From NCBI GenBank assembly GCA_024278175.1, contig JAJRTS010000071.1, positions 62,001 through 126,000 on the forward strand: DNA of 64,000 nt, given 5' to 3'. This DNA comes from Gemmatimonadales bacterium. Its GTDB lineage: Bacteria > Gemmatimonadota > Glassbacteria > GWA2-58-10. Position 1 is the stretch's first letter. The number at the start of each line of letters is the position of its first letter. Under the pieces are notes generated by a model. The model had not been told where the DNA came from, did no database searches, and saw nothing but the letters and a program-made list of their open reading frames with translations. Below are positions 1 to 64,000 of this stretch, one piece after another. A program made the position numbers and the translations under genes.

Positions 1-497
1 GTGAGGTCGATTATTGTCACCCGGCAGGTATCGGTATCGAGAATCGCCGCGGTGCAGCGGCCGCTGAGCCAGCCCCCGCACTCGCCGGGATTGAGGCCGA
101 TCGGCAAGCTCTGTCCGCTCAAGGTTTCCACCACGGTCTCGTGGGTGTGGCCGAATATGACCACGTCCGCCCCGTTGCCCGCTGCTTCGGCTTCCCAGTC
201 GGCGCAGTCGTGAACTACCCTGATTGTCAACTCACCGGCAGAAAACTGGATCGGCGGCTGCTCGATAGATCCGCCCACCGAAACGGCCTTGATTTTCAGC
301 CCGACCTTCTCGCCGTCGTTGTTGCCGTAGATCGCGCGAAACGGGCAGTTCAGCCCCTCCAGAGCCGCCATCGCAAAGGGCGCGACCACATCTCCGGCAT
401 GGATCACCAGCTCGCAGAGCCCGGCGTTGAAATGCTCCACGGCCCGGCGGAGCATGGGGACATTGTCATGGCTGTCGGAAACTACGCCTACGATCAT
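1..497 (-). CDS. YfcE/MJ0936-type phosphodiesterase (3' end beyond window)
   Basis: Calcineurin-like metallophosphoesterase of the small YfcE/MJ0936 family, which hydrolyses phosphodiesters with a two-metal centre in the cytoplasm. The N-terminus reads MIVGVVSDSHDN (metal motif DxH), followed by HAGDVV (GD motif), YGNND (GNxD) and, further on, GHTHE (GHxH). All four metal-binding blocks are therefore present in order. The start ATG (495-497) follows a GGGAG sequence. The gene runs off the left edge after about 165 residues, so only the last few residues are missing. The proS stop lies 34 bp upstream in the same direction, so the two may be cotranscribed. The physiological substrate cannot be told from sequence. 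Confidence 0.85.
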   Translation of the reverse strand, partial: MIVGVVSDSHDNVPMLRRAVEHFNAGLCELVIHAGDVVAPFAMAALEGLNCPFRAIYGNNDGEKVGLKIKAVSVGGSIEQPPIQFSAGELTIRVVHDCADWEAEAAGNGADVVIFGHTHETVVETLSGQSLPIGLNPGECGGWLSGRCTAAILDTDTCRVTIIDL

Positions 498-531
498 GCC
501 GCCACCATCGCTCCCAAGTATAACACGGCCG

Positions 532-1970
<1,439 letters not shown>

Positions 1971-2006
1971 TTAGTTTTTTGCATATTAGCCCGGATTAAC
2001 AGAGTG

Positions 2007-2036
2007 TTGAAAAACGCCATCCGCGGCATTTTTCAA
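2007..2036 (-). terminator. hairpin with U-rich arm after the membrane glycosyltransferase gene
   Basis: A 12-position stem with one mismatch (TTGAAAAACGCC paired with GGCATTTTTCAA, 6-nt loop) lies between the stop of the 2124-3626 gene and the proS start, so it could end the upstream minus-strand transcript. Its arm TGTTGAAAAA also resembles the right end of the dispersed repeat found at 3705, 10229 and 21077, so it may instead be a repeat relic. Confidence 0.4.
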
Positions 2037-2123
2037 GGCCCCTTGAGTGGATTCCTGACAAATCAATATAATCTATCAAAGCGCCGGAAGTGTGTCAATG
2101 GTGGCGCCGGGGCGGGCGGCGGC

Positions 2124-3626
2124 TCAAGCGCCGTCAGGATCGCACTCTGGCGGGAGTTTCCGCATCGATGAGAAAGCGCTTGCGGCCAGCAGCCAGATCA
2201 GTGGCTCGATCTCATAGCGGATCCTGGCGTTTTCTCCTATTTCCAGCAGGTTTACCACGCCGCTGACATAAGCCACGGTAAAGAGCATGAACAGCGCGGC
2301 TATCCCCCTTGGTCCCCTCAAGCCCTCAAGCCCTCCGCGAGCCAACGCCGCGGGCCAGTAGAGCGCAATCGCCAGCAGGGCCGCCAGTACGAACAGGCCG
2401 ATATCCGGCAGAGACTCCGACAGCTTGATCCTGCTCTTGAACTCGGTATGGTAGTTATCTCGCCAGAGTGAGCTGAGTTGCCCGTAGAGAATGACATCGG
2501 ATACCCGGACCCAGGGCCCTATTTTTTTTACATTCTCCGGATTGAAAATCTGGTCGTGGGGCGGCTGAACGTACAAACTAAGCGCTCCGAACACACCTCC
2601 GGCGTAGGCTGCGGGGCGATAACGGACCACGCTGAGGTCATCGTGAAGGAAACGGCGGGAAATATCGACATAGGCCGGGTGGTTGAAATTGGGCGCTCCG
2701 CTGGCGGTTCTCTCGTTATCCAGGATCGGGATGCCGCTGGGAAGGAACGAACCGACTTCACCCGTTTTCTCACGATAATAGTCGAGGCTCTCGAAATTGG
2801 CATACAGGCCGAATTTCGAGAGTCGGCCATTGGCGAACATCTTCACCCGCTGGAAATCAGAGATCTGCATGATCGTGATCTTGTAGAAATTCATCCCCAG
2901 CAGCGTGCTGGTGGTAAAGCCTCCCACGGTGTAATAGTTCTTCGCCATCCACAATCCCACAACCAGCAGAGGGATCAACGCGGCGGTTACAATCTGCCTG
3001 CGGCACTCTGGCAGCAGCAGCCACAGCGCGCCCGGCACCAGCAGCAGCCACAGCGGATGAAACATACTGCGGGTCAGCACAACCATCGCCAGCAGCAGGA
3101 ACAGGCAAAACAACCAGGCAAGTTTCCTGGTTTCGGCAAAGACATTAAGCGCCAGCGCGGCCAGCACCAGCATCAGCGCAACCGGGTAACTGTAAAACGC
3201 CCAGTTCTCCAGCAGGATCGTCGCCGGAGTGACGGTAAACACTCCGCTAAGCGCAAATGCCCATTTGCGGCCAAGCCCCAGGCGGAGGCCAAGCAGAAAG
3301 ACAGCAATACAGAGGCACAGCCCCATCACCAGGTAGATCAGCTGCAACACCTGAATAAAATTACCCGGAAATATTTTGCAGACCAAACCGATGAACAAAT
3401 TAAACAGGGGCGGTTGGTAGTGGAGCAGCAGAACAGTGCGGAACAGGTCTTCCTTGAGCAGCAGCGGATCGGCGATCTGGATCAGGTTATCGAGATCGGC
3501 CACAAACCTGACGCCGATCGCGTAACAGGCCAGGCGCGAGAGCGCGAAAAGACCGGCGAGATAGCAGCACAACCTTGTGGTGCCTGAGGGGAACAACTTG
3601 CTTTCGCCGCTCATTTTACCGCTCAT
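2124..3626 (-). CDS. multi-pass membrane glycosyltransferase-like protein (GT39/ArnT-like)
   Basis: About 500 residues with some ten hydrophobic segments. After the first membrane segment comes a soluble loop (ADLDNLIQIADPLLLKED then HYQPPLFNLFIGL). That pattern of an acidic first loop followed by a Pro-rich re-entry is seen in polyprenyl-phosphate-sugar-dependent integral membrane glycosyltransferases (GT-C fold, GT39/ArnT/PMT-like). A long extracytoplasmic stretch (roughly residues 230-370) precedes the last membrane segments. I infer transfer of a lipid-linked sugar at the outer face of the inner membrane; the acceptor is unknown. The ATG at 3624-3626 is chosen because upstream in-frame codons run into the 3705-3910 repeat. 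A second ATG four codons on is equally possible. No operon partner is evident. Confidence 0.6.
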   Translation of the reverse strand: MSGKMSGESKLFPSGTTRLCCYLAGLFALSRLACYAIGVRFVADLDNLIQIADPLLLKEDLFRTVLLLHYQPPLFNLFIGLVCKIFPGNFIQVLQLIYLVMGLCLCIAVFLLGLRLGLGRKWAFALSGVFTVTPATILLENWAFYSYPVALMLVLAALALNVFAETRKLAWLFCLFLLLAMVVLTRSMFHPLWLLLVPGALWLLLPECRRQIVTAALIPLLVVGLWMAKNYYTVGGFTTSTLLGMNFYKITIMQISDFQRVKMFANGRLSKFGLYANFESLDYYREKTGEVGSFLPSGIPILDNERTASGAPNFNHPAYVDISRRFLHDDLSVVRYRPAAYAGGVFGALSLYVQPPHDQIFNPENVKKIGPWVRVSDVILYGQLSSLWRDNYHTEFKSRIKLSESLPDIGLFVLAALLAIALYWPAALARGGLEGLRGPRGIAALFMLFTVAYVSGVVNLLEIGENARIRYEIEPLIWLLAASAFSSMRKLPPECDPDGA

Positions 3627-3704
3627 GCCTGCCCCGCTGGAATAATTAAGCAGCCGTTTTATCCGCCGGCAACGCTGAATCGTAAAACAAGGGAGTCCGC
3701 TAGA

Positions 3705-3910
3705 GGGGCGTTGAAATAATACGCTCAACGCCTTGGAGTGAAAAGTTTTGCCCCGTTGCTTGTCAAGGGCAAGGCAAGCCGTTTCTTTTGTCAATTTTGC
3801 TACTTGTACTAGACCAAGCAGTTGCATCGTACGGATCGTTTTGGGCTTGAATAGCGGGAAACGGCCCTTGACAACCGGATGCCCATACTTACGTTATTTT
3901 TCAACACGCT
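3705..3910 (+). repeat. dispersed palindromic intergenic repeat, copy A
   Basis: 206 bp, one of three well-preserved copies. Order of parts: a small hairpin (GGCGTTGA...TCAACGCC, 3706-3732), a spacer, the left arm TTGTCAAGGGC (3760-3770) with AAGGCAAGCCGTTTC, about 70 bp of variable sequence, the right arm GAAACGGCCCTTGACAA (3858-3874), and the end box TTTTTCAACACGCT (to 3910). The left and right arms are complementary, so the element can fold into one long stem. It sits between the aroF1 terminator and the glycosyltransferase gene. Confidence 0.85.
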
Positions 3911-3934
3911 TCCAGGGCACAAATGGGGTACCGC

Positions 3935-3970
3935 AAAAAAACCCCGCTCCATAAAGAAGCGAGGCTTTTT
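3935..3970 (-). terminator. rho-independent terminator of the leu-aroF1 operon
   Basis: On the minus strand, CCTCGCT pairs with AGCGGGG across a short loop and is followed by seven T residues (3935-3941). It lies about 25 bp past the aroF1 stop, where the leuA-to-aroF1 transcript should end. Confidence 0.8.
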
Positions 3971-3992
3971 ATTCATTGTATCTTGCTGAATA

Positions 3993-5012
3993 TCATAGCC
4001 TTTTACCTTCAGCCCTGAGAATTGGCTTCAGGCCCTTGACCAGCTCTGCGAACTGCTCGGGGTTCAGCGACTGCTCCCCGTCGGAAAGGGCATTCTCCGG
4101 ATCGATATGGACCTCGATTATCGCCCCGTCAGCGCCACAGGCTGCCGATGCCTTGGTCATCGCCCCCACCAACGCCGACACCCCGGTGCCGTGGCTGGGG
4201 TCTACAATTATGGGCAGATGGCTCATCCGCTTGACCAACGGTACGGCCGAAAGATCGAGCGTGTTGCGCGTGGCGGTCTCAAACGTGCGGATGCCGCGCT
4301 CGCAGAGGATCACGTTGGGGTTTCCCTGGCTGACCACGTACTCGGCCGACATCAGGAACTCGTCGATAGTCGCCGAGAGCCCGCGCTTGAGCAGGACCGG
4401 TTTATCGAGCAGGCCCACCTGCTTGAGCAGGGCGTAATTCTGCATGTTACGCGCACCGATCTGAAGAATGTCGGTGTAACGCGCCACCAGCGGAATGTCC
4501 TGCGGAGTGATAATCTCGGTAACTATCGGCAGGCCCGTTTTTTCCCGCGCCTCGGCAAGCAGTTCCAGACCCTCTTCTTCCAGGCCCTGGAAGCTGTACG
4601 GGCTGGTGCGCGGTTTGAACGCACCGCCGCGAAGTACGGTTGCGCCGGCCTTTTTCACCTGCTCGGCCGTGGCGATAATCTGCTCGCGGCTTTCCACGCT
4701 GCAGGGTCCGGCGATGATTACGAACCGGTCGCTGCCGAACGCCACGTTCTCCCCCACCCGGACAATAGTCTTGTCCTTTTTCAGCTCACTGCCGACCAGC
4801 TTGTAAGGCTTGAGGATCGGAATCACTGATTCCACGCCGGGCACGGACTCCAGGCCCTTGAGGCGGAACTTGCCGCGCTCGTCGCCGATAGCCCCGATCA
4901 CGGTCCGCTGCTCGCCGTAAATCGGGTGAGTCTTGTAGCCGAGTTCACGCACTTTATCGAACACATGGTCGATCTGGGCGCGGGAGGCGTCCTCTCTCAT
5001 GACGATAATCAT
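3993..5012 (-). CDS. aroF: 3-deoxy-7-phosphoheptulonate (DAHP) synthase, paralogue 1
   Basis: Condenses phosphoenolpyruvate with erythrose 4-phosphate, the first step of aromatic amino-acid synthesis. It is a type I-beta DAHP synthase. Residues 1-80 form the ferredoxin/ACT-like regulatory domain ([10 protein letters not shown]..., VIGAIGD), and a TIM barrel follows with [47 protein letters not shown] and DPSHGTG. The start ATG at 5012 is preceded by GCAGGAG. It is the last gene of the leuACDB run and has its own terminator. A second, closely similar paralogue lies at 10447-11469. This copy lacks the Phe/Tyr attenuator that precedes the other, so the two are probably controlled differently. 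Confidence 0.95.
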
Positions 5013-5070
5013 CTTAAATCGCTCCTGCGGGTGCAACGGGGATAATTTAATTGCCGGAACCGGCCGGATA

Positions 5071-6138
5071 TTACCTGGAGGCTTGCTCGGCGATCAGGTC
5101 GCCGACCTCGCGGGTTCCGTAACCCATCTTACCGGCGCCCAGGTTCTTGATCTTGTTGGCGCAGGCCCACTTGACAGCGTCTTCGATGTCTGTGGCCATG
5201 GCGGTTTCGCCCAGGTCCTCGAGCATCATCGCGGCGCTGCAGATCGAGGCCAGCGGGTTGATCACGTTCAGGCCGGTGTACTTGGGCGCGCTGCCGCCGA
5301 TAGGCTCGTACATCGAAACGCCCTCGGGGTTGATGTTGCCGCCGGCGGCGATACCCATCCCGCCCTGGACCATCGCGCCCAGGTCGGTGATAATGTCACC
5401 GAACATGTTCTCGACCACCAGCACGTCGAACCACTCGGGATTCTTGACCATCCACATGCAGGTAGCGTCCACGTGAGCGTAATCACGCTTGATGTCGGGG
5501 TAATCAGCCTTGCCGACCTCGTGAAACACACGCTCCCAGAGGTCGCTGGCGTAAGTGAGTACGTTGGTCTTAGCCACCAGCGTGAGTGTCTTATTCTTGT
5601 CGCGCTTGCGGCAGTACTCGAAAGCGTAGCGTATGCAACGCTCCACGCCCTTGCGGGTGTTGATCGAGGTCTGGATCGCCACCTCGTCGGCGGTACCCTT
5701 CTTAAGGTTGCCGCCCGAGCCGGCATAGAGGCCCTCGGTGTTCTCGCGCACGACCACGAAATCAATATCCTCGGGTCCCTTGTCCTTGATCGGGGTCGAT
5801 ACGCCGGGATAGAGTTTGACCGGACGAAGGTTGATATAATGGTCCAGGCCGAAACGAAGGGCCAGCAGCAGGCCTTTTTCCAGGATACCGGGCTTGACGT
5901 CCGGGTGGCCGATCGCGCCCAGCAGGATCGCATCGTATTTTTTCAGGGTCTCGATACCGTCCTCGGGAAGAACGACACCGGTGGCCTTGTAGTTCTCGCC
6001 GCCCCAGTTAAAATCGGTAAACTCAAAAGTTTTGCCATACTTACTCGCCACAGCCTTGAGTACTTTCAAAGCCTCGTCCACAACCTCCGGCCCCGTGCCG
6101 TCGCCGGGGAGAACCGCGATTTTATAACTCGACGCCAT
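5071..6138 (-). CDS. leuB: 3-isopropylmalate dehydrogenase
   Basis: Oxidative decarboxylation of 3-isopropylmalate to 2-ketoisocaproate with NAD+ in leucine synthesis. 355 residues. Family blocks: [11 protein letters not shown] (N-terminal nucleotide/substrate loop), LRPVKLYPG (substrate Arg residues), [38 protein letters not shown] (metal Asp residues) and [12 protein letters not shown] (NAD adenine loop). Isocitrate, homoisocitrate and tartrate dehydrogenases share these motifs. The neighbouring leuA, leuC and leuD make leuB the best call. The start ATG follows AGAAGGAGTGG. Confidence 0.93.
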
Positions 6139-6221
6139 CTAACCACTCCTTCTTTTCATGTACCGAACAGTTGCAATCCAGCTCTGATTTTCAGGTAACT
6201 TACAAAATAACACAATCCGGC

Positions 6222-6842
6222 TTATCCCGCCAGCAACCAGGGTTGAGCGCCGTGATGTTTTTCCTCAAACCAGGTAATCTCGCTCTCATGCTGTAGCGTC
6301 CAGCCGATATGGTCCAGCCCCTTGAGCAGGCAGTTGCGGGCAAAGGGCGGCACCGCGAAGCTGAAATTCAGTCCGCCGGGCGAGGTAAGCGTCTGCGTTT
6401 GCAGATCGACCGTAAGCTGCGTACCCTCGTTGGTTTCGATCTCCCGGAACAGGGCCTCCACCTCAGCGGCGGCCAGCGCAACAGGCACCATCCCGTTCTT
6501 GGTGCAGTTGTTGAAGAAAATGTCGGCGAAACCGGGCGCCACCACCGCACGAAAACCGTATTCCACCAACGCCCAGGGAGCATGTTCCCGGCTGGAGCCG
6601 CAACCGAAATTATCACGGGCAACCAGGATCCCGGCCCCCTGATAGCGGGGAGCGTTGAGGATAAAATCCGGATTGGGCTGCGTCTCCTGCTCGTCCAGAT
6701 AGCGCCAGTCGTGGAAGAGGTGCTTGCCGAACCCCGTGCGCTCTATTTTTTTGAGGAACTGCTTGGGGATTATCTGGTCCGTATCGACATTCTGACGGTC
6801 GAGAATGGCCGCCAGCGCCGTATAACTGGTAAAAGGTTCCAT
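6222..6842 (-). CDS. leuD: 3-isopropylmalate dehydratase small subunit
   Basis: Swivel-domain subunit of isopropylmalate isomerase, which works with LeuC to convert 2- to 3-isopropylmalate. 206 residues. Diagnostic blocks are [13 protein letters not shown] near the N-terminus, [18 protein letters not shown] (the conserved substrate loop) and [20 protein letters not shown]. The start is 37 bp after the leuC stop. The C-terminal [13 protein letters not shown] motif is typical of the full-length bacterial LeuD rather than the shorter archaeal form. Confidence 0.95.
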
Positions 6843-6879
6843 TGTCGTATCTCGCGTGCTGAATGAGTTCCAATCCGTC

Positions 6880-8277
6880 TCAGAGCAATTCGCGCGGGTC
6901 AGCGAAGCGCCCGCTGACCGCGGCGGCGGCGGCCAGCAGCGGGCTGACCAGATGCGTGCGTCCACCCTTGCCCTGACGGCCTTCAAAGTTGCGGTTGCTG
7001 GTGGAGGCGCAGCGCTCACCCGGCGCCAGGCGATCATCGTTCATCGCCAGACACATCGAACAGCCGGCGGTGCGCCACTCGAACCCGGCCCGCAGAAAAA
7101 CCTCGTCCAGGCCCTCCTGCTCGGCCTGCCGCTTGACCAGACCGCTGCCGGGCACGATAATCGCCCGCACCCCGTCGGCCACTTTGCGGCCGCGCACGAA
7201 CCCGGCCACCTCGCGAAGGTCCTCGATCCGGCCATTGGTGCAACTGCCGATAAACACGGTGTCGATCTCTATTTCTTTGATCGGCGTATTGGGCTTGAGA
7301 CCCATGTACTCCAGGGCCAGCTCGATATTGCGGCGCTCGCCCGGATCGTCGCAGGCGGCCGGGTCCGGCACCTTGCCGTCGATACCGGTTACCATCCCGG
7401 GGCTGGTGCCCCAGGTTACCCGTGGCCGCAGGGAGTCGATCCTCAACTCCAGCACTTCGTCGTACACGGCGTCCGGGTCGGAAGGGAGCTGTTTCCAAAG
7501 CTCGACCGCTTTGGCGAAGTCCTCGCCCTCCGGTGCGAACGGACGGCCCTGAAGGTAGTCGAAAGTCCGCTGGTCGGGGGCCACCATCCCGGCGCGCGCC
7601 CCGGCCTCGATACTCATGTTGCAGAGCGTCATCCGGCCTTCCATCGACATCCGGCGGATAACCTCGCCCGCGTATTCGATAACATAGCCCGTGCCGCCGG
7701 CCGTGCCGATCTGGCCGATAATCGCAAGGATTACGTCCTTGGGCCCGAAATGTTCGGGAGTCTGGCCCTCCACCCTGATCAGCATTGATTTGGGCTTGCG
7801 CTGCTGAAGGGTCTGGGAGGCGAGCACGTGCTCCACCTCACTGGTGCCGATCCCGAACGCCAGGGCCCCGAACGCGCCGTGGGTGGCGGTGTGGCTGTCG
7901 CCGCAGACGATAGTCATACCCGGCAGGGTCAGTCCCTGCTCGGGCGCCATGACGTGCACCACTCCCTGACGGACGTCGTCGAGGTCGAAAATCGTGATCC
8001 CGAAATTTTTACAATTCTCGCGCAGTGCTTCAACCTGCCTGGCGCTCAGGGGATCGGCTATCGGTTTGTCGCGATCAAGGGTCGGGACGTTATGGTCCGG
8101 TACGGCGAACGTGGCCCGCGGCTGGCGGACCTTGCGCCCGGCGAGCCTGAGCCCCTCGAACGCCTGGGGCGAGGTCACCTCGTGGACCAGGTGGCGGTCG
8201 ATATAGAGCAGCGTGATTCCCTCATGCTCTGCCACCACGTGCGCGTCCCAGATTTTCTGGAACATCGTTTTACCCAT
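6880..8277 (-). CDS. leuC: 3-isopropylmalate dehydratase large subunit
   Basis: Aconitase-family [4Fe-4S] subunit of isopropylmalate isomerase. 465 residues, normal for bacterial LeuC. Seen: [54 protein letters not shown], and the cluster cysteines in [13 protein letters not shown] and in [10 protein letters not shown]. The ATG at 8277 is chosen because AAGGAG lies 8 nt upstream. The in-frame extension upstream has no such signal. It follows leuA by 58 bp and precedes leuD by 37 bp in one operon. Confidence 0.96.
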
Positions 8278-8335
8278 CGTACTTCTCCTTGTAATCATCA
8301 CTTGTAGTCGTATGTTAGCGCATCAGTGAGCGTAA

Positions 8336-9883
8336 TCAGCCTTTTTCCGCGGCTTTCCCGCGCGCGAACAGGGCCTTGTTTACGGCGTTCAGGTAGGCCC
8401 GGGCCGTGGCGTCCATCACATCGGTGCTGGCAGCCTTGCCCATGTACTCCACATCATCGAACACAACGCGGATGAACACCTCGCCGATCGCCTCGCGGCC
8501 CTCGCTAATCGAGCGGATCTGGTAATCGGTCAGCGAACCGTCCAGACCCACAATCCTGTCGATAGTGTTGCACAGCGCGCTGACCGGACCCTCGCCGGTG
8601 GCGGCCTCCTCGATTTCCTCTTCGGTTTCCCTGTTCTTAAGCACCAGCGTGGCGCTGCTCACTATCTGGTTGCCGCCGACTGTCTGGATGTACTTCATGT
8701 GCCAGATTTCCGGGATATCCTGGATCCCGTCCTGCACTATCGCCAGCAGATCGTCGTCGGTAATCGTCTTCTTCTGGTCGGCCACCTTGGTGAACAGCTT
8801 GTAGGCCTTCTCAAGGTCCTCTTTGGCCAGGTCGAACCCGAGTTCCTTGAAGCGCACGGCCAGGGCGTGACGGCCCGAGTGCTTGCCGAGCACGATATTG
8901 CTCTTCAAAATGCCCACCGACTGCGGGGTCATGATCTCGTAGGTCAGCGAGTCCTTGAGCATCCCGTCCTGATGAATTCCGGCCTCGTGGGCGAACGCGT
9001 TCTTGCCCACTATCGCCTTGTTCTGCTGGACGAACACGCCGGTGATATTGCTGAGCAGGCGGCTGGTGGGATAGAGTTCCTCGGTGACTATCCCGGTTAT
9101 AAAATCGAGAAAATCCGCGCGCGTGCGGCAGCTCATCACAAATTCCTCCAGCGAGGCGTTGCCCGCCCGCTCGCCGATACCGTTGACCGTGCACTCCACC
9201 TGGCCGGCCCCGTTGCGGCAGGCGGCGATAGAGTTGGCCACACCCAGGCCGAGATCGTTGTGGCAGTGGGTGCTCAGCACCGCTCTAGTACCCAGATCGG
9301 GCACGGCGTCGCAGAGCCTTTTCATCCGGGCGCCCCACTCCTCGGGGATCGCGTAACCGACAGTGTCCGGGATGTTGATCGTGGTCGCTCCGGCATCGAT
9401 AGCGGCCTGCGTCACCTGGGCCAGGTAGCCGTCATCCGTGCGGCCGGCATCCTCGCAACTGAATTCGATATCGTCGAAATAGCCCTTTGCTTTCTCGACT
9501 GCCCTGACGGCCGATTCCAGAACCTGCTCACGGCTTTTTTTGAGCTTGTACTTGAGGTGGATGTCGCTGGTGGCGATAAATGTGTGAATACGCGGCTTCG
9601 CGGCCTTTTCCAGCGCCCGGGCCGCCCGCTCTATATCAATATCGACAGCACGGGCTAGGCCCGCGACCACCGGGCCACGGACCTCTTCGGCCACCTTGCG
9701 GACCGCCTCGAAATCACCCTCGCTGGCAATCGGGAACCCGGCCTCCATCACATCCACGCCGAGTATGGCGAGCTGATGGGCCATCCGCAGTTTTTCAGCG
9801 AGGTTCATGCTGCAACCAGGGCTCTGCTCACCGTCGCGAAGAGTCGTATCGAAAATGGTTACCTTGCGTTTAGCGTCGGACAT
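8336..9883 (-). CDS. leuA: 2-isopropylmalate synthase
   Basis: Condenses acetyl-CoA with 2-ketoisovalerate, the committed step of leucine synthesis. 515 residues, the length of full LeuA type 1. The catalytic TIM barrel carries [16 protein letters not shown], the metal motif [27 protein letters not shown] and [12 protein letters not shown]. The C-terminal third (from about residue 390) is the regulatory LeuA dimer domain that normally binds leucine ([29 protein letters not shown]). The start ATG at 9883 has GGGAGG 8 nt upstream. A longer reading would start inside the inverted-repeat element at 9905. First gene of leuA-C-D-B-aroF1. Confidence 0.95.
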
Positions 9884-9904
9884 TTTTGTTCCTCCCCATC
9901 TATG

Positions 9905-10056
9905 ATGGCTTTGTAAGAAGTCCATCTACTTTGTTGCGCTGCATATCTCGTCACTGCGGAGTACCTTTAAGTACACCTCATTCCTCGATATTTGCGCGCC
10001 TCGTACCTGGAGCTTTTTACTTTGCCATCGGGAAATATGGCTTTCTACGAAACCAT
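9905..10056. repeat. MITE-like element bounded by imperfect inverted repeats
   Basis: About 150 bp with matching ends: ATGGCTTTGTAAGAAGTCCAT (9905-9925) and, inverted, the sequence at 10037-10056. Inside is a short palindromic patch around AGTACCTTTAAGTAC (9959-9973). There is no coding potential. It lies directly upstream of leuA. It resembles non-autonomous mobile or REP-type intergenic elements, but only one copy is in this window. Confidence 0.45.
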
Positions 10057-10119
10057 CATCTTTGATCGAGAATTGGTTTTCGAATGAACACTCAAGTTAC
10101 CGGCAGAGCTGCATTCAAG

Positions 10120-10153
10120 CAGTCCGCCGGGCGCTGAGGAGCGCCCGAACTGC
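10120..10153. other. strong nested hairpin upstream of leuA
   Basis: An inner perfect stem CGGGCGCT/AGCGCCCG with a GAGG loop (10128-10147) lies within an outer stem GCAGTCC/GAACTGC. There is no T-run on either strand, so it is not a standard terminator. It could be part of an untranslated leader of the leu operon or an aro-operon 3' end. Confidence 0.4.
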
Positions 10154-10228
10154 CCTCGCAGGCTGGGGGTGGAAAACCGTTTTCTCTCTATGGCGAAGTC
10201 ATACATTGCGAGCAAAATCCCTTCTAAA

Positions 10229-10434
10229 GGGGCGTTGAAACAAAGACATTCAACGCCCTATGGTGAAAAATTTCGTTTGTTCGGTTGTCAAGGGCAAGGC
10301 AAGCCGTTTCTTTTGCTGATCCTGTTACTTATGTTGTATCAAGCCGTTGCGTCGTTCGAGCTGTTTTGGACCGGCCTGGCTGGAAACGGCCCTTGACAAC
10401 CTTTATTCCCATTCTTCGTATATTTCAACACGCT
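10229..10434 (+). repeat. dispersed palindromic intergenic repeat, copy B
   Basis: 206 bp, the same length and order as copy A: small hairpin GGCGTTGAA...TTCAACGCC (10230-10257), left arm TTGTCAAGGGC (10285-10295) with AAGGCAAGCCGTTTCTTTT, variable middle, right arm GAAACGGCCCTTGACAA (10383-10399), end box TTTCAACACGCT (to 10434). It ends only 13 bp before the aroF2 stop codon. Together with the 9905 element and the 10120 hairpin it fills the gap between leuA and aroF2. Confidence 0.85.
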
Positions 10435-10446
10435 AAAATAATCCCG

Positions 10447-11469
10447 TTATTCGCCGAGCGTCCGTCCGATAGCCCGCGCGATAATTTCCAACTCTTTCAT
10501 CAACTTGCCGAACTGATCGGGATACAGGCTCTGCGCCCCGTCGCTGACAGCTTTATCCGGCTGGTGATGGACCTCGATTATCAGCCCGTCGGCCCCGGCG
10601 GCGGTGGCGGCGCGCGCCATCGGCAGCACCTTGTCGCGGATACCGGTGCCGTGGCTGGGGTCGGCCACCATCGGAAGGTGGCTCAGCTTCTGCACAACCG
10701 GGATAGCGCAAATGTCCATCGTGTTGCGCGTATAGGTTTCGAACGTGCGAATGCCCCGCTCGCAGAGGATCACGCTCTTGTTGCCGCCGCTTAGCAAATA
10801 CTCGGCGCTCATCAGCAGTTCCTCGATCGTGGCGGAAAGGCCGCGCTTGAGCAGCACCGGCTTATCCAGCACACCCAGAGCGCGCAGCAGGGTAAAATTC
10901 TGCATGTTGCGCGCGCCCACCTGAAGGATGTCCACATAGGGCAGCATCACCTCGATCTGGCTGGCGTCCATGATCTCACTGATAACAGCCAGACCGTGCT
11001 TGTCGGCGGCGGTGCGCATCAGTTGCAGGCCTTCCTCGCCCATGCCCTGGAAACTGTAGGGGCTTGTGCGCGGTTTGAAAGCGCCGCCGCGAAGAATTTT
11101 TGCTCCGCTGCCGGCCACCCGGGCGGCGATCTGCTCTATCTGGTCCTTGCCCTCCACCGCGCACGGCCCGGCCATCACCACCACTTGCCTGCCGCCGATC
11201 TCGATATCATTGCCGACCTTGATCACCGAATCGAACGGCTGGAACTGGCGGCTGGCCATCTTGTAGGGTGCGGAAATCCGCACAACCTCGCCAACGCCAT
11301 CGAGGATCTCGAAATCGCGCTGGTCGATAGCGGCGGTGTCGCCCACCGCACCGATAACCGTATAGTTCATCCCGGTGGAGCGATGAGAGTCCAGGTTGAG
11401 GCTTTGGATTTTTTCGATTACCGCCTGAATCTGTTCCTCGGTGGCATCGTGACGCATGCTGATGACCAT
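10447..11469 (-). CDS. aroF: 3-deoxy-7-phosphoheptulonate (DAHP) synthase, paralogue 2
   Basis: Second type I-beta DAHP synthase, 340 residues, same layout as the 3993-5012 gene: regulatory domain (MVISMRHDATEEQI, VIGAVGD) then barrel motifs [56 protein letters not shown]. The start ATG follows GAAGGA and is only 4 nt after the aroQ stop, so it is translationally coupled to chorismate mutase. Both lie downstream of an attenuator with a Phe/Tyr-rich leader peptide. This paralogue should therefore respond to Phe/Tyr charging at the transcriptional level. In related enzymes the N-terminal domain mediates allosteric inhibition; whether it does here is not visible. Confidence 0.94.
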   Translation of the reverse strand: MVISMRHDATEEQIQAVIEKIQSLNLDSHRSTGMNYTVIGAVGDTAAIDQRDFEILDGVGEVVRISAPYKMASRQFQPFDSVIKVGNDIEIGGRQVVVMAGPCAVEGKDQIEQIAARVAGSGAKILRGGAFKPRTSPYSFQGMGEEGLQLMRTAADKHGLAVISEIMDASQIEVMLPYVDILQVGARNMQNFTLLRALGVLDKPVLLKRGLSATIEELLMSAEYLLSGGNKSVILCERGIRTFETYTRNTMDICAIPVVQKLSHLPMVADPSHGTGIRDKVLPMARAATAAGADGLIIEVHHQPDKAVSDGAQSLYPDQFGKLMKELEIIARAIGRTLGE

Positions 11470-11473
11470 CGGC

Positions 11474-11749
11474 CTATCCTTCTTTCTCTGTCAATTCCCG
11501 CTCAAGACGGCGAGTTTCATCGATTATCCTCTCGAACAGGCGCTTGATCGCCTGGTCGGACAACGGGCCGGGATTGACCTGCTGCACATGTTCGTAAATC
11601 TGGTCCTCGCGGGCGGGATTATAAACCGGCTGATCGTGTTCCCGCTTGATCTTACCGATTTCCAGCGCATAACCCGCGCGCCGGTTAAACAACTCCAGCA
11701 GCTTATCGTCAACCGCATCAATCTTGATTCGCCAGTCGTTGATATCCAC
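11474..11749 (-). CDS. aroQ: chorismate mutase, AroQ class
   Basis: Rearranges chorismate to prephenate, the branch point to Phe and Tyr. A 91-residue all-helical AroQ domain: DWRIKIDAVDDKLLELFNRRAGYALEIGKIK (helix 1 with catalytic Arg and Lys), NPAREDQIYEHV, and a C-terminal helix FERIIDETRRLER. The GTG at 11749 is the best start although its ribosome site is weak. The frame stays open upstream into the attenuator terminator (to 11821), which cannot be coding. The stop is 4 nt before aroF2. A stand-alone AroQ coupled to a DAHP synthase suggests a complex or coordinated control at the entry and branch of the pathway. Confidence 0.88.
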   Translation of the reverse strand: MDINDWRIKIDAVDDKLLELFNRRAGYALEIGKIKREHDQPVYNPAREDQIYEHVQQVNPGPLSDQAIKRLFERIIDETRRLERELTEKEG

Positions 11750-11810
11750 CTTCGCTACTTTCGCTGAATTAAATTCCGCCCTGTTGCGGCGGGACAGACA
11801 CCCTGAATAC

Positions 11811-11837
11811 AAAAAAACCACTATCGGTTGATAGTGG
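11811..11837 (-). terminator. attenuator terminator upstream of aroQ
   Basis: On the minus strand, a perfect 8-bp stem CCACTATC/GATAGTGG with a 4-nt loop (11818-11837) is followed by seven T residues (11811-11817). It lies between the promoter and aroQ, inside the leader RNA, so its natural role is conditional termination. Its 5' arm is also complementary to 11885-11895, giving an alternative antiterminator fold. Confidence 0.9.
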
Positions 11838-11884
11838 AATTATGCGGACTTACGCGCTAAAGTCAGGAATTTTAGTTCCAATCC

Positions 11885-11895
11885 TCCACTATCAA
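11885..11895 (-). promoter_or_regulatory. antiterminator 5' arm of the aroQ-aroF2 attenuator
   Basis: The RNA segment UUGAUAGUGGA (11895 down to 11885) is perfectly complementary over 11 nt to UCCACUAUCAA (11838 down to 11828), the 5' side of the terminator. The two pairings exclude each other. The segment starts 6 nt after the leader-peptide stop codon, so a ribosome parked on that stop would cover it. Confidence 0.82.
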
Positions 11896-11901
11896 TCCGG
11901 G

Positions 11902-11940
11902 TCAACCGGGAATAAACAGATATAAGTAAAGGTAAAACAC
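11902..11940 (-). CDS. Phe/Tyr-rich attenuator leader peptide (12 residues)
   Basis: A 12-codon frame, GTG start (11938-11940) to TGA (11902-11904), reads MFYLYLYLFIPG: three Tyr and two Phe codons in positions 2-9. A full Shine-Dalgarno GGAGG sits 5 nt before the GTG. This is the classic form of an amino-acid biosynthetic leader peptide. Ribosomes stalled at Tyr/Phe codons would leave the antiterminator arm free (read-through into aroQ-aroF2). Ribosomes reaching the stop would mask it and let the terminator form. The peptide itself needs no function. Confidence 0.85.
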   Translation of the reverse strand: MFYLYLYLFIPG

Positions 11941-12012
11941 CTTTTCCTCCAAAAGCCATGCAGCGGGCTGGAAAACCTGATTTCATCAAATTTTCTACTA
12001 TAGATAACGTCT

Positions 12013-12041
12013 ATAGTAAGCAATCAGCGCCGCACAGTCAA
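12013..12041 (-). promoter_or_regulatory. promoter of the aroQ-aroF2 operon
   Basis: On the minus strand TTGACT (12036-12041) is separated by exactly 17 nt from TACTAT (12013-12018), a near-consensus sigma-70-type promoter. Transcription would begin near 12005, giving a leader of about 190 nt to the terminator. Confidence 0.75.
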
Positions 12042-12125
12042 GTTTTTTGCAATCTATCTCATCGATATTCTACAGGTTGTGGGCCCGAAGCGCGGCATCA
12101 CCTCCAGCGTTTTGTCCGATTTCAG

Positions 12126-12623
12126 TTAAAAACTGAACTTGCCAAAATCCTCGGGGTTCATCTTGCGCAGGGTTTCGCGCAACACTTCCGGATCGTATTC
12201 CTCGGCCTGCTGGGAGATCGTTTTAGGTACGATCTTGCTCGCGCTCTCCAATAGCTCATCGGTGGTGCGGATCGGCGCCTTCATCCTCAGGGCCAGCGCG
12301 ATAGAATCGCTGGGCCGGGCATCCAACTCAATTCTCTTGCCCTCCTGGCTCAGATACAGCCTGGCGTAATACGTATTGCCCTTGAGCGTGTGGATCACCA
12401 TGCTGTCCATCTGTACCCCCAGATCGACCAGCGCCTGCTTGAACAGATCGTGGGTCAGCGGGCGCTTGAACTTGACACCGCTGATTTCCATCGCGATCGC
12501 ACTGGCCTCGCTGGGACCGATCCAGATCGGCAGCACCCGTTCACCGTTCTGCTCCTTGAGCAGAACGACCGGCGAGTTATTGGCGCTGTCTACACCGAGT
12601 CCGGAAATAGTCAATTCAACCAT
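12126..12623 (-). CDS. bifunctional nuclease (BFN, DUF151) family protein
   Basis: 165 residues. The BFN domain covers the first 130 residues: VELTISGLGVD, PVVLLKEQNGERVLPIWIGPSEASAIAMEI, DLGVQMDSMVIHTLKGNTYYARLYL, DARPSDSIALALRMKAPI. The family is widespread in bacteria and plants. A plant member showed RNase/DNase activity, but the bacterial role is poorly defined. A short charged tail follows. The ATG at 12623 has GAGAG upstream; a GTG five codons earlier is an alternative. It sits between the aroQ promoter and ahcY with no clear operon link. Confidence 0.85.
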   Translation of the reverse strand: MVELTISGLGVDSANNSPVVLLKEQNGERVLPIWIGPSEASAIAMEISGVKFKRPLTHDLFKQALVDLGVQMDSMVIHTLKGNTYYARLYLSQEGKRIELDARPSDSIALALRMKAPIRTTDELLESASKIVPKTISQQAEEYDPEVLRETLRKMNPEDFGKFSF

Positions 12624-12659
12624 GACTGGCTCTCTCACTGGGTGAAGAATAAAATGACT

Positions 12660-12692
12660 GCCTGTTACTTACGCTAATCATAAGTAACAGGC
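12660..12692 (-). terminator. terminator-like perfect stem after ahcY
   Basis: A perfect 12-bp inverted repeat (GCCTGTTACTTA/TAAGTAACAGGC, 9-nt loop) lies 39 bp past the ahcY stop. The downstream T-run is weak (CATTTTATT), so termination efficiency is uncertain. Confidence 0.6.
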
Positions 12693-12730
12693 AAATCAAG
12701 GCTAGGTCTGATTAACGGCTTGCGGATCGA

Positions 12731-13990
12731 TCAGGTACCCATCGTCCAACTGGCCAGGTACTTGACCTGTTCCGGTGTCAGTTCGTCGATTGTGATGCCC
12801 ATGCTCTTGAGCTTGAGCTCCGCCACCCACTCATCGATGGAACCGGGGACGTCGTACACTTTGGCGCCCAGCTTGCCCTTACTCTTGATCACATACTCGG
12901 TGGCCAGCGCCTGGGTGGCGAAACTCATGTCCATCACCGAGGCCGGATGACCCTCTGCGCAGGCCAGGTTGACCAGGCGGCCCTGGCCGAGCACGAAAAT
13001 CCTGCGACCGTCGTCCATCACGTAGGCGTCGACGTTCTTGCGCACATCTTTTTTGATATGATCGGCGAGCTTGCCCAACCCGTCGAGATCGAGTTCCACG
13101 TTGAAATGGCCGCTATTGGAGATAATCGCGCCGTTCTTCATTTTGTCGAAATGCTCGGGACGGATAACGTTAAGGTTACCGGTGAGCGTGCAGAAAACAT
13201 CGCCGATCACAGCGGCATCTTCCATCGTCATCACCCGGAACCCGTCCATCACGGCCTCGATAGCCTTGACCGGATCGACCTCGGTTACGATCACGTTGGC
13301 GCCCATGCCGCGCGCGCGCATCGAGAACCCGCGGCCGCAGTAGCCGTAGCCCGCGGCGACCACGTTCTTGCCGGCCAGCAGTACGTCGGTGGCGCGGATA
13401 ATACCATCTATCGTGGACTGGCCGGTGCCGTAGCGGTTGTCGAACAGGTGCTTTGTCTGGGCATCGTTAACAGCGACAACCGGGATTTTCAGCGCCCCGT
13501 CGGCGGCCATCGCCCTGAGACGGATCACACCGGTGGTGGTTTCCTCCATGCTGCCGATGATTTCGCCCAACTGATCCGCGTAATCGGAATGGATCATGCT
13601 CACCAGGTCGGCGCCATCGTCCATTGTAACCACGGGGTGATGCTCGATGGCGGCGCGGATGTGCTCGTAGTAAGTATCGTTGTCTTCACCGCGCACGGCG
13701 TAGACCTTGATCCCGTCATGCTCGACCAGCGAGGCCGCAACATCGTCCTGGGTACTCAGCGGGTTGGAGGCGCACAGCAGAAGGTCGGCGCCGCCGGCAG
13801 CCAGGGCACGGCAAAGGTTGGCGGTTTCGGCCGTCACGTGAAGGCAGGCGCTCATTTTCATGCCGGCCAGCGGTTTTTCCTTGCTGAAACGCTCGCGAAC
13901 GAGCTGCAAAACCTTCATGTCCTGGTCGGCCCAATCGATCCTTTTTTTCCCGGCCGCGGCCAGGCTCATATCCGCAACATGATAATCCAT
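12731..13990 (-). CDS. ahcY: adenosylhomocysteinase
   Basis: Hydrolyses S-adenosylhomocysteine to adenosine and homocysteine, clearing the product of methyltransferases. 419 residues, the short bacterial/archaeal form without the long insertion. Seen: [63 protein letters not shown] (substrate loop), [31 protein letters not shown] (NAD-binding Rossmann fold) and the C-terminal tail reaching [11 protein letters not shown]. The start ATG at 13990 follows GGAG. The 5' region has two stable hairpins (14021-14108) that may regulate it. Confidence 0.95.
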
Positions 13991-14020
13991 CGATTCTCCA
14001 TCGTAGTCGGTTAGAAATAA

Positions 14021-14108
14021 CGATTTCCCCCCCCGGGGAGAATCGTAGCGATAAAGGAACCGGCAGGTCCAACCTTCCTCTCTCACAGGAGGGGTGAACT
14101 CTGCCGGT
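14021..14108 (-). promoter_or_regulatory. structured 5' leader of ahcY (candidate cis-regulatory RNA)
   Basis: On the minus strand an 8-bp perfect stem ACCGGCAG (14108-14101) pairs with CTGCCGGT (14066-14059) and encloses a second helix CCTC...GAGG. Further on is a second hairpin CGATT...AATCG (14045-14021) built on a C/G run. The leader does not match the SAM or SAH riboswitch consensus that I know. Function unknown. Confidence 0.4.
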
Positions 14109-14143
14109 CGTCAATAAAGTCCGCATCAAAAAACCGGTTGCGC

Positions 14144-14866
14144 TCAGAACAGATCGCGTCTGATCCGGGCATTACCCTCGTTGAGGGTGATCTGCACCGA
14201 ATCCTGATCGGTGGGCAGCGCCATGTCCCAGATCAACATTTCGTCGGTCGTGCCGGGGCGCCGCAGCTCACAGTGCAGCCACCAGTTTCCGTAAGGCAGG
14301 GTCAAATTATCGACTCTGCAGTTCTCGTCGGTAACCTCGACCTTGGTGGCCAACTCAGGTGATATGGCCTCTTTGAATTCACCGAATCCCTTGTAAGCGC
14401 TCCCTTTCCACCTGTTCACCTTGGCTTCGTACTGATTCTTGAGATCCATGTAATTCTGATGAACCTCGTGGCGCTCGTTCAGCATACCCTTCATGCCGCC
14501 TTCAAGTTTCTGGAAGATTGGATACTTTTTACGATACTCTACGGACTTGTTGCTCATGTTCTCCAGCTCTTCGCGCATCGTGTCCACGGAATCCGCCATC
14601 CTGGCGCTTCGGTCAAGGACCTGCTGATAAGATGACCGCAGTGCCATCAACTCGGTGGAGTCGGGCCTTGGGCCGGGCTTGTTGAGAGCAACCAGGCTAT
14701 CCAGTACCGCAGGGTAGTCATAGGACAGGAATTCCACTTCCACATTTTTACATTCTGAGCCGTCTCCCACCTGCAATTCGATATAATATGTACTTCTTGT
14801 GGAACAACTCACCAGCAGGACGAGACATGCGGCAAACACGGAGAACTTAGCACGACTAAAATCCAT
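14144..14866 (-). CDS. uncharacterised lipoprotein with coiled-coil middle
   Basis: 240 residues, not recognised. The N-terminus MDFSRAKFSVFAACLVLLVSC is a lipoprotein signal with a lipobox ending in Cys at residue 21, so the mature protein should be membrane-anchored. Residues 75-175 are charged and helix-prone (SYQQVLDRSARMADSVDTMREELENM, NQYEAKVNRW), and may form a coiled coil. The last 60 residues look like a beta-rich domain (NCRVDNLTLPYGNWWLHCEL). The start has GGGGGAAAT upstream. No operon partner gives a function. Confidence 0.6.
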   Translation of the reverse strand: MDFSRAKFSVFAACLVLLVSCSTRSTYYIELQVGDGSECKNVEVEFLSYDYPAVLDSLVALNKPGPRPDSTELMALRSSYQQVLDRSARMADSVDTMREELENMSNKSVEYRKKYPIFQKLEGGMKGMLNERHEVHQNYMDLKNQYEAKVNRWKGSAYKGFGEFKEAISPELATKVEVTDENCRVDNLTLPYGNWWLHCELRRPGTTDEMLIWDMALPTDQDSVQITLNEGNARIRRDLF

Positions 14867-14978
14867 AGATTTCCCCCTGGGGAACGATGCGGTGGCCGTT
14901 GGGCAACCGAAAGCACGGTCGCCGCAGGTTTCAGCAATAATTCGACGAGAGTTAATTAAACGCTCGCGGCAAAAGATG

Positions 14979-15389
14979 TCAAGCATAAATATCCACGCTC
15001 ACACCGGTACCGGCCAATGAAGCCTGAAGGCTGAGCAGGCTGTTTACAGCGCTGCGCGTCCTGGCACCTGCCGCCAGCGCGTCGCGCTCGGAGCTGCTTT
15101 GTTCAACCTCCAGACGCCTTACCGAATGCGACTGGATTTCCCACGTGCCGGCCGCGCGGGCAATCATCCGCCCGGCCACCTCGCTCACATGGGCCCTGTC
15201 CAGAAAGCTCACCTCGCTGCTCTGCGACACCCAGACCGCCTTGTCGGCGGGCCAGTTCGAACCCGGTATCGGGCTGGAACCGGCAGGATTTATCGCCGCG
15301 CCGAACTGCGCGTTCTGCGATTGCTGCGGCGCCACGGCCTGCACCTGTGGAGCTGCATAGCCAGCGGATGAAATTGCGCTGAGTACCAT
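14979..15389 (-). CDS. small hypothetical protein
   Basis: 136 residues, no family recognised. The first 45 residues are Ala/Gln/Pro-rich and probably disordered. Residues 50-85 (KAVWVSQSSEVSFLDRAHVSEVAGRM) may form a short ordered unit. The C-terminal half is helix-prone and ends SLAGTGVSVDIYA. The start follows a GGGGGG-containing ribosome site. It is followed by the lipoprotein gene 112 bp on. It could be a structural or flagellar-type accessory, but nothing shows this directly. Confidence 0.5.
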   Translation of the reverse strand: MVLSAISSAGYAAPQVQAVAPQQSQNAQFGAAINPAGSSPIPGSNWPADKAVWVSQSSEVSFLDRAHVSEVAGRMIARAAGTWEIQSHSVRRLEVEQSSSERDALAAGARTRSAVNSLLSLQASLAGTGVSVDIYA

Positions 15390-15610
15390 AACCGACCCCC
15401 CGGTTTTAGTTGTGACTCAGCCAACTCAGCTACTTCCGGTTATAACCTGAAAATGAATAACAACGTAGCGCACTGCTAAATTAAAGCAATCCCTCTGCTT
15501 GCCGATATAAAAATTGTCAAGAAGAAATCTGTAGGGCACGGCTGCGGCTCCCTTCCAACTCTCCCCTGTGTTGATGGGAACCCCAAATTTGTCGCTGACG
15601 TGCTCAAATT

Positions 15611-15642
15611 AAGGTCCGGCCTCCACAGTCGGGCCTTTTTTT
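15611..15642 (+). terminator. plus-strand terminator without an obvious upstream gene
   Basis: AAGGTCCG pairs with CGGGCCTT (8 bp, one G-T) over an 11-nt loop, with seven T residues (15636-15642) following on the plus strand. All nearby protein genes are on the minus strand, so it may end a small plus-strand RNA lying in 15440-15640, where I see no protein gene. It could also act on the minus-strand gene at 15647-15859. Confidence 0.5.
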
Positions 15643-15646
15643 CTGT

Positions 15647-15859
15647 CTAGATCAGAAAGTCCACCCGCCTGCCGATCATCTCAGCGGGCAGCAGATTGTA
15701 CCTTCCCCGCACGGTACGGTCGACGGCCAGTGTGAGGCGCTTGATTGCCTCGAGCCTGGCGTTGACACGCCGCACGGGCCGGAAAATCTGCCGTTTGCGC
15801 TGCTGGTACTGCTCGAATACCAGCAGGTGACGGTTACGTATTGCGAGAAAATCAGCCAT
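15647..15859 (-). CDS. small basic hypothetical protein
   Basis: 70 residues, strongly basic and mostly helical (HLLVFEQYQQRKRQIFRPVRRVNARLEAIKRLTLAVDRTVRGRYN), ending in VDFLI. No family recognised. ATG preceded by GGGAT. The similar-direction neighbour at 14979 is about 260 bp away. It may be a real short gene, but the evidence is only its open frame and composition. Confidence 0.4.
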   Translation of the reverse strand: MADFLAIRNRHLLVFEQYQQRKRQIFRPVRRVNARLEAIKRLTLAVDRTVRGRYNLLPAEMIGRRVDFLI

Positions 15860-15968
15860 CTGTTATCCCGACACACTGGAAATCTTCACTAGGTATATTA
15901 TAATTATAATACACTTGACAGGGCAACACAAAAGTATTGAACCCGGCCGGTATTTTTGCAAGACTACT

Positions 15969-16182
15969 GGAGGGCGCGGGGAAAAGTCTTTTCACACGCC
16001 CGCGTTGGAAATGGATTGCTTTGACTGGCCGATCAAAGGCAAGACAAGCTGTTGGAATTGTAACATATTTGGAATATTAAATGTTATTAACTTTGCAAAC
16101 TATAAAAGCGACTTCCGGGGCGAACATGCCCGGCACCGGCCCTTGAGAAGCTTGTTTTTCTTACTTTGATTTTTCACAGCTC
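15969..16182 (+). repeat. decayed copy (D) of the dispersed palindromic repeat
   Basis: Recognisable parts in the same order and spacing as copies A-C: GATCAAAGGCAAGACAAGCTGTT (16031-16053) for the left arm, CCGGCCCTTGAGAAGC (16136-16151) for the right arm, and TTTGATTTTTCACAGCTC (16165-16182) for the end box. The arms no longer pair well, so this copy looks old. It fills the gap before the zinc-ribbon gene. Confidence 0.55.
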
Positions 16183-16220
16183 TTTTTTATCCGCCCGAAA
16201 AATACGGAGAGGCGCCTTCG

Positions 16221-16436
16221 ATGCCGAAAGTGGAGTTCATCTCACCGAACTGGGAATGCAGCAGTTGCGGTACAAAAGTGGAAAAACCGGTGAGGGTGGT
16301 TAACGGACAACTCAAGCCGACATACTTTTATCTGCCCCAGAAATGCACAGTCTGCGGCAAGCTGCTTGATTTCTACAAAGTATTATGCCATTACGACTTA
16401 GACACGATCCGTAAAGCGGACAAGGTGCTGGTGTGA
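16221..16436 (+). CDS. small zinc-ribbon protein
   Basis: 71 residues with two CxxC knuckles (CSSCG near residue 13 and CTVCG near residue 42), the spacing of a single zinc ribbon. The middle (VNGQLKPTYFYLPQKC) and the tail (HYDLDTIRKADKVLV) are not diagnostic. The ATG has GGAGAGG about 10 nt upstream, and a terminator hairpin follows the stop. This is the only plus-strand protein gene in the first 28 kb. Function unknown; a nucleic-acid-binding or redox role would be typical of such small ribbons. Confidence 0.65.
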   Translation: MPKVEFISPNWECSSCGTKVEKPVRVVNGQLKPTYFYLPQKCTVCGKLLDFYKVLCHYDLDTIRKADKVLV

Positions 16437-16462
16437 AAACAGCCGGGAGCGGAAAACAACAA

Positions 16463-16500
16463 AAAGCCGGCAACCTGTAATCAGACCGCCGGCTTTATTT
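16463..16500 (+). terminator. terminator after the zinc-ribbon gene
   Basis: AAAGCCGGC pairs with GCCGGCTTT (9 bp, 16-nt loop), then TTATTTAT on the plus strand, 27 bp past the stop at 16436. On the minus strand it could also serve tRNA-His, whose 3' end is adjacent. Confidence 0.7.
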
Positions 16501-16501
16501 A

Positions 16502-16578
16502 TGGGGTGAGAGACGGGACTTGAACCCGCGACCACATGGGCCACAACCATGGGCTCTACCAACTGAGCTACTCCCACC
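16502..16578 (-). tRNA. tRNA-His (anticodon GTG)
   Basis: Cloverleaf visible on the minus strand: acceptor GTGGGAG/CTCTCAC, D arm AGCTC...GAGC, anticodon stem CATGG/CCATG with loop TTGTGGC (anticodon GTG), and T arm CGGGTTCAAGTCCCG. Discriminator C73 with an extra G at position -1 (16578), the hallmark of tRNA-His. The 3' CCA is genome-encoded. Confidence 0.97.
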
Positions 16579-16649
16579 ACATTTGGATCATATCCCTGTT
16601 GCAAAAATATAAATCGAGACTGCCGAACTGTCAATAAAACTCAAACGAA

Positions 16650-17168
16650 TCAGGGCTTGAGGGGCTCGTCAGCGGTTGCTATCTCCGCTTGCAGCACTTC
16701 GATCCTGTCACCCTCGGCCACAACCCCGTCCTGTGTTACACGGGCGAAAATTCCCTCGCGCGGCATCACGCAGTCCCCTGCCTGCTCGTAGATGGCGCAG
16801 CGGTTATGGCACTCCTTGCCGATCTGAGTCACTTGCAGCCTGGCTGTGCCCACGCTCAGCACCGCGCCCACCGGCAGAGAAGCGAGTTCAATCCCACCGG
16901 CCACGATATTTTCCGCGAAAATGCCGTGGAACGTGTCTACCCCGCGTTCTTTTATTTTCTCGATACTGGCTGCCGCGAGCAGGCTCACCTGACGGTGGCC
17001 CGGCCCGGCATGGGCGTCGCCCGTGATACCGTGGCCCGCAACCAGCTCGGCCTGTTTTACCACCCTTTTCTGCATCCCGCGCCGTGCGCTGATACAAACC
17101 GCTAGCACTGTTCCTCTGTTGTCAGTCAAGCCGCTATCTCCCCCCTCAAAACCGTACGCAGGCGGCAT
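16650..17168 (-). CDS. MOSC domain protein
   Basis: 172 residues. The MOSC fold is a beta-barrel found in MoCo sulfurases and small stand-alone proteins linked to molybdenum cofactor. Seen: GTVLAVCISARRGMQK, HGITGDAHAGPGHRQVSLLA, GIFAENIVAGGIELASLPVGAVL, LQVTQIGKECHNRCAIYEQAGDCVMPREGIFARV. The Cys in the KECHNRC segment is typical of stand-alone MOSC proteins. The ATG (17166-17168) overlaps the moaA stop as TGATG, so translation is coupled to moaA. The context makes a cofactor maturation role likely. Confidence 0.85.
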   Translation of the reverse strand: MPPAYGFEGGDSGLTDNRGTVLAVCISARRGMQKRVVKQAELVAGHGITGDAHAGPGHRQVSLLAAASIEKIKERGVDTFHGIFAENIVAGGIELASLPVGAVLSVGTARLQVTQIGKECHNRCAIYEQAGDCVMPREGIFARVTQDGVVAEGDRIEVLQAEIATADEPLKP

Positions 17169-18175
17169 CAACCGCCGATTGATGACATGCAGGTCACTCC
17201 GGGGCCGTCGGCCCTGGAGCCCGCGCTGCGGCCGTGACCTTGCACTTTGCCGGCCAGGGCGGCCAGCACCGCGCCGCTCAAATGCGCATCCGGGGCCGCG
17301 CTGCGAATCATCGCGCCAAGATCCAATTCATTCCTGTCGTGAAGGCAGAGCCGGAGCCGACCGTCGGCAGTGAGCCGCAGCCGGCTGCAACCGGCGCAGA
17401 AGCAGCCCGTAAGCGGGGCGATAAACCCAACCCTGCCGCTGAAACCCTCCACGCTGTAGAGCCGGGTAACTCCCTGGCGCCCCTGCTGCCGCAGAGGAAA
17501 TATCTCGCCGATCCGCCGGGCAATCTCCCGCCAACCCACCAGCCGGTCCGGCTGCCAGTGGTTGTCGCCGAACGGCATGTACTCGATAAAGCGCACGGTG
17601 AACTCGTTGTCCTCGGTCAGCGCCACAAAATCCGCGAGTTCGTGGTCGTTAATCCCGCGCACCACTACTGTATTGAGCTTAAGCTCAAGCGCCGGCTCAG
17701 CCAGCGCCGTTTCGATCCCCCGCCAGACACTTGGGAAAAAATCCGCGCCGGTGATTTCCCTGAAGCGCCCGGCGTCCAGACTATCCAGGCTGACATTAAG
17801 CCGGCTTATACCGGCGGCGACAAGGCCCGGCAGCCTGCCGTCGAGCAGGGTGCCGTTGGTTGTCAGCGCCACCGTGCGAATCCCGGCGATCCCGGCGATC
17901 CGTTCGATCAGCTTTTCGATCCCACGACGCAGCAGCGGTTCTCCGCCGGTAAGCCGTACCTTGCGCACGCCCATCCCCGCAAACAGCCGCACCAACCGGA
18001 TCAACTCATCGTCGCCAAGGCCCTGCCTGCCGGTTTCACCAGGCAGATCGGTTCCTCCCGGGGGGCGGCAGTAGCTGCAATTGAGGTTACAGCCGCCGGT
18101 CAGCGAAATCCTCAGATAGTCGTGTTTGCGGCCGTAGCGGTCGATCAGGATGTTTCTCTCGGGCATGGCGTTCAT
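17168..18175 (-). CDS. moaA: GTP 3',8-cyclase, molybdenum cofactor synthesis
   Basis: Radical SAM enzyme that rearranges GTP in the first step of molybdopterin synthesis. 335 residues. The N-terminal radical-SAM cluster motif is CNLNCSYC (CX3CX2C), then VRLTGGEPLLR and TNGTLL. The C-terminal cluster is CX2CX13C, seen as CFCAGCSRLRLTADGRLRLC. It ends in Gly-Gly (SSIGG), the conserved tail needed for catalysis in the family, although the preceding 30 residues are unusually rich in Gly, Ser and Arg. The following MOSC gene overlaps its stop. A long untranslated region (18176-18525) with two imperfect direct repeats lies upstream. Confidence 0.93.
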   Translation of the reverse strand: MNAMPERNILIDRYGRKHDYLRISLTGGCNLNCSYCRPPGGTDLPGETGRQGLGDDELIRLVRLFAGMGVRKVRLTGGEPLLRRGIEKLIERIAGIAGIRTVALTTNGTLLDGRLPGLVAAGISRLNVSLDSLDAGRFREITGADFFPSVWRGIETALAEPALELKLNTVVVRGINDHELADFVALTEDNEFTVRFIEYMPFGDNHWQPDRLVGWREIARRIGEIFPLRQQGRQGVTRLYSVEGFSGRVGFIAPLTGCFCAGCSRLRLTADGRLRLCLHDRNELDLGAMIRSAAPDAHLSGAVLAALAGKVQGHGRSAGSRADGPGVTCMSSIGG

Positions 18176-18219
18176 TCTCTGCTGAGTTGAGATAAAGACT
18201 CAGGCGATTAAACGAAACC

Positions 18220-18354
18220 CGGCGGCTGTAAGTTGCCCGGAAACCGCGATAAAAACCAAACGCCAACCACGCTTCAGGTAACAATCGCTCCGCGGCGCGG
18301 CGGCGACTGTCCGAGGGTTCGCCACAGGCAAATGAAACCGCCAATGCAGGTAAC
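18220..18354. repeat. two imperfect direct repeats in the 350-bp moaA upstream region
   Basis: Segments 18220-18282 and 18300-18354 both start with CGGCG(G/A)CTGT and end in CAGGTAAC, with patchy similarity between (GGAAACCGC / GAAACCGCC). No supported protein gene lies in 18176-18525. The region is also rich in short inverted repeats (for example CCCACTTTTTGAGTGTGG near 18362), so it may be a structured leader of moaA. Confidence 0.4.
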
Positions 18355-18525
18355 AGCCGGCGCCCACTTTTTGAGTGTGGAGCCGCAAGCCCTTCCAGGT
18401 CCACCTGCGAGATATTTGAGCTTAACTATAAGAGAGCCGTATTGCAAAGTTTTTCAGCGGGAAACAGTAAAAAAACCGCCCGGCTAACACCGGGAGGCCT
18501 AAAAGATTGCATGTTTGCCGGCGGG

Positions 18526-19194
18526 CTAAAACCTGTAAAAAATGCTCGTACCAATCACCGGATCGTGGTCCCAGTTGCTATTGGCGGGGAGCCTGTCCGA
18601 GCGATACTGGAAATAGAGCGAGAAGACCACGGGTTTGTTCAGCCCCCACTTGAACCCGGTAGCCAGCCAGTTGGTATTGTAGCGGGAATGCGGGCCCAGG
18701 CTGGAAGTCTGTAGCCAGAAATCGTTGTAGGTAATCCAGGCGCAGCGCACTTTGCCCAGCATAAAGCGGTGGGTCAGGCGGGGACGGATGCGGATAAACT
18801 CCCGGCCCTCGTCGTTGAGCTGAGCGTGAACCCTGGTGCGAATGTCGAAAGTGGTTGTCCCGTTGTGGTAGAGCTTGAACACCGGATCGATAAAAATGTT
18901 GTACTGCCTGCGCCACCGGCCGTCGTACTCCTGGGGCTTGACCCGAAAGAGAACCATCAGGTTCAGCCAGCGGTTGCTGATCTTGATGTTAGGCCCGATT
19001 TCCCAGCGCAGCCAGTAGAAATCGGAGACGTTGTCGCGGATGCGCAGTTGGATGTCGCTTTTGAGCGAAACCCGGTCAGTTATTTTTTTCTGGATACCGT
19101 ACTCGCCCCAATGTTCCAGCCTGCCCGCAAGACAAGAGTCAGTCGCCATCAGAAGAACCGCAAGGGTTAATACTGGTAATAGCAGTTTATGCAT
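18526..19194 (-). CDS. DUF2490-type outer-membrane beta-barrel protein
   Basis: 222 residues with a clear signal peptide (MHKLLLPVLTLAVLLMATDSCLA). Cleavage or lipidation at the Cys is possible. The mature part is a run of alternating amphipathic strands (WLRWEIGPNIKISNRWLNLMVLFRVKP, TFDIRTRVHAQLND, FIRIRPRLTHRF, VFSLYFQYRSD) ending in Phe (GTSIFYRF), the usual end of an outer-membrane barrel. This matches the DUF2490 family, whose function is not established. It follows modC by 30 bp, so it may be cotranscribed with the molybdate transporter and could help molybdate cross the outer membrane. That last point is inference. Confidence 0.7.
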   Translation of the reverse strand: MHKLLLPVLTLAVLLMATDSCLAGRLEHWGEYGIQKKITDRVSLKSDIQLRIRDNVSDFYWLRWEIGPNIKISNRWLNLMVLFRVKPQEYDGRWRRQYNIFIDPVFKLYHNGTTTFDIRTRVHAQLNDEGREFIRIRPRLTHRFMLGKVRCAWITYNDFWLQTSSLGPHSRYNTNWLATGFKWGLNKPVVFSLYFQYRSDRLPANSNWDHDPVIGTSIFYRF

Positions 19195-19224
19195 ACGGTT
19201 ATCTCAAACTCTTTAGATCCGAGT

Positions 19225-20358
19225 TTAACCGGCCATCTCATTTTCGAAGTCCTCATCGGCGCCGAGCGCCACGGTTCTCATCGCATTGGCCTTTACTATT
19301 ACATGCACGTCTTTACCCTGCTCAAGCTCCAGCTCGCTCAGCGCCTGCTCGGTGACCACTGCCCTGACCCGCTGGCCGACATCCACCGTGACAATCGTCC
19401 TGTCGCGTAAGCGCTCGAACGAAACCACTTTTCCCGGCCAGATATTGCGGCTGGAGAGCCGGGGAAGCTCCCCGACAGAGAGGATGATCTCATCGGCCCG
19501 GAAAGTGACATAGCAGCCCTGGCCCGGACGATGGTTGTCGGCCGTGACTGTTATCATCAGGTTCTGGGCACGGACCTTGCTGAAACCTCCCTTGCTGTCT
19601 ACTTCCGCGATACGGCCCTCGATAATGTTCTCTATCGAGTCCACACTGATCACCTTGGCCGCCGCGGCCAAAACATCGTGAGGATGCCCCAGGGCCGACA
19701 CCCGCGAGTGCTTGCGATGGTCGCTGTCCTCCTCGACCACCATCAGCGCCACCGTGTCGCAGAGAGCGCTGATATCGGCGAAAACATGGCTGACATAAAC
19801 CATCGGAATCGACAATTCGTTCTTGAGCCGCAGCAGGTAGGCCAGGATCCTGTCGCGCAGCTTGCCGTCCAGGCCGGTCAACGGCTCGTCGAGCAACAGC
19901 ACGTTCGGACTGGTGAGCAGGGCGCGGCCAATCGCCACTCTTCTGCGCTCCCCTCCGCTTAGCTGTGCCACTCCGCGATCCAGCAGCCTTTTGAGATCGA
20001 GCAGAGCGAAAATGTCTTGTGGCTGGAGTTGTCGCTGTGAGGGTGCTATTCTCTCGTAACCGAACAGCAGATTTTTCCGGACGCTTAAGTGGGGAAACAG
20101 CAGGTTATCCTGAAACACCACGCCCAGCCTGCGGCGCTCTGTCGGGACATTGGCACCGGTTTCCGAGTTAAACAGGTCTGTGCTTCCATTGACCCGGATC
20201 AGTCCCGAGTGCGGATGGATTATCCCCATCAGCGCCAGCAGCAGCGTGGTCTTGCCCGCTCCAGAGGGGCCGATCAGCCCGGTAACCTGGCTCCGGCTGC
20301 TGACCGATACGTCGAGGTCGAACACGCCCCTGGTGATTTTGAAATCGAGCTCCAGCAT
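19225..20358 (-). CDS. modC: molybdate ABC transporter ATP-binding protein
   Basis: 377 residues. ATPase domain: Walker A GPSGAGKTTL, Q-loop VFQDNLLFPHL, signature LSGGERRRVAIGRAL, Walker B VLLLDEPLTGLD, H-loop VYVSHV. The C-terminal 85 residues form a TOBE/MOP oxyanion-binding domain (SRNIWPGKVVSFERLRDRTIVTVDVGQRVRAVVTEQAL), which fits ModC. The ATG is 2 nt after the modB stop. Tungstate or sulfate importers share the fold, but the neighbouring modA, modB, moaA and storage genes point to molybdate. Confidence 0.92.
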   Translation of the reverse strand: MLELDFKITRGVFDLDVSVSSRSQVTGLIGPSGAGKTTLLLALMGIIHPHSGLIRVNGSTDLFNSETGANVPTERRRLGVVFQDNLLFPHLSVRKNLLFGYERIAPSQRQLQPQDIFALLDLKRLLDRGVAQLSGGERRRVAIGRALLTSPNVLLLDEPLTGLDGKLRDRILAYLLRLKNELSIPMVYVSHVFADISALCDTVALMVVEEDSDHRKHSRVSALGHPHDVLAAAAKVISVDSIENIIEGRIAEVDSKGGFSKVRAQNLMITVTADNHRPGQGCYVTFRADEIILSVGELPRLSSRNIWPGKVVSFERLRDRTIVTVDVGQRVRAVVTEQALSELELEQGKDVHVIVKANAMRTVALGADEDFENEMAG

Positions 20359-20360
20359 GA

Positions 20361-21038
20361 TCAGTTCCCGTGTCCGGACTTAAAGCGCCTGGTCCCGACC
20401 CTGGCCACAAGCGCCTCGCTGGCCAACAGCGCCAGCGCACTCAGCGCCAGCGAGATAACGACCAGGCGCATCACTTCCGCCTCGTGGCCGGGAGCCTGGT
20501 GGTGATGAAATATTTCCAGGGGAATGGTACGGTTGCCCTGGGTGCCCGCGCTCACCATCGCCGTGGCGCCGAACTCGCCCAGAGCCCTGGCGAAACAGAG
20601 CACTCCGCCAGCGACAAGCCCCGGCCAGGACAGCGGCAAAGTGACTGTAAAAAACGTTCGCAAGGGTGAACAGCCCAGCGTACGCGCGGCCGATTCCAGG
20701 CGCGGATCCACATGCTCGAATGCGTTACGCACCGAGCGCACCAGCAGCGGGAAACCCATCACAGTCGCGGCGATAGCCATCCCTGTCCAGGTGAACACAA
20801 CCCGGATGCCCAGCTGACCCAGCAGGCTGCCGATAAAACTCTGGGTGCCGAAAGCTTTGATCAGGAAAAAACCGGTAACTACCGGGGGAATTACCAGGGG
20901 CAGGAAAATCACAGTTTCGACAACCGATTTTCCGGGGAACTTGCGGCGGGCCAGCAACCAGGCCAGCCCCACGCCAGGGACGATACCCAGCGCGACGGCC
21001 AGCGTGCCCATATAGATTGACAGCCAGATCGACGACAT
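20361..21038 (-). CDS. modB: molybdate ABC transporter permease
   Basis: 225 residues from the ATG at 21038, which has GAGAG upstream. Five or six membrane helices. The EAA loop that docks onto ModC is AARTLGCSPLRTFFTVTLPLSWPGLVAGGVLCFARALGEFGAT, with the conserved ARALGEFG ending of molybdate/sulfate permeases. The promoter-proximal partner modA is separated from it by the 224-bp repeat copy C, which interrupts an otherwise tight operon. Confidence 0.93.
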   Translation of the reverse strand: MSSIWLSIYMGTLAVALGIVPGVGLAWLLARRKFPGKSVVETVIFLPLVIPPVVTGFFLIKAFGTQSFIGSLLGQLGIRVVFTWTGMAIAATVMGFPLLVRSVRNAFEHVDPRLESAARTLGCSPLRTFFTVTLPLSWPGLVAGGVLCFARALGEFGATAMVSAGTQGNRTIPLEIFHHHQAPGHEAEVMRLVVISLALSALALLASEALVARVGTRRFKSGHGN

Positions 21039-21076
21039 TTCGCTCTCTAGTATCGACAATTCCTGCTCCAGCCAAG

Positions 21077-21300
21077 GGGGCGTTGAAATAAAACTCTCAA
21101 CGCCCTCTAATAGAATATTTTACCTGTAGAATATTTCACCTGGTTGGTTGTCAAGGGCAAGGCAAGCCGTTTCTTTGGCTGATCCTGTTCATTGCGTTAT
21201 ACCAAGCAGTTACACTGCCTCCACCAACTGTCGGCAGCTATGTCGAGAAACGGCCCTTGACAACCCCAATGCCCACGTTTTTGTTATTTTTCAACACGCT
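21077..21300 (+). repeat. dispersed palindromic intergenic repeat, copy C, inside the mod operon
   Basis: 224 bp: small hairpin GGGCGTTGA...TCAACGCCC (21078-21106), left arm TTGTCAAGGGC (21148-21158) with AAGGCAAGCCGTTTCTTT, a variable middle including TATACCAAGCAGTTAC, right arm GAAACGGCCCTTGACAA (21247-21263), and end box TTATTTTTCAACACGCT (to 21300). It lies 16 bp past the modA stop and 38 bp before modB. It is about 18 bp longer than copies A and B, mostly in the first spacer. Confidence 0.85.
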
Positions 21301-21316
21301 GCTAAACTATGGCCGC

Positions 21317-22117
21317 TCAGGGCCGCTTGAACCCGTACTTATCCAGAACGGCCAGGAACTCATCGCTGGTGAGAAATTGCATGAACCTGCCGGCTTCCTG
21401 CTTACGGGAACTGGCGCTCACGATGGCGGCGTGATAGGTAATCGGCTTGTGGGAGCTCTCAGCGAACGTAAACAAGGTCCGCACCTTGCTGCTGCGGGCG
21501 GCGTCGGTGGCGTAGACTATTGCCGCGCTGACATCCCCCTGCTCCGCATAGCGAAGAGTCGCGCTGACATTGGGCGCCAGCACGACCTTTTCCCCGGCTG
21601 CGAGATTATCCCACAAGCCGTAGTGCTCCAGCGCCTGTTTTGCATATTGCCCGGCCGGCACGTGCTCCGGATCACCGATACTCAACCTCTCGGTCCCGGC
21701 CAACTCCCGGGCCGACTTAATCCCGCTACGAACCGGCAGCGGTTCCACGCAAACCAGTGAGTTACGCGCGAACACAAACTGACTGGCCCCATCCACCAGT
21801 TTTTTCCGTCCGGCATATTCGATCCAGCGCTGACTGGCTGAAATGAAGATATCCGTAGGGGAACCGGTCTCGATCTTACGCGCCAGCGACCCGGAGGAAG
21901 CAAACTCGAATCCGACCTCGATGCCGGTGGAGGCGTAAAACTCCTTCGCCGCCTCGGTTATCAGGTCCGTGGTGCTGGCAGCGGCATAGATTACAATTTG
22001 CGACTTCGGCTGCTTGCCGCCTTCGCCGCAGGCAGCCATGAACACGAACAGAGATGCGCAAACCAGAGCCGCCGCCGTCGGGCCGGTTGTCCCGCCCGAA
22101 CCTTTTATCAAAGACAT
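21317..22117 (-). CDS. modA: molybdate-binding periplasmic lipoprotein
   Basis: 266 residues. Lipoprotein signal with lipobox FMAAC near residue 30, so anchored rather than free. ModA features: IVIYAAASTTDLITEAAKEF, GFEFASSGSLARKIETGSPTDIFISAS (oxyanion contacts from the Ser residues), IGDPEHVPAGQYAKQAL, VAPNVSATLRYAEQGDVSAAIVYATDA, and the C-terminal GRFMQFLTSDE. The ATG at 22117 is preceded by GAGGTGA. It feeds ModB/ModC. Confidence 0.93.
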   Translation of the reverse strand: MSLIKGSGGTTGPTAAALVCASLFVFMAACGEGGKQPKSQIVIYAAASTTDLITEAAKEFYASTGIEVGFEFASSGSLARKIETGSPTDIFISASQRWIEYAGRKKLVDGASQFVFARNSLVCVEPLPVRSGIKSARELAGTERLSIGDPEHVPAGQYAKQALEHYGLWDNLAAGEKVVLAPNVSATLRYAEQGDVSAAIVYATDAARSSKVRTLFTFAESSHKPITYHAAIVSASSRKQEAGRFMQFLTSDEFLAVLDKYGFKRP

Positions 22118-22242
22118 TCTCACCTCGACAAAATCCTGTTCCGCTCAGGGAAGACCGATAGCAAAGAGACGGCCCACTCCCCCCCTCTTGCGCCTAAGCC
22201 TTTCCGGCCCGCTTGCGGACAACTGCTTGCAAGCTGCCGGCC

Positions 22243-23058
22243 TCAGCCCTTGTAAATCCGTGTGCCCGTGTGTTTACCTGCCAGCGCGCTGGTGATATTG
22301 CCGGGTTTGAGACCGTTGATGATCTCAAGGTACTTGACGTTTTTGCTGCGCTGAAGGTAATCAAGCACAACGCGCTCCACCACCAGGTCGTCCAGGTCGC
22401 GCTCCCTCAGCTCACTGACCGTGATTTCGGGAATGAACTCGGCCTTGGGGTCCTTCTTGGGATCGTTGGTGTACAGGCCGTCCTCGTCCTTGATATAAAG
22501 CACGCTCTCCGTACCCAGGAACTCCGCTGTGAGGAACACGCCGGTATCGGTGCGGTTGTCGGGGATCGAACCTTTCTGGGGCACCTCTTCCCAGTAGGTG
22601 AACGGCGGCATGCCGACCATGATCGGAATACAGCCGAGCTTGAAGAACAGCGGCAGCATCTCGAACTGCTCGGTGGAGATGTGGATTCCGCCGTGCTTGG
22701 CCAGCAGCATCTGCAAAATACGTGCGTTCTGCAGGGCGATAGAGCCACCCAGTGCCGCCAGAAATCCCGGGGGCAGTTCCAGGTCGATCGCGATCTCGTA
22801 GGCGTGACGCGCCCGGGTGCCGCCGCCGGAGCAGATCATGATTTTATTGCTCTCGTGGTTGGCGACAATCTCGTTGAGGATCGGGAACAGCGCCTTACGT
22901 CCGCGGTCCATGATGCTCTGGCCGCCGATTTTCATCAGCCTGACGCCGGGGATGATTCTGATCGGCTTATCGCTGGTGGCTTCCAGCAGGCTCTTGTCGC
23001 TGAGCGACTCGTGCTCGAACCTGGTCCAGATATCCCGTGCCGCATCTTTCTTACCCAT
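22243..23058 (-). CDS. molybdenum storage protein subunit, paralogue 1 (MosB-like)
   Basis: 271 residues, amino-acid-kinase/UMP-kinase fold. It matches the beta-type subunit of the Azotobacter molybdenum storage protein closely as I recall that family: VRLMKIGGQSIMDRG, GGGTRARHAYEI, LLAKHGGIHI, GMPPFTYWE, YIKDEDGLYTNDP, EIINGLKPGNITSALAGKHTGTRI. Storage proteins pack ATP-dependent polyoxomolybdate clusters inside a hexameric cage. This paralogue keeps the nucleotide-phosphate Lys in KIGG, which the other two lack, so it is the best candidate ATP-using subunit. ATG preceded by GGAGG. It lies directly upstream of modA. Confidence 0.85.
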   Translation of the reverse strand: MGKKDAARDIWTRFEHESLSDKSLLEATSDKPIRIIPGVRLMKIGGQSIMDRGRKALFPILNEIVANHESNKIMICSGGGTRARHAYEIAIDLELPPGFLAALGGSIALQNARILQMLLAKHGGIHISTEQFEMLPLFFKLGCIPIMVGMPPFTYWEEVPQKGSIPDNRTDTGVFLTAEFLGTESVLYIKDEDGLYTNDPKKDPKAEFIPEITVSELRERDLDDLVVERVVLDYLQRSKNVKYLEIINGLKPGNITSALAGKHTGTRIYKG

Positions 23059-23124
23059 TCATCCTCCGTATTTATCTTATATATTTGCAGATATGCGATT
23101 CATCCAAAGTATGACCGCAGGGCC

Positions 23125-24003
23125 TTATTTGCCGTTGCCGCCCACATCGGCGGCTACGCTCACCGAGCTTTTCGACTCGTCCTTGAAGATAACGGTTCCC
23201 ACTTTCTCACCGTTGAGCGCCCTGGTCAGGTTACCGCGCACCAGGCCGTTGATGATATAGATTTTCTTGCTCCGGCGGCAGCGAGCCATCACCTCAAGCA
23301 CCGAGCGCTCGATTATCAACTCGTTGAGGTCCATCTCCAGCAGCTTCTGCACACTGATCTTCCCGATCAACTCCGCGTCCGGGTTCTTGCGCGGGTCCTC
23401 GGTGAACAGGCCATCCTGGTCCTTGATATAAATCATCGACCGGGTGCCCAGCACCTCGCTGACCATGTAGATCCCGAAATCCGGCCCATAGTCCGGGATA
23501 TTACCCACTTTCGGCGGTTTTTCCCAGTACATGTGCGGAGGCATCGGCACCATGATCGGGATCATCCCGGCGTGGATGTACATCGAGAGTTCCTCGAAAT
23601 GTTCGCGGGTCATCCTGATTCCGCCATGCTTGGCCAGCAGGGCGTAAAGAATCCTGGCGTTCTGTTCCTCGATCCCGCTGACCAACATCGACAGCCCGCC
23701 GGGCGGGAGGCCGAAATCGAGTCCCACCGAGTATGAATGCCGCACGCGGATCCCCCCGCTGACAGAGAGGATCATCCCGTGCTTGCCCTTGTTCTCCACA
23801 ATCTCTTCCACCAGCGGGTAAACCGCTTTTTTACCCTTGTCGATAATACTTTTTCCGCCGATCATGATCACGTTCTGATCCGGCAGAACCGCGATCTGCT
23901 TGTTTGTGTCCGTCGAGGACAGTACATCCTTACCCAGCAGGGACTCGCGCATAAACCTGCTCTTGATGTGGGTCCGGCTGAACCCCTTCTTATGTGCCGG
24001 CAT
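23125..24003 (-). CDS. molybdenum storage protein subunit, paralogue 2
   Basis: 292 residues, same fold and block order as the 22243 gene: VIMIGGKSIIDKG, SVSGGIRVRHSYSVGLDFGLPPG, ILYALLAKHGGIRM, MPPHMYWEKPP, YIKDQDGLFTEDP, YIINGLVRGNLTRALNGEKVGTVIFKDE. The KIGG lysine is Met here (MIGG), so nucleotide use may be altered. The C-terminal 15 residues (SSVSVAADVGGNGK) are an extra tail. ATG at 24003 is preceded by GGAGGGAG. It is 66 bp from paralogue 1 and 31 bp from the ECF-like gene. Confidence 0.85.
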   Translation of the reverse strand: MPAHKKGFSRTHIKSRFMRESLLGKDVLSSTDTNKQIAVLPDQNVIMIGGKSIIDKGKKAVYPLVEEIVENKGKHGMILSVSGGIRVRHSYSVGLDFGLPPGGLSMLVSGIEEQNARILYALLAKHGGIRMTREHFEELSMYIHAGMIPIMVPMPPHMYWEKPPKVGNIPDYGPDFGIYMVSEVLGTRSMIYIKDQDGLFTEDPRKNPDAELIGKISVQKLLEMDLNELIIERSVLEVMARCRRSKKIYIINGLVRGNLTRALNGEKVGTVIFKDESKSSVSVAADVGGNGK

Positions 24004-24034
24004 AGAACTCCCTCCATAACAGCGCCCGCCAAGC

Positions 24035-25135
24035 TCAGGCGCCATCTATCTTGATGTGACCGACCAGATATCTCGAAACCGGCGCCGACAGCACCCCGAA
24101 CAGGCACTGCGACACGACAGGCAGGACCAGCAGCAGGTAGAACTCGGCCGGCATCCTGAACAGCAGCGACAGGATCAGCACCGCCGACGCGCGCGCCACA
24201 CCAGCCACCAGTCCGATAAACGCATACAGTATCAGCGAGCGGGACCCGCCCGACGCTCTGACCAGCAAGTCGACAGTCAGCGCGGGCAGGAAATGCTGGA
24301 AGATGTCGAAAACCCCGAACCGTCCAAAACCGGCCAGAAAGTTGATCGCCCCGCTCACCACCCCGATATTAGTAGCCGCCAGCCTTGTACGTGTCAGCGT
24401 GGCCGCGGCGATATACGCCGGTACAATCACAAGATTTTTAATTCCCGGAGCCAGCGGAAAGCCGGGCGCAATCTTGATAAATCTCACTCCCACCACCACG
24501 ATAGTCAAAGCGAAAACCAGCGCCCGATCACTATCGGCAAACGTTTGGCGCGCCGTGGCCAGCCGGCTGTTGACCAGTTCATCCACAACGGTGAAATCGC
24601 CCTTGAACAACCTCTTGAGAAATATTCTCTTCCCGCCGCCGCTCTGAGCGCCATCCTTTCCGCCCTTTGCCTTTCCGCCGCCTCCAAGTCCTCCCCGGCC
24701 CTCGAAATAGCCCAGAGTCGACTCGAATAACTGCGCCAGTTCACGGCTCATTCCCAGGCCCGTCAGGCCGCTCACATACTGCTGGCGGCTAAGGCCGTGG
24801 CGAATCAGGACACCGGCGGCCAGGATCGTGAGCAGCCGCACGCACATGGCCGCGCCCTCTATCGCTCCGGCGGTACTGACATTCAGGTCCCAGCCGCCGA
24901 GGCGCAGCAGGGTAAAATCCCTATCGGCCGTAAACAGAGAGTAAAACACCAGGATCATCGCCATGAAAACGGCGCTCTTGCGCAACACGCGCAACTGGGC
25001 CGCCGGTACCCCGGCGGCCAGCCAGAGCACCACCTGAAGGGCCAGCAGAGCCAGCACTCCCCGCTGGCCAAGAACGAATACGGCTGTCGAGACCGCCAGC
25101 AGATAGACAATCTTCAGCCGTGGCGAGATGATCAC
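24035..25135 (-). CDS. ECF-transporter-like membrane protein (T-component half plus extra membrane half)
   Basis: 366 residues. Residues 1-130 resemble the membrane part of a CbiQ/EcfT transmembrane component (LKIVYLLAVSTAVFVL, FYSLFTADRDF, MCVRLLTILAAGVLI, LTGLGMSRELAQLF). A Gly/Lys-rich linker (about 145-170) and a charged helix (FKGDFTVVDELVNSRLATARQTF) follow. Residues 205-366 add five more membrane segments resembling an S-component-like or second transport domain (AATNIGVVSGAINFLAGFG, LILYAFIGLVAGVARASAV). No ECF ATPase is adjacent. Its place between storage-protein genes suggests metal or oxyanion movement, but the substrate is unknown. GTG start at 25135 is the likely start. Confidence 0.5.
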   Translation of the reverse strand: MIISPRLKIVYLLAVSTAVFVLGQRGVLALLALQVVLWLAAGVPAAQLRVLRKSAVFMAMILVFYSLFTADRDFTLLRLGGWDLNVSTAGAIEGAAMCVRLLTILAAGVLIRHGLSRQQYVSGLTGLGMSRELAQLFESTLGYFEGRGGLGGGGKAKGGKDGAQSGGGKRIFLKRLFKGDFTVVDELVNSRLATARQTFADSDRALVFALTIVVVGVRFIKIAPGFPLAPGIKNLVIVPAYIAAATLTRTRLAATNIGVVSGAINFLAGFGRFGVFDIFQHFLPALTVDLLVRASGGSRSLILYAFIGLVAGVARASAVLILSLLFRMPAEFYLLLVLPVVSQCLFGVLSAPVSRYLVGHIKIDGA

Positions 25136-25231
25136 TCTCAGGTCCAGCCTCCGCTTTGCGGGAAAAATCGATACTCCTGCAAAGTCTACTGTTTGATTTT
25201 CGGCGCGCCTTGAGCGCAGCCGATCAGTTCA

Positions 25232-26110
25232 CTAAGCCTTTTGCCGGCCCCCGGACTCGTCTTTGAAAATCACCGTGCCCACGTTCTCACCCGCCAGCGC
25301 TTTTTCGATATTGCCCTTCACCAGGCCGTTTACCAGATAGATTTCCTTGGCGTGATGGGCTCTGCACATATTTTTCAGCACGGTGCGGTGGATCGGCAGG
25401 TCGTCCAGATCCAGCGCCAGCAACTCCTGGGCGCTGATCCTGGGAATGAACTCCGCCTTATCGGGATACTTGTGCGGGTCGAGAGTATAAAGCCCTTTTA
25501 CATCCTTGGCATATACAATCCGCCGCAGACCCAGGACCTCGGCCATGATATACATGCCGAAATCCGAGCCGTATTCAGGGAGATTGCCCATCATGCTGGG
25601 TTTTTCCCAGAAGTGGTACGGCGGAATCGCTATTGAAATCGGGATCATATCGGAGTAGACATAGAGGGGAAGCTTGTCAAAATGCTCGCGGGCCATCCAC
25701 ATCCCGCCGTGCTTTGCCAGCAGGGCGTAAAGCACCCGCGCGTACTGGCCCTCCACCGCACCGGCCAACATCGCCATCCCCCCGATCGGCAGGCCGTAAT
25801 CGAGACCCATGTACCAGGTGTGACGGTTACGCACGCCGCCGCTGACTCCCAGGATCATCCGGTAGCCCAGTTGCTCGCGGCAACGCACTACCTCCTCGAC
25901 CACCTGCAGGATCGGCTCGCGGCCCCGGTCCATGATGCTCCTGCCGCCGATAAACACCAGGTCCACGTCCGGCAGCACCGAAAGCTCGGAGCCGGCCCAC
26001 ATTTCCTCTTCGAACAGGTGCTTGCCCATCAGCGACTCGCGGGTAAAGCGGCTCTGCATGTGGGCGCGCTTGCTCTCGGGCTCTGTCCGCTCGTGCTGCT
26101 TGTTCGCCAT
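25232..26110 (-). CDS. molybdenum storage protein subunit, paralogue 3
   Basis: 292 residues, first gene of the molybdenum run. Blocks: VDLVFIGGRSIMDRG, GVSGGVRNRHTWYMGLDYGLPIGG, LLAKHGGMWM, AIPPYHFWEKPSMMG, YAKDVKGLYTLDPHKYP, YLVNGLVKGNIEKALAGENVGTVIFKDE. It is closer to paralogue 2 than to 1. The KIGG lysine is Phe (FIGG), and the acidic KDEDG segment has become KDVKG, so it is the most diverged at nucleotide-contact positions. ATG follows GAGAGGAACG. A separate promoter could lie in the 160 bp upstream. Confidence 0.82.
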   Translation of the reverse strand: MANKQHERTEPESKRAHMQSRFTRESLMGKHLFEEEMWAGSELSVLPDVDLVFIGGRSIMDRGREPILQVVEEVVRCREQLGYRMILGVSGGVRNRHTWYMGLDYGLPIGGMAMLAGAVEGQYARVLYALLAKHGGMWMAREHFDKLPLYVYSDMIPISIAIPPYHFWEKPSMMGNLPEYGSDFGMYIMAEVLGLRRIVYAKDVKGLYTLDPHKYPDKAEFIPRISAQELLALDLDDLPIHRTVLKNMCRAHHAKEIYLVNGLVKGNIEKALAGENVGTVIFKDESGGRQKA

Positions 26111-26272
26111 CTAGCGTTCCTCTCATCTTGTCTGATTCAAGCCGCTGTTGTCCGCCAGGTGATTAATCACCTGCTTAGGCAGTAGGGAATCTACGGCGCA
26201 ATATGTAGAAAGAAAAGCTAATATCCACGGGAACCAATGTCAATTCTAAATCATGGTCCGAGGAGGAATGGT

Positions 26273-27006
26273 TCAGGCTATCCAGCGATGTTTGATATTG
26301 CGCAGGCTGACCAGGAAGAGCAGGACACAGAACGAGGTGAGCAGCAGGAAATTCAGCCACAGCGGCAGGCGGCCCGCACCGTTGACCGCATGGTGCATGA
26401 TATCCGCACCGTATGTGAGGGGAAGCAGATAACTGAGCGGCTGGAGCGCAACCGGCAATGCGGCCACGGGGAAAACAGGCCGCAGAGAAACACCATCGGG
26501 AAGCGGAAGAAATTGCTGAATGTCTGGGCCTCGAAAACCTCGCTGACACTTACAGCGATAAACAGGCCCAGAAAAGTAGAGCTGACCGCGATCAACGCCA
26601 CACTGCCGGCCAGCGCCGCCCAACCAATCCCGGAGATGTCGATCAGAAAAGAAGCGATCAGCACCGGAATACACGCGTTGACAATCCCGAAGAAAATCGC
26701 TCCGCCGGTCTTGGCCAGCATCAGCAGGCGCAGCGGCACCGGAGAGAGCAGCAGACGCTCGAACGACCTGCCCTTGCGCTCGAACGTAACTGTGACCGCC
26801 AGCATCGAGGTGGTGCCGAACAGGATACTCATCGCCATCACGCCCGGCAGGATCATGCGGATATCCACCGGGGTCTGGCTCCTGATGAAAAACATCCCTG
26901 TCCAGGCCACCGGAAAGAGAATCCCCCAGCTCAGGTTAGGCGGCTTGAGGTAGTAGGTCCGCATGTCCTTGAGCACGATACACCAGAACGCCTCCCAGTG
27001 TCTCAT
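26273..27006 (-). CDS. ABC-2 type export permease, interrupted by a frameshift
   Basis: The intact protein would be 244 residues with six membrane helices and the ABC-2 pattern (LKPPNLSWGILFPVAWTGMFF, VTFERKGRSFERLLLSPVPLRLLMLAKT, SNFFRFPMVFLCGLF then FPVAALPVALQPLSYLLPLTYGADIMHH). The frame breaks at the A4/T4 run 26472-26475, where one extra T (TTTT to TTTTT) restores the reading to the stop at 26273. As sequenced, translation would run into an unrelated tail and stop at 26353. The ATG overlaps the ATPase stop (ATGA at 27003-27006), so the two are coupled. Confidence 0.85.
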
Positions 27007-27998
27007 CCGCGCCTCCCCCGGTGCCCGCCGTTGTCCATTTTAGCTATTTCCAGGCCGGTTACCCTGACAAACACGTCCTCCAGCGAGGGTCGCACCAGCC
27101 GCGCCTCCGACACTTCTATCCCCCGGCGTTCAAAAAAACCGAACAGCGGCGCCAGGTCAAGGCGTTTTCGGCAGTAGAGGCGTGTACGTCCAGGTTCAAC
27201 CGTTTCCGCGCGTACACCCGCGAACTCTCCGGATAACTCCGCCGCCAGCTGATCCGTGCCGGCGGAAGTGAGGAGTTCGACAACGTGGCCGGCCTCCAGC
27301 GAACTCATCAGTTCATCGAGAGTTCCCACCCGGACAATCCTGCCCGCGACGATAAAGGCGATTCTGGCGCAAAGCCGCTCGGCTTCCTCGATATAATGGG
27401 TGGTCAGAAAAATCGTGGTGCCCCGGCGGTTCAGCCCGGAAAGCAGAGACCTGATCTGCCGCGCGCTGGCCACGTCGATTCCGCTGGTCGGCTCATCGAG
27501 GAACAGGATTCCCGGCCTGTGGATTATCCCCGCCGCGATAGTCAGCTTGCGTTTCATTCCCCTGGAGTAGGTGGCGAACTTGCGCTCCGCCGCCTCGGTG
27601 AGCCCAAATGTTTCCAGCAGGCGCGATGAACGCTGCTCCCGTTCCCGGCCCGGCATTCCATAAAGCGCGGCACAGAACTTCAGGTTCTCCCGGCCGGTAA
27701 GCTCCGGGTACAGATTGCTCTCATCCGGGACGATCCCCATCAGATGCTGGGCCTGCTTGATATCCGCCGTGTAGTCCCTGCCAAAGTAACGGATACGGCC
27801 GCTGTCGGGTCGCGCGAGGCCGGTGAGCATGTTGATTGTCGTGGTCTTGCCGGCGCCGTTGGGTCCCAGGAAACCGAATATCTCACCCTCGCCAACGGAG
27901 AACTCCACGTTTTCCACGGCTCGAAGCCGCCCGAAATATTTGCGCAGCCCGGAAACTTCGATTGCCATCGGCCGCCCATGTTCAAAATCGTTTTGCAC
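27003..27998 (-). CDS. ABC exporter ATP-binding protein
   Basis: 331 residues, NatA/DrrA-like subfamily. Walker A GPNGAGKTTTI, Q-loop IVPDESNLYPELT, signature TYSRGMKRKLTIAAG (S-R-G-M in place of the usual L-S-G-G/S-x-G-M pattern of this subfamily), Walker B ILFLDEPTSGID, H-loop LTTHYIEEAE. A C-terminal domain of about 100 residues (VELLTSAGTDQLAAELSG, then RLVRPSLEDVFVRVTG) is typical of drug or polymer exporters. The GTG at 27998 directly abuts the stop of the small Cys-rich gene, and GAGG lies upstream. A second start ten codons on (MAIEVSGL) is possible. The substrate is unknown. Confidence 0.88.
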   Translation of the reverse strand: MQNDFEHGRPMAIEVSGLRKYFGRLRAVENVEFSVGEGEIFGFLGPNGAGKTTTINMLTGLARPDSGRIRYFGRDYTADIKQAQHLMGIVPDESNLYPELTGRENLKFCAALYGMPGREREQRSSRLLETFGLTEAAERKFATYSRGMKRKLTIAAGIIHRPGILFLDEPTSGIDVASARQIRSLLSGLNRRGTTIFLTTHYIEEAERLCARIAFIVAGRIVRVGTLDELMSSLEAGHVVELLTSAGTDQLAAELSGEFAGVRAETVEPGRTRLYCRKRLDLAPLFGFFERRGIEVSEARLVRPSLEDVFVRVTGLEIAKMDNGGHRGRRG

Positions 27999-28127
27999 TT
28001 ACTTTTCTTCCTCGCAGCAGTGATCTTTCTCGTCGCCGTGACACGCTTCAATCTGCCTGGGACTACATTTGGCGGGTGTTTCTTTCAGGTTTTCAGGCTT
28101 GCTGCACCCAGATCCACAGTTGTTCAT
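27999..28127 (-). CDS. 42-residue Cys-rich small protein between arsR and the ABC ATPase
   Basis: A short gene with good signals: ATG at 28125-28127 preceded by AAGGAG, stop TAA (27999-28001) immediately followed by the GTG of the ATPase. It starts MNNCGSGCSKPE and ends HCCEEEK, with six Cys and two His in 42 residues (one CxxxC, one CC). It has no hydrophobic segment. The composition suggests a cytoplasmic metal- or metalloid-binding peptide. With ArsR upstream and an ABC exporter downstream, I infer a metal-handling unit. No named family is recognised. Confidence 0.72.
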   Translation of the reverse strand: MNNCGSGCSKPENLKETPAKCSPRQIEACHGDEKDHCCEEEK

Positions 28128-28160
28128 GGCCGGCTCCTTCAGTTGTGGTAAATACAATCG

Positions 28161-28445
28161 CTATCTGTTATTCCTTTTGAGCAGGGTGTCAACCTGACGT
28201 TGCCATTCCTCCAGTTTCTCCGTATTGACCTCGTAATGAACGAAATTGCCGCGCTTATCGGCAATCAGCAGCTCGGCATCGCGTAAGATCCGCAGGTGCT
28301 GGCTCACCTCCGCCGGTGTGATTTTTAACCTGGCCGCCAGGGCATTTACACAGAGAGTTTTCTCCTTGAGCAACTGGACAATCCTGATCCTGGAGTCAAC
28401 GGAGAGGGCTTTGAATATCCGGGCCAGTCTGGCCGCATCCTGCAT
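28161..28445 (-). CDS. ArsR-family transcriptional regulator
   Basis: 94 residues, winged helix: LARIFKALSVDSRIRIVQLLKEKTLCVNALAARLKITPAEVSQHLRILRDAELL then the wing ADKRGNFVHYEVN. The ELCVCDL-type metal site of classical ArsR is only partly kept: the Cys in TLCVNAL remains at one position. The inducer may therefore be a thiol-reactive or different metal ligand. ATG follows GGAGG. A near-consensus promoter (28474-28502) lies just upstream, so autoregulation is likely. First gene of arsR, the Cys-rich protein, the ATPase and the permease. Confidence 0.9.
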   Translation of the reverse strand: MQDAARLARIFKALSVDSRIRIVQLLKEKTLCVNALAARLKITPAEVSQHLRILRDAELLIADKRGNFVHYEVNTEKLEEWQRQVDTLLKRNNR

Positions 28446-28473
28446 AACACCTCCAATTTAAGTATCTGCGCGG

Positions 28474-28502
28474 ATAATAATATACTATTCCCCCATTGTC
28501 AA
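28474..28502 (-). promoter_or_regulatory. promoter of the arsR operon
   Basis: Minus strand TTGACA (28497-28502), 17-nt spacer, TATTAT (28474-28479). The spacer and -10 region hold an AT-rich, partly symmetric sequence (GGATAATAATATACTATTCC), a plausible ArsR operator though the symmetry is imperfect. Confidence 0.7.
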
Positions 28503-28605
28503 GTTTTAGTTAAATGCAGCCGTACTATTTTATGGCTCAGAGCTAATATCCTACGGGTTTCCAAGGGGAAAATTAACTCGTTGCCAAAAAAAAGCGATTT
28601 TATCC

Positions 28606-28633
28606 TTGAATTCGTCTCTGGTTTGTGTATAAT
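28606..28633 (+). promoter_or_regulatory. promoter of the M23 peptidase gene
   Basis: Plus strand TTGAAT (28606-28611), 16-nt spacer, perfect TATAAT (28628-28633), about 75 bp before the start codon. Divergent from the arsR promoter. Confidence 0.7.
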
Positions 28634-28708
28634 CGTTAACAGTCGAACTTGCCCTTCGGCGGCAGCCGTTCTTTATTTTCTTAAAACACACCGGTTTTCG
28701 GGTCTGCG

Positions 28709-29635
28709 ATGACATCTAAATCATGGACCATACTTTTCTGCTCTCATAACGGACGACAGCGCGGCGGGATTCGATTGACCGTACCCATGCTGATCGCTCT
28801 GCTGTTGGCATCGTTCTGCCTGCTCTACTTGCCTGGAAAAGCGGTAGTCTCTTCAGTAATCAAAGCTGTCAATATCCATGCACTGGAAAATCTTGAAAAA
28901 GAGAATGAAAGTCTGAGGGCCCAGGTGGGCCGGATAGACAGTCGGATCACAATGCTGGATGCCAGCTTTGGGGCGATGCTGGCGGAAAGCCAGATTTTTC
29001 GGCAGATCGCCGGGTTACCGAAGCTCGAGGACGGGGTTCTGGCGGTGGGTGTCGGTGGTACGATGATGCGTTTCGATGACGACCTGCTGGAGTTCGATTC
29101 CCGGCTGGCTCGCCGGATGAATAGTCAGGAACAGGCGGTGGACGAGTTGCTGCGCCGGGCCGGCCTGGTGAAAATCAGTTTTCAGGACGCCCTGGCCAGA
29201 GTAACCGAAGTCTCGCTTCGCTGGAGTCATCTGCCCATGCTCACACCTACCTCCGGTTACATCTCCAGTACGTTCGGCTACCGGATTCATCCGCTATTCC
29301 ACCAGCGGCAGTACCACACCGGCCTCGATTTTTCCACACCCACCGGAGAGCCGATTTACGCGCCGGCCGATGGGAAAGTGGTGCGCAGCTCCAGAAGCAG
29401 CGGCCTGGGGCTGAGCGTGGTTCTCGACCATGGTTTCGGGATCAGTACGGTATATGGCCACTGCTCACGGCTGGTTGTGGAATCCGGCCAGGAAGTTCGT
29501 CGCGGAGATATTATCGCCTATGTCGGTCGCAGCGGGATCACCACCGGCCCCCACCTGCACTACGAGGTCCATCTCGACGGCCGTCCCACCAACCCGTTCA
29601 ATTATCTTCTGGACCTTTTTCCCGAACGTCTCTGA
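28709..29635 (+). CDS. M23-family metallopeptidase (membrane-anchored, coiled coil)
   Basis: 308 residues. One N-terminal membrane segment (VPMLIALLLASFCLLYLPGKAVV), a coiled-coil stretch (LENLEKENESLRAQVGRIDSRITML) and a C-terminal LytM/M23 domain: STFGYRIHPLFHQRQYHTGLDFS (zinc His and Asp), VVLDHGFGISTVYGHCSRL, TTGPHLHYEVHLDG (HxH). Such proteins cut peptidoglycan cross-links or, when the site is degenerate, activate amidases. Here the metal residues are intact. Monocistronic, with its own promoter at 28606. Confidence 0.9.
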   Translation: MTSKSWTILFCSHNGRQRGGIRLTVPMLIALLLASFCLLYLPGKAVVSSVIKAVNIHALENLEKENESLRAQVGRIDSRITMLDASFGAMLAESQIFRQIAGLPKLEDGVLAVGVGGTMMRFDDDLLEFDSRLARRMNSQEQAVDELLRRAGLVKISFQDALARVTEVSLRWSHLPMLTPTSGYISSTFGYRIHPLFHQRQYHTGLDFSTPTGEPIYAPADGKVVRSSRSSGLGLSVVLDHGFGISTVYGHCSRLVVESGQEVRRGDIIAYVGRSGITTGPHLHYEVHLDGRPTNPFNYLLDLFPERL

Positions 29636-29712
29636 TCATGCCGGGAGTTGGATCACTTTTCTGAAAAGGGCAGTACCCACTGCTCAGCTGTGGCCGGTTC
29701 TGCCCCGGCGCC

Positions 29713-30999
29713 TCAGCCGGCGACCTCGCCGAACAGGTTGCGGATGGCGGCTTTGAGTTTGACACGAAGTATTTTGAAGGAAAAATGACGGGTCGCCAGA
29801 TCGTAGTTATGCTCCACCATTCTCTCCCGCATATCTTTGTCATTTAGTACTTTACGGGCATATGCCACCGCCTCGTCGGTGATAAAATCATCGATCTCGA
29901 TCGCCCGAAAACCCTTGGTGCGGATGTCGAACGAGTAGACCGAGTAGTTGTTCACCAACAGCGGTTTTTTGTAGTAGAGCGCTTCGAGCAGCGCGTTGCC
30001 GAAACCCTCGAACGAGGAGGGAAAGGTAATCAGGTCGGCGTTCTGATAAAGATCGTGAAGGCTGTAAATCTTGCGTCCGTCCGCAGTTGTACCCCGCTCG
30101 TGATTGACTATCTCCGCAGCCATGATCACATCGACGTTCAGCGTCCTGGCATAGGCCAGCACGCGGCCCATGTAGGCGTCCCCTTCGTCACCGGAGTCAT
30201 GGCTGATCACCAGCCGGGCTTTTTTGCCCAGCAGGCTGGCCAGCTCGATAGCGTGCTCAATTCCCTTGCGCTGTACTATTCTGGTGGGTTGAAGGATAAA
30301 AATCTCACCATCGGCAAGGCCAAGTTCGCTGCGAATATTTTCCGTGTAATCATCCATCGGCGGCGGCGGCGTTTCGTAATCCATCACGTTGGGGACCAGG
30401 ATTGAGCTGATCCCGGTGCGCAGAGCGAGCTGGTTGCCCCCCGAGCTGTTGATCACCACGTGCTGCATGTTGTTCAGGTGCGGCGGGAACGCCATGTTGA
30501 GGTATTCCCATATCGCGTTGACCAGGAACCTTTTACGCTCCCAGAAGAAGTCGTGGTGATGGGCGATTGTTTTGATGCCGGTTTCCGAGATTATTTCCGT
30601 CAGCGCAATCCCCAGCGGGATATTCATCGGAATGGTCAGGCAGTTCTCAGCGATCAGCAACTGGATATCGTAACGCTGGATGAAATCGTAGATAGCGTCC
30701 TTGAGCTGCGTTTTGACCTCATGAATCTTCTGCGTAAGCGTGGATGTACGGCGGCTCACACTGAAGCACTGCTGGTTGATGTTGACAATGTCCGGATGCT
30801 TGAAACCGGCCTGTTCCACCAGCATCGACCGCTCAGGAGGCGTATCGAGTTCTCCGGCCAGGTAATAGCACTGCAACCCCATCTCTTCCAGCACCTGGCT
30901 CCACTTCTGAGTTTCCAGGCTCACCCCGTCGGTCCCGGCAAACCTGGTGGAGATAAACCCCACGTTGCGCAGGTTTTCTCTTAAAATCCCGTTGCTCAT
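29713..30999 (-). CDS. GT4-family glycosyltransferase
   Basis: 428 residues, GT-B fold. The N-terminal domain has RFAGTDGVSLETQKW (nucleotide-sugar glycosyltransferase start with a Gly-containing acceptor loop), and HHHDFFWERKRF in the middle. The C-terminal donor domain carries ILQPTRIVQRKGIEHAI and the E-x7-E motif in SSFEGFGNALLEALYYKKPLLV. Divergent from the HAD-GT gene across a 178-bp gap. The neighbouring glucosyl-3-phosphoglycerate synthase and GH13_18 phosphorylase suggest a further sugar may be added to glucosylglycerate, for example a mannosyl unit. Donor and acceptor are not proven. Confidence 0.85.
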   Translation of the reverse strand: MSNGILRENLRNVGFISTRFAGTDGVSLETQKWSQVLEEMGLQCYYLAGELDTPPERSMLVEQAGFKHPDIVNINQQCFSVSRRTSTLTQKIHEVKTQLKDAIYDFIQRYDIQLLIAENCLTIPMNIPLGIALTEIISETGIKTIAHHHDFFWERKRFLVNAIWEYLNMAFPPHLNNMQHVVINSSGGNQLALRTGISSILVPNVMDYETPPPPMDDYTENIRSELGLADGEIFILQPTRIVQRKGIEHAIELASLLGKKARLVISHDSGDEGDAYMGRVLAYARTLNVDVIMAAEIVNHERGTTADGRKIYSLHDLYQNADLITFPSSFEGFGNALLEALYYKKPLLVNNYSVYSFDIRTKGFRAIEIDDFITDEAVAYARKVLNDKDMRERMVEHNYDLATRHFSFKILRVKLKAAIRNLFGEVAG

Positions 31000-31177
31000 G
31001 TCCGCTCCCTTACTTTATACCCGATGAATTCAAGCAAGCTGCCGTTACCGAGGTAATAGTATTTTATCATTTCAGCGCTGATGTCAAATGTTTTTTCAGC
31101 TTTGCAGGGGCGGCTTGCCCCTGCGGATTTATTTCCGTATCTTTGCTGTTAACCCCACGGACAAACATTCGAGAAAA

Positions 31178-33841
31178 ATGCCGATGGATAAAATCGCCGA
31201 AAAACTGACAATACCGGATTACGAAACCTTGTTAAGCGTAGCCTCAAGCTACTGCGACAGGTTGCTCAAGCGCTCGGAGCACACACCCGTTGCCGCGGAC
31301 GAACCGGAAACGCTGCTTCCCGAACTGACAGGGATCCGCCTGGTGCTGTGGGATATTTACGGCACCCTGTTCGCCACCCGCGCCGGGGACCTGGAGGGTT
31401 CGCTGAGTGCGCCGGAAGCAATGCTCGGCGCGTTCGAACTTACCGCGGCACAGTTCGGTTTCGACAGCCTGTTCAGCTCGCCCGCCGAAGCCGCCCTCTG
31501 GACCCGTGAGCGGTACCTGCAACTTATCGACAACGACCAGCAAGGGAAAAGAAAAAATCATTCTCCCTACCCCGAGGTCCGGATCGAATTGATCTGGAAC
31601 TCAATAGTCAGCAAGTTACATGCCAGGGGTTGGCAGCCGCCGTCAGACGACGCAAGGCTGCTCCCGTACCGGATCTCTTTATTCTACGAAATCGCGTTCC
31701 AGCAAGCAGTTATTTATACCGCCGCCTGGCCGGTGCTGAACAGGATCAGGGAGCAGGGCTTTGCCCAGGGCCTGGTCTCCAATGCGCAGTTTTACACCCC
31801 TCTGCTGTTGCATTATTTCATAAACCGTCAGTCCGGGGGCGAGTGCGCCACACCCTGGGAAATATTCGACCCCGGGCTCTGCAGTTTTTCCTACCAGCCC
31901 GAGTTGTCCAAACCCGACCAGTCGCTTTTTACCCCGGTGCTGGAGGAAGCCGGACTCCGGGGAATCTCTCCCGGGGAAATTCTTTACGTGGGCAACGATA
32001 TGTTCAACGACGTTCACGGGGCGTCCAGGCTGGGACTGCGCACAGCCCTGTTCGCCGCGGACAGCGGCTCGCTCAAGCTGCGCAGGGGCAACCCCGCCGC
32101 CGATAGCGCCGCCCCCGACGCCGTAGTCACCGATTTTTGCCAACTGCCCCACGTGCTCTCGGCCGCCACGGCCACAGGCGATAAACGGCTGAAAATGGCG
32201 GTCTGGCACTACCACTTCCGTCCCGGCGGAGTTACCAGCGTGGTGCGCGACACCCTGGCCGCTTTGGCCGAGTCCGGACTATGGGCCGGTTACGAAATAA
32301 CACTGCTGGCTTCGGAAAGTGAATCCGGCGGACGGCCCGGCTGGATCGGGACGCTCAACGAGCTGCCCGGAATGAATGTCAGGATGGTCGATCTGCCCGC
32401 TCTGGCCTACGAGGACCAGGTCTGCGGCACACCTCTGCAATTCGAGAGACTTGCAGAGGTGCAGTGCAAAACACTCAAAGAGGTGCTCGACTATTCCGGC
32501 TGCTCGGCGGCCAATCCGTTCGTGCTCTACGCCCACAACCCCTGCCTGGGCAAAAACCAGGCGGCGGCGGCGGCTGTGGGGCTGCTGGCGCAGTGGGCCG
32601 AACAGGAAAAATTGCCGCTGGTCGTGCTGAACCAGTCCCACGATTTCGCCGAACTTCACCGCCCGGACCGGATTCGTGCCTGGCGCGCCGCCACCTGCCT
32701 GAGTGACGCGGCCCAGGCCCGGCTGCAACTGCCGGAAGTCAATAACATGGTCCATGTCTCCCTGACCGGCCTGGACAGGCAGCGCCTGCTGGCAACCGGC
32801 CTGGAATCGCGCAGTGTGTTCATCCTTCCCAACTCGGTACGGCCAATGTCAGGTCAGCAGGTAAAAAAATGCCCCGCGCTGGCCGAAAAACTTGGCTGCG
32901 AGCAGCCGTACCTGCTGGCCGCCCAGAAAGTGATGCGTCGTAAGAACACGCTGGAACTTCTGCTGGCCACCGCCGCGGTGCGCGCCGGCGGGTTTGATAC
33001 GGCTCTGGTGGTCACCCTGCCGGCGGCCTCGCCACCCGACAGACAGTTCGAGCGGCTGGTGCTCCACTCGGCGGCTATCCTGAAAGTGCCCGCGGTTATC
33101 GGGGTCCGTCGTACCCTGGGCGACAAGGCCCCTGAATTCGAACAGGTGCTGGCCGGCTCCTGCGCGCTGGTGAGCGCCAGCGTGATGGAGGGTTTCGGGA
33201 TGGGGTTTCTGGAGGGCTGGGTGGCGGGTCGGCCCGTGCTGGGGCGCTGGCTGGATGGTCCCTGCGACGATTTCACGGCCAGCGGAGTTGAACTGGACCA
33301 TCTTTACCGCGCCATGCTGATCGACCCCCAGTGGCTTCCCGGCGGGCTGGACGGGCTGACCGGAGCCTACCGCGAAGCCACCGCCAGGCTCAGGCGCGAG
33401 CTGGGATTTGCCCCCCAGAGAGACAGGGAATTCGAGGAGGAATTCACACGCTGCAAGGTACACACGGGGGGCTGCGGCAGGGTGCTGGTTGATTTCGGCG
33501 ACCTGAGCGACAGGATGCAGGCCGGGCTGCTGGAGCGTCTGGCCGCAGACAGCGGGGGCGCTCTGCTGGGCGAAATACTGGAACTGAACCCCCTGCTTGG
33601 CGGTTGGCGCGCGCTGGTGGAGAACGGCGCGGGACTGGTGGAGCGTAACCGCGAGGCCGTCCTGCGCGGCTACGGCCCCGCCATAAAAGCCCGCCGGATG
33701 CATACCCTGATCCGCGCGGCCGCCGCCAGGCTTAGCGATCCGGCCAGGGACGTGCGGGCGCCGGAGGATGGCGGTCGCACGCTGACTCCCCTGCTGACGG
33801 AAACGGTTTCCCCCGGCAAGGCTAGACTGTTATACTTATAA
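31178..33841 (+). CDS. HAD-like phosphatase domain fused to a GT4-type glycosyltransferase
   Basis: 887 residues from the ATG at 31178; upstream in-frame codons cover a GC-rich hairpin (31104-31124) and are unlikely to be coding. N-terminal half: HAD fold with LVLWDIYGTLF (D-x-Y-G-T motif I, as in haloacid-dehalogenase-type members), a cap region, and YVGNDMFNDVHGASRLG (motif IV). C-terminal half from about residue 335: KMAVWHYHFRPGGVTSVVRDTL (GT-B start), NQSHDFAEL, and E-x7-E in VMEGFGMGFLEGW. It ends with a 150-residue helical tail. It precedes gpgS by 49 bp. A fused phosphatase-transferase would suit a phosphorylated sugar-glycerate intermediate, but this is inference. Confidence 0.75.
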   Translation: MPMDKIAEKLTIPDYETLLSVASSYCDRLLKRSEHTPVAADEPETLLPELTGIRLVLWDIYGTLFATRAGDLEGSLSAPEAMLGAFELTAAQFGFDSLFSSPAEAALWTRERYLQLIDNDQQGKRKNHSPYPEVRIELIWNSIVSKLHARGWQPPSDDARLLPYRISLFYEIAFQQAVIYTAAWPVLNRIREQGFAQGLVSNAQFYTPLLLHYFINRQSGGECATPWEIFDPGLCSFSYQPELSKPDQSLFTPVLEEAGLRGISPGEILYVGNDMFNDVHGASRLGLRTALFAADSGSLKLRRGNPAADSAAPDAVVTDFCQLPHVLSAATATGDKRLKMAVWHYHFRPGGVTSVVRDTLAALAESGLWAGYEITLLASESESGGRPGWIGTLNELPGMNVRMVDLPALAYEDQVCGTPLQFERLAEVQCKTLKEVLDYSGCSAANPFVLYAHNPCLGKNQAAAAAVGLLAQWAEQEKLPLVVLNQSHDFAELHRPDRIRAWRAATCLSDAAQARLQLPEVNNMVHVSLTGLDRQRLLATGLESRSVFILPNSVRPMSGQQVKKCPALAEKLGCEQPYLLAAQKVMRRKNTLELLLATAAVRAGGFDTALVVTLPAASPPDRQFERLVLHSAAILKVPAVIGVRRTLGDKAPEFEQVLAGSCALVSASVMEGFGMGFLEGWVAGRPVLGRWLDGPCDDFTASGVELDHLYRAMLIDPQWLPGGLDGLTGAYREATARLRRELGFAPQRDREFEEEFTRCKVHTGGCGRVLVDFGDLSDRMQAGLLERLAADSGGALLGEILELNPLLGGWRALVENGAGLVERNREAVLRGYGPAIKARRMHTLIRAAAARLSDPARDVRAPEDGGRTLTPLLTETVSPGKARLLYL

Positions 33842-33890
33842 TAGTTCTTAAAACATACCTGATTGTAATTATCTTTTGAAAGGTCGACTG

Positions 33891-35117
33891 ATGAGTGATT
33901 TCTATCAGCACGAGGTGATCGCCACGCTGCACCGGCTGGGAGAGTCCTCGCTGGAGAAACTGGAGGACGAGCTGGTGCATAACGCCAGGCGTCGGCCGAT
34001 CGCCCTGATCATTCCCGTTACGCTCGAGGACTCCCGCAACGAAGTTTTTGATTACATTCTCGGCCAGTTGGCCGAAGTCAAGTATGTCAAACGCTACATC
34101 TTCACAGTTGGCAAAACCGGAGAACTCGAGGAGTACGCTCAGATCCAGTCGAAAGTAAAAAACGCAATTCCCGAAGCGACCCTGATCTGGGCCAACAGTC
34201 AACGCATCAGGGGGATGATCGAGAGGATGGAGGCCAGCGACCTGCACGTGGGTGGCGACGGCAAGGGGCGCAGCGTGTGGCTGGCCTACGGTTATGTTAT
34301 CGCCAAGGATGATTGCCGGGTGATGGCGCTCCATGATGCGGATATTGTCAATTACAACAGGGAACTGCTGGCGAGGCTGGTTTATCCTGTGGCCAGCGTG
34401 AGGCATAACTACGAGTTCAGCAAGGGCTATTATTCCCGCGTGGCCGACAGGATGTACGGCCGGGCCACCAGGCTGTTCGTAACCCCGCTTATCCGCGCTT
34501 TCCGCGAGCTGCTGGGGCACAGCACCTTCCTGAGTTACATGGACTCTTTCCGCTACCCGTTGGCCGGGGAGTTCGCGGTCAGCAACAGCCTGGCACGGGC
34601 CAACCAGATTCCCGGCGACTGGGGGCTGGAGATCGGCACACTGGCGGAGGTCTACCGCAACTGCGCGCACAAGCGGATCTGCCAGGTGGATATCGCGGAC
34701 AACTACGAGCACAAACACCAGGAACTGGGCCAGGAAAACATCCGCCGCGGCCTGAGCAGGATGGCGGAGGATATCGCCAAGGTGTTTTTTCGCACGCTGG
34801 CCAGCCAGGGCGCGGTGTTTTCGCCCAACTCGATTCAGTCGCTGGCGGGAATTTATCGCCGTCAGACATATAACCTTACCGAACATCACGAGGCCGATGC
34901 GGCGATCAACGGCCTGCTCTACGACCGTCACTCGGAAATGATCGCCGTGGAGACGTTCGCCCGCTCGCTTGTCAGGGCCGGCGAGGTCTTTTTCGATGAC
35001 CCGCTGGGGCGGCCGCAGATTCCCAACTGGAACCGGGTGCTTTCGGCGGACCCGTCTTTTCTCGAAGACGTTGTCAAACTTCCCGAACAGGACATGGACG
35101 AGGCGGCGAGGTTATAG
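33891..35117 (+). CDS. glucosyl-3-phosphoglycerate synthase-like GT81 enzyme
   Basis: 408 residues. GT-A fold of the GpgS/MpgS group, which transfers glucose (or mannose) from a nucleotide sugar to 3-phosphoglycerate. Seen: RRPIALIIPVTLEDSRNEVFDYIL, the DxD metal motif in MALHDADIVNYN, FSKGYYSRVADRMYGRATRLFVTPLI, RYPLAGEFAVSNSLAR, DWGLEIGTLAEVYRN. These match retaining GT81 enzymes. ATG with AAAGG upstream. The GH13_18 phosphorylase nearby would recycle glucosylglycerate, supporting glucose as the sugar. A mannosyl specificity cannot be excluded. Confidence 0.85.
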   Translation: MSDFYQHEVIATLHRLGESSLEKLEDELVHNARRRPIALIIPVTLEDSRNEVFDYILGQLAEVKYVKRYIFTVGKTGELEEYAQIQSKVKNAIPEATLIWANSQRIRGMIERMEASDLHVGGDGKGRSVWLAYGYVIAKDDCRVMALHDADIVNYNRELLARLVYPVASVRHNYEFSKGYYSRVADRMYGRATRLFVTPLIRAFRELLGHSTFLSYMDSFRYPLAGEFAVSNSLARANQIPGDWGLEIGTLAEVYRNCAHKRICQVDIADNYEHKHQELGQENIRRGLSRMAEDIAKVFFRTLASQGAVFSPNSIQSLAGIYRRQTYNLTEHHEADAAINGLLYDRHSEMIAVETFARSLVRAGEVFFDDPLGRPQIPNWNRVLSADPSFLEDVVKLPEQDMDEAARL

Positions 35118-35196
35118 ACTGCAAGCCGCTTGCGTACAAAAAGTATGAAGAGAAATAACATCCTCTGCATCTCTTCTTACCCGGCTCTCGATGACT

Positions 35197-37128
35197 TCAA
35201 CGAACAGACTCGCCGACTACATCAGGCAGAACTCCAAGCGGTACACTGGTCAAGGTCACAATGGCACCGGGCTCCACTGTTATTTTCACCAGGCCCTTCG
35301 CATCAGGGGCGGGGACATTACGCACATCGTTCTGGTTATACTGGTCCACAACCTCCAACCAATCAAACCGGGCGCCGGGCCAGACCAGGCTCACACGTTT
35401 CGGCCTTGAGGAGCGGTTCAGCACCACAACCGTACGCTTGCCCTCTTCACTATCAAAGGCCGAAACAAGAAGGTCTTCGTCATCCGACTCGGCCGCCACC
35501 CGAACCATCCCCTGCCGGATGCGGCGGCTGTATGCGCCGTACACCCGCAACTGGTGGCTGCCGGGGACCGGAACAAACCCCAGGGTCCGATCGGTGACAA
35601 ACAGGGAGCGAGTCCAGCCGTAAGATGGCTGCTCCACATCAACAATGGTCCAGCAATACAAGATGGCCGCGGCATCCGTGAGCACGAGGTTCTTCTGGTA
35701 GAGCTGCCCCATGCTTAATGCAACCCGATAGGACGGGACCTGGTAAGAGTCGTAGTTGATACACAATTCAGTCGATAAAAATGGTTTGCCGCCGGCCAGT
35801 GCCTTCCACTGTACCATCAGGCTGTCGTAACCGTCAGGGTCGGTCAAAAATTGCTGGTAATCGTACATGTGAGTTGCGGCAAAATCGATGGTATTCCACA
35901 CTTGCTTAAATTTGCGAAACTGCCTGATCCGCTTGATGCCGCCTTTGAGACTGGAAGCATCGCTCATGTGGATGCGCACTCCGCTGAAACCCTCCCGGTC
36001 CAGTGTTTCCCTCAATTTCAGGGTCATGTCCCTGAAAGTCGAATCGGACTGGGCCACCTCATTCTGAATCCCGACGATTTCCGGCGGCGCCCCGGATAGC
36101 CGCTTTGAGGCCGAGCAGTAATTCACCATTGCTTCCGCGTATTTTTCGGGGTCATTTTTGGCCCAGGGAGGTAAAGCCCAGAACTCGAACCAGACCATTC
36201 CGCCCAGTTGTCTAATAGTCCGGTTGTAGGCAAAGTCGGTGATCTCCCCATTGGGGAAGTTGTCTCCATAGTAATGCTGCAAGGCATCTTCGAGGCGGTC
36301 CCAGTTGTCCATCTCCCGGTTCAGCCGCACGCCGATCGGGTATTCCCGCTGGATCAACAGGTTGTACTCACAAAGCAGCTCAAACCACCGGCGCTTACCA
36401 CCGGGGCTCAACTGCGCGTACGATGGAGGCGGTGTGATGCCGCCAAAACCGATCATGGTCTGATACCGTTTTTTCGAGTCTACCCGTACCTCGACTGGTT
36501 CGGGCAGCGGTTTGAGCATCTGCCCTTTTACTCCGGCCTGGTCCCCTGCAAGTTTCAGTTGGTGACGGCTGAGGTCCAGCAGGCACTTCTGCCGTAACAC
36601 CGTGCGCCCGTTGAGCTCCAGTGACAGGCCGAGTTTGTGATCAAGCCTCACTTTCAGAGTGTTGAGTTCACCCGCGACTAAAGCCTTGTGGTCTTTAAAA
36701 TAGCTTTCGGGGTGGCGGGCGGGAATGTCTTTTTCCAGTTCCCTGAACCCGAACGAGTCGTAATAGCGCTGGCGCAGACGCACTTCCCCGCCTTTAACCA
36801 CCACCGTAACACCGCCACGCTCACCGGTGAATATCCACTCGAATGCACAGTCCGGCGTGTATTCATCCAGCCGCAGCGTTCGCTCGAAAACCGCCGGGAG
36901 AAATTCCGGGAAGAACCACCGATAGCCTCTGCCACCCCAGGCGGAAATTTTACCCTTGCTCTGATTCAACTCAAAGGGAATAGCCTCGAACTCAGCAGAA
37001 ACCCGCCTCCGGATTGCAGGGTCATCAATGTCCTGGTTGCCTGTTTTGGCGCCGCAGCCATAACCCGGCCATCCCAGCAGCAATCCAAAACACAACAGGA
37101 TGAAAAATTTGTTCATTTTAGCAGACAT
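35197..37128 (-). CDS. GH30-like glycosidase lipoprotein
   Basis: 643 residues from the ATG at 37128, with a lipoprotein signal (FFILLCFGLLLGWPGYGC). An N-terminal beta-domain of about 200 residues (polysaccharide-lyase- or concanavalin-like, VTVVVKGGEVRLRQRYYDSFG) precedes a TIM barrel with QTMIGFGGITPP, VWFEFWALPPWAKND, GIQNEVAQSD (general acid/base Glu) and LSTELCINYD (nucleophile Glu), then a beta-sandwich tail (RTVVVLNRS, SLVWPGARFDWLEVVDQ). This is the GH30/clan GH-A layout of glucuronoxylanases, fucosidases and galactanases. The substrate is unknown. Convergent with gpgS. Confidence 0.75.
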   Translation of the reverse strand: MSAKMNKFFILLCFGLLLGWPGYGCGAKTGNQDIDDPAIRRRVSAEFEAIPFELNQSKGKISAWGGRGYRWFFPEFLPAVFERTLRLDEYTPDCAFEWIFTGERGGVTVVVKGGEVRLRQRYYDSFGFRELEKDIPARHPESYFKDHKALVAGELNTLKVRLDHKLGLSLELNGRTVLRQKCLLDLSRHQLKLAGDQAGVKGQMLKPLPEPVEVRVDSKKRYQTMIGFGGITPPPSYAQLSPGGKRRWFELLCEYNLLIQREYPIGVRLNREMDNWDRLEDALQHYYGDNFPNGEITDFAYNRTIRQLGGMVWFEFWALPPWAKNDPEKYAEAMVNYCSASKRLSGAPPEIVGIQNEVAQSDSTFRDMTLKLRETLDREGFSGVRIHMSDASSLKGGIKRIRQFRKFKQVWNTIDFAATHMYDYQQFLTDPDGYDSLMVQWKALAGGKPFLSTELCINYDSYQVPSYRVALSMGQLYQKNLVLTDAAAILYCWTIVDVEQPSYGWTRSLFVTDRTLGFVPVPGSHQLRVYGAYSRRIRQGMVRVAAESDDEDLLVSAFDSEEGKRTVVVLNRSSRPKRVSLVWPGARFDWLEVVDQYNQNDVRNVPAPDAKGLVKITVEPGAIVTLTSVPLGVLPDVVGESVR

Positions 37129-37171
37129 TGAAAAGTCCCGACATTGAATATAGAAGTTTTTTAAAGCAGTT

Positions 37172-38893
37172 TCAAACCAGCCAGCCGGTGCGGTGCGGCT
37201 CAAGATACAGCGTACCGCCGGCCACCCGCTGGCCGCCCAGAATATCCTCCAGGCCCTCCGGGATACCGAGCTTATCCAGCCGCAGAGTGCACGGCTGCGG
37301 GCTGAGATTGCTCAGGGCGAACAGGGTCTGCCCGCCGCCGCTGCGTTTGAGGGCCAGCACGGTATTCTGCTGCGGATGGAGCACCTGCAGCTCCGCGTTG
37401 GGATGCAGGGCCGGCTGGCCTCGTCGCAGGCGGATCAGGCGGCAGTACTGTTCGAACACCGCTGCGCGGAACGAACCGGGCGTATCCAGTTCGGCCAGTA
37501 CCTGCTCCAGCTCCAGCCGCCGCCGGTTGATCCGCCGCTTGATTCCTGAATTCGCCACGCCCTCATTCCAGTTGCGCGAGCCCAGCAGGCTGTGGATGTA
37601 GACAGCCGGCACACCCGGCAGGGAGAACTGGATTTCCTGGCTGGCCATGAATCGTCGAGCATGCTCCGGCCCGCCCTGGGGCCCGCCGGGCTGACGAAGC
37701 GCATCCACGTAGGTGATATTCAGCTCATAGGGACTCTCGCTGCCGTCGGGGTTGCGCTTGAACCCCACATCGCCGCCCATGGCCCGCACGTGCCCGGCCA
37801 GCGTCTGGATCTCCCGCGGCTCCACGATTCCCTCCAGGGGCCGCACCCCTACCCCATCGTGGCTGGCGGTGAAATTGAAAAAGGTACAATCCGGGCTGGC
37901 GATATCGAGGTAGTCGCGCGCCCAGTTCTCCAGTACTCGCGTATCCTGGCCCAGAAACGCGTGGAGCAGCAGCGGCGGCAGGGAGAAGTTATAGACCAGC
38001 TGGGCCTCGTCGTGGCCGTCGCCGAAATAGCTCACGTTTTCACCATGGGGCACGTTGGTTTCGGTGATCAGGATCACCTCGGGGGCCACCTTGTTCAGCA
38101 CCGCTCGCATCAGGCGCACCACCTCGTGGGTCTGGGGCCGATGGATACAATCCGTGCCGATTTCTTTCCACAGGTAGGCTATCGCGTCGAGCCGGATAGA
38201 CCTGGCTCCCCTGCTCACATAGAACAGCAGCACGTCGATCATCCGGCAGAGCACGCGCGGGTCGGCGAAATTGAGGTCCACCTGGTCTTCGCTGAACGTT
38301 GTCCAGAGATGCACCTGTTCGCCGTTGTCCTTTTTGAACGGGGTCAGCAGGGGCAACGCGCGCGGCCGGGTGACCCGGCTCAGATCGGTGGCCGGATCGA
38401 CCTCGATAGCCAGTGTCTCGAATTCGGGGTCCCCGGCCAGATAGCGCCCGAACCACTCGCTTTTGGCGCTGACGTGGTTGATCACCAGATCGGCCATCAA
38501 ATGGAAATCACGCTCGATACGCTCGATGTCATCCCAGTCGCCCAACTCGGGGTTGACCTGGTAGTAGTCGCACACCGAGAACCCATCATCCGACGAAAAG
38601 GGAACAAACGGCAGGATGTGCACGGAGCTGAAACAGTCCTTAACGCGCTGGTCCAGGAAGGAGTGCAACGCACGCAGCGGCGGGTCACCGGCCGAGAGCA
38701 GCGAATCGCCATAGGTTATCAGCACCACATCGCTTTGATCAAAATACCCGTCCCGTTTGCCGCGCAGGGGTGCGCCACCGGGTGTCCCTGCGTATTTTCC
38801 AACCACCTGATCGAGCAATTGCGCTGCCTGACCCGCTCTGCCGTCACCATAGATCTTATCGAGAGACCTGCCGATATCGTTTTCCGGGTTCAT
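37172..38893 (-). CDS. GH13_18 sugar phosphorylase, likely glucosylglycerate phosphorylase
   Basis: 573 residues. Sucrose-phosphorylase subfamily: LITYGDSLLSAG, ILPFVPFSSDDGFSVCDYYQVNPELGDWDDI, LVINHVSAKSEWF, SIRLDAIAYLWKEIGTDC (nucleophile Asp), ILITETNVPH (acid/base Glu), FNFTASHDGVGVRPLEG, LPGVPAVYIHSLLGSRN. It reversibly phosphorolyses a glucoside to glucose 1-phosphate. Subfamily members include sucrose, glucosylglycerate and sucrose-6'-phosphate phosphorylases. Because gpgS is two genes away, I favour glucosylglycerate. ATG at 38893 follows AGGGG. Divergent from the sulfatase, with a 428-bp AT-rich gap between. Confidence 0.82.
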   Translation of the reverse strand: MNPENDIGRSLDKIYGDGRAGQAAQLLDQVVGKYAGTPGGAPLRGKRDGYFDQSDVVLITYGDSLLSAGDPPLRALHSFLDQRVKDCFSSVHILPFVPFSSDDGFSVCDYYQVNPELGDWDDIERIERDFHLMADLVINHVSAKSEWFGRYLAGDPEFETLAIEVDPATDLSRVTRPRALPLLTPFKKDNGEQVHLWTTFSEDQVDLNFADPRVLCRMIDVLLFYVSRGARSIRLDAIAYLWKEIGTDCIHRPQTHEVVRLMRAVLNKVAPEVILITETNVPHGENVSYFGDGHDEAQLVYNFSLPPLLLHAFLGQDTRVLENWARDYLDIASPDCTFFNFTASHDGVGVRPLEGIVEPREIQTLAGHVRAMGGDVGFKRNPDGSESPYELNITYVDALRQPGGPQGGPEHARRFMASQEIQFSLPGVPAVYIHSLLGSRNWNEGVANSGIKRRINRRRLELEQVLAELDTPGSFRAAVFEQYCRLIRLRRGQPALHPNAELQVLHPQQNTVLALKRSGGGQTLFALSNLSPQPCTLRLDKLGIPEGLEDILGGQRVAGGTLYLEPHRTGWLV

Positions 38894-39321
38894 CGTTTCC
38901 CCTGTTGCCAAAGAGCGAACGCGTGGATGCGATTTCACGTGGATCATCAGGACATAATCAGCTATTATACGGCTGTTGAGCAATACAATCAAGCCGCTCA
39001 AGAGCGAAAGAGGGCGCATTGGAGCTTAACGTGCGGCGCTCACTCAGGCCACCGGGCGGATAATTTTCAGGACCTTGGCCGCAAAACTCTTTTTCAGCTT
39101 AAGCTATTTTTCTATATTAAACACGGCTTTGAATCTTCCCGCTTGCGGTTGCCGGAGTTTTTTACAGTTTTCGCCTGCAACGCGGCGCCAGCCTGGAGTA
39201 AGGTTTCCAGGGCAAGCAAAAAAAAGATACGTATTTATATAAAGAGTATTTTTCAACGCTTCCAGTCAAACCAGCCGAACGTAAACGTAAGCGGCAAAAA
39301 AACTCAACAGTGGAGTACGCC
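38894..39321. other. 428-bp divergent intergenic region
   Basis: Between the phosphorylase and sulfatase genes. The part from 39105 to 39260 is AT-rich (AAGATACGTATTTATATAAAG at 39222-39242) and should hold promoters for both genes, but I cannot name convincing -35/-10 pairs. A short TATTTTTCAACGCTTCCAG near 39245-39263 resembles the end box of the dispersed repeat. No gene or RNA recognised. Confidence 0.4.
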
Positions 39322-40881
39322 ATGAGCCTGCGTAAAACCAGCCGCCGGGATGCTATCCGGACACTTGCCCTGGGAGGCGCCGCGCTGGCGCTGGGCAACA
39401 CTCTGCCCGGCTGCTCCACCGGGAAAAAACCGGGCGGCCCGGGAGCGCCGAATATCCTGTTCGTGTTTACGGACGACCACGCCGCCCAGGCGATCAGCGC
39501 CTACGGCTCGCGGATCAACCAGACTCCCAATATCGACAGGTTGGCCGAGGAGGGAGTGCTGTTCCGTAACTGTTTCTGCACCAACTCCCTCTGCGCGCCC
39601 AGCCGGGCCGTGATCCTTACCGGCAAGCACAGTCACCTCAACGGCGTGATGGACAATCGGTCGGGGTCGGTGTTCGATGGTTCGCAGCAGACGTTCCCCA
39701 AGCTGATGCGTCAGGCCGGTTACCAGACAGCGATAATCGGCAAGTGGCACCTCAAGAGCGAACCCACCGGTTTCGACTACTGGGAGGTGCTCCCCGGCCA
39801 GGGGTCTTACTACAACCCCAGGATGCGTACCGCCGAGGGCGAGGTGCGGCACACGGGCTACACAACCGACATTATCACGGACCTCAGCATCAAGTGGCTC
39901 GAAAGCGGCCGCGACAGGAGCAAACCGTTCATGCTGATGTGCCAGCACAAGGCCCCCCATCGACGGTGGGAGCCGGGGCCTGAGCATATCGACGATTTTA
40001 ACGATATTGCGATCCCGGAACCACCCAACCTGTTCGACAATTATGAGGGCCGGGGCACCGCCGCACACACCCAGGAAATGACTATAGAAAAGTACCTTAA
40101 CCCTCGGGACCTCAAGCTGGAGCCGCCCCGGGATCTAAACGAGGAGCAGCTCCGCCGCTGGCACGAGGCATACGACGCGAAAAACGAGGAGTTCAACGAG
40201 GCGGGTCTTGAGGGCGACGATCTGCTGCGCTGGAAATACCAGCGCTATATCAAGGACTACCTTCGCTGCATCCAATCCGTGGACGACAACCTGGGCCGGA
40301 TGCTCGATTACCTGGAACAGTCGGGTCTGGCGGATAACACAGTGGTGATTTACAGCTCGGACCAGGGATTTTATCTCGGTGAGCACGGCTGGTTCGACAA
40401 GCGGTTCATGTACGAGGAAAGCCTGAGAATGCCGCTGCTGGTGCGCTGGCCCGGTGTGGCGGCCGCGGGGGTGGAAAATACCGACCTGGTGCAGAACCTC
40501 GATTTTGCCGAGACGTTCCTGGATATCGCCGGGGCCGCTGTACCCGAAGACATGCAGGGTCGCAGTCTGAAAGAGCTTATCCGGGGCCGGACGCCTCAGG
40601 ACTGGCGCAAATCGATCTACTATCACTACTACGAGTACCCGGCCGTGCATATGGTCCGCCGCCACGAAGGCGTGCGCACCGGGCGCTACAAGCTGATCCA
40701 CTTCTACAATCTGGACGAGTGGGAGCTCTACGACCTTCAGCGCGACCCCCAGGAGATGCGCAGCCTGTACGGCAACCCGCTCTACGAGGAAATAACCGGG
40801 GAACTGAAGCAGGAACTTGTTCGCCTGAAGCAGTTATACGCCGTGCCGGAGGAAGACCCGGTGCCGCTGCCGGAGCAGTGA
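39322..40881 (+). CDS. type I (Cys) sulfatase, exported
   Basis: 519 residues. The N-terminus has a twin-arginine-like motif ([13 protein letters not shown]) and a lipobox-like LPGC, so it is probably exported as a folded lipoprotein. Alkaline-phosphatase-superfamily sulfatase: [10 protein letters not shown] (metal Asp), [34 protein letters not shown] with the formylglycine Cys in CxPSR (about residue 91), [26 protein letters not shown], and a C-terminal [13 protein letters not shown]. It desulfates a polysaccharide or mucin-like glycan; which one is unclear. ATG at 39322 follows GGAG. A maturing formylglycine enzyme is needed; the SUMF protein nearby lacks one catalytic Cys. Confidence 0.92.
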
Positions 40882-40903
40882 AACGATTCAGGGAGACAGA
40901 TAC

Positions 40904-41080
40904 CTACTTCTCAAGCAGCTCCCCGTAAGTCTCCGGCCGCCGGTTGGCAAACCGCCCCTCGTAGCGGTCCGGGCTGGTATTGATATCATAGCAGGTGTAT
41001 GCACCAGAACCGGCCGTAGAGACCAGCGACCCGTAGCTGCCGAAGGATGGCGCCAGCAGCACCTGCGCGCCCTTGAGCGC
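40904..41080 (-). pseudogene. C-terminal remnant of a duplicated nitrilase-family gene
   Basis: Near-identical to the last part of the intact gene at 42618-43535 (shared [10 protein letters not shown]-type, [36 protein letters not shown]). About 120 bp is deleted internally, between the equivalents of GRNGSLVS and PSFGSYDLN. The 5' three-quarters of the gene is missing. Its left end abuts the sulfatase stop in the same way as copy 2. No start codon or ribosome site. Confidence 0.8.
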
Positions 41081-41190
41081 CAGGCCGGTTGCCAGACAGC
41101 TATGATCGGCAAGTGGCACCTCAAGAGCGAACCGACCGGTTTCGGCTACTGGGAGGTATTGCGCGGCCAGGGGGCTTACTACAACAACCC
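41081..41190 (+). pseudogene. internal fragment of a duplicated sulfatase gene
   Basis: Matches 39712-39820 of the intact sulfatase with scattered substitutions ([35 protein letters not shown]). It is joined directly to the nitrilase remnant at about 41080/41081. The frame is not maintained beyond it. 41191-41286 holds nothing recognisable. Confidence 0.8.
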
Positions 41191-41286
41191 GCCTGATACC
41201 ATGTCTCCCGCTGCTGTTCCGGCGTTTGGAGGCGGGTTAAGGGGGCGGGTTCAAGAAACAAAAAACAAGGGTCAAGTAATTAAATA

Positions 41287-42318
41287 CTACTGAAGTCCTG
41301 TAGAAAGAACGCTGCGAACAACTCGGAAGCCTGTGAGTTCGCCCACACAGCTCGTGGATTTGGAACGGCGAGAGGCTGATCGGCAGAAGACGGCACTATC
41401 GCCCCAACTGCCACCGCGAGTAACGCGGCTGCTGCAAGGGTTGGGTCCCTGTGGATCAGTCGCATTCTCCGAGCTGTAACTGTCTTTCCAGTCGTTGCAC
41501 CACTCTTCGACATTGCCGTGCATGTCGTACAGGCCAAAAGAATTAGTTTCCTTGCCGCCAACAGCATGAGTGGTTCTGTTGCTGTTGCTGGCATACCAAC
41601 CTGCTTTGGCAAAGTCGCTCTCTTTGTCGCCTGTGTAATATTTAGTGGTGGTTCCCGCATGGCAGGCATACTCCCACTCGGCCTCTGTCGGCAGCCTGAA
41701 ACCGTTCTTGCTGAAATCACACTCCCAGGTGCTAAGGTCATAACACGACTCAAGACCTTCCGCTTCGCTGAGCTTGTTGCAGAATGTAGCCGCTTCTCCC
41801 CAGCTCACCATCTCCACAGGGCGGCTGTTGTCTCCAGTATAATAAGAGGGGTTTGTCCCTGTCATAGTCTCATACTGGGCCTGAGTTACCTCTGTCCGCG
41901 CCATCTCAAAGGCGCTTACCGTCACCGTATGTATGGGTTGCTCATCGCTGTCTGCCGTACTCCCCATCCGGAACGTGCCGCCGGGGATCAGGACCAGGGT
42001 TGGCCGCCCCCAGTAGATCCGCTCCAATTCAGCGCCTCTCAGCAGTTTGAGTAAGGCTTGCAGGTCTGAAACGTCTACCTTGCCGTTCCCGGAGGTATTC
42101 ACGTCGGCTATTTGCCGCTGGCGGTCTGTCAGCGGCTCGCCACCAAGCGCCTTCACAAGTGACACCAGGTCGAAAATGTCTACCTTGCCATTCTCGTCAA
42201 TGTCCCCCCGGTAGGTGGAAGTAACAGCGGCAGTCGAGATTGCCTGTGAGAAAGAAAAATTGGAAACGGCGATGACTGCGAGAAGCGACAGGATAAGCAG
42301 AGGCAGAAAACGACGCAT
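41287..42318 (-). CDS. secreted dockerin-like plus SUMF1/FGE-like domain protein
   Basis: 343 residues. Signal peptide [25 protein letters not shown]. Residues about 37-100 are a dockerin-type pair of Ca-binding loops ([15 protein letters not shown] and [15 protein letters not shown]). Residues 105-340 are a formylglycine-generating-enzyme-like domain ([106 protein letters not shown]). Where true FGE has two Cys after GGSF, only the second is kept here, so it probably does not mature sulfatases. The gene lies inside the broken second sulfatase copy. ATG at 42318 follows GGGAGG. Confidence 0.85.
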
Positions 42319-42516
42319 GCGAACCTCCCATAATAGGTTTGGCATGGCAATCATTACCTATCGGGAAGAATACCGACTTCTACATAGATATTTATAGATT
42401 TATCAATATGCAGTCAATAGCAAAGTTCGATATTAGCGAAAAACGTCCGTCATTTTAAGCGCATATCTCTACATGCCATCATCTTTTTTTTATTGTATTT
42501 GCACTGCGCAAGTACG

Positions 42517-42598
42517 GCTGAAGCAGAAACTTGTCTGTCTAAAGCAGAAATACGCTGTTCCAGAGGTTGACCCGGTGCCGCTGCCGGAGCAATGGAAC
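42517..42598 (+). pseudogene. C-terminal remnant of the duplicated sulfatase
   Basis: Matches 40806-40880 at the 3' end of the intact sulfatase ([22 protein letters not shown]). The stop codon TGA has become TGG. The sequence continues into the nitrilase 3' end in the same order as the intact sulfatase does at 40881, which shows a tandem duplication. 42319-42516 is AT-rich, with no gene seen. Confidence 0.8.
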
Positions 42599-42617
42599 GA
42601 TTCAGGGAGACAGATAC

Positions 42618-43535
42618 CTACTTCTCCATCAGCTCCCCGTAGGTCTCCGGCCGCCGGTTGGCAAACCGCCCCTCGTAGCGGTCCGGGCTGGTATTGATAT
42701 CATAGCAGGTGTATGCACCAGGACCGGCCGTGGAGACCAGCGACCCGTTGCGGCCGATCAGCAGGCTTTGGAACGGGTGGCAGAAGAGGAGATACACCCC
42801 GTTTTCATATGCCCGGGTCTGCAGCAGGCGGGTATTCCAGCCATTAAGGTCGTAGCTGCCGAAAGATGGCACCAGCAGCACCTGCGCGCCCTTGAGCGCC
42901 ATGATCCGGGCCGGCTCGGGCAACTGGCGGTCGTAGCAGATCATCATGCCCACCTTGCCGAACGGGGTCTGGAACACCGGGTAGTTCTCTCCAGGAGTGT
43001 AGCACAGCGGATTGATCTCGTAGCCCTGGGCAAAATGAGTTTTGCTGTAACGGCCGATAATATCTCCGTCCGGGTCGATCAGGATCACGCTGTTGAACAG
43101 TTGCTCGCCCCTGCGTTCCAGGAATCCCAACACTAAGAATATATCAAGGCTGTAGGCCAGAGTCCGCGCCTTGGCGAGATAAGGCCCGTCCAGCGGCTCG
43201 GCTACTTCGATCAATTTCCTTACACTCTCTTCCCAGCGCCCGGTGTCCCGGTCTGCGTTGACCTCGTTGATTACATAGCCCTCCAACGCACCCTCCGGCG
43301 TAACCACCATCGCAGCACCGGTTTCCTCCACAGCTCGTTTCACCAGGCTCTCGATCCGGGTCCAGTTGGCCGCTTTGTCCCACTTTTCAGGCACCACTGA
43401 ACATGAAGCGACCCTGAGCATCGTCTTTGTCTGACCGTCGCCTGCATACTTGCCGCTGACAATTTCACCTGCAGAAGCGTCCACTGCAGCCCACACAAGA
43501 TTCAGCACCACCGTGACAACAAAAAAAAGTCGCAT
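42618..43535 (-). CDS. secreted carbon-nitrogen hydrolase (nitrilase superfamily)
   Basis: 305 residues. Signal peptide MRLFFVVTVVLNLVWAAVDASA, then a nitrilase fold with the full Glu-Lys-Cys triad: VVTPEGALEGY (Glu), RYSKTHFAQG (Lys), GMMICYDRQLPEPAR (Cys). It hydrolyses amides or carbamoyl groups. A periplasmic location next to a sulfatase suggests processing of an N-substituted sugar or peptide, but the substrate is unknown. ATG at 43535 is preceded by GGAGGTGATGAG. A truncated duplicate lies at 40904-41080. Confidence 0.88.
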   Translation of the reverse strand: MRLFFVVTVVLNLVWAAVDASAGEIVSGKYAGDGQTKTMLRVASCSVVPEKWDKAANWTRIESLVKRAVEETGAAMVVTPEGALEGYVINEVNADRDTGRWEESVRKLIEVAEPLDGPYLAKARTLAYSLDIFLVLGFLERRGEQLFNSVILIDPDGDIIGRYSKTHFAQGYEINPLCYTPGENYPVFQTPFGKVGMMICYDRQLPEPARIMALKGAQVLLVPSFGSYDLNGWNTRLLQTRAYENGVYLLFCHPFQSLLIGRNGSLVSTAGPGAYTCYDINTSPDRYEGRFANRRPETYGELMEK

Positions 43536-43570
43536 CTCATCACCTCCGAGTCGCATGCGTTACTGCAAGA

Positions 43571-43606
43571 AACTAACGCCGCATCCCCTCATTTTGGAAT
43601 ACGGCG
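43571..43606 (-). terminator. hairpin after tRNA-Arg
   Basis: On the minus strand AACGCCGTATTCC pairs with GGGGATGCGGCGTT (wobbles allowed) over a short A-rich loop, then AGTTTCTT. It starts 8 nt beyond the tRNA 3' end. The T-run is short. Confidence 0.6.
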
Positions 43607-43613
43607 TTAAAGC

Positions 43614-43690
<77 letters not shown>

Positions 43691-43705
43691 AGTGCCTTTG
43701 GTGTG

Positions 43706-44104
43706 TTATTGCCTTACTTTTGGCGCGAGGAAATCCGCATACTTTTTATCGGTTTCCATAACATGCGATTCGATCCATTCGGTGAGCCAGTCGCTGATCT
43801 CCAGCGCCAGTTTCGGTTTGTTATCAGAGTATTTCCGCTTGAACTCGTCAACCTTGGCCTTGAATCTCTCGTGCTCCTCCACGTGCTGCTCCAGGTCGGC
43901 GTAGCCGTACTTTGCCAGCAAATGTTCCTCGCTGGAAAAATGGAACGACGTGTAGACATGCATTTTTGTCAACGCGGAATCCAGATCGACATCCACGTCC
44001 ATCCTCAAAGCCTCGCTCAAATCGTACAGGAGTTTGAACAGTTCTTTATGCTGGTCATCAAGCGCCTCCACTCCGACGCTGAATTTTTCTGTCCAGACAG
44101 GCAC
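43706..44104 (-). CDS. bacteriohemerythrin
   Basis: 132 residues. Di-iron four-helix bundle that binds O2: WTEKFSVGVEALDDQHKELFKLL, YTSFHFSSEEHLLAKYGYADLEQHVEEHERF, EISDWLTEWIESHVMETDKKYADFL. All iron ligands (five His, Glu, Asp) are in place. The GTG at 44104 with GGAGG six nt upstream gives the usual MPVWTEKF start. Single-domain cytoplasmic members buffer or sense oxygen, consistent with the superoxide reductase and thiol peroxidase elsewhere in the window. Confidence 0.93.
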   Translation of the reverse strand: MPVWTEKFSVGVEALDDQHKELFKLLYDLSEALRMDVDVDLDSALTKMHVYTSFHFSSEEHLLAKYGYADLEQHVEEHERFKAKVDEFKRKYSDNKPKLALEISDWLTEWIESHVMETDKKYADFLAPKVRQ

Positions 44105-44197
44105 AGGCAACCTCCGGCCAAGGTCGTGGTGCTGTTACGGTATTAGAAGAATATTCAGGTTCGGCTTTATCTGCAAGTACTATCGATTGCTTCGTAC

Positions 44198-46411
44198 TTA
44201 TAGTTTACCCGGCTGGTATTCAAAATAGTCGTATCGTTCACGGCTGCCGCCTACCCGCAGGAACCTCCGGCTGATTACAGGCCCTGATTCACCGGTCCCG
44301 CTCGCGCTGTACCGCGCAACCAGCAGATAACCGCCGGGAGTGCCGGGCAATTCCAGCGTAACAGGCAAGATCTGTTTGCCCCAGGCCGGAATCTCGATAT
44401 CCCGCTCAATCGTCCACAGCTCAGTGCCGCTGCTGTCGAGCAGGCTCAAGCTGACCTCTCCGGTAGCGATTTGCGCCAGATCGTTCACGCCAATCAGGTC
44501 TAAATCCAGCCGGCCGCCAAGCTCGTGGGCCGGTAATCCCCGGATATAGCGTGTATCGGCCAGGTCGATAAAGACGGCTGAGGGAGAGAAGCAGTGACGG
44601 AACCAGTCAAGGGTCTGTGTGCCGTTCAATTCAGAGACTGGATTGGTGAACCAGTCGCCGGTAAAACCGAGATCATCGGTCAGGTAGCAGAATGCGAGGA
44701 CTCCGGCCAGGGACCGTTCACAGCGCAGCCATTCGGTTTGTAACTGGAGCCAGTAAGCCTGGAACGCCCGCCGCTGGGCCACGGTCGAACCGTCGGGGAA
44801 ATAATGCTCGTAGACCTTGCGGGTCAACAGTGCCGGGGTCCCGTCGCGCCACAGCCAGACCCAGCCGTATTCATTCACCAGTTGGGCCGCGTTACTGGTC
44901 AGGACCTGTTTGTTACGCTCGGGCCAGTAATCGAGCTTGCCCAACGGGTACGGAGGGTCGCCGGGATTATCGGCAAACCCCGTGCTGTGGCCCCACATCA
45001 CGTACGGGTGCGGCTCATCCATCTCGTCCTGACCCATGTGCTCGGCGGTCATATAGCCCGCATCCCAGACTCTGGTGGGATCGAGCTCTTTCAGTTCGGG
45101 GATCAGCCGGTTGCCCACGTAGTCGTCCCAGTTCTCGTTGATCGCGTCCCAGATCACGATACTCGGGTGGTTGCCGTCGGCCCAGACCCAGTCCGTGTAT
45201 TCGCTCCTGATCTGTTCGTCCCAGCCGTGGCTCTGCCAGTAGAGCCATTCGTTCTGGAGCAGAAGCCCCGCGCTGTCGGCAATCTCATACCAGAACGAGG
45301 GAGCGACTCCCACGCAGATCCGCATCGCGTTCCAGTGCAGTGATTGCGGAATTTCCGCCAGCAGCCGCCGCACCCAGTCCCGGTCCCAGGGCAGCGCTCC
45401 GCAGGTGGGGTCCTCGAAAAAACGGTGCAGGGTGATATTTGTCCCGCGCAGCATGATTCTTTTGCCGTTGAGCCGGAAATGACGGCCGTCGTGGTCAAAA
45501 TCACGCATTCCAAACGTACGGGTCACCCGGTCGCTGAGCGAGCCATCGCCGGAGAGCAGACTGACTTCCGCTTCGTAGAGGAACGGCTTTGCGGGGCTCC
45601 ACAGTTCAGGATTCTGGAGCGGGATGGTCAATTCCAGCCGGGTGCGGTTATCCCGTTTGACAGCCTGGCGGACAGCGGCGGGAGCAACGACAACACGGCC
45701 GCCGTTTTTCTCTCTGAGCACAACCTCTACCCGGCACGTATCCCACATCGGATCGCCGTATTTGATCTGTGCGGGCAGGAACGAGCGGATATCGAGTTTC
45801 AACTTCAGTTCAGCGCGCTTTGCCGATGGCAGCAGCAGCAGACGGTCGGCCCTGAAAGAGCCGGTAAACGACACCTCGACTTCATCCCAGATTCCCGGCC
45901 AGTAGGTGACTTTCTCCTTGTCGGTGCTGCCGGCGGCCTGTGACGGCAGCCACTTGCGGTCACCGACCCTGACCAGCAGTTCGTTCTGTGCTCCGTAACG
46001 CACGGCATCGCCAAGTGGGAACTCCACAGGCGTGTAAGCCGCCATGGAACCGCCCAGGTGCCGCCCGTTGAGGTAAACATCGGTTACATACTTACTTTTG
46101 AGGATAGTGACCACGCCGGCGGTGCCCTCGGCCCCGGCCGGGACCGTAAACCGGCGGCGGTACCAGTTGTAGCGCGGCTGGTAGCTGCCGTCGTAATAGG
46201 CCTCGTACTGCTCGATCCGTGGTTCGGCCAGAAATATCAGGCCCGGCACCGGGATCTTCCGGCTGAAAACCGGCGGCGGGAACGCGTCGACACTCTGCTC
46301 AAACTCCCAGACACCGGAGAGCGGAACAACCAACCGATCGTTTAGCGGCGCCGCGCCCAAGCTGGATGAGATCAGCAGCGCGGTCAACGACAGAACTTTC
46401 AAATGGCGCAC
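44198..46411 (-). CDS. secreted GH2-family glycosidase
   Basis: 737 residues with a signal peptide (MRHLKVLSLTALLISSSLGA). GH2 layout: N-terminal sugar-binding jelly roll (LSGVWEFEQSVDAFPPP, YDGSYQPRYNWYRRRFTVP, VYLNGRHLGGSMAAYTPVEF), immunoglobulin-like domain, then a TIM barrel (FRLNGKRIMLRGTNITLHRF, MRICVGVAPSFWYEIADSAGLLLQNEWLYW, IVIWDAINENWDDY with the acid/base Glu, LVNEYGWVWLWRDG with the likely nucleophile Glu). Members act on beta-galactosides, beta-glucuronides or beta-mannosides; specificity is unclear. GTG start with GGAGG. Divergent from the lyase gene at 46680. Confidence 0.88.
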   Translation of the reverse strand: MRHLKVLSLTALLISSSLGAAPLNDRLVVPLSGVWEFEQSVDAFPPPVFSRKIPVPGLIFLAEPRIEQYEAYYDGSYQPRYNWYRRRFTVPAGAEGTAGVVTILKSKYVTDVYLNGRHLGGSMAAYTPVEFPLGDAVRYGAQNELLVRVGDRKWLPSQAAGSTDKEKVTYWPGIWDEVEVSFTGSFRADRLLLLPSAKRAELKLKLDIRSFLPAQIKYGDPMWDTCRVEVVLREKNGGRVVVAPAAVRQAVKRDNRTRLELTIPLQNPELWSPAKPFLYEAEVSLLSGDGSLSDRVTRTFGMRDFDHDGRHFRLNGKRIMLRGTNITLHRFFEDPTCGALPWDRDWVRRLLAEIPQSLHWNAMRICVGVAPSFWYEIADSAGLLLQNEWLYWQSHGWDEQIRSEYTDWVWADGNHPSIVIWDAINENWDDYVGNRLIPELKELDPTRVWDAGYMTAEHMGQDEMDEPHPYVMWGHSTGFADNPGDPPYPLGKLDYWPERNKQVLTSNAAQLVNEYGWVWLWRDGTPALLTRKVYEHYFPDGSTVAQRRAFQAYWLQLQTEWLRCERSLAGVLAFCYLTDDLGFTGDWFTNPVSELNGTQTLDWFRHCFSPSAVFIDLADTRYIRGLPAHELGGRLDLDLIGVNDLAQIATGEVSLSLLDSSGTELWTIERDIEIPAWGKQILPVTLELPGTPGGYLLVARYSASGTGESGPVISRRFLRVGGSRERYDYFEYQPGKL

Positions 46412-46679
46412 GGGACCTCCGTCAAAGCAGTTGTTTTTTGGCCGACAGCAGAATTTCGTATGTATGCTGTTCAGGCGAACCGCCGCTCAGGCACTTACAT
46501 GTTCGAATGAAATGCCAATATAAGTATCCGCGTAAAACTGTCAAACATGGGGCGGAAGAATGGGCTGGTTGCGGGTTGTTCGATACCGGCGGGCATATTA
46601 GATTGCAACGGGGCCGCTGACCAACGGTCGCCCTGCCCGCCGGTTCCGAAATCGTTAAGCTTAAACAAGGATGGCAGCG

Positions 46680-48641
46680 ATGTCTTTGCCGCTGAAAAGC
46701 ACTTGCGCAGCTCTCGCTTTAATTTTCCTCTGTTTTTCGCTGACCTTTGCCGCCGGGAGCGCCAGCCGCCCAGACATGTCAGCCCTGTTTCCCGAAGAAG
46801 TTCTCGCGGAAACACTTCCCGCGCCCGGTGAGTGGATGCCATTTCCGCGCTACGGCGAGCGATCATTCTGGCTGGGCTTGCCGGAAGCCGCGCGAAAAGC
46901 GCAGGTCCAGCGAGCGGAATCCAACATCGGCCAGCCCTGGCCCGAACTGCCGGCCACCCTGTACCTGGAGTTCGCCACGGTCGGGAACCGCTCAAATTAC
47001 GAGGCCCCCTATTTCGAGCGCAGAAAGCGGCTGGCCGACCTTGTACTGGCCGAGTGCATGGAGGGCCGGGGCAGATTTACGGATGAAATAGTCAACGGCC
47101 TGTGGCTGATCATGGAAGAGACAAGCTGGGTCATCCCGGCTCATGCCGGCATGCAGAAAGCGGGAGTCGGGCTCCCCGATATTACCGAACCGGTCGTCGA
47201 CCTGTTCAGCGCCGAAACAGCCGCCCTGGTGGCCTGGACAGTGTATCTGCTGGGCGACGAACTGAGCAAGGTTTCACCGCTGATCACCAGCCGCTGCCGG
47301 ATGGAAGTAGAGCAGCGGGTGCTGACTCCCTGCCTGGAGCGCGATGACTTCTGGTGGATGGGTTTTGGTACGGACCACATCAACAACTGGAACCCGTGGG
47401 TCAATTCGAACTGGCTGGCCAGCCTGCTGCTGATGGAAAACGACCCGCGGCGACGGGTGGCGGCGGTGGCTAAAATCCTGCGCAGCCTCGACAGGTTTAT
47501 CGGCAGCTATCACGATGACGGCGGCTGCGACGAGGGCCCCTCCTACTGGGGCCGGGCCGGGGCCAGCCTGTTCGATTGCCTGGAGTGGCTCTACAGCGCC
47601 AGCGGCGGCAGGATCGACGTATACAGCTATCCGTTGATCGCCAACATGGGCCGCTATATTTACCGCGCCAATATCGATGGACCTTGGTTTATCAATTTCG
47701 CCGACGCCTCGGCCAAGGTGGGGATCAACTACGAACTGGTCTGGCGCTACGGAAAGAGGATCGGTGATTCGCTGATGGAGGGTTTCGGTGCGTGGGCCGC
47801 TAACAGCGCCCTGGAGCGGAATCCCGCGCCGCGAGGCTACCTCGGCCGCCGGCTGTGGACACTGGTCAATTTGCGGGAGCTGAGCGCGGCCGAAGGGCGT
47901 CAGCCCCACGTGCGCGATGTGTGGCTGGACGGAATCCAGGTGATGGCCGCCCGCTCAGAGCAGGGCAGCGCGGAGGGGTTTTACCTGGCGGCCAAGGGTG
48001 GGCACAACAATGAAAGCCACAACCATAACGATGTCGGCAACTTTATCGTCTACTTCAACGGGCAGCCGGTGCTGGTGGATGCCGGGGTGGGAGTCTATAC
48101 GGCCAAAACATTCAGCAGTTCACGCTACGAGATCTGGACCATGCAGTCCGCCTACCATAACCTGCCCACCGTTAACGGCGCGATGCAGCAACCGGGCCGT
48201 GAATTTGCCGCCGGCGATATCCGCTACAACGCGGATGACAATACGGCCAGCCTGAGTCTTGAACTGGCCGGAGCCTACCCCGCCGATGCGGGTATCGAAA
48301 GCTGGCGGCGCACTCTGGCGCTGCAACGCGGCAAGGAAGTCAGGATCGAGGACGATTTTGCTCTTGCGAAGCGCGATGGAGAGCTGATGATGAGCCTGAT
48401 AACCCCCTGCAGGGTCTACCCTGGTGATGCCGGTGTTATCTTGCTGGAAGGAGATAACGAAGGTGAGTCTTTTTCAGTCGGAGTCCGTTATGCTAAAAAG
48501 CTCAGGCTTGAGGTTGAAACGATAGAACTGGATGATAGCAGGCTCCGTGCATCCTGGGGCGATAAGCTCTACCGGATAACGCTCCACGCCGGGCCCGATT
48601 CTCCTCAAAAAGACAAATGGACTATCAGGGTGACGCCCTGA
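46680..48641 (+). CDS. heparinase II/III-like polysaccharide lyase
   Basis: 653 residues with a signal peptide (KSTCAALALIFLCFSLTFAAG). Residues 60-400 form an alpha-toroid (ETSWVIPAHAGMQ, WWMGFGTDHINNWNPWVNSN, DDGGCDEGPSYWGRAGASLFD), and the C-terminal part is an antiparallel beta domain (AAKGGHNNESHNHNDVGNFIVYFNGQPVLVDAGVGVY). The NHNDVGNF block is the family hallmark with catalytic or metal residues. Expected substrates are uronic-acid-containing glycans such as alginate, heparan or ulvan. An ATG three codons earlier (46671) is an alternative start. Confidence 0.88.
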   Translation: MSLPLKSTCAALALIFLCFSLTFAAGSASRPDMSALFPEEVLAETLPAPGEWMPFPRYGERSFWLGLPEAARKAQVQRAESNIGQPWPELPATLYLEFATVGNRSNYEAPYFERRKRLADLVLAECMEGRGRFTDEIVNGLWLIMEETSWVIPAHAGMQKAGVGLPDITEPVVDLFSAETAALVAWTVYLLGDELSKVSPLITSRCRMEVEQRVLTPCLERDDFWWMGFGTDHINNWNPWVNSNWLASLLLMENDPRRRVAAVAKILRSLDRFIGSYHDDGGCDEGPSYWGRAGASLFDCLEWLYSASGGRIDVYSYPLIANMGRYIYRANIDGPWFINFADASAKVGINYELVWRYGKRIGDSLMEGFGAWAANSALERNPAPRGYLGRRLWTLVNLRELSAAEGRQPHVRDVWLDGIQVMAARSEQGSAEGFYLAAKGGHNNESHNHNDVGNFIVYFNGQPVLVDAGVGVYTAKTFSSSRYEIWTMQSAYHNLPTVNGAMQQPGREFAAGDIRYNADDNTASLSLELAGAYPADAGIESWRRTLALQRGKEVRIEDDFALAKRDGELMMSLITPCRVYPGDAGVILLEGDNEGESFSVGVRYAKKLRLEVETIELDDSRLRASWGDKLYRITLHAGPDSPQKDKWTIRVTP

Positions 48642-48671
48642 GTTATTAACGATTATCGCCTGATAAAGTGC

Positions 48672-48872
48672 TCAATGTTCCCACGGCTTGAAGCCGGTGA
48701 TGTCCACGATATCCAGATAGTCGATAATTTGCGCCATAACCTCGCGCACATCATTAACTTGCAACTGCGAGTGCGGGTAATATTCCGCATATTCCTTCAG
48801 GGAATCCGTTACACTTGTTATCAACTTTTGCGTTAAGATTTTTTTTTCAACGGTTATACTCTCCACATTCAT
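48672..48872 (-). CDS. small hypothetical protein
   Basis: 66 residues starting MNVESITVEKKILTQKLITSVTDSLKEYAEYYPHS after a strong GGAGATGA ribosome site. Amphipathic helices, then DVREVMAQIIDYLDIVDITGFKPWEH. No family recognised. Convergent with the lyase gene. Its upstream region (48873-49200) is clearly AT-rich. Confidence 0.55.
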   Translation of the reverse strand: MNVESITVEKKILTQKLITSVTDSLKEYAEYYPHSQLQVNDVREVMAQIIDYLDIVDITGFKPWEH

Positions 48873-49428
48873 CTCCTTTCCATGGCCTTCAATCCGGCCC
48901 GGCAAAACACAAAAAATGAACCAGATGGATTAATTTCTCTTTTTTCTTCACTTGATTTTCTACAGCGCAACCACAGACAGTAATTATTCATATCGTTTAC
49001 ATTCTTCGTCCTTCATACTCGCACATAATGAGTTACCTTGTTATTTGCAATATACATTCTCCGCGTGCGCATGGCAATAAATAAACAGAACTTTTTATTT
49101 ATGTTGACAGTTTAATTAGCTGAAAACGGAGAATAACGCAACGCATTATTTCTTTTCTACACTGGGCTACTGATATTTGTTTCATTTTCCGGTTGCGGGA
49201 GTTGATCAGCGGTGGACAAAATCGTGGAGCGCATTGCGCGGTCAGGATTTTGGACACAACAGCGGCTCTGACAGTGTGGGCGATCTAAATGAAAAAGCGC
49301 AGGAAAGTGGGCATGCCTCGCCCCTACGAGGGGAGGAACGGCCCTTCGAATGATAATCAAGCAGACAATTGTTTCGAGAACCACTATAGAGCATCCGAAA
49401 AGGCGGAAGCAGGAACGGGCGTACAGGT
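48873..49428. other. 556-bp intergenic region without a supported gene
   Basis: AT-rich from about 48900 to 49160, unlike its surroundings, and ordinary from 49160 on. It contains TTGACA at 49104-49109 without a convincing -10 and a short hairpin CCCCTACGAGGGG (49321-49333). Several short frames lack ribosome sites. I see no gene or recognisable RNA. Confidence 0.5.
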
Positions 49429-49458
49429 AAAAAAACGGCGGGCCGAGGCCCGCCGTTT
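49429..49458 (-). terminator. terminator of the suf operon
   Basis: Perfect 12-bp stem AAACGGCGGGCC/GGCCCGCCGTTT with a 2-nt centre (49433-49458), followed on the minus strand by a seven-T run (49429-49435). It lies about 37 bp past the sufT stop. Confidence 0.9.
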
Positions 49459-49494
49459 CTTATCGTACTCACCACCCCACCCCACCCATATTTA

Positions 49495-49809
49495 TCAGAG
49501 GTAGCCCAGGGATTCCAGTATCTCACGCCCTTCCCCGGTGATCATCTCCGGGTTCCACGGTGGGTCGAACGTCCATTCCAGTTCCACGTCTTCAATCCCA
49601 TCCACCAGCTTCGCCGCCTCGATCACCTTGTGCTCGATCAGCGGCGCCGTGGGGCAGCCCATCGAGGTCAGGGTCATCAGAATAAACGCCGTGTCGCCTC
49701 GGACCGAGATATCGTAGATCAGCCCCAGGTTAACCACGTCGATTTCGAATTCAGGGTCCTCCACTGTTTTGAGGAACTCCCGGATTTTATCAGGATCGGC
49801 CTTGCTCAT
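49495..49809 (-). CDS. sufT: SufT/MIP18-family iron-sulfur carrier protein
   Basis: 104 residues, DUF59 domain: KIREFLKTVEDPEFEIDVVNLGLIYDISV, LMTLTSMGCPTAPLIEH (conserved TSxxCP-like Cys), VELEWTFDPPWNPEMITGEGREILESLG. Members assist maturation of Fe-S proteins. The ATG at 49809 overlaps the sufU end by 20 nt, as expected in a tightly packed operon. Last gene before the terminator. Confidence 0.88.
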   Translation of the reverse strand: MSKADPDKIREFLKTVEDPEFEIDVVNLGLIYDISVRGDTAFILMTLTSMGCPTAPLIEHKVIEAAKLVDGIEDVELEWTFDPPWNPEMITGEGREILESLGYL

Positions 49810-50263
49810 GGATCGTTTCCGTTTGATAGTTTCCGTTTCCGCCATCCAGCGCGTCTTTGAGCGCCATCCAGGCCAGCAGGGCGCATTTGATCCGCACCGG
49901 GAACTTGCTCACTCCCTGCAACGCTTCCACATCGCCCAGTTCTTCGTCCGGCTCGGCGCCGCGCATCATCTCCCGCACCCGCTCAACCAGCGCCAGCGCC
50001 TGCCGGCGGTCAAGGCCCTGCACCGCCTCGGTCATCATCGAGGCCGAAGCCTGGCTGATACTGCACCCGTGCCCGGCGAAACATATTTTTTCTATCCACC
50101 CGCCCTTGCTGTCGAGTTGCACGGACAGCAGAAGCTCATCGCCACAGAGCGGGTTCTCGTGTTTGACACAGTTGCCCGCGCTCGCTTCCTGCTCACTGCA
50201 ATTGTTGCGCGGGCTACGGTAATGGTCCAGGATTATCTCCTGGTAAAGCTCGTTGAACTCCAC
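49790..50263 (-). CDS. sufU: SufU-like iron-sulfur assembly protein
   Basis: 157 residues. The IscU fold with SufU-type spacing: ELYQEIILDHYRSPRN, ENPLCGDELLLSVQLD (first Cys, Asp), FAGHGCSISQASASMMTEAVQG (second Cys), VRIKCALLAWMALKDAL (third Cys). SufU in Gram-positive bacteria moves sulfur from SufS with zinc bound at this site. The GTG at 50263 lies 4 nt after the sufS stop with GGGAG upstream, so it is coupled. Confidence 0.93.
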   Translation of the reverse strand: MEFNELYQEIILDHYRSPRNNCSEQEASAGNCVKHENPLCGDELLLSVQLDSKGGWIEKICFAGHGCSISQASASMMTEAVQGLDRRQALALVERVREMMRGAEPDEELGDVEALQGVSKFPVRIKCALLAWMALKDALDGGNGNYQTETIHEQGRS

Positions 50264-50267
50264 CTGG

Positions 50268-51569
50268 TCATGCTCCCGCAAAGAAGTTGCGCATCCTGTG
50301 GATGCCCTCCACCAGCAGGTCAATCTCCGCTGTTGTGTTGTAGAGATAGCACGAGGCCCGGGTTGTGGCCACCACGCCCAGCCGTCTCATCAGCGGTTTG
50401 GCGCAGTGATGTCCGGCCCGGACAGCGATCCCCATCCCGTCCAGAAACGTACCCGCGTCATGAGGATGGATAATCCCCCCGCGGCCATCGCCGACATTGA
50501 ACGAAAATGTGGCCAGGCGGTGGTCAGGGTTCCAGGGGCCGAACAGGGTAAAGTCCTCCAGCTCCGCAAACCGCTCCAGCGCATAGGCGCTCAGCTTGCG
50601 CTCATGCTCCCGCACCCGCTCCATCCCGATTTTGCTCAGATAGTCCACCGCCGCTCCCAGGCCGATCGCCTCGGCCAGTGGTGGGGTGCCCGCCTCGAAC
50701 TTCCAGGGTGCTTCGATCCACTTGCTGCCCTCCAGCCTCACGTCCAGGATCATCCCCCCGCCGCCCATGAACGGCTCCATCTCATCCAGCAGCTCGGGAC
50801 GGGCTATCAGTGCGCCTACGCCCGAGGGCCCCAGCATCTTGTGGCCGGCAACGGCCAGAAAATCCGCGCCCAGCTTATCGAAATCAACGGGGGCGTGGGG
50901 CACCAGCTGCGCCCCGTCGACCAGCACCAGCGCGCCAACTCGCTTTGCGCCCCTGATCAACTCGTCCAGTGCGTTAACCGTGCCCAGCACGTTGGATGCC
51001 CCGCTGAGGGCCACCAGTTTTGTCTCGGCCGTCAGCAAATCATCCAGCGCCGACAAATCGAGATAGCCGTCATTGGTAACCGGCAGGTAATCAAGCCGGG
51101 CGCCTGTGTCGCTGGCGGCCATCTGCCAGGGTACCAAGTTGGAGTGGTGCTCGGTCACCGTGGTCAGGATCCTGTCACCGGGCCCCAGCCTGCGCCTGGC
51201 CCAGGCGTAGGCCACCAGGTTGATCGCCTCGGTGCAGTTGCGGGTGAACACCACCCCGGAGGTTTGTGCGCCCAGGAACGACGCCAGCTTTTCCCTGGCG
51301 TTTTCGTAGTGTTCGGTAGCCTCCTGGCTGAGAGTATGTATCCCTCTGTGAGGGTTGGCGAAATAGCGCGTGTAGCACTCCACCAGCTTGTCGATTACCG
51401 CTTGCGGCTTCTGGCTGGTGGCCGCCGAATCAAGATAGACCAGCGCCTCGCCCTTGACCTCCCGGTCCAGGATAGGAAAATCCCCGCGGATTTTCTCCAC
51501 GTTCAGTGCCGCAGGGGATTCCCGGTCCGGCTTTGTAACATCGACCGCTGTAGTCCGGGACGCTTTCAT
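50268..51569 (-). CDS. sufS: cysteine desulfurase, SufS type
   Basis: 433 residues. PLP enzyme that takes sulfur from cysteine for Fe-S assembly. Seen: VYLDSAATSQKPQAVIDKLVECY, ANPHRGIHTLSQEATEHYENAREKLASFL, TEHHSNLVPWQM, VDGAQLVPHAPVDFDKLGADFLAVAGHKMLGPSG (PLP Lys), RAGHHCAKPLMRRLG (catalytic Cys). The 20-residue N-terminal extension before ADFPILD is modest. ATG overlaps the sufC stop (51566-51569). Confidence 0.95.
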   Translation of the reverse strand: MKASRTTAVDVTKPDRESPAALNVEKIRGDFPILDREVKGEALVYLDSAATSQKPQAVIDKLVECYTRYFANPHRGIHTLSQEATEHYENAREKLASFLGAQTSGVVFTRNCTEAINLVAYAWARRRLGPGDRILTTVTEHHSNLVPWQMAASDTGARLDYLPVTNDGYLDLSALDDLLTAETKLVALSGASNVLGTVNALDELIRGAKRVGALVLVDGAQLVPHAPVDFDKLGADFLAVAGHKMLGPSGVGALIARPELLDEMEPFMGGGGMILDVRLEGSKWIEAPWKFEAGTPPLAEAIGLGAAVDYLSKIGMERVREHERKLSAYALERFAELEDFTLFGPWNPDHRLATFSFNVGDGRGGIIHPHDAGTFLDGMGIAVRAGHHCAKPLMRRLGVVATTRASCYLYNTTAEIDLLVEGIHRMRNFFAGA

Positions 51570-52348
51570 GGGGCTGTCGCTTCCTCCTGTGGTGCCGGCT
51601 CGCCGTACTGCTTGCGAACGGAGTCGTAGCCTTTTGCCTCCAGTTCGCCGGCCAGTTCCGGTCCACCGCTTTTTACAATTCTGCCGCCAAGCATGATATG
51701 GACCACGTCCGGTTCCAGATAATCCAGGATTCGCATATAGTGCGTGATCACCAGGAAGCCGATACCGGGCCCACGCATGGAGTTGACAGACTCGCTGACA
51801 ATCCTCAGCGCATCGATATCCAGCCCGCTGTCGGTCTCGTCCAAAATAGCAAGCTCCGGCTCGAGCAGCGCAAGCTGCAGGACCTCGTTGCGCTTCTTCT
51901 CGCCGCCGCTGAAACCCTCGTTCAGATTACGGCGCGCAAAAGCCTTGTCCATGCCGAGCAGCTTGAGCTTGCCGTCCACCAGAGTGCGGAACTCCCGGGG
52001 CTTGAGATCCTGGTCGCGACGGGCGTTGAGCGACTGGCGCAGGAAATTAAGCATCGACACGCCCGGCACCTCCACCGGGTACTGAAAAGCCAGGAACATG
52101 CCCAGCCTGCTCCGCCGGTCGGCCTCAAGCTCCGTTACGTCCTCGCCCTTGAACAGAATCCGGCCCGCGGTGACCTCGTAGGCGGGATGGCCCATCAGCA
52201 CGTTGGCCAGGGTCGATTTACCGCTGCCGTTGGGCCCCATCAGCGCGTGTACCTCGCCGGGGGGTAACTCAAGATTAACTCCCCTGAGTATTTCCGTGCC
52301 TTCCACCGCCGCGTGCAGGTTCTCAAGTACAAGTATCGGTTTGCTCAT
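51566..52348 (-). CDS. sufC: Fe-S assembly ATPase
   Basis: 260 residues. Walker A GPNGSGKSTLANVLMG, Q-loop FLAFQYPVEVPGVSMLNFLR (the SufC-specific loop), signature NEGFSGGEKKRNEVLQLALLEPELAILDETDSGLDIDAL, H-loop VITHYMRILDYL. SufC drives the SufBCD scaffold. ATG with a ribosome site between sufD and sufC, 105 bp after the sufD stop. Confidence 0.96.
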   Translation of the reverse strand: MSKPILVLENLHAAVEGTEILRGVNLELPPGEVHALMGPNGSGKSTLANVLMGHPAYEVTAGRILFKGEDVTELEADRRSRLGMFLAFQYPVEVPGVSMLNFLRQSLNARRDQDLKPREFRTLVDGKLKLLGMDKAFARRNLNEGFSGGEKKRNEVLQLALLEPELAILDETDSGLDIDALRIVSESVNSMRGPGIGFLVITHYMRILDYLEPDVVHIMLGGRIVKSGGPELAGELEAKGYDSVRKQYGEPAPQEEATAP

Positions 52349-52453
52349 CTTTGCCTCTTAAGCGTGTTAAGTAATGTTAACAAATATCCAGCCGTTTTCA
52401 ACCCTGACCTCACCGGTCCGCAGCGCCCCTGCTGCGCGGCACCTTGACAAAAC

Positions 52454-53785
52454 TCATTTTTCCGCCGCCAGCTTACGCAGGATCGACTCGGAGAGCAGCT
52501 CGTGCATCCCCGACCACTGCGCGCGGCCCAGTACCTCGTTGAAAAAGCCGAAGATCAGCAGCTTCCGGGCATCCGCGCGGCCAATCCCCCGGCTCATCAG
52601 GTAGTAAAGGTGCTCCTCGTCCACCCGGCCCACGGTAGCCCCATGGCTGCAGCGTACGTCGTTGTTTTCGATCTCAAGCTGCGGGTTCGTGTTCGCCCTG
52701 GCACTGCCGCTGAGCGCCAGGTTGCGGTTCGCCTGATACGCGTCGGTGTTATTGGCATCGGGACGGACCTTGATCGTTCCGTAATAGACCGTGCGGGCCT
52801 GGTCGTCCAGCGCGCCCTTGTAGAGCAGGTCGCTGCGGGTGTGCGGGGCCAGATGGTCCTGCACGGTCCAGTGCTCGAAATGCTGTTTGCGATGAGCGAA
52901 ATACAGCCCCAGCATCACACTTTGAGCGCCCTCTCCGGCCAGCTCGCATTCCTTCCAGGTGCGCGAGAACTCGCCGCCCAGCGTAACCAGCATCGTGTTG
53001 AGCCTCGCGTTTGCCGCCATCGTGGCTTTGACCGTGGAAAGATGGCGCACGCCCTCGCCCCAGTCCTGCCACGTAACCCAGCCCACCTGCGAATCCTCGG
53101 CGGCGTACAGCTCGGTCACAGGATTTACCAGTGAGGCCCGTGCAAGCGGCGCGGAGGTGTAGATATCGTTAAACACCACTTTCGCCCCGCGCCCGACCAC
53201 AACCACCGTACGCGGCTGGATCAGCGTCCCCTGCATGCCGAGCCAGTGTAGCGACTGCATTGGAGCGCTCAGTTCAACACCGGGCGGCACGTACAGAAAT
53301 GCGCCTCCTCTGTGCAGAGCGAGATTGCGGGCAGTGAAAATATCTGCTGCGCCCACCAGTTTACCCAGCCTGGGCCGGATCAACTCCTCGTGCTCTGTAA
53401 CCGCTGTTTCAAGATCGGTGAAGATCACTCCTTTTGCCGCCGCTTCCTCGCTGAGCCCGGCGCTGAACAGAGCGCCGTCGGCATGGATAATTTTGCCGCC
53501 GCTGCCCGTGCCGGAGAGCTCCAGCGCGCTGCTTGCCCGCTGGGGCAACCGCTTCAGCGGGGCCGTGCTACCGCCGTGTTCCAACCGCTGAAAAGACTCC
53601 GGATTGAGCAGGTCGAGGTCGGTATAGCGCCAGTACTCATCTTTACGACTGGGAGCTTCGAGCGTTTCCGCCCGCTGCCAGGCGTCGCGCCTGAGCTCCG
53701 CCAGCCAGGTTGGGCTTTTATCTGCTAAAACCTCAATTTCCCTGTCCTTCGCTGTGCTGCTTATCTTGTACATGGTACCATTCAC
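52454..53785 (-). CDS. sufD: Fe-S assembly scaffold subunit
   Basis: 443 residues. SufB/SufD beta-helix core in the C-terminal half (LYVPPGVELSAPMQSLHW, TLGGEFSRTWKECELAGEGAQSVMLGLYFAHRKQHFEHWTVQDH, ALDDQARTVYYGTIKVRPDANNTDAYQANRNLAL, SCHGATVGRVDEEHLYYLMSRGI). Residues 1-160 are the variable helical N-terminus of SufD. An ATG four codons on (MYKISST) is an alternative start. The gene lies directly after sufB, giving the order B-D-C rather than the common B-C-D. Confidence 0.93.
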   Translation of the reverse strand: MNGTMYKISSTAKDREIEVLADKSPTWLAELRRDAWQRAETLEAPSRKDEYWRYTDLDLLNPESFQRLEHGGSTAPLKRLPQRASSALELSGTGSGGKIIHADGALFSAGLSEEAAAKGVIFTDLETAVTEHEELIRPRLGKLVGAADIFTARNLALHRGGAFLYVPPGVELSAPMQSLHWLGMQGTLIQPRTVVVVGRGAKVVFNDIYTSAPLARASLVNPVTELYAAEDSQVGWVTWQDWGEGVRHLSTVKATMAANARLNTMLVTLGGEFSRTWKECELAGEGAQSVMLGLYFAHRKQHFEHWTVQDHLAPHTRSDLLYKGALDDQARTVYYGTIKVRPDANNTDAYQANRNLALSGSARANTNPQLEIENNDVRCSHGATVGRVDEEHLYYLMSRGIGRADARKLLIFGFFNEVLGRAQWSGMHELLSESILRKLAAEK

Positions 53786-53828
53786 TGATTATGGTTTATG
53801 ATTCAAATTCACCCACGGTGCTTCCAGC

Positions 53829-55247
53829 TCAGCCCACCGACCCCTCCATCTGAAGCTCGATCAGGCGGTTCAGCTCAACCGCGTACTCCATCGGCAGTTG
53901 CCTGACAATCGGCTCCACGAACCCCCGGACGATCAGCGCGGCAGCCTGTTCCTGGTTCAGCCCGCGGCTCATCAGGTAGAACAACTGCTCATCGCCGATG
54001 CGGGCCACGGTGGCCTCGTGGCCGATCTCCACGTCCTCCCCGGCGATATTCATGTACGGGTAGGTGTCCGAACGCGAGTCCTTATCGATCAACAGGGCGT
54101 CACAGCGCACGCTGGCCTTGCACTTATCCGCCCCCGGCAGCACGTGGATCAGCCCCCGGTAGCTGGTGCGGCCGCTACCCTTGCTGATCGATTTGGAGAC
54201 AATCATCGAGCTGGTCTCCGGCGCGGCGTGAACCATCTTGGAGCCCGTATCCTGATGCTGGCCCTCGCCGGCCATCGCCAGACTGAGCACCTCGCCGTGG
54301 GCCTTGCGTCCCCTGAGAATCACCGAGGGATATTTCATGGTGACCCTGCTGCCCAGGTTGCCGTCCACCCATTCCACCACCGCGTTTTCGTGGGCCACCG
54401 CGCGCTTGGTCACCAGGTTGTAGACATTGTTCGACCAGTTCTGGATCGTGGTGTAGCGAATCCGCGCATGGGGCATGGCGATCAGCTCCACCACGGCCGA
54501 GTGCAGCGAAGCGCTGCTGTACACCGGTGCGGTGCAGCCCTCCACATAGTGCACGTAACTGCCCTCGTCGGCGATAATCAGCGTACGTTCGAACTGGCCC
54601 ATACTCTCGGCGTTGATCCGGAAATACGCCTGCAGCGGAACATCGACCCGCACTCCCGGCGGTACGTAGATAAAACTGCCCCCGGACCAGACTGCGGAGT
54701 TGAGGGCGGCCATCTTGTTGTCTCCCGGTGGGATCACGGTGCCGAAATACCTGCGCACGATTTCGGGGTACTCCCGCAGACCGGTGTCCATGTCGCAGAA
54801 AATGACGCCTTGTTTGGTGAGGCTCTCCTGCACCTTATGGTAGACAACCTCGCTCTCGTACTGGGCGCTGACACCGGAGAGGAACTTACGCTCGGCCTCG
54901 GGGATACCCAGACGGTCGAACGTGTTCTTGATCGAGTCGGGCACCTCGTCCCATGAGCGGCCCTGTTTGTCCGTGGCGCGCAGGAAGTAAAAAATATCCT
55001 GAAAGTCGATCCCGCTCAGGTCCGCCCCCCAGGTGGGCATGGCCTTGCGCTCGAAACGCCGGAAAGCACCCAGCCGGAACTCGCGCATCCATTGCTGCTC
55101 GCTTTTCATGAACGAAATTTCCTCGACAACCTTTGTATTCAAGCCTTTCCTGGGCTTGAACACATAGCTTTCGGGGTCGCTCCAACCCCATTTTTCCTTG
55201 TACCCACCCAAGGGATCTATTTCGAGAACCTGCTTGTCTTCGCTCAT
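53829..55247 (-). CDS. sufB: Fe-S assembly scaffold subunit
   Basis: 472 residues. SufB type: EEISFMKSEQQWMREFRLGAFRRFERKAMPTWGADLSGIDFQDIFYFLR, PPGDNKMAALNSAVWSGGSFIYVPPGVRVDVPLQAYFRINAESMGQFERTLIIADEGSYVHYVEGCTAPVY (cluster Cys), TVKNWSNN-like WSNNVYNLVTKRA, TSYRGLIHVLPGADKCKASVRCDALL, AGEDVEIGHEATVARIGDEQLFYLMSRGL. Longer N-terminal helical region than SufD, as usual. First gene of the suf core operon. Confidence 0.96.
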   Translation of the reverse strand: MSEDKQVLEIDPLGGYKEKWGWSDPESYVFKPRKGLNTKVVEEISFMKSEQQWMREFRLGAFRRFERKAMPTWGADLSGIDFQDIFYFLRATDKQGRSWDEVPDSIKNTFDRLGIPEAERKFLSGVSAQYESEVVYHKVQESLTKQGVIFCDMDTGLREYPEIVRRYFGTVIPPGDNKMAALNSAVWSGGSFIYVPPGVRVDVPLQAYFRINAESMGQFERTLIIADEGSYVHYVEGCTAPVYSSASLHSAVVELIAMPHARIRYTTIQNWSNNVYNLVTKRAVAHENAVVEWVDGNLGSRVTMKYPSVILRGRKAHGEVLSLAMAGEGQHQDTGSKMVHAAPETSSMIVSKSISKGSGRTSYRGLIHVLPGADKCKASVRCDALLIDKDSRSDTYPYMNIAGEDVEIGHEATVARIGDEQLFYLMSRGLNQEQAAALIVRGFVEPIVRQLPMEYAVELNRLIELQMEGSVG

Positions 55248-55334
55248 AAAACCTCCGCACCGCTCGTTATTACACTGCTTCTTATTCTCATTCTATTGAG
55301 CCAACGATACACTCAAACAAGATGCAAACCAAAC

Positions 55335-55685
55335 TTACCGCGTAAAATACTTAATCAGCCAGTCTACCCTGCCGCGCTTGACAAAATACATTCCGGAAAA
55401 CTTCATCACTTCGCGCACCCGCTGACGGTAATCCTTGCGGTAGCAGTGCGCGGGGCAGTCCCTGCACTTGGGCTTGGGGTCGAACGCGCACATCTCCAGC
55501 CGCTTGTGGCCGTAGTCCAGCAGTTCCCGGCACTCCCGGCAAAGCTGGCCCTTGCCGGTTTCGTGATGGTTATTGCAATAGACCGCCACGAACTTGCTGA
55601 GGGTGGAAAATTCCTGCTCCTTGCCCTTGTCCCAGGCCCCTACCCGCTCCTTATTTATTTCAAGCTTCGAAGGATTCGATGACAT
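55335..55685 (-). CDS. NOSP/YgbA-family protein
   Basis: 116 residues. Matches the nitrous-oxide-stimulated-promoter (YgbA) family by its Cys pattern: FVAVYCNNHH, LCRECRELLDYGHKRLEMCAF, KPKCRDCPAHCYRKDYRQRVREVMKFSGMYF. Four or more Cys probably bind a metal or a cluster. The E. coli relative is induced by nitrosative stress; function unknown. ATG at 55685 overlaps the preceding ferredoxin gene by 26 nt, so it is coupled. Confidence 0.8.
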   Translation of the reverse strand: MSSNPSKLEINKERVGAWDKGKEQEFSTLSKFVAVYCNNHHETGKGQLCRECRELLDYGHKRLEMCAFDPKPKCRDCPAHCYRKDYRQRVREVMKFSGMYFVKRGRVDWLIKYFTR

Positions 55686-56463
55686 CGCCCCGGATCCCGA
55701 TCTTGGTGTTTTTAACAGCGACATCACTACCGCTGGCGGCAACCGCGCTGCCGACCAGGCTGGCCAGACCGAAACAGCAGGGCACTTCCATGATCAGCAC
55801 CTCGACGGAATTGATATCGTTGAGCTTGAATACCTGCGTCAGCTTGTCCTGGTAATGCCCGGCGTCGTCCAGCTTGGGGCAGCCGATCAGCACAACCTTG
55901 CCCCGAACGAAATCGGCATGAAAATTGGCGTAGGCAAACGGTACGCAATCGGCCGAGATCATAATGTCCGCGCCGGAAAAATAGGGTGCGTTGACAGGCG
56001 CGAGCATCAACTGCAACGGCCAGTTACCCAGTTGCGACTGCACAGACACCTGCTCACCCGCCGCCTGCTCGGGCTCCGGAGCACGCTCCAGCATCCGGCT
56101 CATGGAGCCGGGGCAGCCCCCGCCCCCGCCGTGTCCCGGCGCTGGCCCATGGCCACCTGCCGGCTTGTGGCCCATCACCTTGCTGACAATGTCCTCCACA
56201 CTTTGCTTATCCCGCAGCTTGTCCAGATGCTGTTCCACGGCCTGCTCATCGAAAGCCTCTGACTCGCGCTCGACGATAGTCAGCGCTCCTGTGGGGCACT
56301 CGCCGATACAGGCCCCCAGGCCATCACAATAAATCTCACTTACCAGCCGGGCCTTGCCGTCGATTATCTGAATCGCGCCCTCGGCGCAGGAGGTGACACA
56401 ATCACCGCAGCCGTTGCACAAATCATCTTCTATTTCAATGATCTTTCTGACGATCTTTTCCAT
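55660..56463 (-). CDS. 4Fe-4S ferredoxin-like protein with a C-terminal extension
   Basis: 267 residues. The N-terminus has two cluster-like motifs: CNGCGDCVTSCAEGA and CDGLGACIGECPTGA. A Gly/Pro/His-rich linker follows (about 100-120), then a C-terminal domain of about 130 residues (VNAPYFSGADIMISADCVPFAYANFHADFVRGKVVLIGCPKLDDAGHYQDKL) that resembles ferredoxin-associated CO-dehydrogenase/carbon-metabolism proteins of anaerobes. Function unknown. It overlaps the Rrf2 gene end (28 nt) and the NOSP gene start, so all three are coupled. ATG at 56463 follows GGGAG. Confidence 0.8.
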   Translation of the reverse strand: MEKIVRKIIEIEDDLCNGCGDCVTSCAEGAIQIIDGKARLVSEIYCDGLGACIGECPTGALTIVERESEAFDEQAVEQHLDKLRDKQSVEDIVSKVMGHKPAGGHGPAPGHGGGGGCPGSMSRMLERAPEPEQAAGEQVSVQSQLGNWPLQLMLAPVNAPYFSGADIMISADCVPFAYANFHADFVRGKVVLIGCPKLDDAGHYQDKLTQVFKLNDINSVEVLIMEVPCCFGLASLVGSAVAASGSDVAVKNTKIGIRGDVIESFEA

Positions 56464-56872
56464 TGCCACTCCCTATCCTTCCGGCCAGTTCCGGAAGCTT
56501 TGTTTTTGAAAGATACTCTCTCACCTGTGTATTGACCTCACCCAGCAGGCCGCCGAAAATACATTCATTGCCGTTACAGACATTGGTGGTGCGAAAGCAA
56601 TGCCCGTGCCGCAACGGCCCCTCGATAGACTCGTAAATATCCAGCAGGCTGATCTCCTCATACCGTCGGTTAAGCGAGAACCCACCCCTGGGACCCCGTA
56701 CCGAATTGACAAGCCGCTCCCTGGCCAGGCGCTGGAGCACCTTCGAAAGATGCGCCTCGGAAACGCCCAGCTCACCGGCAATCTGCTTGACAGAGACATG
56801 CCTGCCGGGCAAACCGGCCAGGTAAACCATCGTATGCAGCGCCAGCGAGGCAGCTTCGGAAAGCTTGAGCAT
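56435..56872 (-). CDS. Rrf2-family iron-sulfur transcriptional regulator
   Basis: 145 residues. Winged helix KLSEAASLALHTMVYLAGLPGRHVSVKQIAGELGVSEAHLSKVLQRLARERLVNSVRGPRGGFSLNR, followed by a Cys triad HCFRTTNVCNGNECIFGGLL (as in IscR/NsrR-type cluster sites). It is a likely sensor of Fe-S status, O2 or NO that controls the downstream cluster genes. A nested palindrome overlaps its own -10 (56889-56922), indicating autoregulation. Confidence 0.92.
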   Translation of the reverse strand: MLKLSEAASLALHTMVYLAGLPGRHVSVKQIAGELGVSEAHLSKVLQRLARERLVNSVRGPRGGFSLNRRYEEISLLDIYESIEGPLRHGHCFRTTNVCNGNECIFGGLLGEVNTQVREYLSKTKLPELAGRIGSGNGKDRQKDH

Positions 56873-56888
56873 AACCGTCCATCCGCGC

Positions 56889-56950
56889 TAATTAGTTATT
56901 TCGGTATGTCAATACCTAATTAACTTAAAGGCTTTAACGGTGGCTGTCAA
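56889..56950 (-). promoter_or_regulatory. promoter and palindromic operator of the Rrf2 operon
   Basis: Minus strand TTGACA (56945-56950), 17-nt spacer, TAAGTT (56922-56927). Just downstream, overlapping the expected start site, lie two nested palindromes: GGTAT-gtca-ATACC (56903-56916) and TAATTAG...CTAATTA (56889-56895 with 56916-56922). The position fits repression of transcription initiation. Confidence 0.72.
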
Positions 56951-57056
56951 GTTTTGTCACATATTTTCTAGCAGCGTGTCCGAAAAAAATGGAGATTTTG
57001 CTGTGCAGGGTCAGCGACGCGGGGTGATTCAGCCGCCGTTGGGAAGCGAAAAAATA

Positions 57057-57086
57057 AGGGCCGTTGAAATAACGTTCAACGGCCCT
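57057..57086 (-). terminator. terminator of the copper ATPase gene
   Basis: 12-bp perfect stem AGGGCCGTTGAA/TTCAACGGCCCT followed on the minus strand by TATTTTTTC, 14 bp after the copA stop. The CGTTGAA...TTCAACG core is similar to the small hairpin at the left end of the dispersed repeat. Confidence 0.8.
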
Positions 57087-57099
57087 CTAAGGGAAGTCG

Positions 57100-59340
57100 T
57101 TACCGGGAAGGCCTGAACCGGTTCAGCCGCAAGCTGTTGAGCACTACCGTTATGCTCGAGAGCGCCATGGCGGCGGCGGCAAAGGCCGGGTGAAGGTTGC
57201 GCAGTATGTCCGGCAGCGCCTGGACGTTGTGAAACACTCCCGCGGCCACAGGGATCAGGGCGACATTGTAGAAAAAAGCCCAGAACAGGTTCTCGTGGAT
57301 AATCTTCATCGTGCTCCGGCTCAGTTCTACCGCGCGCACTACACCGGCAAGATCGTCGCCCACCAGGGTGACGTCCCCTGCCTCCTTGGCCACGTCGGCT
57401 CCGGCCCCGACCGCGATGCCGACATCAGCCAGAGCCAGCGCTGGCGCATCGTTGATCCCATCACCCACCAGCGCCACCTTGCGCCCCCTGCCCTGATGGT
57501 CGGCGACCAGTTGCTGCTTGTCCTGGGGCAGGAGTCCCGCGGCGACAGTTTCGATACCAACCCGCTGAGCGATATAATTCGCCGCCAGTTCTTCATCGCC
57601 CGTGGCCAGCACCGGTTCCAGCCCCAGTTGTTTCAGGCTGGACACCACTTCGGCAGCCGCCGGCTTTTCCGGGTCGAATACACTGATCAACCCCACCGGC
57701 CTGCCCTCGACCCGCACGGTGATCACGCTCTTGCCCTGCCCCGCCAGGGCCTGCGCCTTGTCCAGCGCATCGGCGGGAAGGCTCTCCACGCCCTTCCAGC
57801 CGGCGCGTCCCACACTGACCCGGCGGCCATCGATCAGCGCCTCCACACCCATCCCCGTCCGGGACACGAATTCATCGGGCCGCAGCGGTTCAATACCCCG
57901 CTCCCGCGCGCCCTCCACCACTGCCCGGGCCAGCGGATGGTTCGAGCCGCTTTCCGCCGAGGCTGCCAGTTGAAGGTATTCATCGGCCGGGGCATCATTG
58001 TCCAGCACAATCCAGTCGGTAAGTTGAGGGCGACCGCTGGTAAGCGTACCGGTTTTGTCGAACACGACAGTGTCTATCGTCCGCATGTTTTCGATAGCGG
58101 CGCCGCTTTTGAACAGGATTCCCTGACGGGCGCCCATGCCGCTGGCGACCATCACGGCCACGGGCGTGGCCAGCCCCAGGGCGCACGGGCAGGCGATTAC
58201 CAGCACCGCCACCGCCCTGATCATCGCCGGGACGAACTCACCGCCGATACTCCACCACAGCCCCATTACCAGCATGGCAATCAGGATGATCAGCGGCACG
58301 AACACCGAGCTGACCTTGTCAGCCAGGCGCTGGATCGGGGCGCGGGATGACTGGGCGTCGCTCACCAGCTTGACAATCCGCGCAAGTACGCTGTCGGCCC
58401 CGATTCCGGTGGCGCGTACCTCGATCAGGCCATCGCCGTTAACAGTGGCCCCGAACACCTTGTCGCCCGTGTGCTTGTCCACCGGCATCGACTCACCGGT
58501 GAGCATGCTCTCGTCCACGGCGCTCACTCCGCCCACGATCTCGCCGTCGACCGGAATACGCTCACCGGGCTTGACCCTCACTACCTGCCCTGTTTCGATT
58601 TGGGCCGCCGGCACCATCCGCTCGGTTCCGTCATCAGCCACCAGCCGCGCCTGCTCGGGCGCCAGATTCATCAACTCGCGGATCGCCCGGCCGGCCCGCC
58701 CCTTGGCCCGGGCTTCCAGCAGCTTACCCAGGCTGATCAGGGTGATAATCATCGCGCTGGTCTCGAAGTAAACATGGCCGCCCAGTGAGGAGGGAAAAAT
58801 CAGGACCGCCAGTGAATAGAAATACGCCGCCGAGCTGCCCAGGGCCACAAGCACGTCCATGTTGGCCCCGCCGCTGGCCAGTGCGCGAAAAGCCCCGCGA
58901 TAGAAAATCATGCCGGTGTAGAACTGCACGGGCGAGGCCAGCGCCAATAGCAGAAAATTGTACCAGCGGGCAGCGGAAACAGGTGCCAGCACGGAGCTCT
59001 CCCGCCACATGCTGAAAAAGAACAGCGGCAAGGTGAAAGCGATACCGGTCAGCAGTTCGCGGCGGCGCAGCTCGTACTCGCGGCGGCGGGCCAGTTGCTC
59101 CGCATCCTCGTCCAACCCGTCGGCTTCCGGAAGGACCGCCTTGTAGCCCGCGGACTCTATCGCCCGGGCGACAGCCGTCAGGTCGACCTTACCGGTAATG
59201 TTCGCCCGCTCGGTGGCCAGGTTGACATTAACCTCTGTCACACCGGCCACATTTTCACGAATCGCGCGTTCCACACTGGAAGCACAGTTTGCACAGCTCA
59301 TCCCCACCACCGGGATCTGGACCATATCGTCAGCACTCAT
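57100..59340 (-). CDS. copA: copper-transporting P1B-type ATPase
   Basis: 746 residues. N-terminal heavy-metal domain [10 protein letters not shown] (CxxC), eight membrane helices, [14 protein letters not shown], membrane metal site [18 protein letters not shown] (CPC), phosphorylation site [11 protein letters not shown] motif [10 protein letters not shown], and [18 protein letters not shown]. The CPC motif and the conserved Asn/Tyr (FFYNVALIP) fit Cu+ export. The ATP-binding hinge [12 protein letters not shown] is slightly unusual. ATG at 59340 with GGGAGG upstream. A similar Ag/Cu specificity cannot be separated from sequence. Confidence 0.93.
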
Positions 59341-59501
59341 CCTGCCACCTCCCTTTGCCCCAAGTTTTAATAACACAGGCTCTTCAGTGGAAAACCGGAG
59401 CCCCTGTATTAATAACTGATTTGGTCCAGAATCTCAAACCGTTCAACGGGCCGCCAGAATACTTTCGTTTGCCGTTACCTAACTTATCACGTACCATGAT
59501 A

Positions 59502-61499
59502 CTACAATCCTGTAAGCACCTGTGTCAGAGCGACTATATCAGCGCCCGTAAAACTGCTGTCGCCATTTACATCGTAAGCAGGATCAGACTCCCCTTTTCT
59601 CAATTGTATCAGCAGGGCCAGCACGTCCATGATGTTCAAATTACTGTCTCGCCTGAAATCGTAGGCCTCAATGGCCGAAAAAAACTCATACGCCCCGATA
59701 TCTATGGCCATTCCGCTCTGCTTACGTATCTGCAGCCGCCGGGGATGGAGGTACTGATATTCCGGCAACCGCCCCGCTGCGCTGTCGCCGCTGTCGATAA
59801 GGGGGCTGCCCGGCGCCGGCCGGTAGTCGCCCCCTTCGATATCAACCAGCAGTGGATTGACACCCTGTACTGTTCGCAGCAGTTCGGCGGGGATGGAAGA
59901 GACATTGTCGGACACCCAGTTATTGGCCCCGATGGCGGGAGTTGGCTTGTCGGCGCCAAGCAGCATCAGCTCGCCTGCTCCCGGAGCGGTGTAGAAGACA
60001 TTATTCCACGCTTCGAACGTGGTTTTGCCAACCGATGCGTTGCCTGGATACCAGAGGTGGATGAAGCTGCTGCCGCCGGGGTAGAGATGCACGAAAGTGT
60101 TGTTGTACAGAAAGAGCGAACCTCCGCTACGGTCCTCACCGAAGACGATGAACTGCGAATTGGTGCGCTGGTTATCCGGCCTGTCGGTGACGATGACGTT
60201 GCCGATCAATACAGCGTCCTGATCGGTAAAATCAGCACCTTTAACCAGATCGACCTGGTAATTACCCGGCGAATGAAGGTAGTTGTATTCGAAGATCAAA
60301 TCTTCCGTGCGTGATTTGAAATTCTGGCCGCCGTTATCGTGGATATAACAGAATCGGACGGTGGTCGTGCCCCAGCCGCTGACGTAATGGCCATGTTCAT
60401 AACCGGCCCCCGGAAAACTGTTCCAGGCGACTTCGTTGTACTCCAGCAGCAGGTTCCCGGAACTGGAGGTACAGAAAATTCCGTTGCCGTTGTAGTAAAC
60501 GGCACAGTCGCGGATAGTGCAGTTGTTACCCGGATAAATGTAAAAGCCGCCGCTGTTGGCCTCGGCTTCGGCCCAGGGATGAGCGTTACGCACCTCCAGG
60601 TGCTCGATGGTCCAGAAATCACCCGAGACCTTGATCAGGCCGCGGTCAGTGTTTTTCCAGCTGGTAGAGTTCAGGGAACCGTCGATGATGGGCCGGGGGT
60701 CGCCATCGCCGCGGATCTTTAACGGAGCTTGTTCGCTTCCGTGCGGACTCAGCTCGAATGTCTCGTAATAAACTCCCGGCCCCAGTACGATCTCCTGGCC
60801 AGGTTGCACGGCGTCGATGGCGCTGGTTATCGATTTATACTCCGTCAACGAGCCACCGTCGTTGATATAGACGCCATGCTCCAGCGAACTGGTCGAGGGG
60901 AACCCCGGTGTCGGCGGTAAGTCGCCGGCCGCGGCCCCGCTGTGGGTGATCACCAGCAGCGGCGGAGCCCCTCCCTCGCGACTGTTAAACCCCAGGTACT
61001 CGCTGTCGTTGTACCACTGGTCCACTTTAAGGCAGAAGCTGACCACATCATCGCTCTGCTCCTTGACAAAGCCGGTCACATCCAGGGAGTTGTACACGCC
61101 GCCACTGACGTAAACGCTTGCCAGCAAGTCTCCCTCAACGGGCTTGTTCAACCAGTAAAGATGGTATTCCTCCCAGTTGTCGTCATCCACCGCGTGCAGC
61201 CTGAGAGTGTCCTGATTGGAACGGCTTTTCCACAACTTCAATTCAGCGCTCGATATGGAAGCAGGGTCAATCCCGCCAAGCTCAAAGCGGACGTATGCCA
61301 CGTTGAACGAGTTTACAGGATTATGCTTAAACCAACCAACGCTCAGATATCCCTGCCGGCCACCGCCCGGCGCCATTTCGCGGGAGGCGGAACCCGAAAC
61401 CGTAACGTCAGCGTCACAGAACAGCGTATCAGTCGCGCTTTGCGCACTCAGGGCCAGAGTGCACAAGAAAAACGCCGTTATCGATATCATTTTCCCCAT
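59502..61499 (-). CDS. secreted beta-helix protein with DNRLRE and dockerin-like domains
   Basis: 665 residues. Signal peptide (KMISITAFFLCTLALSAQSA). Residues 20-160: a DNRLRE/CBM96-like carbohydrate-associated domain (VAYVRFELGGIDPASISSAELKLWK, LDVTGFVKEQSDD). Residues 210-570: right-handed parallel beta-helix with repeated turns (NCTIRDCAVYYNGNGIFCT, GNLLLEYNEVAWNS, LIFEYNYLHSPGNYQVDLVKGADF), typical of polysaccharide lyases or epimerases of the chondroitinase-B type. The last 60 residues are a dockerin-type repeat pair (DSNLNIMDVLALL, DVNGDSSFTGADIVAL). GGAGG lies upstream. Catalytic residues cannot be assigned with certainty. Confidence 0.8.
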   Translation of the reverse strand: MGKMISITAFFLCTLALSAQSATDTLFCDADVTVSGSASREMAPGGGRQGYLSVGWFKHNPVNSFNVAYVRFELGGIDPASISSAELKLWKSRSNQDTLRLHAVDDDNWEEYHLYWLNKPVEGDLLASVYVSGGVYNSLDVTGFVKEQSDDVVSFCLKVDQWYNDSEYLGFNSREGGAPPLLVITHSGAAAGDLPPTPGFPSTSSLEHGVYINDGGSLTEYKSITSAIDAVQPGQEIVLGPGVYYETFELSPHGSEQAPLKIRGDGDPRPIIDGSLNSTSWKNTDRGLIKVSGDFWTIEHLEVRNAHPWAEAEANSGGFYIYPGNNCTIRDCAVYYNGNGIFCTSSSGNLLLEYNEVAWNSFPGAGYEHGHYVSGWGTTTVRFCYIHDNGGQNFKSRTEDLIFEYNYLHSPGNYQVDLVKGADFTDQDAVLIGNVIVTDRPDNQRTNSQFIVFGEDRSGGSLFLYNNTFVHLYPGGSSFIHLWYPGNASVGKTTFEAWNNVFYTAPGAGELMLLGADKPTPAIGANNWVSDNVSSIPAELLRTVQGVNPLLVDIEGGDYRPAPGSPLIDSGDSAAGRLPEYQYLHPRRLQIRKQSGMAIDIGAYEFFSAIEAYDFRRDSNLNIMDVLALLIQLRKGESDPAYDVNGDSSFTGADIVALTQVLTGL

Positions 61500-61731
61500 T
61501 ATGATGCGTACCTCCGAAAAATATGGTGCCGTGACTAACATCTCCAAAAAGCGATAAAGCAGTGGATGCCCCTGTTCGCAGGGCGGGGTATGTCGAGGGA
61601 TTATAATAAATCGCATACTCATGGATGAGAAGCATTCCCGTCACTATCAATAGGGGCTTCATATCCGGCCTGTCAAGTATGTCCGGCACCGGAGAGAAAA
61701 GGCAACCGCGAGTAATTGGAGATACGGCAAA

Positions 61732-61763
61732 GAAAAAAGGACGGGGTTTCCCCCGTCCTTTTT
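61732..61763 (-). terminator. terminator of the superoxide reductase gene
   Basis: AAAGGACGGGG pairs with CCCCGTCCTTT across a TTTC loop, with T-runs on both sides (bidirectional). On the minus strand it lies about 25 bp past the SOR stop. 61500-61731 contains no supported gene. Confidence 0.85.
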
Positions 61764-61787
61764 CCATCCTGATTTGCGCGGCAGATG

Positions 61788-62168
61788 CTATGCTTCGGCT
61801 TTCCAGAGGCCGTGAAGATTGCAGAACTCACGGGCCGATACGGAAGAGGCATCGGTCTTGAACTCGGCCACCGGTTTTTCGCCGGGATTCAGATAGCGGC
61901 GCATAACCATTTCTCCAGCCAGCAGCTCTATCCACTGAATGAAGTGTTTATCTTCCATCGGGTGCTCCACGCTGCCGACACTCACCCTGTAGCCGCCCTC
62001 GATTTTCTCGATAACCGGCACGTGTTTTTCCTGGGCGGCATCCTGCGAGTTCTCCACCAACTGCGTCATCGGTTTGCCGTGGAGCAGCAGTTCTCCCTGT
62101 CCTTCATGAAGCACCTCCACCATCATTTCCTGCTCGCTGCACCTGTAAATATCGCCCCTGGCCGGCAT
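61788..62168 (-). CDS. superoxide reductase (desulfoferrodoxin with degenerate centre I)
   Basis: 126 residues. Reduces superoxide to H2O2 without making O2, as in anaerobes. Catalytic centre II ligands are all present at canonical positions: H49 (EKHVP), H69 (EHPM), H75 (KHFIQW), C116 and H119 (EFCNLHG), with the K48 lid. The N-terminal desulforedoxin-like domain remains in sequence (MPARGDIYRCSEQEMM), but only one of the four rubredoxin-type Cys is left (C10), so Fe centre I should be absent. ATG follows GGAGGG. Upstream neighbour is thiol peroxidase, which would remove the H2O2 formed. Confidence 0.93.
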   Translation of the reverse strand: MPARGDIYRCSEQEMMVEVLHEGQGELLLHGKPMTQLVENSQDAAQEKHVPVIEKIEGGYRVSVGSVEHPMEDKHFIQWIELLAGEMVMRRYLNPGEKPVAEFKTDASSVSAREFCNLHGLWKAEA

Positions 62169-62251
62169 AAAACCCTCCTTTACCGAGTGAAATTTTTTAA
62201 TTCAAGAAAAAGACCCCGCTGCCACAGGTTGCCTTTGCGTCCTTCCCGTGT

Positions 62252-62770
62252 TCAGAGCAGAGCTTTTACGGCGTCCAGCACGGCCTCGTAGTCCGGCTCA
62301 TCGGCCACTTCCCTGACCAACTGGAAGTAGCTGACCCCGCCCTGCTTGTCCACAACCCAGATAGCGCGAGCCAGCAGACGCAGTTCCTTGATCAGTACAC
62401 CGAGCTGCTCTCCGGCCGCAGCGTCCCTGTGGTCTGAGAGCGCGACGACATTATCCGCGCCGTTGGCCTGCAGCCAACGGGCCTGGGCGAACGGCAGGTC
62501 CATGCTGACCGTGACGAACTGGACACCCTGCTCACCCAGCCGGCCGGCCTCCTCGTTGAAGCGCTTGGTCTCCAGATCGCAGACCGGCGTATCGAGCGAA
62601 GGCACCGCGATAAGCACCAGCACCTTGCCCCTGAACGAGGACAGCTTAACCTCCGAGAGATCGGTAGCCAACAGGCTCAGATCGGGCAACTGGTCGCCCT
62701 GGCCAATTTCATTGCCCAGCAACGTCAACGGTGTGCCTTTAAACGTAACCGCTCCATGCCGTTCGGACAT
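62252..62770 (-). CDS. tpx: thiol peroxidase (Tpx) lacking the resolving cysteine
   Basis: 172 residues. Peroxiredoxin of the Tpx class: FKGTPLTLLG, LVLIAVPSLDTPVCDLETKRFNEEA with the peroxidatic Cys at residue 64, VSMDLPFAQARW, LLARAIWVVDKQGG (Arg). In most Tpx proteins a second Cys follows shortly after the AR-F segment; here that stretch is ARWLQANGADN and the protein has no other Cys. It would therefore act as a 1-Cys peroxiredoxin needing an external thiol. ATG at 62770 has AAGGGAG upstream. Confidence 0.93.
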   Translation of the reverse strand: MSERHGAVTFKGTPLTLLGNEIGQGDQLPDLSLLATDLSEVKLSSFRGKVLVLIAVPSLDTPVCDLETKRFNEEAGRLGEQGVQFVTVSMDLPFAQARWLQANGADNVVALSDHRDAAAGEQLGVLIKELRLLARAIWVVDKQGGVSYFQLVREVADEPDYEAVLDAVKALL

Positions 62771-62999
62771 GAGTAACTCCCTTGCTTAGTGGTCGATCCG
62801 CTGTTGCACCACTCCCGGCCCGCTAAAACCCGGCTGCCGCCCCCAAAAAGGCCGGAGGGTGGTATCGATTGTAATAACTCCAGCCGGAGATGAAACCCCT
62901 CCGGCCGGCAAACCCATTAGAATACATAACCCGCAGGTTCCCGTCAGTCAAGTGCACCCGCGGTGGAAATCCTGACGGTTCGCCGGTCAGCGCCTCTTT

Positions 63000-63812
63000 T
63001 CAGCGCTGGCACGATGGACAGAAAAACGTGGAGCGCTGCTGCTGGACTATCCGCTCGATGGCGGCCCAGCAGTGGCGGCACCGCTCGCCCTTACGGCCGT
63101 AAACCTGCAAAAATTCCTGGAACCCGCCGCTCCGGCCGTGACTGTCCTGAAAGTCCGAGAACGTGGTGCCGCACTTGTCGATAGCCAGCTCAAGCACCCG
63201 GCGGGTTTCATTGCGCAACAGTTCAACCTGCTTACCGCTCAGCTTGCCCGCCGGTGTGCGGGGGTTCAGCCCGCAACCGTAAAGAATCTCGCAGGCGTAG
63301 ATATTGCCGATCCCCACCAGGCGGTCCTGGCGCATCAGCCAGGGTTTGACCGGCGTGCTTGTAGCGCCGATAAGCTCCGCAAGCCTGGCGGCGGTGAACT
63401 CCGCCGACATCGGGTCCACGGCGGTAGTTAGCAGCTCCTCGGCCGTGGCTGCAACCCGGATAGTCCCGAAGCGGCGCATGTCGTAGAACAGCAAGCTTCC
63501 CCGGTCAAGCACAAGTTCGGCGCGAAGGTGCTTGCCGGTCCGCCCGGAGCTATCGGAGCAGGCAATCAGCCTGCCTGTCATCCGCAGGTGGAACGCCATC
63601 CAGAGACTTCCGCCGCCAGACTTGCCGTTGGTCAACTCCAGGCCGATCTGCTTACCCAGCCGGGAAACACCACGGATCTTTCCGCCTGCAAGGCTGTCCG
63701 TATCGATCCCGTCCAGTTTCGGGTCCAGCACCAGCATCCGCTCCACCCTGCGGCCAGTCAGGAACGGAGCGAGCTGCCTGACGACGGTTTCAACTTCCGG
63801 AAGTTCCGGCAT
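63000..63812 (-). CDS. mutM: formamidopyrimidine-DNA glycosylase
   Basis: 270 residues. Excises 8-oxoguanine and other oxidised bases and nicks the strand. MPELPEVETVVR (catalytic Pro2 and Glu3 after Met removal), LGKQIGLEL (conserved Lys), HLRMTGRL, DPMSAEF, MRQDRLVGIGNIYACEILYGCGLNPRTPAGKLS (helix-two-turn-helix) and the C-terminal zinc finger CRHCWAAIERIVQQQRSTFFCPSC (CX2C-X16-CX2C). Consistent with the oxidative-stress genes beside it. Confidence 0.95.
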   Translation of the reverse strand: MPELPEVETVVRQLAPFLTGRRVERMLVLDPKLDGIDTDSLAGGKIRGVSRLGKQIGLELTNGKSGGGSLWMAFHLRMTGRLIACSDSSGRTGKHLRAELVLDRGSLLFYDMRRFGTIRVAATAEELLTTAVDPMSAEFTAARLAELIGATSTPVKPWLMRQDRLVGIGNIYACEILYGCGLNPRTPAGKLSGKQVELLRNETRRVLELAIDKCGTTFSDFQDSHGRSGGFQEFLQVYGRKGERCRHCWAAIERIVQQQRSTFFCPSCQR

Positions 63813-63844
63813 GCTTTAATTCCTCGGCCTTCCGGCCCACTTTT

Positions 63845-64000
63845 TCATTCAAACGGCACGAACGGGCTGATTTTCCGCAGCCGGTTTATAATCGCCGGCA
63901 TGTGCTCGATTACGTAGTCTATTTCCTCATCGGTGGTATAGCGGCTCAGGGAAAAACGGATCGAGCCGTGGGCCGCCGAATGGGGCACGTTCATCGCCTG
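63845..64000 (-). CDS. cysteine desulfurase, NifS/IscS type (C-terminal end only)
   Basis: The last 51 codons enter the window from the right edge: AMNVPHSAAHGSIRFSLSRYTTDEEIDYVIEHMPAII and ending SPFVPFE. HGSIRFSLSRYTT is the conserved C-terminal block of IscS/NifS-like enzymes. It would be a second desulfurase besides SufS. The catalytic centre lies outside the window, so the subtype is not certain. Stop 63845-63847. Confidence 0.85.
   Translation of the reverse strand, partial: QAMNVPHSAAHGSIRFSLSRYTTDEEIDYVIEHMPAIINRLRKISPFVPFE

Follow-up and report, generated by a model that had tools for sequence, protein, structure and literature searches.

A short intergenic region precedes aroQ and aroF2 on the minus strand of the stretch of DNA analysed here, which is 64 kb long, comes from a bacterium that has apparently not been cultured, and is called the window below. 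An earlier note on this DNA had read the region as a Phe/Tyr attenuator. This reading raises three questions: whether ribosome-mediated attenuation operates at this locus, which amino acids are sensed, and which genes are controlled. The leader is best read as a classical ribosome-mediated transcription attenuator, a reading to which a probability of roughly 0.9 is given on sequence evidence, and it probably senses Tyr, Leu, and Phe together.

Architecture of the Leader

The leader lies between a gene for a protein with a bifunctional-nuclease domain and aroQ (Table 1). Downstream of the putative promoter, a Shine-Dalgarno motif introduces an open reading frame (ORF) of twelve codons (GTG TTT TAC CTT TAC TTA TAT CTG TTT ATT CCC GGT, then TGA). 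The predicted peptide, V(M)FYLYLYLFIPG, contains the codon block F-Y-L-Y-L-Y-L-F. Arm A begins 6 nt 3' of the leader stop and is 100% complementary to arm B over 11 nt. Arm B also forms the 5' side of the terminator, a hairpin with an 8-bp stem that is followed by seven T residues. A promoter with a leader ORF, codons that match the products, a terminator, a competing antiterminator, and a fitting placement of codons and arm, features by which an attenuator is recognized, are present. The earlier note had described a complete attenuator upstream of aroQ-aroF2 with an 11-nt antiterminator pairing, and it was right in the parts, their positions, and the pairing. The same region carries a perfect 9-nt inverted repeat that overlaps the -10 box.

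Table 1. Positions of the leader elements, the downstream genes, and neighbouring features in the 64-kb window.
Feature	Positions	Strand	Remarks
Bifunctional-nuclease-domain gene	12126-12638		
Putative promoter	12013-12041	minus	TTGACT (12041-12036), N17, TACTAT (12018-12013)
Inverted repeat	11996-12018		TACTATAGA/TCTATAGTA
Shine-Dalgarno motif	11946-11950	minus	GGAGG, 5 nt 5' of GTG
Leader ORF	11902-11940	minus	GTG 11940-11938 to TGA 11904-11902
Arm A	11885-11895	minus	antiterminator 5' arm, TTGATAGTGGA
Arm B	11828-11838	minus	TCCACTATCAA, partner of A or C
Terminator hairpin	11837-11818		CCACTATC-AACC-GATAGTGG
Arm C	11818-11825	minus	terminator 3' arm, GATAGTGG
Terminator T tract	11811-11817	minus	T7
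aroQ	11474-11749	minus	chorismate mutase (CM_2, CM_P2); start by conservation
aroF2	10447-11469	minus	DAHP synthase, Bsub/PRK08673 type, N-terminal FXD domain
Dispersed repeat	about 10225-10434		MITE-like, ~210 nt
Small ORF between aroF2 and leuA	10045-10206	minus	degenerate here (RFSTPSL)
leuA	8336-9883	minus	2-isopropylmalate synthase
leuC	6880-8301	minus	
leuD	6222-6842	minus	approximate start
leuB	5071-6138	minus	
aroF1	3993-5012	minus	second DAHP synthase of the predicted operon; approximate start
567-aa ORF	2127-3827	minus	between aroF1 and proS

A scan for short Phe/Tyr-rich ORFs that are preceded by a Shine-Dalgarno motif and followed by a terminator and a competing arm found this combination at exactly one place on the two strands of the window. 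No matching structure appeared in 12 dinucleotide shuffles of the whole window or in 2000 local shuffles of the intergenic region, and a chance origin of the leader is rejected on the strength of the scan and the shuffles. Rfam returned nothing at gathering score for the whole window except two tRNAs, and the leader itself (11740-12060) matched no covariance model up to E=5, which rejects a T-box or another leader described in Rfam. Leaders of this size are too short for gene callers.

Conservation Across the Class

Searches at the level of family, order, and class led to the same small set of six genomes from five genera of one family, namely the genome of the window (the focal genome) and five relatives (G001-G005). 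In all six, a Tyr-rich short ORF and the three arms stand 5' of aroQ-aroF. The promoter form TTGAC-N-N17-TANNNT, with its 17-nt spacer, is likewise kept throughout. A G-rich Shine-Dalgarno motif 5 nt from the GTG is found in four genomes; the leader start and this motif are not clear in G003 and G004. The conserved arm sequences are GATAGTG/CCACTATC/GATAGTGG, and each genome has 8 bp between C and B, at least 8 contiguous bp between A and B, a gap of 43-48 nt between A and B, and an 8-bp terminator stem with a T tract directly after the hairpin or one base later. The strict scan described above passes two of the six (focal genome and G005), and the other four miss single thresholds. Pairing was read by script in a register set by hand because, in a MAFFT alignment of the six leaders, the G004 arms and the G002 ORF were misplaced.

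The arms stand out from their surroundings. Mean pairwise identity is 0.83 for arm A, 1.00 for arm B, and 0.96 for arm C, against 0.28-0.36 for the spacers and 0.31 for the DNA 3' of the terminator. In the codon block the amino acids are kept, with a nucleotide identity of 0.37 (columns were left unshifted for slightly differing block positions). Among the changes that preserve pairing, G-U pairs occur in G004 (arm A) and in G003 (arm C); beside the core, G004 has A-U for U-A and G-C for A-U. Compensatory changes are few because arm B, whose core is identical in all six genomes, has two partners, A and C, and is therefore invariant. Support thus comes from arms that are conserved amid unconserved surroundings rather than from rich covariation. 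The earlier note had expected relatives to keep the leader, the pairing, and the Tyr/Phe codons while the remainder drifts, as is seen in all six genomes. It had also looked for compensatory changes in the arms, which are few.

These data also bear on an account in which the GATAGTGG repeats serve as operators in the DNA, or belong to an RNA bound by a protein or a tRNA (T-box, TRAP-like), with a short ORF that is there by coincidence. The arms are indeed inverted repeats, and the focal genome has the additional palindrome over its -10 box. That palindrome, however, is not visible in the relatives and was rejected as an operator. The absence of an Rfam match also argues against such an element, as do the codon block and its spacing from arm A, kept in six of six genomes, and the T tract that closes every hairpin at once or after one base. 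Operators or a binding RNA are thus very improbable, and attenuation by a translating ribosome is the reading followed below.

Elsewhere in the phylum, AroF matches are found in 333 of 395 genomes. None of the 24 AroF loci examined from outside the class has a Phe/Tyr leader with a terminator; the AroF proteins of these loci are 70-94% identical to the best named Gemmatimonadetes locus (L076 or L084), and on this similarity the phylum is taken to be Gemmatimonadota. Within the phylum, the aroF attenuator looks specific to the class, to judge from these 24 outside loci, which are few. A little-sampled class, probably of Gemmatimonadota, thereby gains a clean and conserved candidate for a classical attenuation switch.

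Spacing and Folding

The proposed mechanism follows from the order of the elements. RNA polymerase would start at the promoter, and a ribosome would enter the 12-codon leader. With ample charged tRNA for F-Y-L-Y-L-Y-L-F, the ribosome would reach the stop and cover arm A, B would pair with C, and transcription would end at the T tract. A ribosome stalled in the block would keep its front edge short of arm A, so that A:B could form before C is made. The polymerase would then read into aroQ-aroF2 and probably into leuACDB-aroF1. Stalling of this kind had been proposed in the earlier note and is well supported by the same leader, arms, and Tyr/Phe codons in the six genomes.

The spacing of the elements can be compared with this scheme. 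Counted from where the last Phe codon begins, the arm A core GATAGTG is 23, 24, 22, 22, 23, and 23 nt away in the six genomes. The end of the leader stop, in contrast, precedes the core by 8, 9, 10, and 10 nt in four genomes, and in the other two the stop is found past the core. Leader length is 10-12 codons in four genomes and greater in two, and both termini of the peptide differ widely. A fixed distance between block and arm together with a moving stop indicates that selection keeps the spacing of the codon block to the arm and leaves the end of the ORF free, which is what ribosome-mediated transcription attenuation predicts. The six leaders thereby offer a natural experiment on spacing under selection.

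Arrest by the nascent peptide, in which the amino acid sequence of the leader rather than slow codons halts the ribosome, would account for a YLYL motif that is conserved at the amino acid level. However, the wide variation in leader length and at both termini, set against the fixed distance from block to arm, speaks against such a peptide, and the composition of the leader fits the products of the operon. Nascent-peptide arrest is accordingly given very little credence, and stalling at slow codons is retained.

The front edge of a stalled ribosome was placed 13 nt beyond the first base of the A site. With this value, a ribosome on the codon block leaves arm A free, and one that has arrived at the stop touches the edge of arm A in four genomes and has already moved across the arm in two. 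For the focal genome, the computed ensemble gives A:B a probability of 0.97 with the ribosome on the last Phe codon and B:C one of 0.99 with the ribosome at the stop; without a ribosome, the predicted split is 0.40 for A:B and 0.60 for B:C. A 1:2 pause hairpin is a feature of the E. coli trp attenuator.

The relatives agree less well with equilibrium folding, and this mismatch is where the computed case is weakest. With the ribosome on the last Phe codon, A:B is favoured in three of the six genomes (focal genome, G003, and G004), whereas in G001, G002, and G005 the terminator wins at equilibrium once C has been transcribed. In these three genomes, A:B would therefore need to be trapped kinetically before C is made. 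A stall at codon 3 in G004 is predicted to give the terminator too. Without a ribosome, read-through is predicted for the G003 leader, and in G002 and G005 A:B is predicted to be able to form before transcription reaches C, even with the ribosome at the stop.

Candidate Control Codons and Probable Amino Acid Specificity

The codon blocks of the six genomes, right-justified on the conserved Phe and with borders chosen by the analyst, read FYLYLYLF, CYLYWYLF, LYLYLLF, YYLYLYLLF, YRYLYLYF, and ELYLYLLF. Together they hold 48 codons, 19 for Leu, 18 for Tyr, 7 for Phe, and 4 for other amino acids, and a single Phe codon is conserved across the six leaders. Tyr would be the surest signal of this attenuator, and Phe is probably sensed through the last codon of the block.

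The background frequency of Leu is 8.4%, compared with 19 of 48 in the block, where the sequences are related and not independent. Genes in the class genomes use chiefly CTG or CTC for Leu, yet these account for 3 of the 19 leader Leu codons against 15.7 expected; the other 16 are TTG, CTT, and TTA. Tyr is encoded by TAC in 11 of 18 cases (12.1 expected), and Phe by TTT in 7 of 7. Since Tyr usage is not shifted, the Leu codons point to a bias toward minor codons more than to plain AT-richness. The shared ancestry of the six genomes means that naive probabilities overstate the codon case.

The attenuator might instead sense Tyr (and Phe) only, with the Leu codons as neutral filler of a hydrophobic, T-rich peptide and with the leu genes controlled separately. 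The leader Leu codons are mixed (TTG, CTT, CTG, CTC, and TTA), which would dilute sensitivity to any one isoacceptor, and G001 has Trp in place of one Leu. Simple T-richness may explain TTT at all seven Phe codons, and a conserved small ORF just 5' of leuA (discussed below) could serve the leu genes alone. Neutral filler, however, fits poorly with the excess of Leu in these related blocks, and with the scarcity of CTG and CTC, whereas TAC occurs as often as expected. Eight Phe/Tyr leaders at other aroF loci hold only 1 Leu in 88 residues, and the leu genes appear to be part of the aroQ-aroF2 unit. Sensing of Tyr and Phe alone is a serious but doubtful account.

Sensing of Leu as well is slightly favoured by codon content and usage. 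The earlier note had called the leader a two-amino-acid Phe/Tyr sensor. The Tyr and Phe codons on which that label rested are kept, but Leu is equally frequent, conserved, biased toward minor codons, and interleaved with Tyr, so the label is probably too narrow.

The Predicted Downstream Operon

The true start of aroQ is probably the GTG at 11749, which is kept in the relatives, rather than that of a longer ORF. The order aroQ-aroF2-leuA-leuC-leuD-leuB-aroF1 is found on all four contigs that are long enough (focal genome, G001, G002, and G004). The contigs of G005 and G003 end sooner, and the order is kept there as far as leuB and the start of leuA, respectively. No hairpin with a T tract was seen in the gap between aroF2 and leuA in any of the six class genomes. 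The controlled unit is most likely the whole of this seven-gene series, with cotranscription of the leu genes inferred from gene order. The two genes that the earlier note had named as the unit, aroQ and aroF2, do lie directly downstream, but the unit likely runs on through leuACDB-aroF1.

The gap between aroF2 and leuA has features of its own. A small ORF 5' of leuA, in which codons change synonymously, has the consensus M-F-x-F-A-I-x-I-x-W-[FY]-S-T-T-S-L in the gaps after aroF2 in L003 and L010-L013. A nucleotide pattern for W[FY]STTSL has hits in four of the six class genomes, always 5' of leuA, and in 2 of the 389 remaining genomes of the phylum. The ORF has no NCBIfam or Pfam match. Since it has neither a T-tract terminator nor a family match, no attenuator is claimed at leuA; it is possibly a leuA leader or an arrest peptide. 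In the focal genome, a MITE-like dispersed repeat of about 210 nt is inserted in the same gap. At least 40 scored copies, with 78-100% identity, are present among 168 first-look candidates in this genome. The corresponding gap of G001 is 213 nt long and lacks the repeat. The repeat may influence read-through into the leu genes.

Two further observations concern neighbouring proteins. The 567-aa ORF between aroF1 and proS has no NCBIfam or Pfam match; a 63% relative is present in G001, and none was detected in the G002 stretch. AroF2 is up to 68% identical to some acidobacterial AroF proteins, compared with at most 58% to the listed AroF proteins of other genomes of the phylum, a pattern that suggests transfer or an old paralogue.

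A fuller model holds that the interleaved Tyr-Leu block senses tRNA charging with three amino acids, Tyr, Phe, and Leu, and thereby governs a merged aromatic-leucine operon, that minor Leu and ordinary Tyr codons set two sensitivities, and that the W[FY]STTSL ORF tunes the leu part. The odds for this model as a whole are judged to be even. The locus would be a natural case of two unrelated pathways joined through one codon block, in which the weighing of mixed control codons becomes approachable.

Leaders at Other Loci

Outside the class, a short Phe/Tyr-rich ORF followed by a terminator precedes aroF at 8 of 104 loci: L034 (Thermoanaerobaculia), L057 (Anaerolineales), L063, L083, L096, L100, L105, and L106. 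These are Acidobacteriota, Chloroflexi, and Clostridia-type loci. They resemble the class leaders in their short Phe/Tyr ORF and terminator but differ in having practically no Leu, the count of 1 in 88 residues being that of their best 11-residue windows, and no leuA in the flank. Indeed, leuA is absent from the available flank of all 104 loci (up to 3 kb for the named loci, 1.5 kb for the others, and less at contig ends). In the strict scan, L106 is the only one of the eight with a competing arm. Attenuators of aroF may be widespread.

Within the class, Trp codons cluster in a short ORF upstream of trpE in all three genomes in which this region can be inspected: HWAWHW in the focal genome, WPHHWIW in G001, and AWVW in G002. 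In G004 the contig ends too near trpE, and G003 and G005 have no trpE above the family cut-off. The three leaders (L142, L143, and L144) lie at about -310 to -150 of trpE and have a CCGCGG terminator, with 9 bp and a T tract, about 25 nt after the ORF stop. A CGCCCGC stretch can pair with the 5' arm of the terminator, a pairing read by eye. Simple scans, which are weak negatives, found no leaders or terminators at pheA or ilvB in six genomes each, apart from a single weak hairpin at the G004 pheA. Although these scans were negative, the Trp leaders of trpE suggest that attenuation is in wider use within the class.

Relation to Known Attenuators

There is precedent for a Phe/Tyr leader that attenuates a DAHP synthase gene. 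By analogy, the closest known system is the aroR-aroF attenuator of Corynebacterium glutamicum, reportedly the work of Neshat et al. in 2014. According to the available text of the sources, an aroR leader with Phe-Tyr-Phe controls aroF there, and stalling raises transcription (PMC11802643; PMC4046766); the response is to limitation of Phe and not of Tyr (PMC11802643). Both systems place a leader peptide with aromatic codons before a DAHP synthase gene. The present locus differs in its phylum and in having aroQ and leu genes in the predicted unit, and the available portions of the papers mention no interleaving with Leu (PMC11802643; PMC4046766). Unlike the Phe-Tyr-Phe of the aroR type, the block here is (Y-L)n-F with one conserved Phe, so the likeness is one of working and not of demonstrated homology.

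The thr and ilv leaders of enterobacteria mix amino acids. The pheA, trp, leu, thr, and ilv attenuators of this group, as far as the sources at hand describe them, combine control codons in a leader ORF with a mutually exclusive terminator and antiterminator (PMC1183508; PMC11802643), and the leu leader is the model case of control by rare Leu codons (PMC1183508). The present leader shares the control codons, the exclusive structures, and, with the leu leader, the use of rare Leu codons. It differs in the genes controlled, no sequence relation is shown, and the mix of Tyr, Leu, and Phe is absent from the enterobacterial systems as these texts present them.

More distant parallels come from surveys, in the passages available. 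The uORFC-13-1 motif 5' of aroF in Acholeplasma is a predicted Phe-codon upstream ORF with a terminator (PMC8632094); unlike the present leader, it is defined by at least one Phe codon only, belongs to another lineage, and is a prediction only. A 2005 survey of Actinobacteria records no conserved element before Phe/Tyr operons in the text at hand, and describes arms with several pairing partners that are conserved over long distances (PMC1262725). Arm B shows the same kind of conservation. The literature searched, with most subscription papers outside it, reports no Tyr-plus-Leu leader and no attenuation in Gemmatimonadetes. Compared with these systems, what appears new is the lineage, the predicted merged aromatic-leucine operon, and the interleaved Tyr-Leu block.

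Follow-up and report, generated by a model that had tools for sequence, protein, structure and literature searches.

Molybdenum storage proteins and a variant with three subunit genes

The molybdenum storage protein, MoSto, has been described in nitrogen fixers as a cage of two subunits. In Azotobacter vinelandii it is encoded by mosA and mosB and forms an (alpha-beta)3 hexamer (PDB 2OGX), whose beta chain is reportedly the ATP-using pump subunit, with alpha in a capping role. The N-terminal arm of alpha is said to lock the ATP of beta, and Met149 of beta to gate the entry to the cage. ECF transporters are a further point of comparison, and the known ones move vitamins and metal cations; their S components have a six-helix fold. 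Their EcfT component has an Ala-Arg-Gly motif, and their S components carry an AXXXA motif at the first helix (PMC11109136).

The window analysed here, a stretch of 64,000 nucleotides from a Gemmatimonadales bacterium (GCA_024278175.1), is part of contig 60 in a draft genome of 113 contigs that is 97% complete. An earlier note on this DNA had described three MoSto-type genes and a membrane protein gene in one minus-strand run. A check of the open reading frames found all four: Mo1 (22243–23058), Mo2 (23125–24003, with a possible alternative start at 24045), the gene of a fused membrane protein, here called EcfT-like (24035–25135), and Mo3 (25232–26110). They are part of a seven-gene core on the minus strand, Mo3-ECF-Mo2-Mo1-modA-modB-modC, which continues with the genes of the molybdate-binding protein ModA (21317–22123), the molybdate permease ModB (20361–21059) and the molybdate transport ATPase ModC (19225–20358). 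All three pass the cut-offs of the curated models (TIGR01256, 178 bits against 62.5; TIGR02141, 212 against 182.6; TIGR02142, 299 against 285), and ModABC is ordinary, its linkage to the MoSto trio being its only unusual feature. The same strand also carries genes for a DUF2490 protein (18526–19194; PF10677), for MoaA (17168–18175; PF06463, PF04055) and for a MOSC-domain protein (16650–17171; PF03473), and on the other side of the core one for an ArsR-type regulator (28161–28445; PF01022). Neither a moco riboswitch nor any other Rfam family was found near the operon; the matches within the window were tRNAs only.

This block is a real, conserved and lineage-specific variant of the MoSto system. 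With the A. vinelandii system it shares the protein family, the ATP-site motifs (in Mo1), the gate-type Met149 (in Mo1 and Mo2) and the adjacency of the subunit genes. It differs in that three subunit genes are conserved together instead of two, two of the three subunits are without the KIGG lysine that both A. vinelandii subunits keep, the covalent ligands of the alpha type are mostly absent, no nifH was detected, and an EcfT-like gene stands inside the block. Two-subunit systems also occur in the same phylum. Of 395 genomes sampled from the phylum, four more had MoSto, and a census of their family (f6) added a fifth; all of these (G179, G223, G311, G379 and G399) have two subunits. Their gene order (loci L034, L035, L036, L037 and L075) is methyltransferase-like gene, beta, alpha, ABC ATPase, ABC-2 permease, modA, modB, modC, except that the contig of L036 ends before any mod genes are seen. 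The f6 pairs resemble the trio in that a beta-like and an alpha-like gene stand beside mod genes, no nifH was found in the four genomes tested, and the covalent ligands are mostly absent. They differ in having two subunits, both with a KIGG-type lysine, and an ABC-2 exporter pair and a methyltransferase-like gene alongside, and no EcfT-like gene was found with them.

Family and origin of the three proteins

In phmmer searches against the PDB, MoSto beta chains were matched by Mo1, Mo2 and Mo3 with E-values of 1.5e-67, 1.2e-56 and 4e-51 (231, 195 and 177 bits), and alpha chains with about 1e-44 to 1e-40 (157, 141 and 150 bits). Mo1 is 46% identical to the A. vinelandii beta chain. One argument for reading the trio as ordinary UMP kinases, or as other enzymes of the amino-acid-kinase group, is that AA_kinase, a general model, is the sole Pfam family assigned to them. 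However, UMP kinases in the PDB were matched with about 6e-9 or worse and at most about 39 bits, curated pyrH models gave at most 58 bits against cut-offs of 158 and 244, and the genome contains a separate pyrH-like gene besides the three MoSto genes. UMP kinase identity was rejected on these scores and is scarcely conceivable; the earlier note had named an alignment with ordinary UMP kinases as the outcome that would defeat its MoSto call, and the MoSto matches proved far stronger.

In an outgroup-free tree, all nine proteins from Glassbacteria fall into a single clade (support 98/96), within which Mo2 and Mo3 are sister groups (100/98). The simplest reading of this single clade is that the trio probably arose by duplications in the Glassbacterial lineage itself, separate from the split of alpha and beta. 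The best tree prefers this clade, but an alternative topology, in which Mo1 groups with the betas and Mo2 and Mo3 with the alphas, is not rejected (p-AU 0.058).

Conservation of the block

Among 150 relatives, the EcfT-like protein was found in three genomes and MoSto in the same three, with three copies in each. The order and strand of Mo3-EcfT-like-Mo2-Mo1-modABC are identical in the genome of the window, in G001 (locus L014), which belongs to the same genus, and in G002 (locus L015), taken to be Candidatus Glassbacteria bacterium RIFCSPLOWO2_12_FULL_58_11 (contig MFIX01000157.1), which belongs to the same family. Purifying selection is strong, with dN/dS values between the window and G001 of 0.039 for Mo1, 0.083 for Mo2 and 0.085 for Mo3, so that neither Mo2 nor Mo3 is in decay. 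Because order and strand are kept in two other genomes and selection is purifying, this is a conserved gene cluster and not a chance assembly. The trio and the membrane gene are neighbours in every genome found to carry them; the outcome that the earlier note had named as refuting its system, with the genes apart elsewhere and the ECF-like protein linked to unrelated transport genes, did not occur. Independent support is limited, since the trio was found only in three genomes of one family; three other genomes of that family have neither the trio nor the EcfT-like gene. When the EcfT-like alignment was compared with one genome per species (84,980 species), only the contig of G002 was recovered, a result from two peptide patterns by which distant relatives could be missed. 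A scan of viral contigs gave no matches.

The earlier note had further proposed one integrated island for import, storage and cofactor delivery. This is only partly supported. The linkage to modABC is constant in all three genomes. The cofactor-delivery part is not conserved, because moaA and the genes of the MOSC and DUF2490 proteins are linked in G001 but have no homologues in the G002 locus. A metallo-beta-lactamase-like gene, recognized by reading the sequence, lies between moaA and the DUF2490 gene in G001 (L014, 5461–6570) and is not in the window. The G002 locus has two tandem modA genes (L015, 7158–8978) where the window has one. Its outer flanks also differ, with pst phosphate transport genes on one side and, by reading the sequence, a beta-hexosaminidase-like gene on the other. 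The ArsR regulator has a 76% identical copy in L014, directly upstream of the block, and a 62% identical copy in L015, about 5 kb upstream; it is likely an associate of the block and a candidate for its regulator.

In the window, an ABC-2 permease gene (26180–27006, minus strand) lies between an ABC ATPase gene (27003–27998) and Mo3. It is split between two frames and must therefore be a pseudogene or reflect an assembly error. The exporter (26353–27998) was rejected as a conserved part of the operon: the locus in G001 and G002 is without it, and the permease has no good match in either genome. An ABC-2 type exporter stands beside MoSto in two lineages, the proteins being only about 30% identical.

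Roles of the subunits

The observation in the earlier note that only the protein encoded at 22243 keeps the KIGG lysine, with Met and Phe in the others, extends to both additional genomes. The lysine is kept in all three Mo1 copies, is replaced by Met in every Mo2 (MIGG in the window) and gives way to Phe or Ala in the Mo3 copies (FIGG in the window, ALGG in G002). In alignments, both subunits keep a KIGG-type lysine in the pairs of A. vinelandii, Azospirillum and f6. Mo1, Mo2 and every beta-type chain in the comparison have the equivalent of Met149 of beta, which is not found in Mo3 or the alpha chains. Mo1, a beta-like subunit, therefore keeps both Lys42 and Met149 of beta, Mo2 keeps the Met only and Mo3 keeps neither. 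In an alignment with Mo2, the beta chain of PDB 6ris carries a Ser at the position of the KIGG lysine, which points to the importance of this lysine in beta.

Since Mo1 is the sole bearer of the lysine and has kept Met149, the trio likely comprises one ATP-using pump subunit and two non-catalytic partners. The N-terminal arm of Mo2 and Mo3 resembles that of the f6 alpha chains. Mo1 is also the best conserved across genera (76% identity), followed by Mo2 (65%) and the fastest diverging, Mo3 (46%). In the Mo3 of G002 (L015, 12082–12954), the RxRH motif (here GICGRQ) and the AKHGG motif (here LRDGG) are gone as well, which makes it, by its residues, the protein least like an ATP-using subunit. 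As a pattern in the sequences, the division of labour anticipated in the earlier note has good support, with a single lysine-bearing subunit among three that are conserved together; as a mechanism it is plausible. It is, however, not new in itself, because the A. vinelandii cage is reportedly already divided into a pumping beta and a capping alpha.

The EcfT-like membrane protein

The earlier note had described the membrane protein as an EcfT fused to a second transport half. This holds for the N-terminal half (residues 1–145; 24701–25135, minus strand), of which residues 3–140 match CbiQ/EcfT (TIGR02454, E 8e-10). With PF02361 (cut-off 25), the G002 orthologue scores 34.7 bits, and the window copy is a weak match around the cut-off (23.6 bits in one search, 24.9 alone and 25.5 with neighbours in another). 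In hhalign, the N-half aligns (E 9.8e-5) with orphan EcfT proteins from this family. An AlphaFold model from three rows was unusable (pLDDT 36); after addition of five EcfT rows, the N-half reached about 55–85 and the C-half stayed below 50. The top Foldseek matches of the model were all EcfT/CbiQ (E 0.01 or weaker), which is supportive but not independent because EcfT rows were part of the alignment of the model. For the C-half (residues 200–366; 24038–24538, minus strand), on the other hand, there was no match in Pfam or the PDB and no clear homologue outside the three genomes among the 395. It has several predicted helices and a small-xxx-small motif in the first one (ALVFA, ALIFG or AIIFG in the three copies), where S components have their AXXXA motif, and is S-component-like by shape only. 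The S-component family PF12822 had no matches in Glassbacteria and weak ones only elsewhere among the relatives. EcfT-like fusion is thus the safest name for the protein.

As in ECF transporters, an EcfT-like part is accompanied by several membrane helices, the first with a small-xxx-small motif. The locus differs from them in that the T and putative S halves form one chain, that no clear Ala-Arg-Gly motif was seen in any of the three copies, and that no EcfA ATPase gene is adjacent. In six genomes, the one ECF ATPase model used, TIGR04521, had no match over its cut-off, but these genomes encode many ABC ATPases of a generic kind. An orphan EcfT encoded beside truA in the same genome does have the Ala-Arg-Gly motif (MARGY). 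Such an orphan (loci L054, L055, L056, L057, L058) lies directly before truA in every Glassbacterial genome examined except G002, and on contigs of sufficient length no ATPase gene was seen next to it. No support was found for the earlier suggestion that the protein could move an oxyanion; the coupling motif is missing and, with the one model used, no dedicated ECF ATPase was detected. The protein might instead be a transporter of a vitamin or a cofactor precursor, or a defunct one, that merely hitched to the operon. An EcfT-like N-half, the vitamins and metal cations carried by known ECF transporters, and the missing motif and dedicated EcfA would all fit this idea, which we consider a serious possibility at somewhat less than even odds. 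Against it, the gene has the same place, between Mo3 and Mo2, in each of the three genomes, is under selection (dN/dS 0.163, window against G001), and was nowhere found without the trio. The most ambitious reading is a molybdate storage machine of three subunits with a single pump, joined to a membrane protein of ECF descent that is dedicated to it, needs no ATPase of its own and passes molybdate or a cofactor precursor from membrane to cage or back; it appears quite unlikely.

Cluster ligands and alternative readings

In the A. vinelandii cage, His156 and Glu129 form covalent bonds to an octamolybdate (Mo8) and three histidines to a tungsten cluster (W3), whereas other clusters are held by non-covalent contacts (PMC4504029). 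Alignment confirmed Glu129, His140 and His156 at these numbers in the alpha chain. The three W3-binding histidines we take to be alpha His140. Equivalents of all three residues are absent in Mo1–Mo3, except for His156 in the Mo3 of two genomes. Most of the covalent ligands are missing in the f6 pairs as well, with one Glu at the alpha-129 position in a beta-like copy; they may thus be a proteobacterial trait and not one of the MoSto family. Because these ligands are mostly missing, molybdenum storage by the trio is something we infer. Their loss weakens this function but does not exclude it, since the known cage also holds clusters non-covalently.

We favour, with a probability of roughly 0.6, the reading of the block as an operon for molybdate uptake and storage, with Mo1 as the pump of a three-subunit cage that serves molybdopterin enzymes. 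ModABC would import molybdate, and the three MoSto-family subunits would form a hollow hetero-oligomer related to the Azotobacter alpha/beta hexamer. The beta-like Mo1 would bind ATP and molybdate and push the latter into the cage, while Mo2 and Mo3, without a catalytic role, would supply the wall and the cap, whether within the same cage or in two different ones. The stored molybdate would go to nitrate or formate molybdopterin enzymes and not to nitrogenase, and the EcfT-like membrane protein would belong to the operon.

Alternative explanations concern the number of cages and their content. Mo1 and Mo2 might form one hexamer and Mo1 and Mo3 another, for different conditions or oxyanions such as molybdate and tungstate. 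The sister relationship of Mo2 and Mo3, their N-terminal arms of the same kind and their differences at cluster-binding positions (for example, the equivalent of alpha His156) are in line with this arrangement. A single operon-like block of constant order favours joint use, however, and no differential regulation is visible, so that separate hexamers seem rather unlikely. The trio could also be a MoSto-descended cage or enzyme without molybdenum clusters that senses molybdate, activates it as a kinase in cofactor synthesis, or stores a different anion. This would account for the covalent ligands missing in all but the Mo3 of two genomes, and the G002 block does adjoin pst phosphate transport genes. 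We nevertheless judge it unlikely, because modABC is always adjacent, the non-covalent clusters of the known cage need no such ligands, and the f6 pairs, also without most of them, likewise stand beside mod genes.

Molybdenum use and implications

The favoured reading, uptake and storage for molybdopterin enzymes, agrees with the enzyme complement of the genomes. No nifH scored over the cut-off in ten genomes (best 31 bits against 394). The molybdopterin oxidoreductase family PF00384 was matched with 1e-64 or better in the MoSto-bearing genomes; in the three MoSto-less genomes of the family it was matched at best with 2e-16 and over part of the model only. The best such proteins are Nap/Fdh-like in the genome of the window (below the curated NapA cut-off), a formate dehydrogenase alpha subunit in G001 and NarG in G002. 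That molybdoenzyme genes track the presence of MoSto across these six genomes is no more than suggestive.

A three-subunit MoSto in an uncultured lineage without a detectable nitrogenase, but with nitrate reductase or formate dehydrogenase-like genes, hints that stored molybdenum may supply ordinary molybdopterin enzymes too. Its natural set of one lysine-bearing and two lysine-less subunits would make the pump and wall roles separable experimentally, and the constant EcfT-like partner is a concrete candidate for a membrane link.
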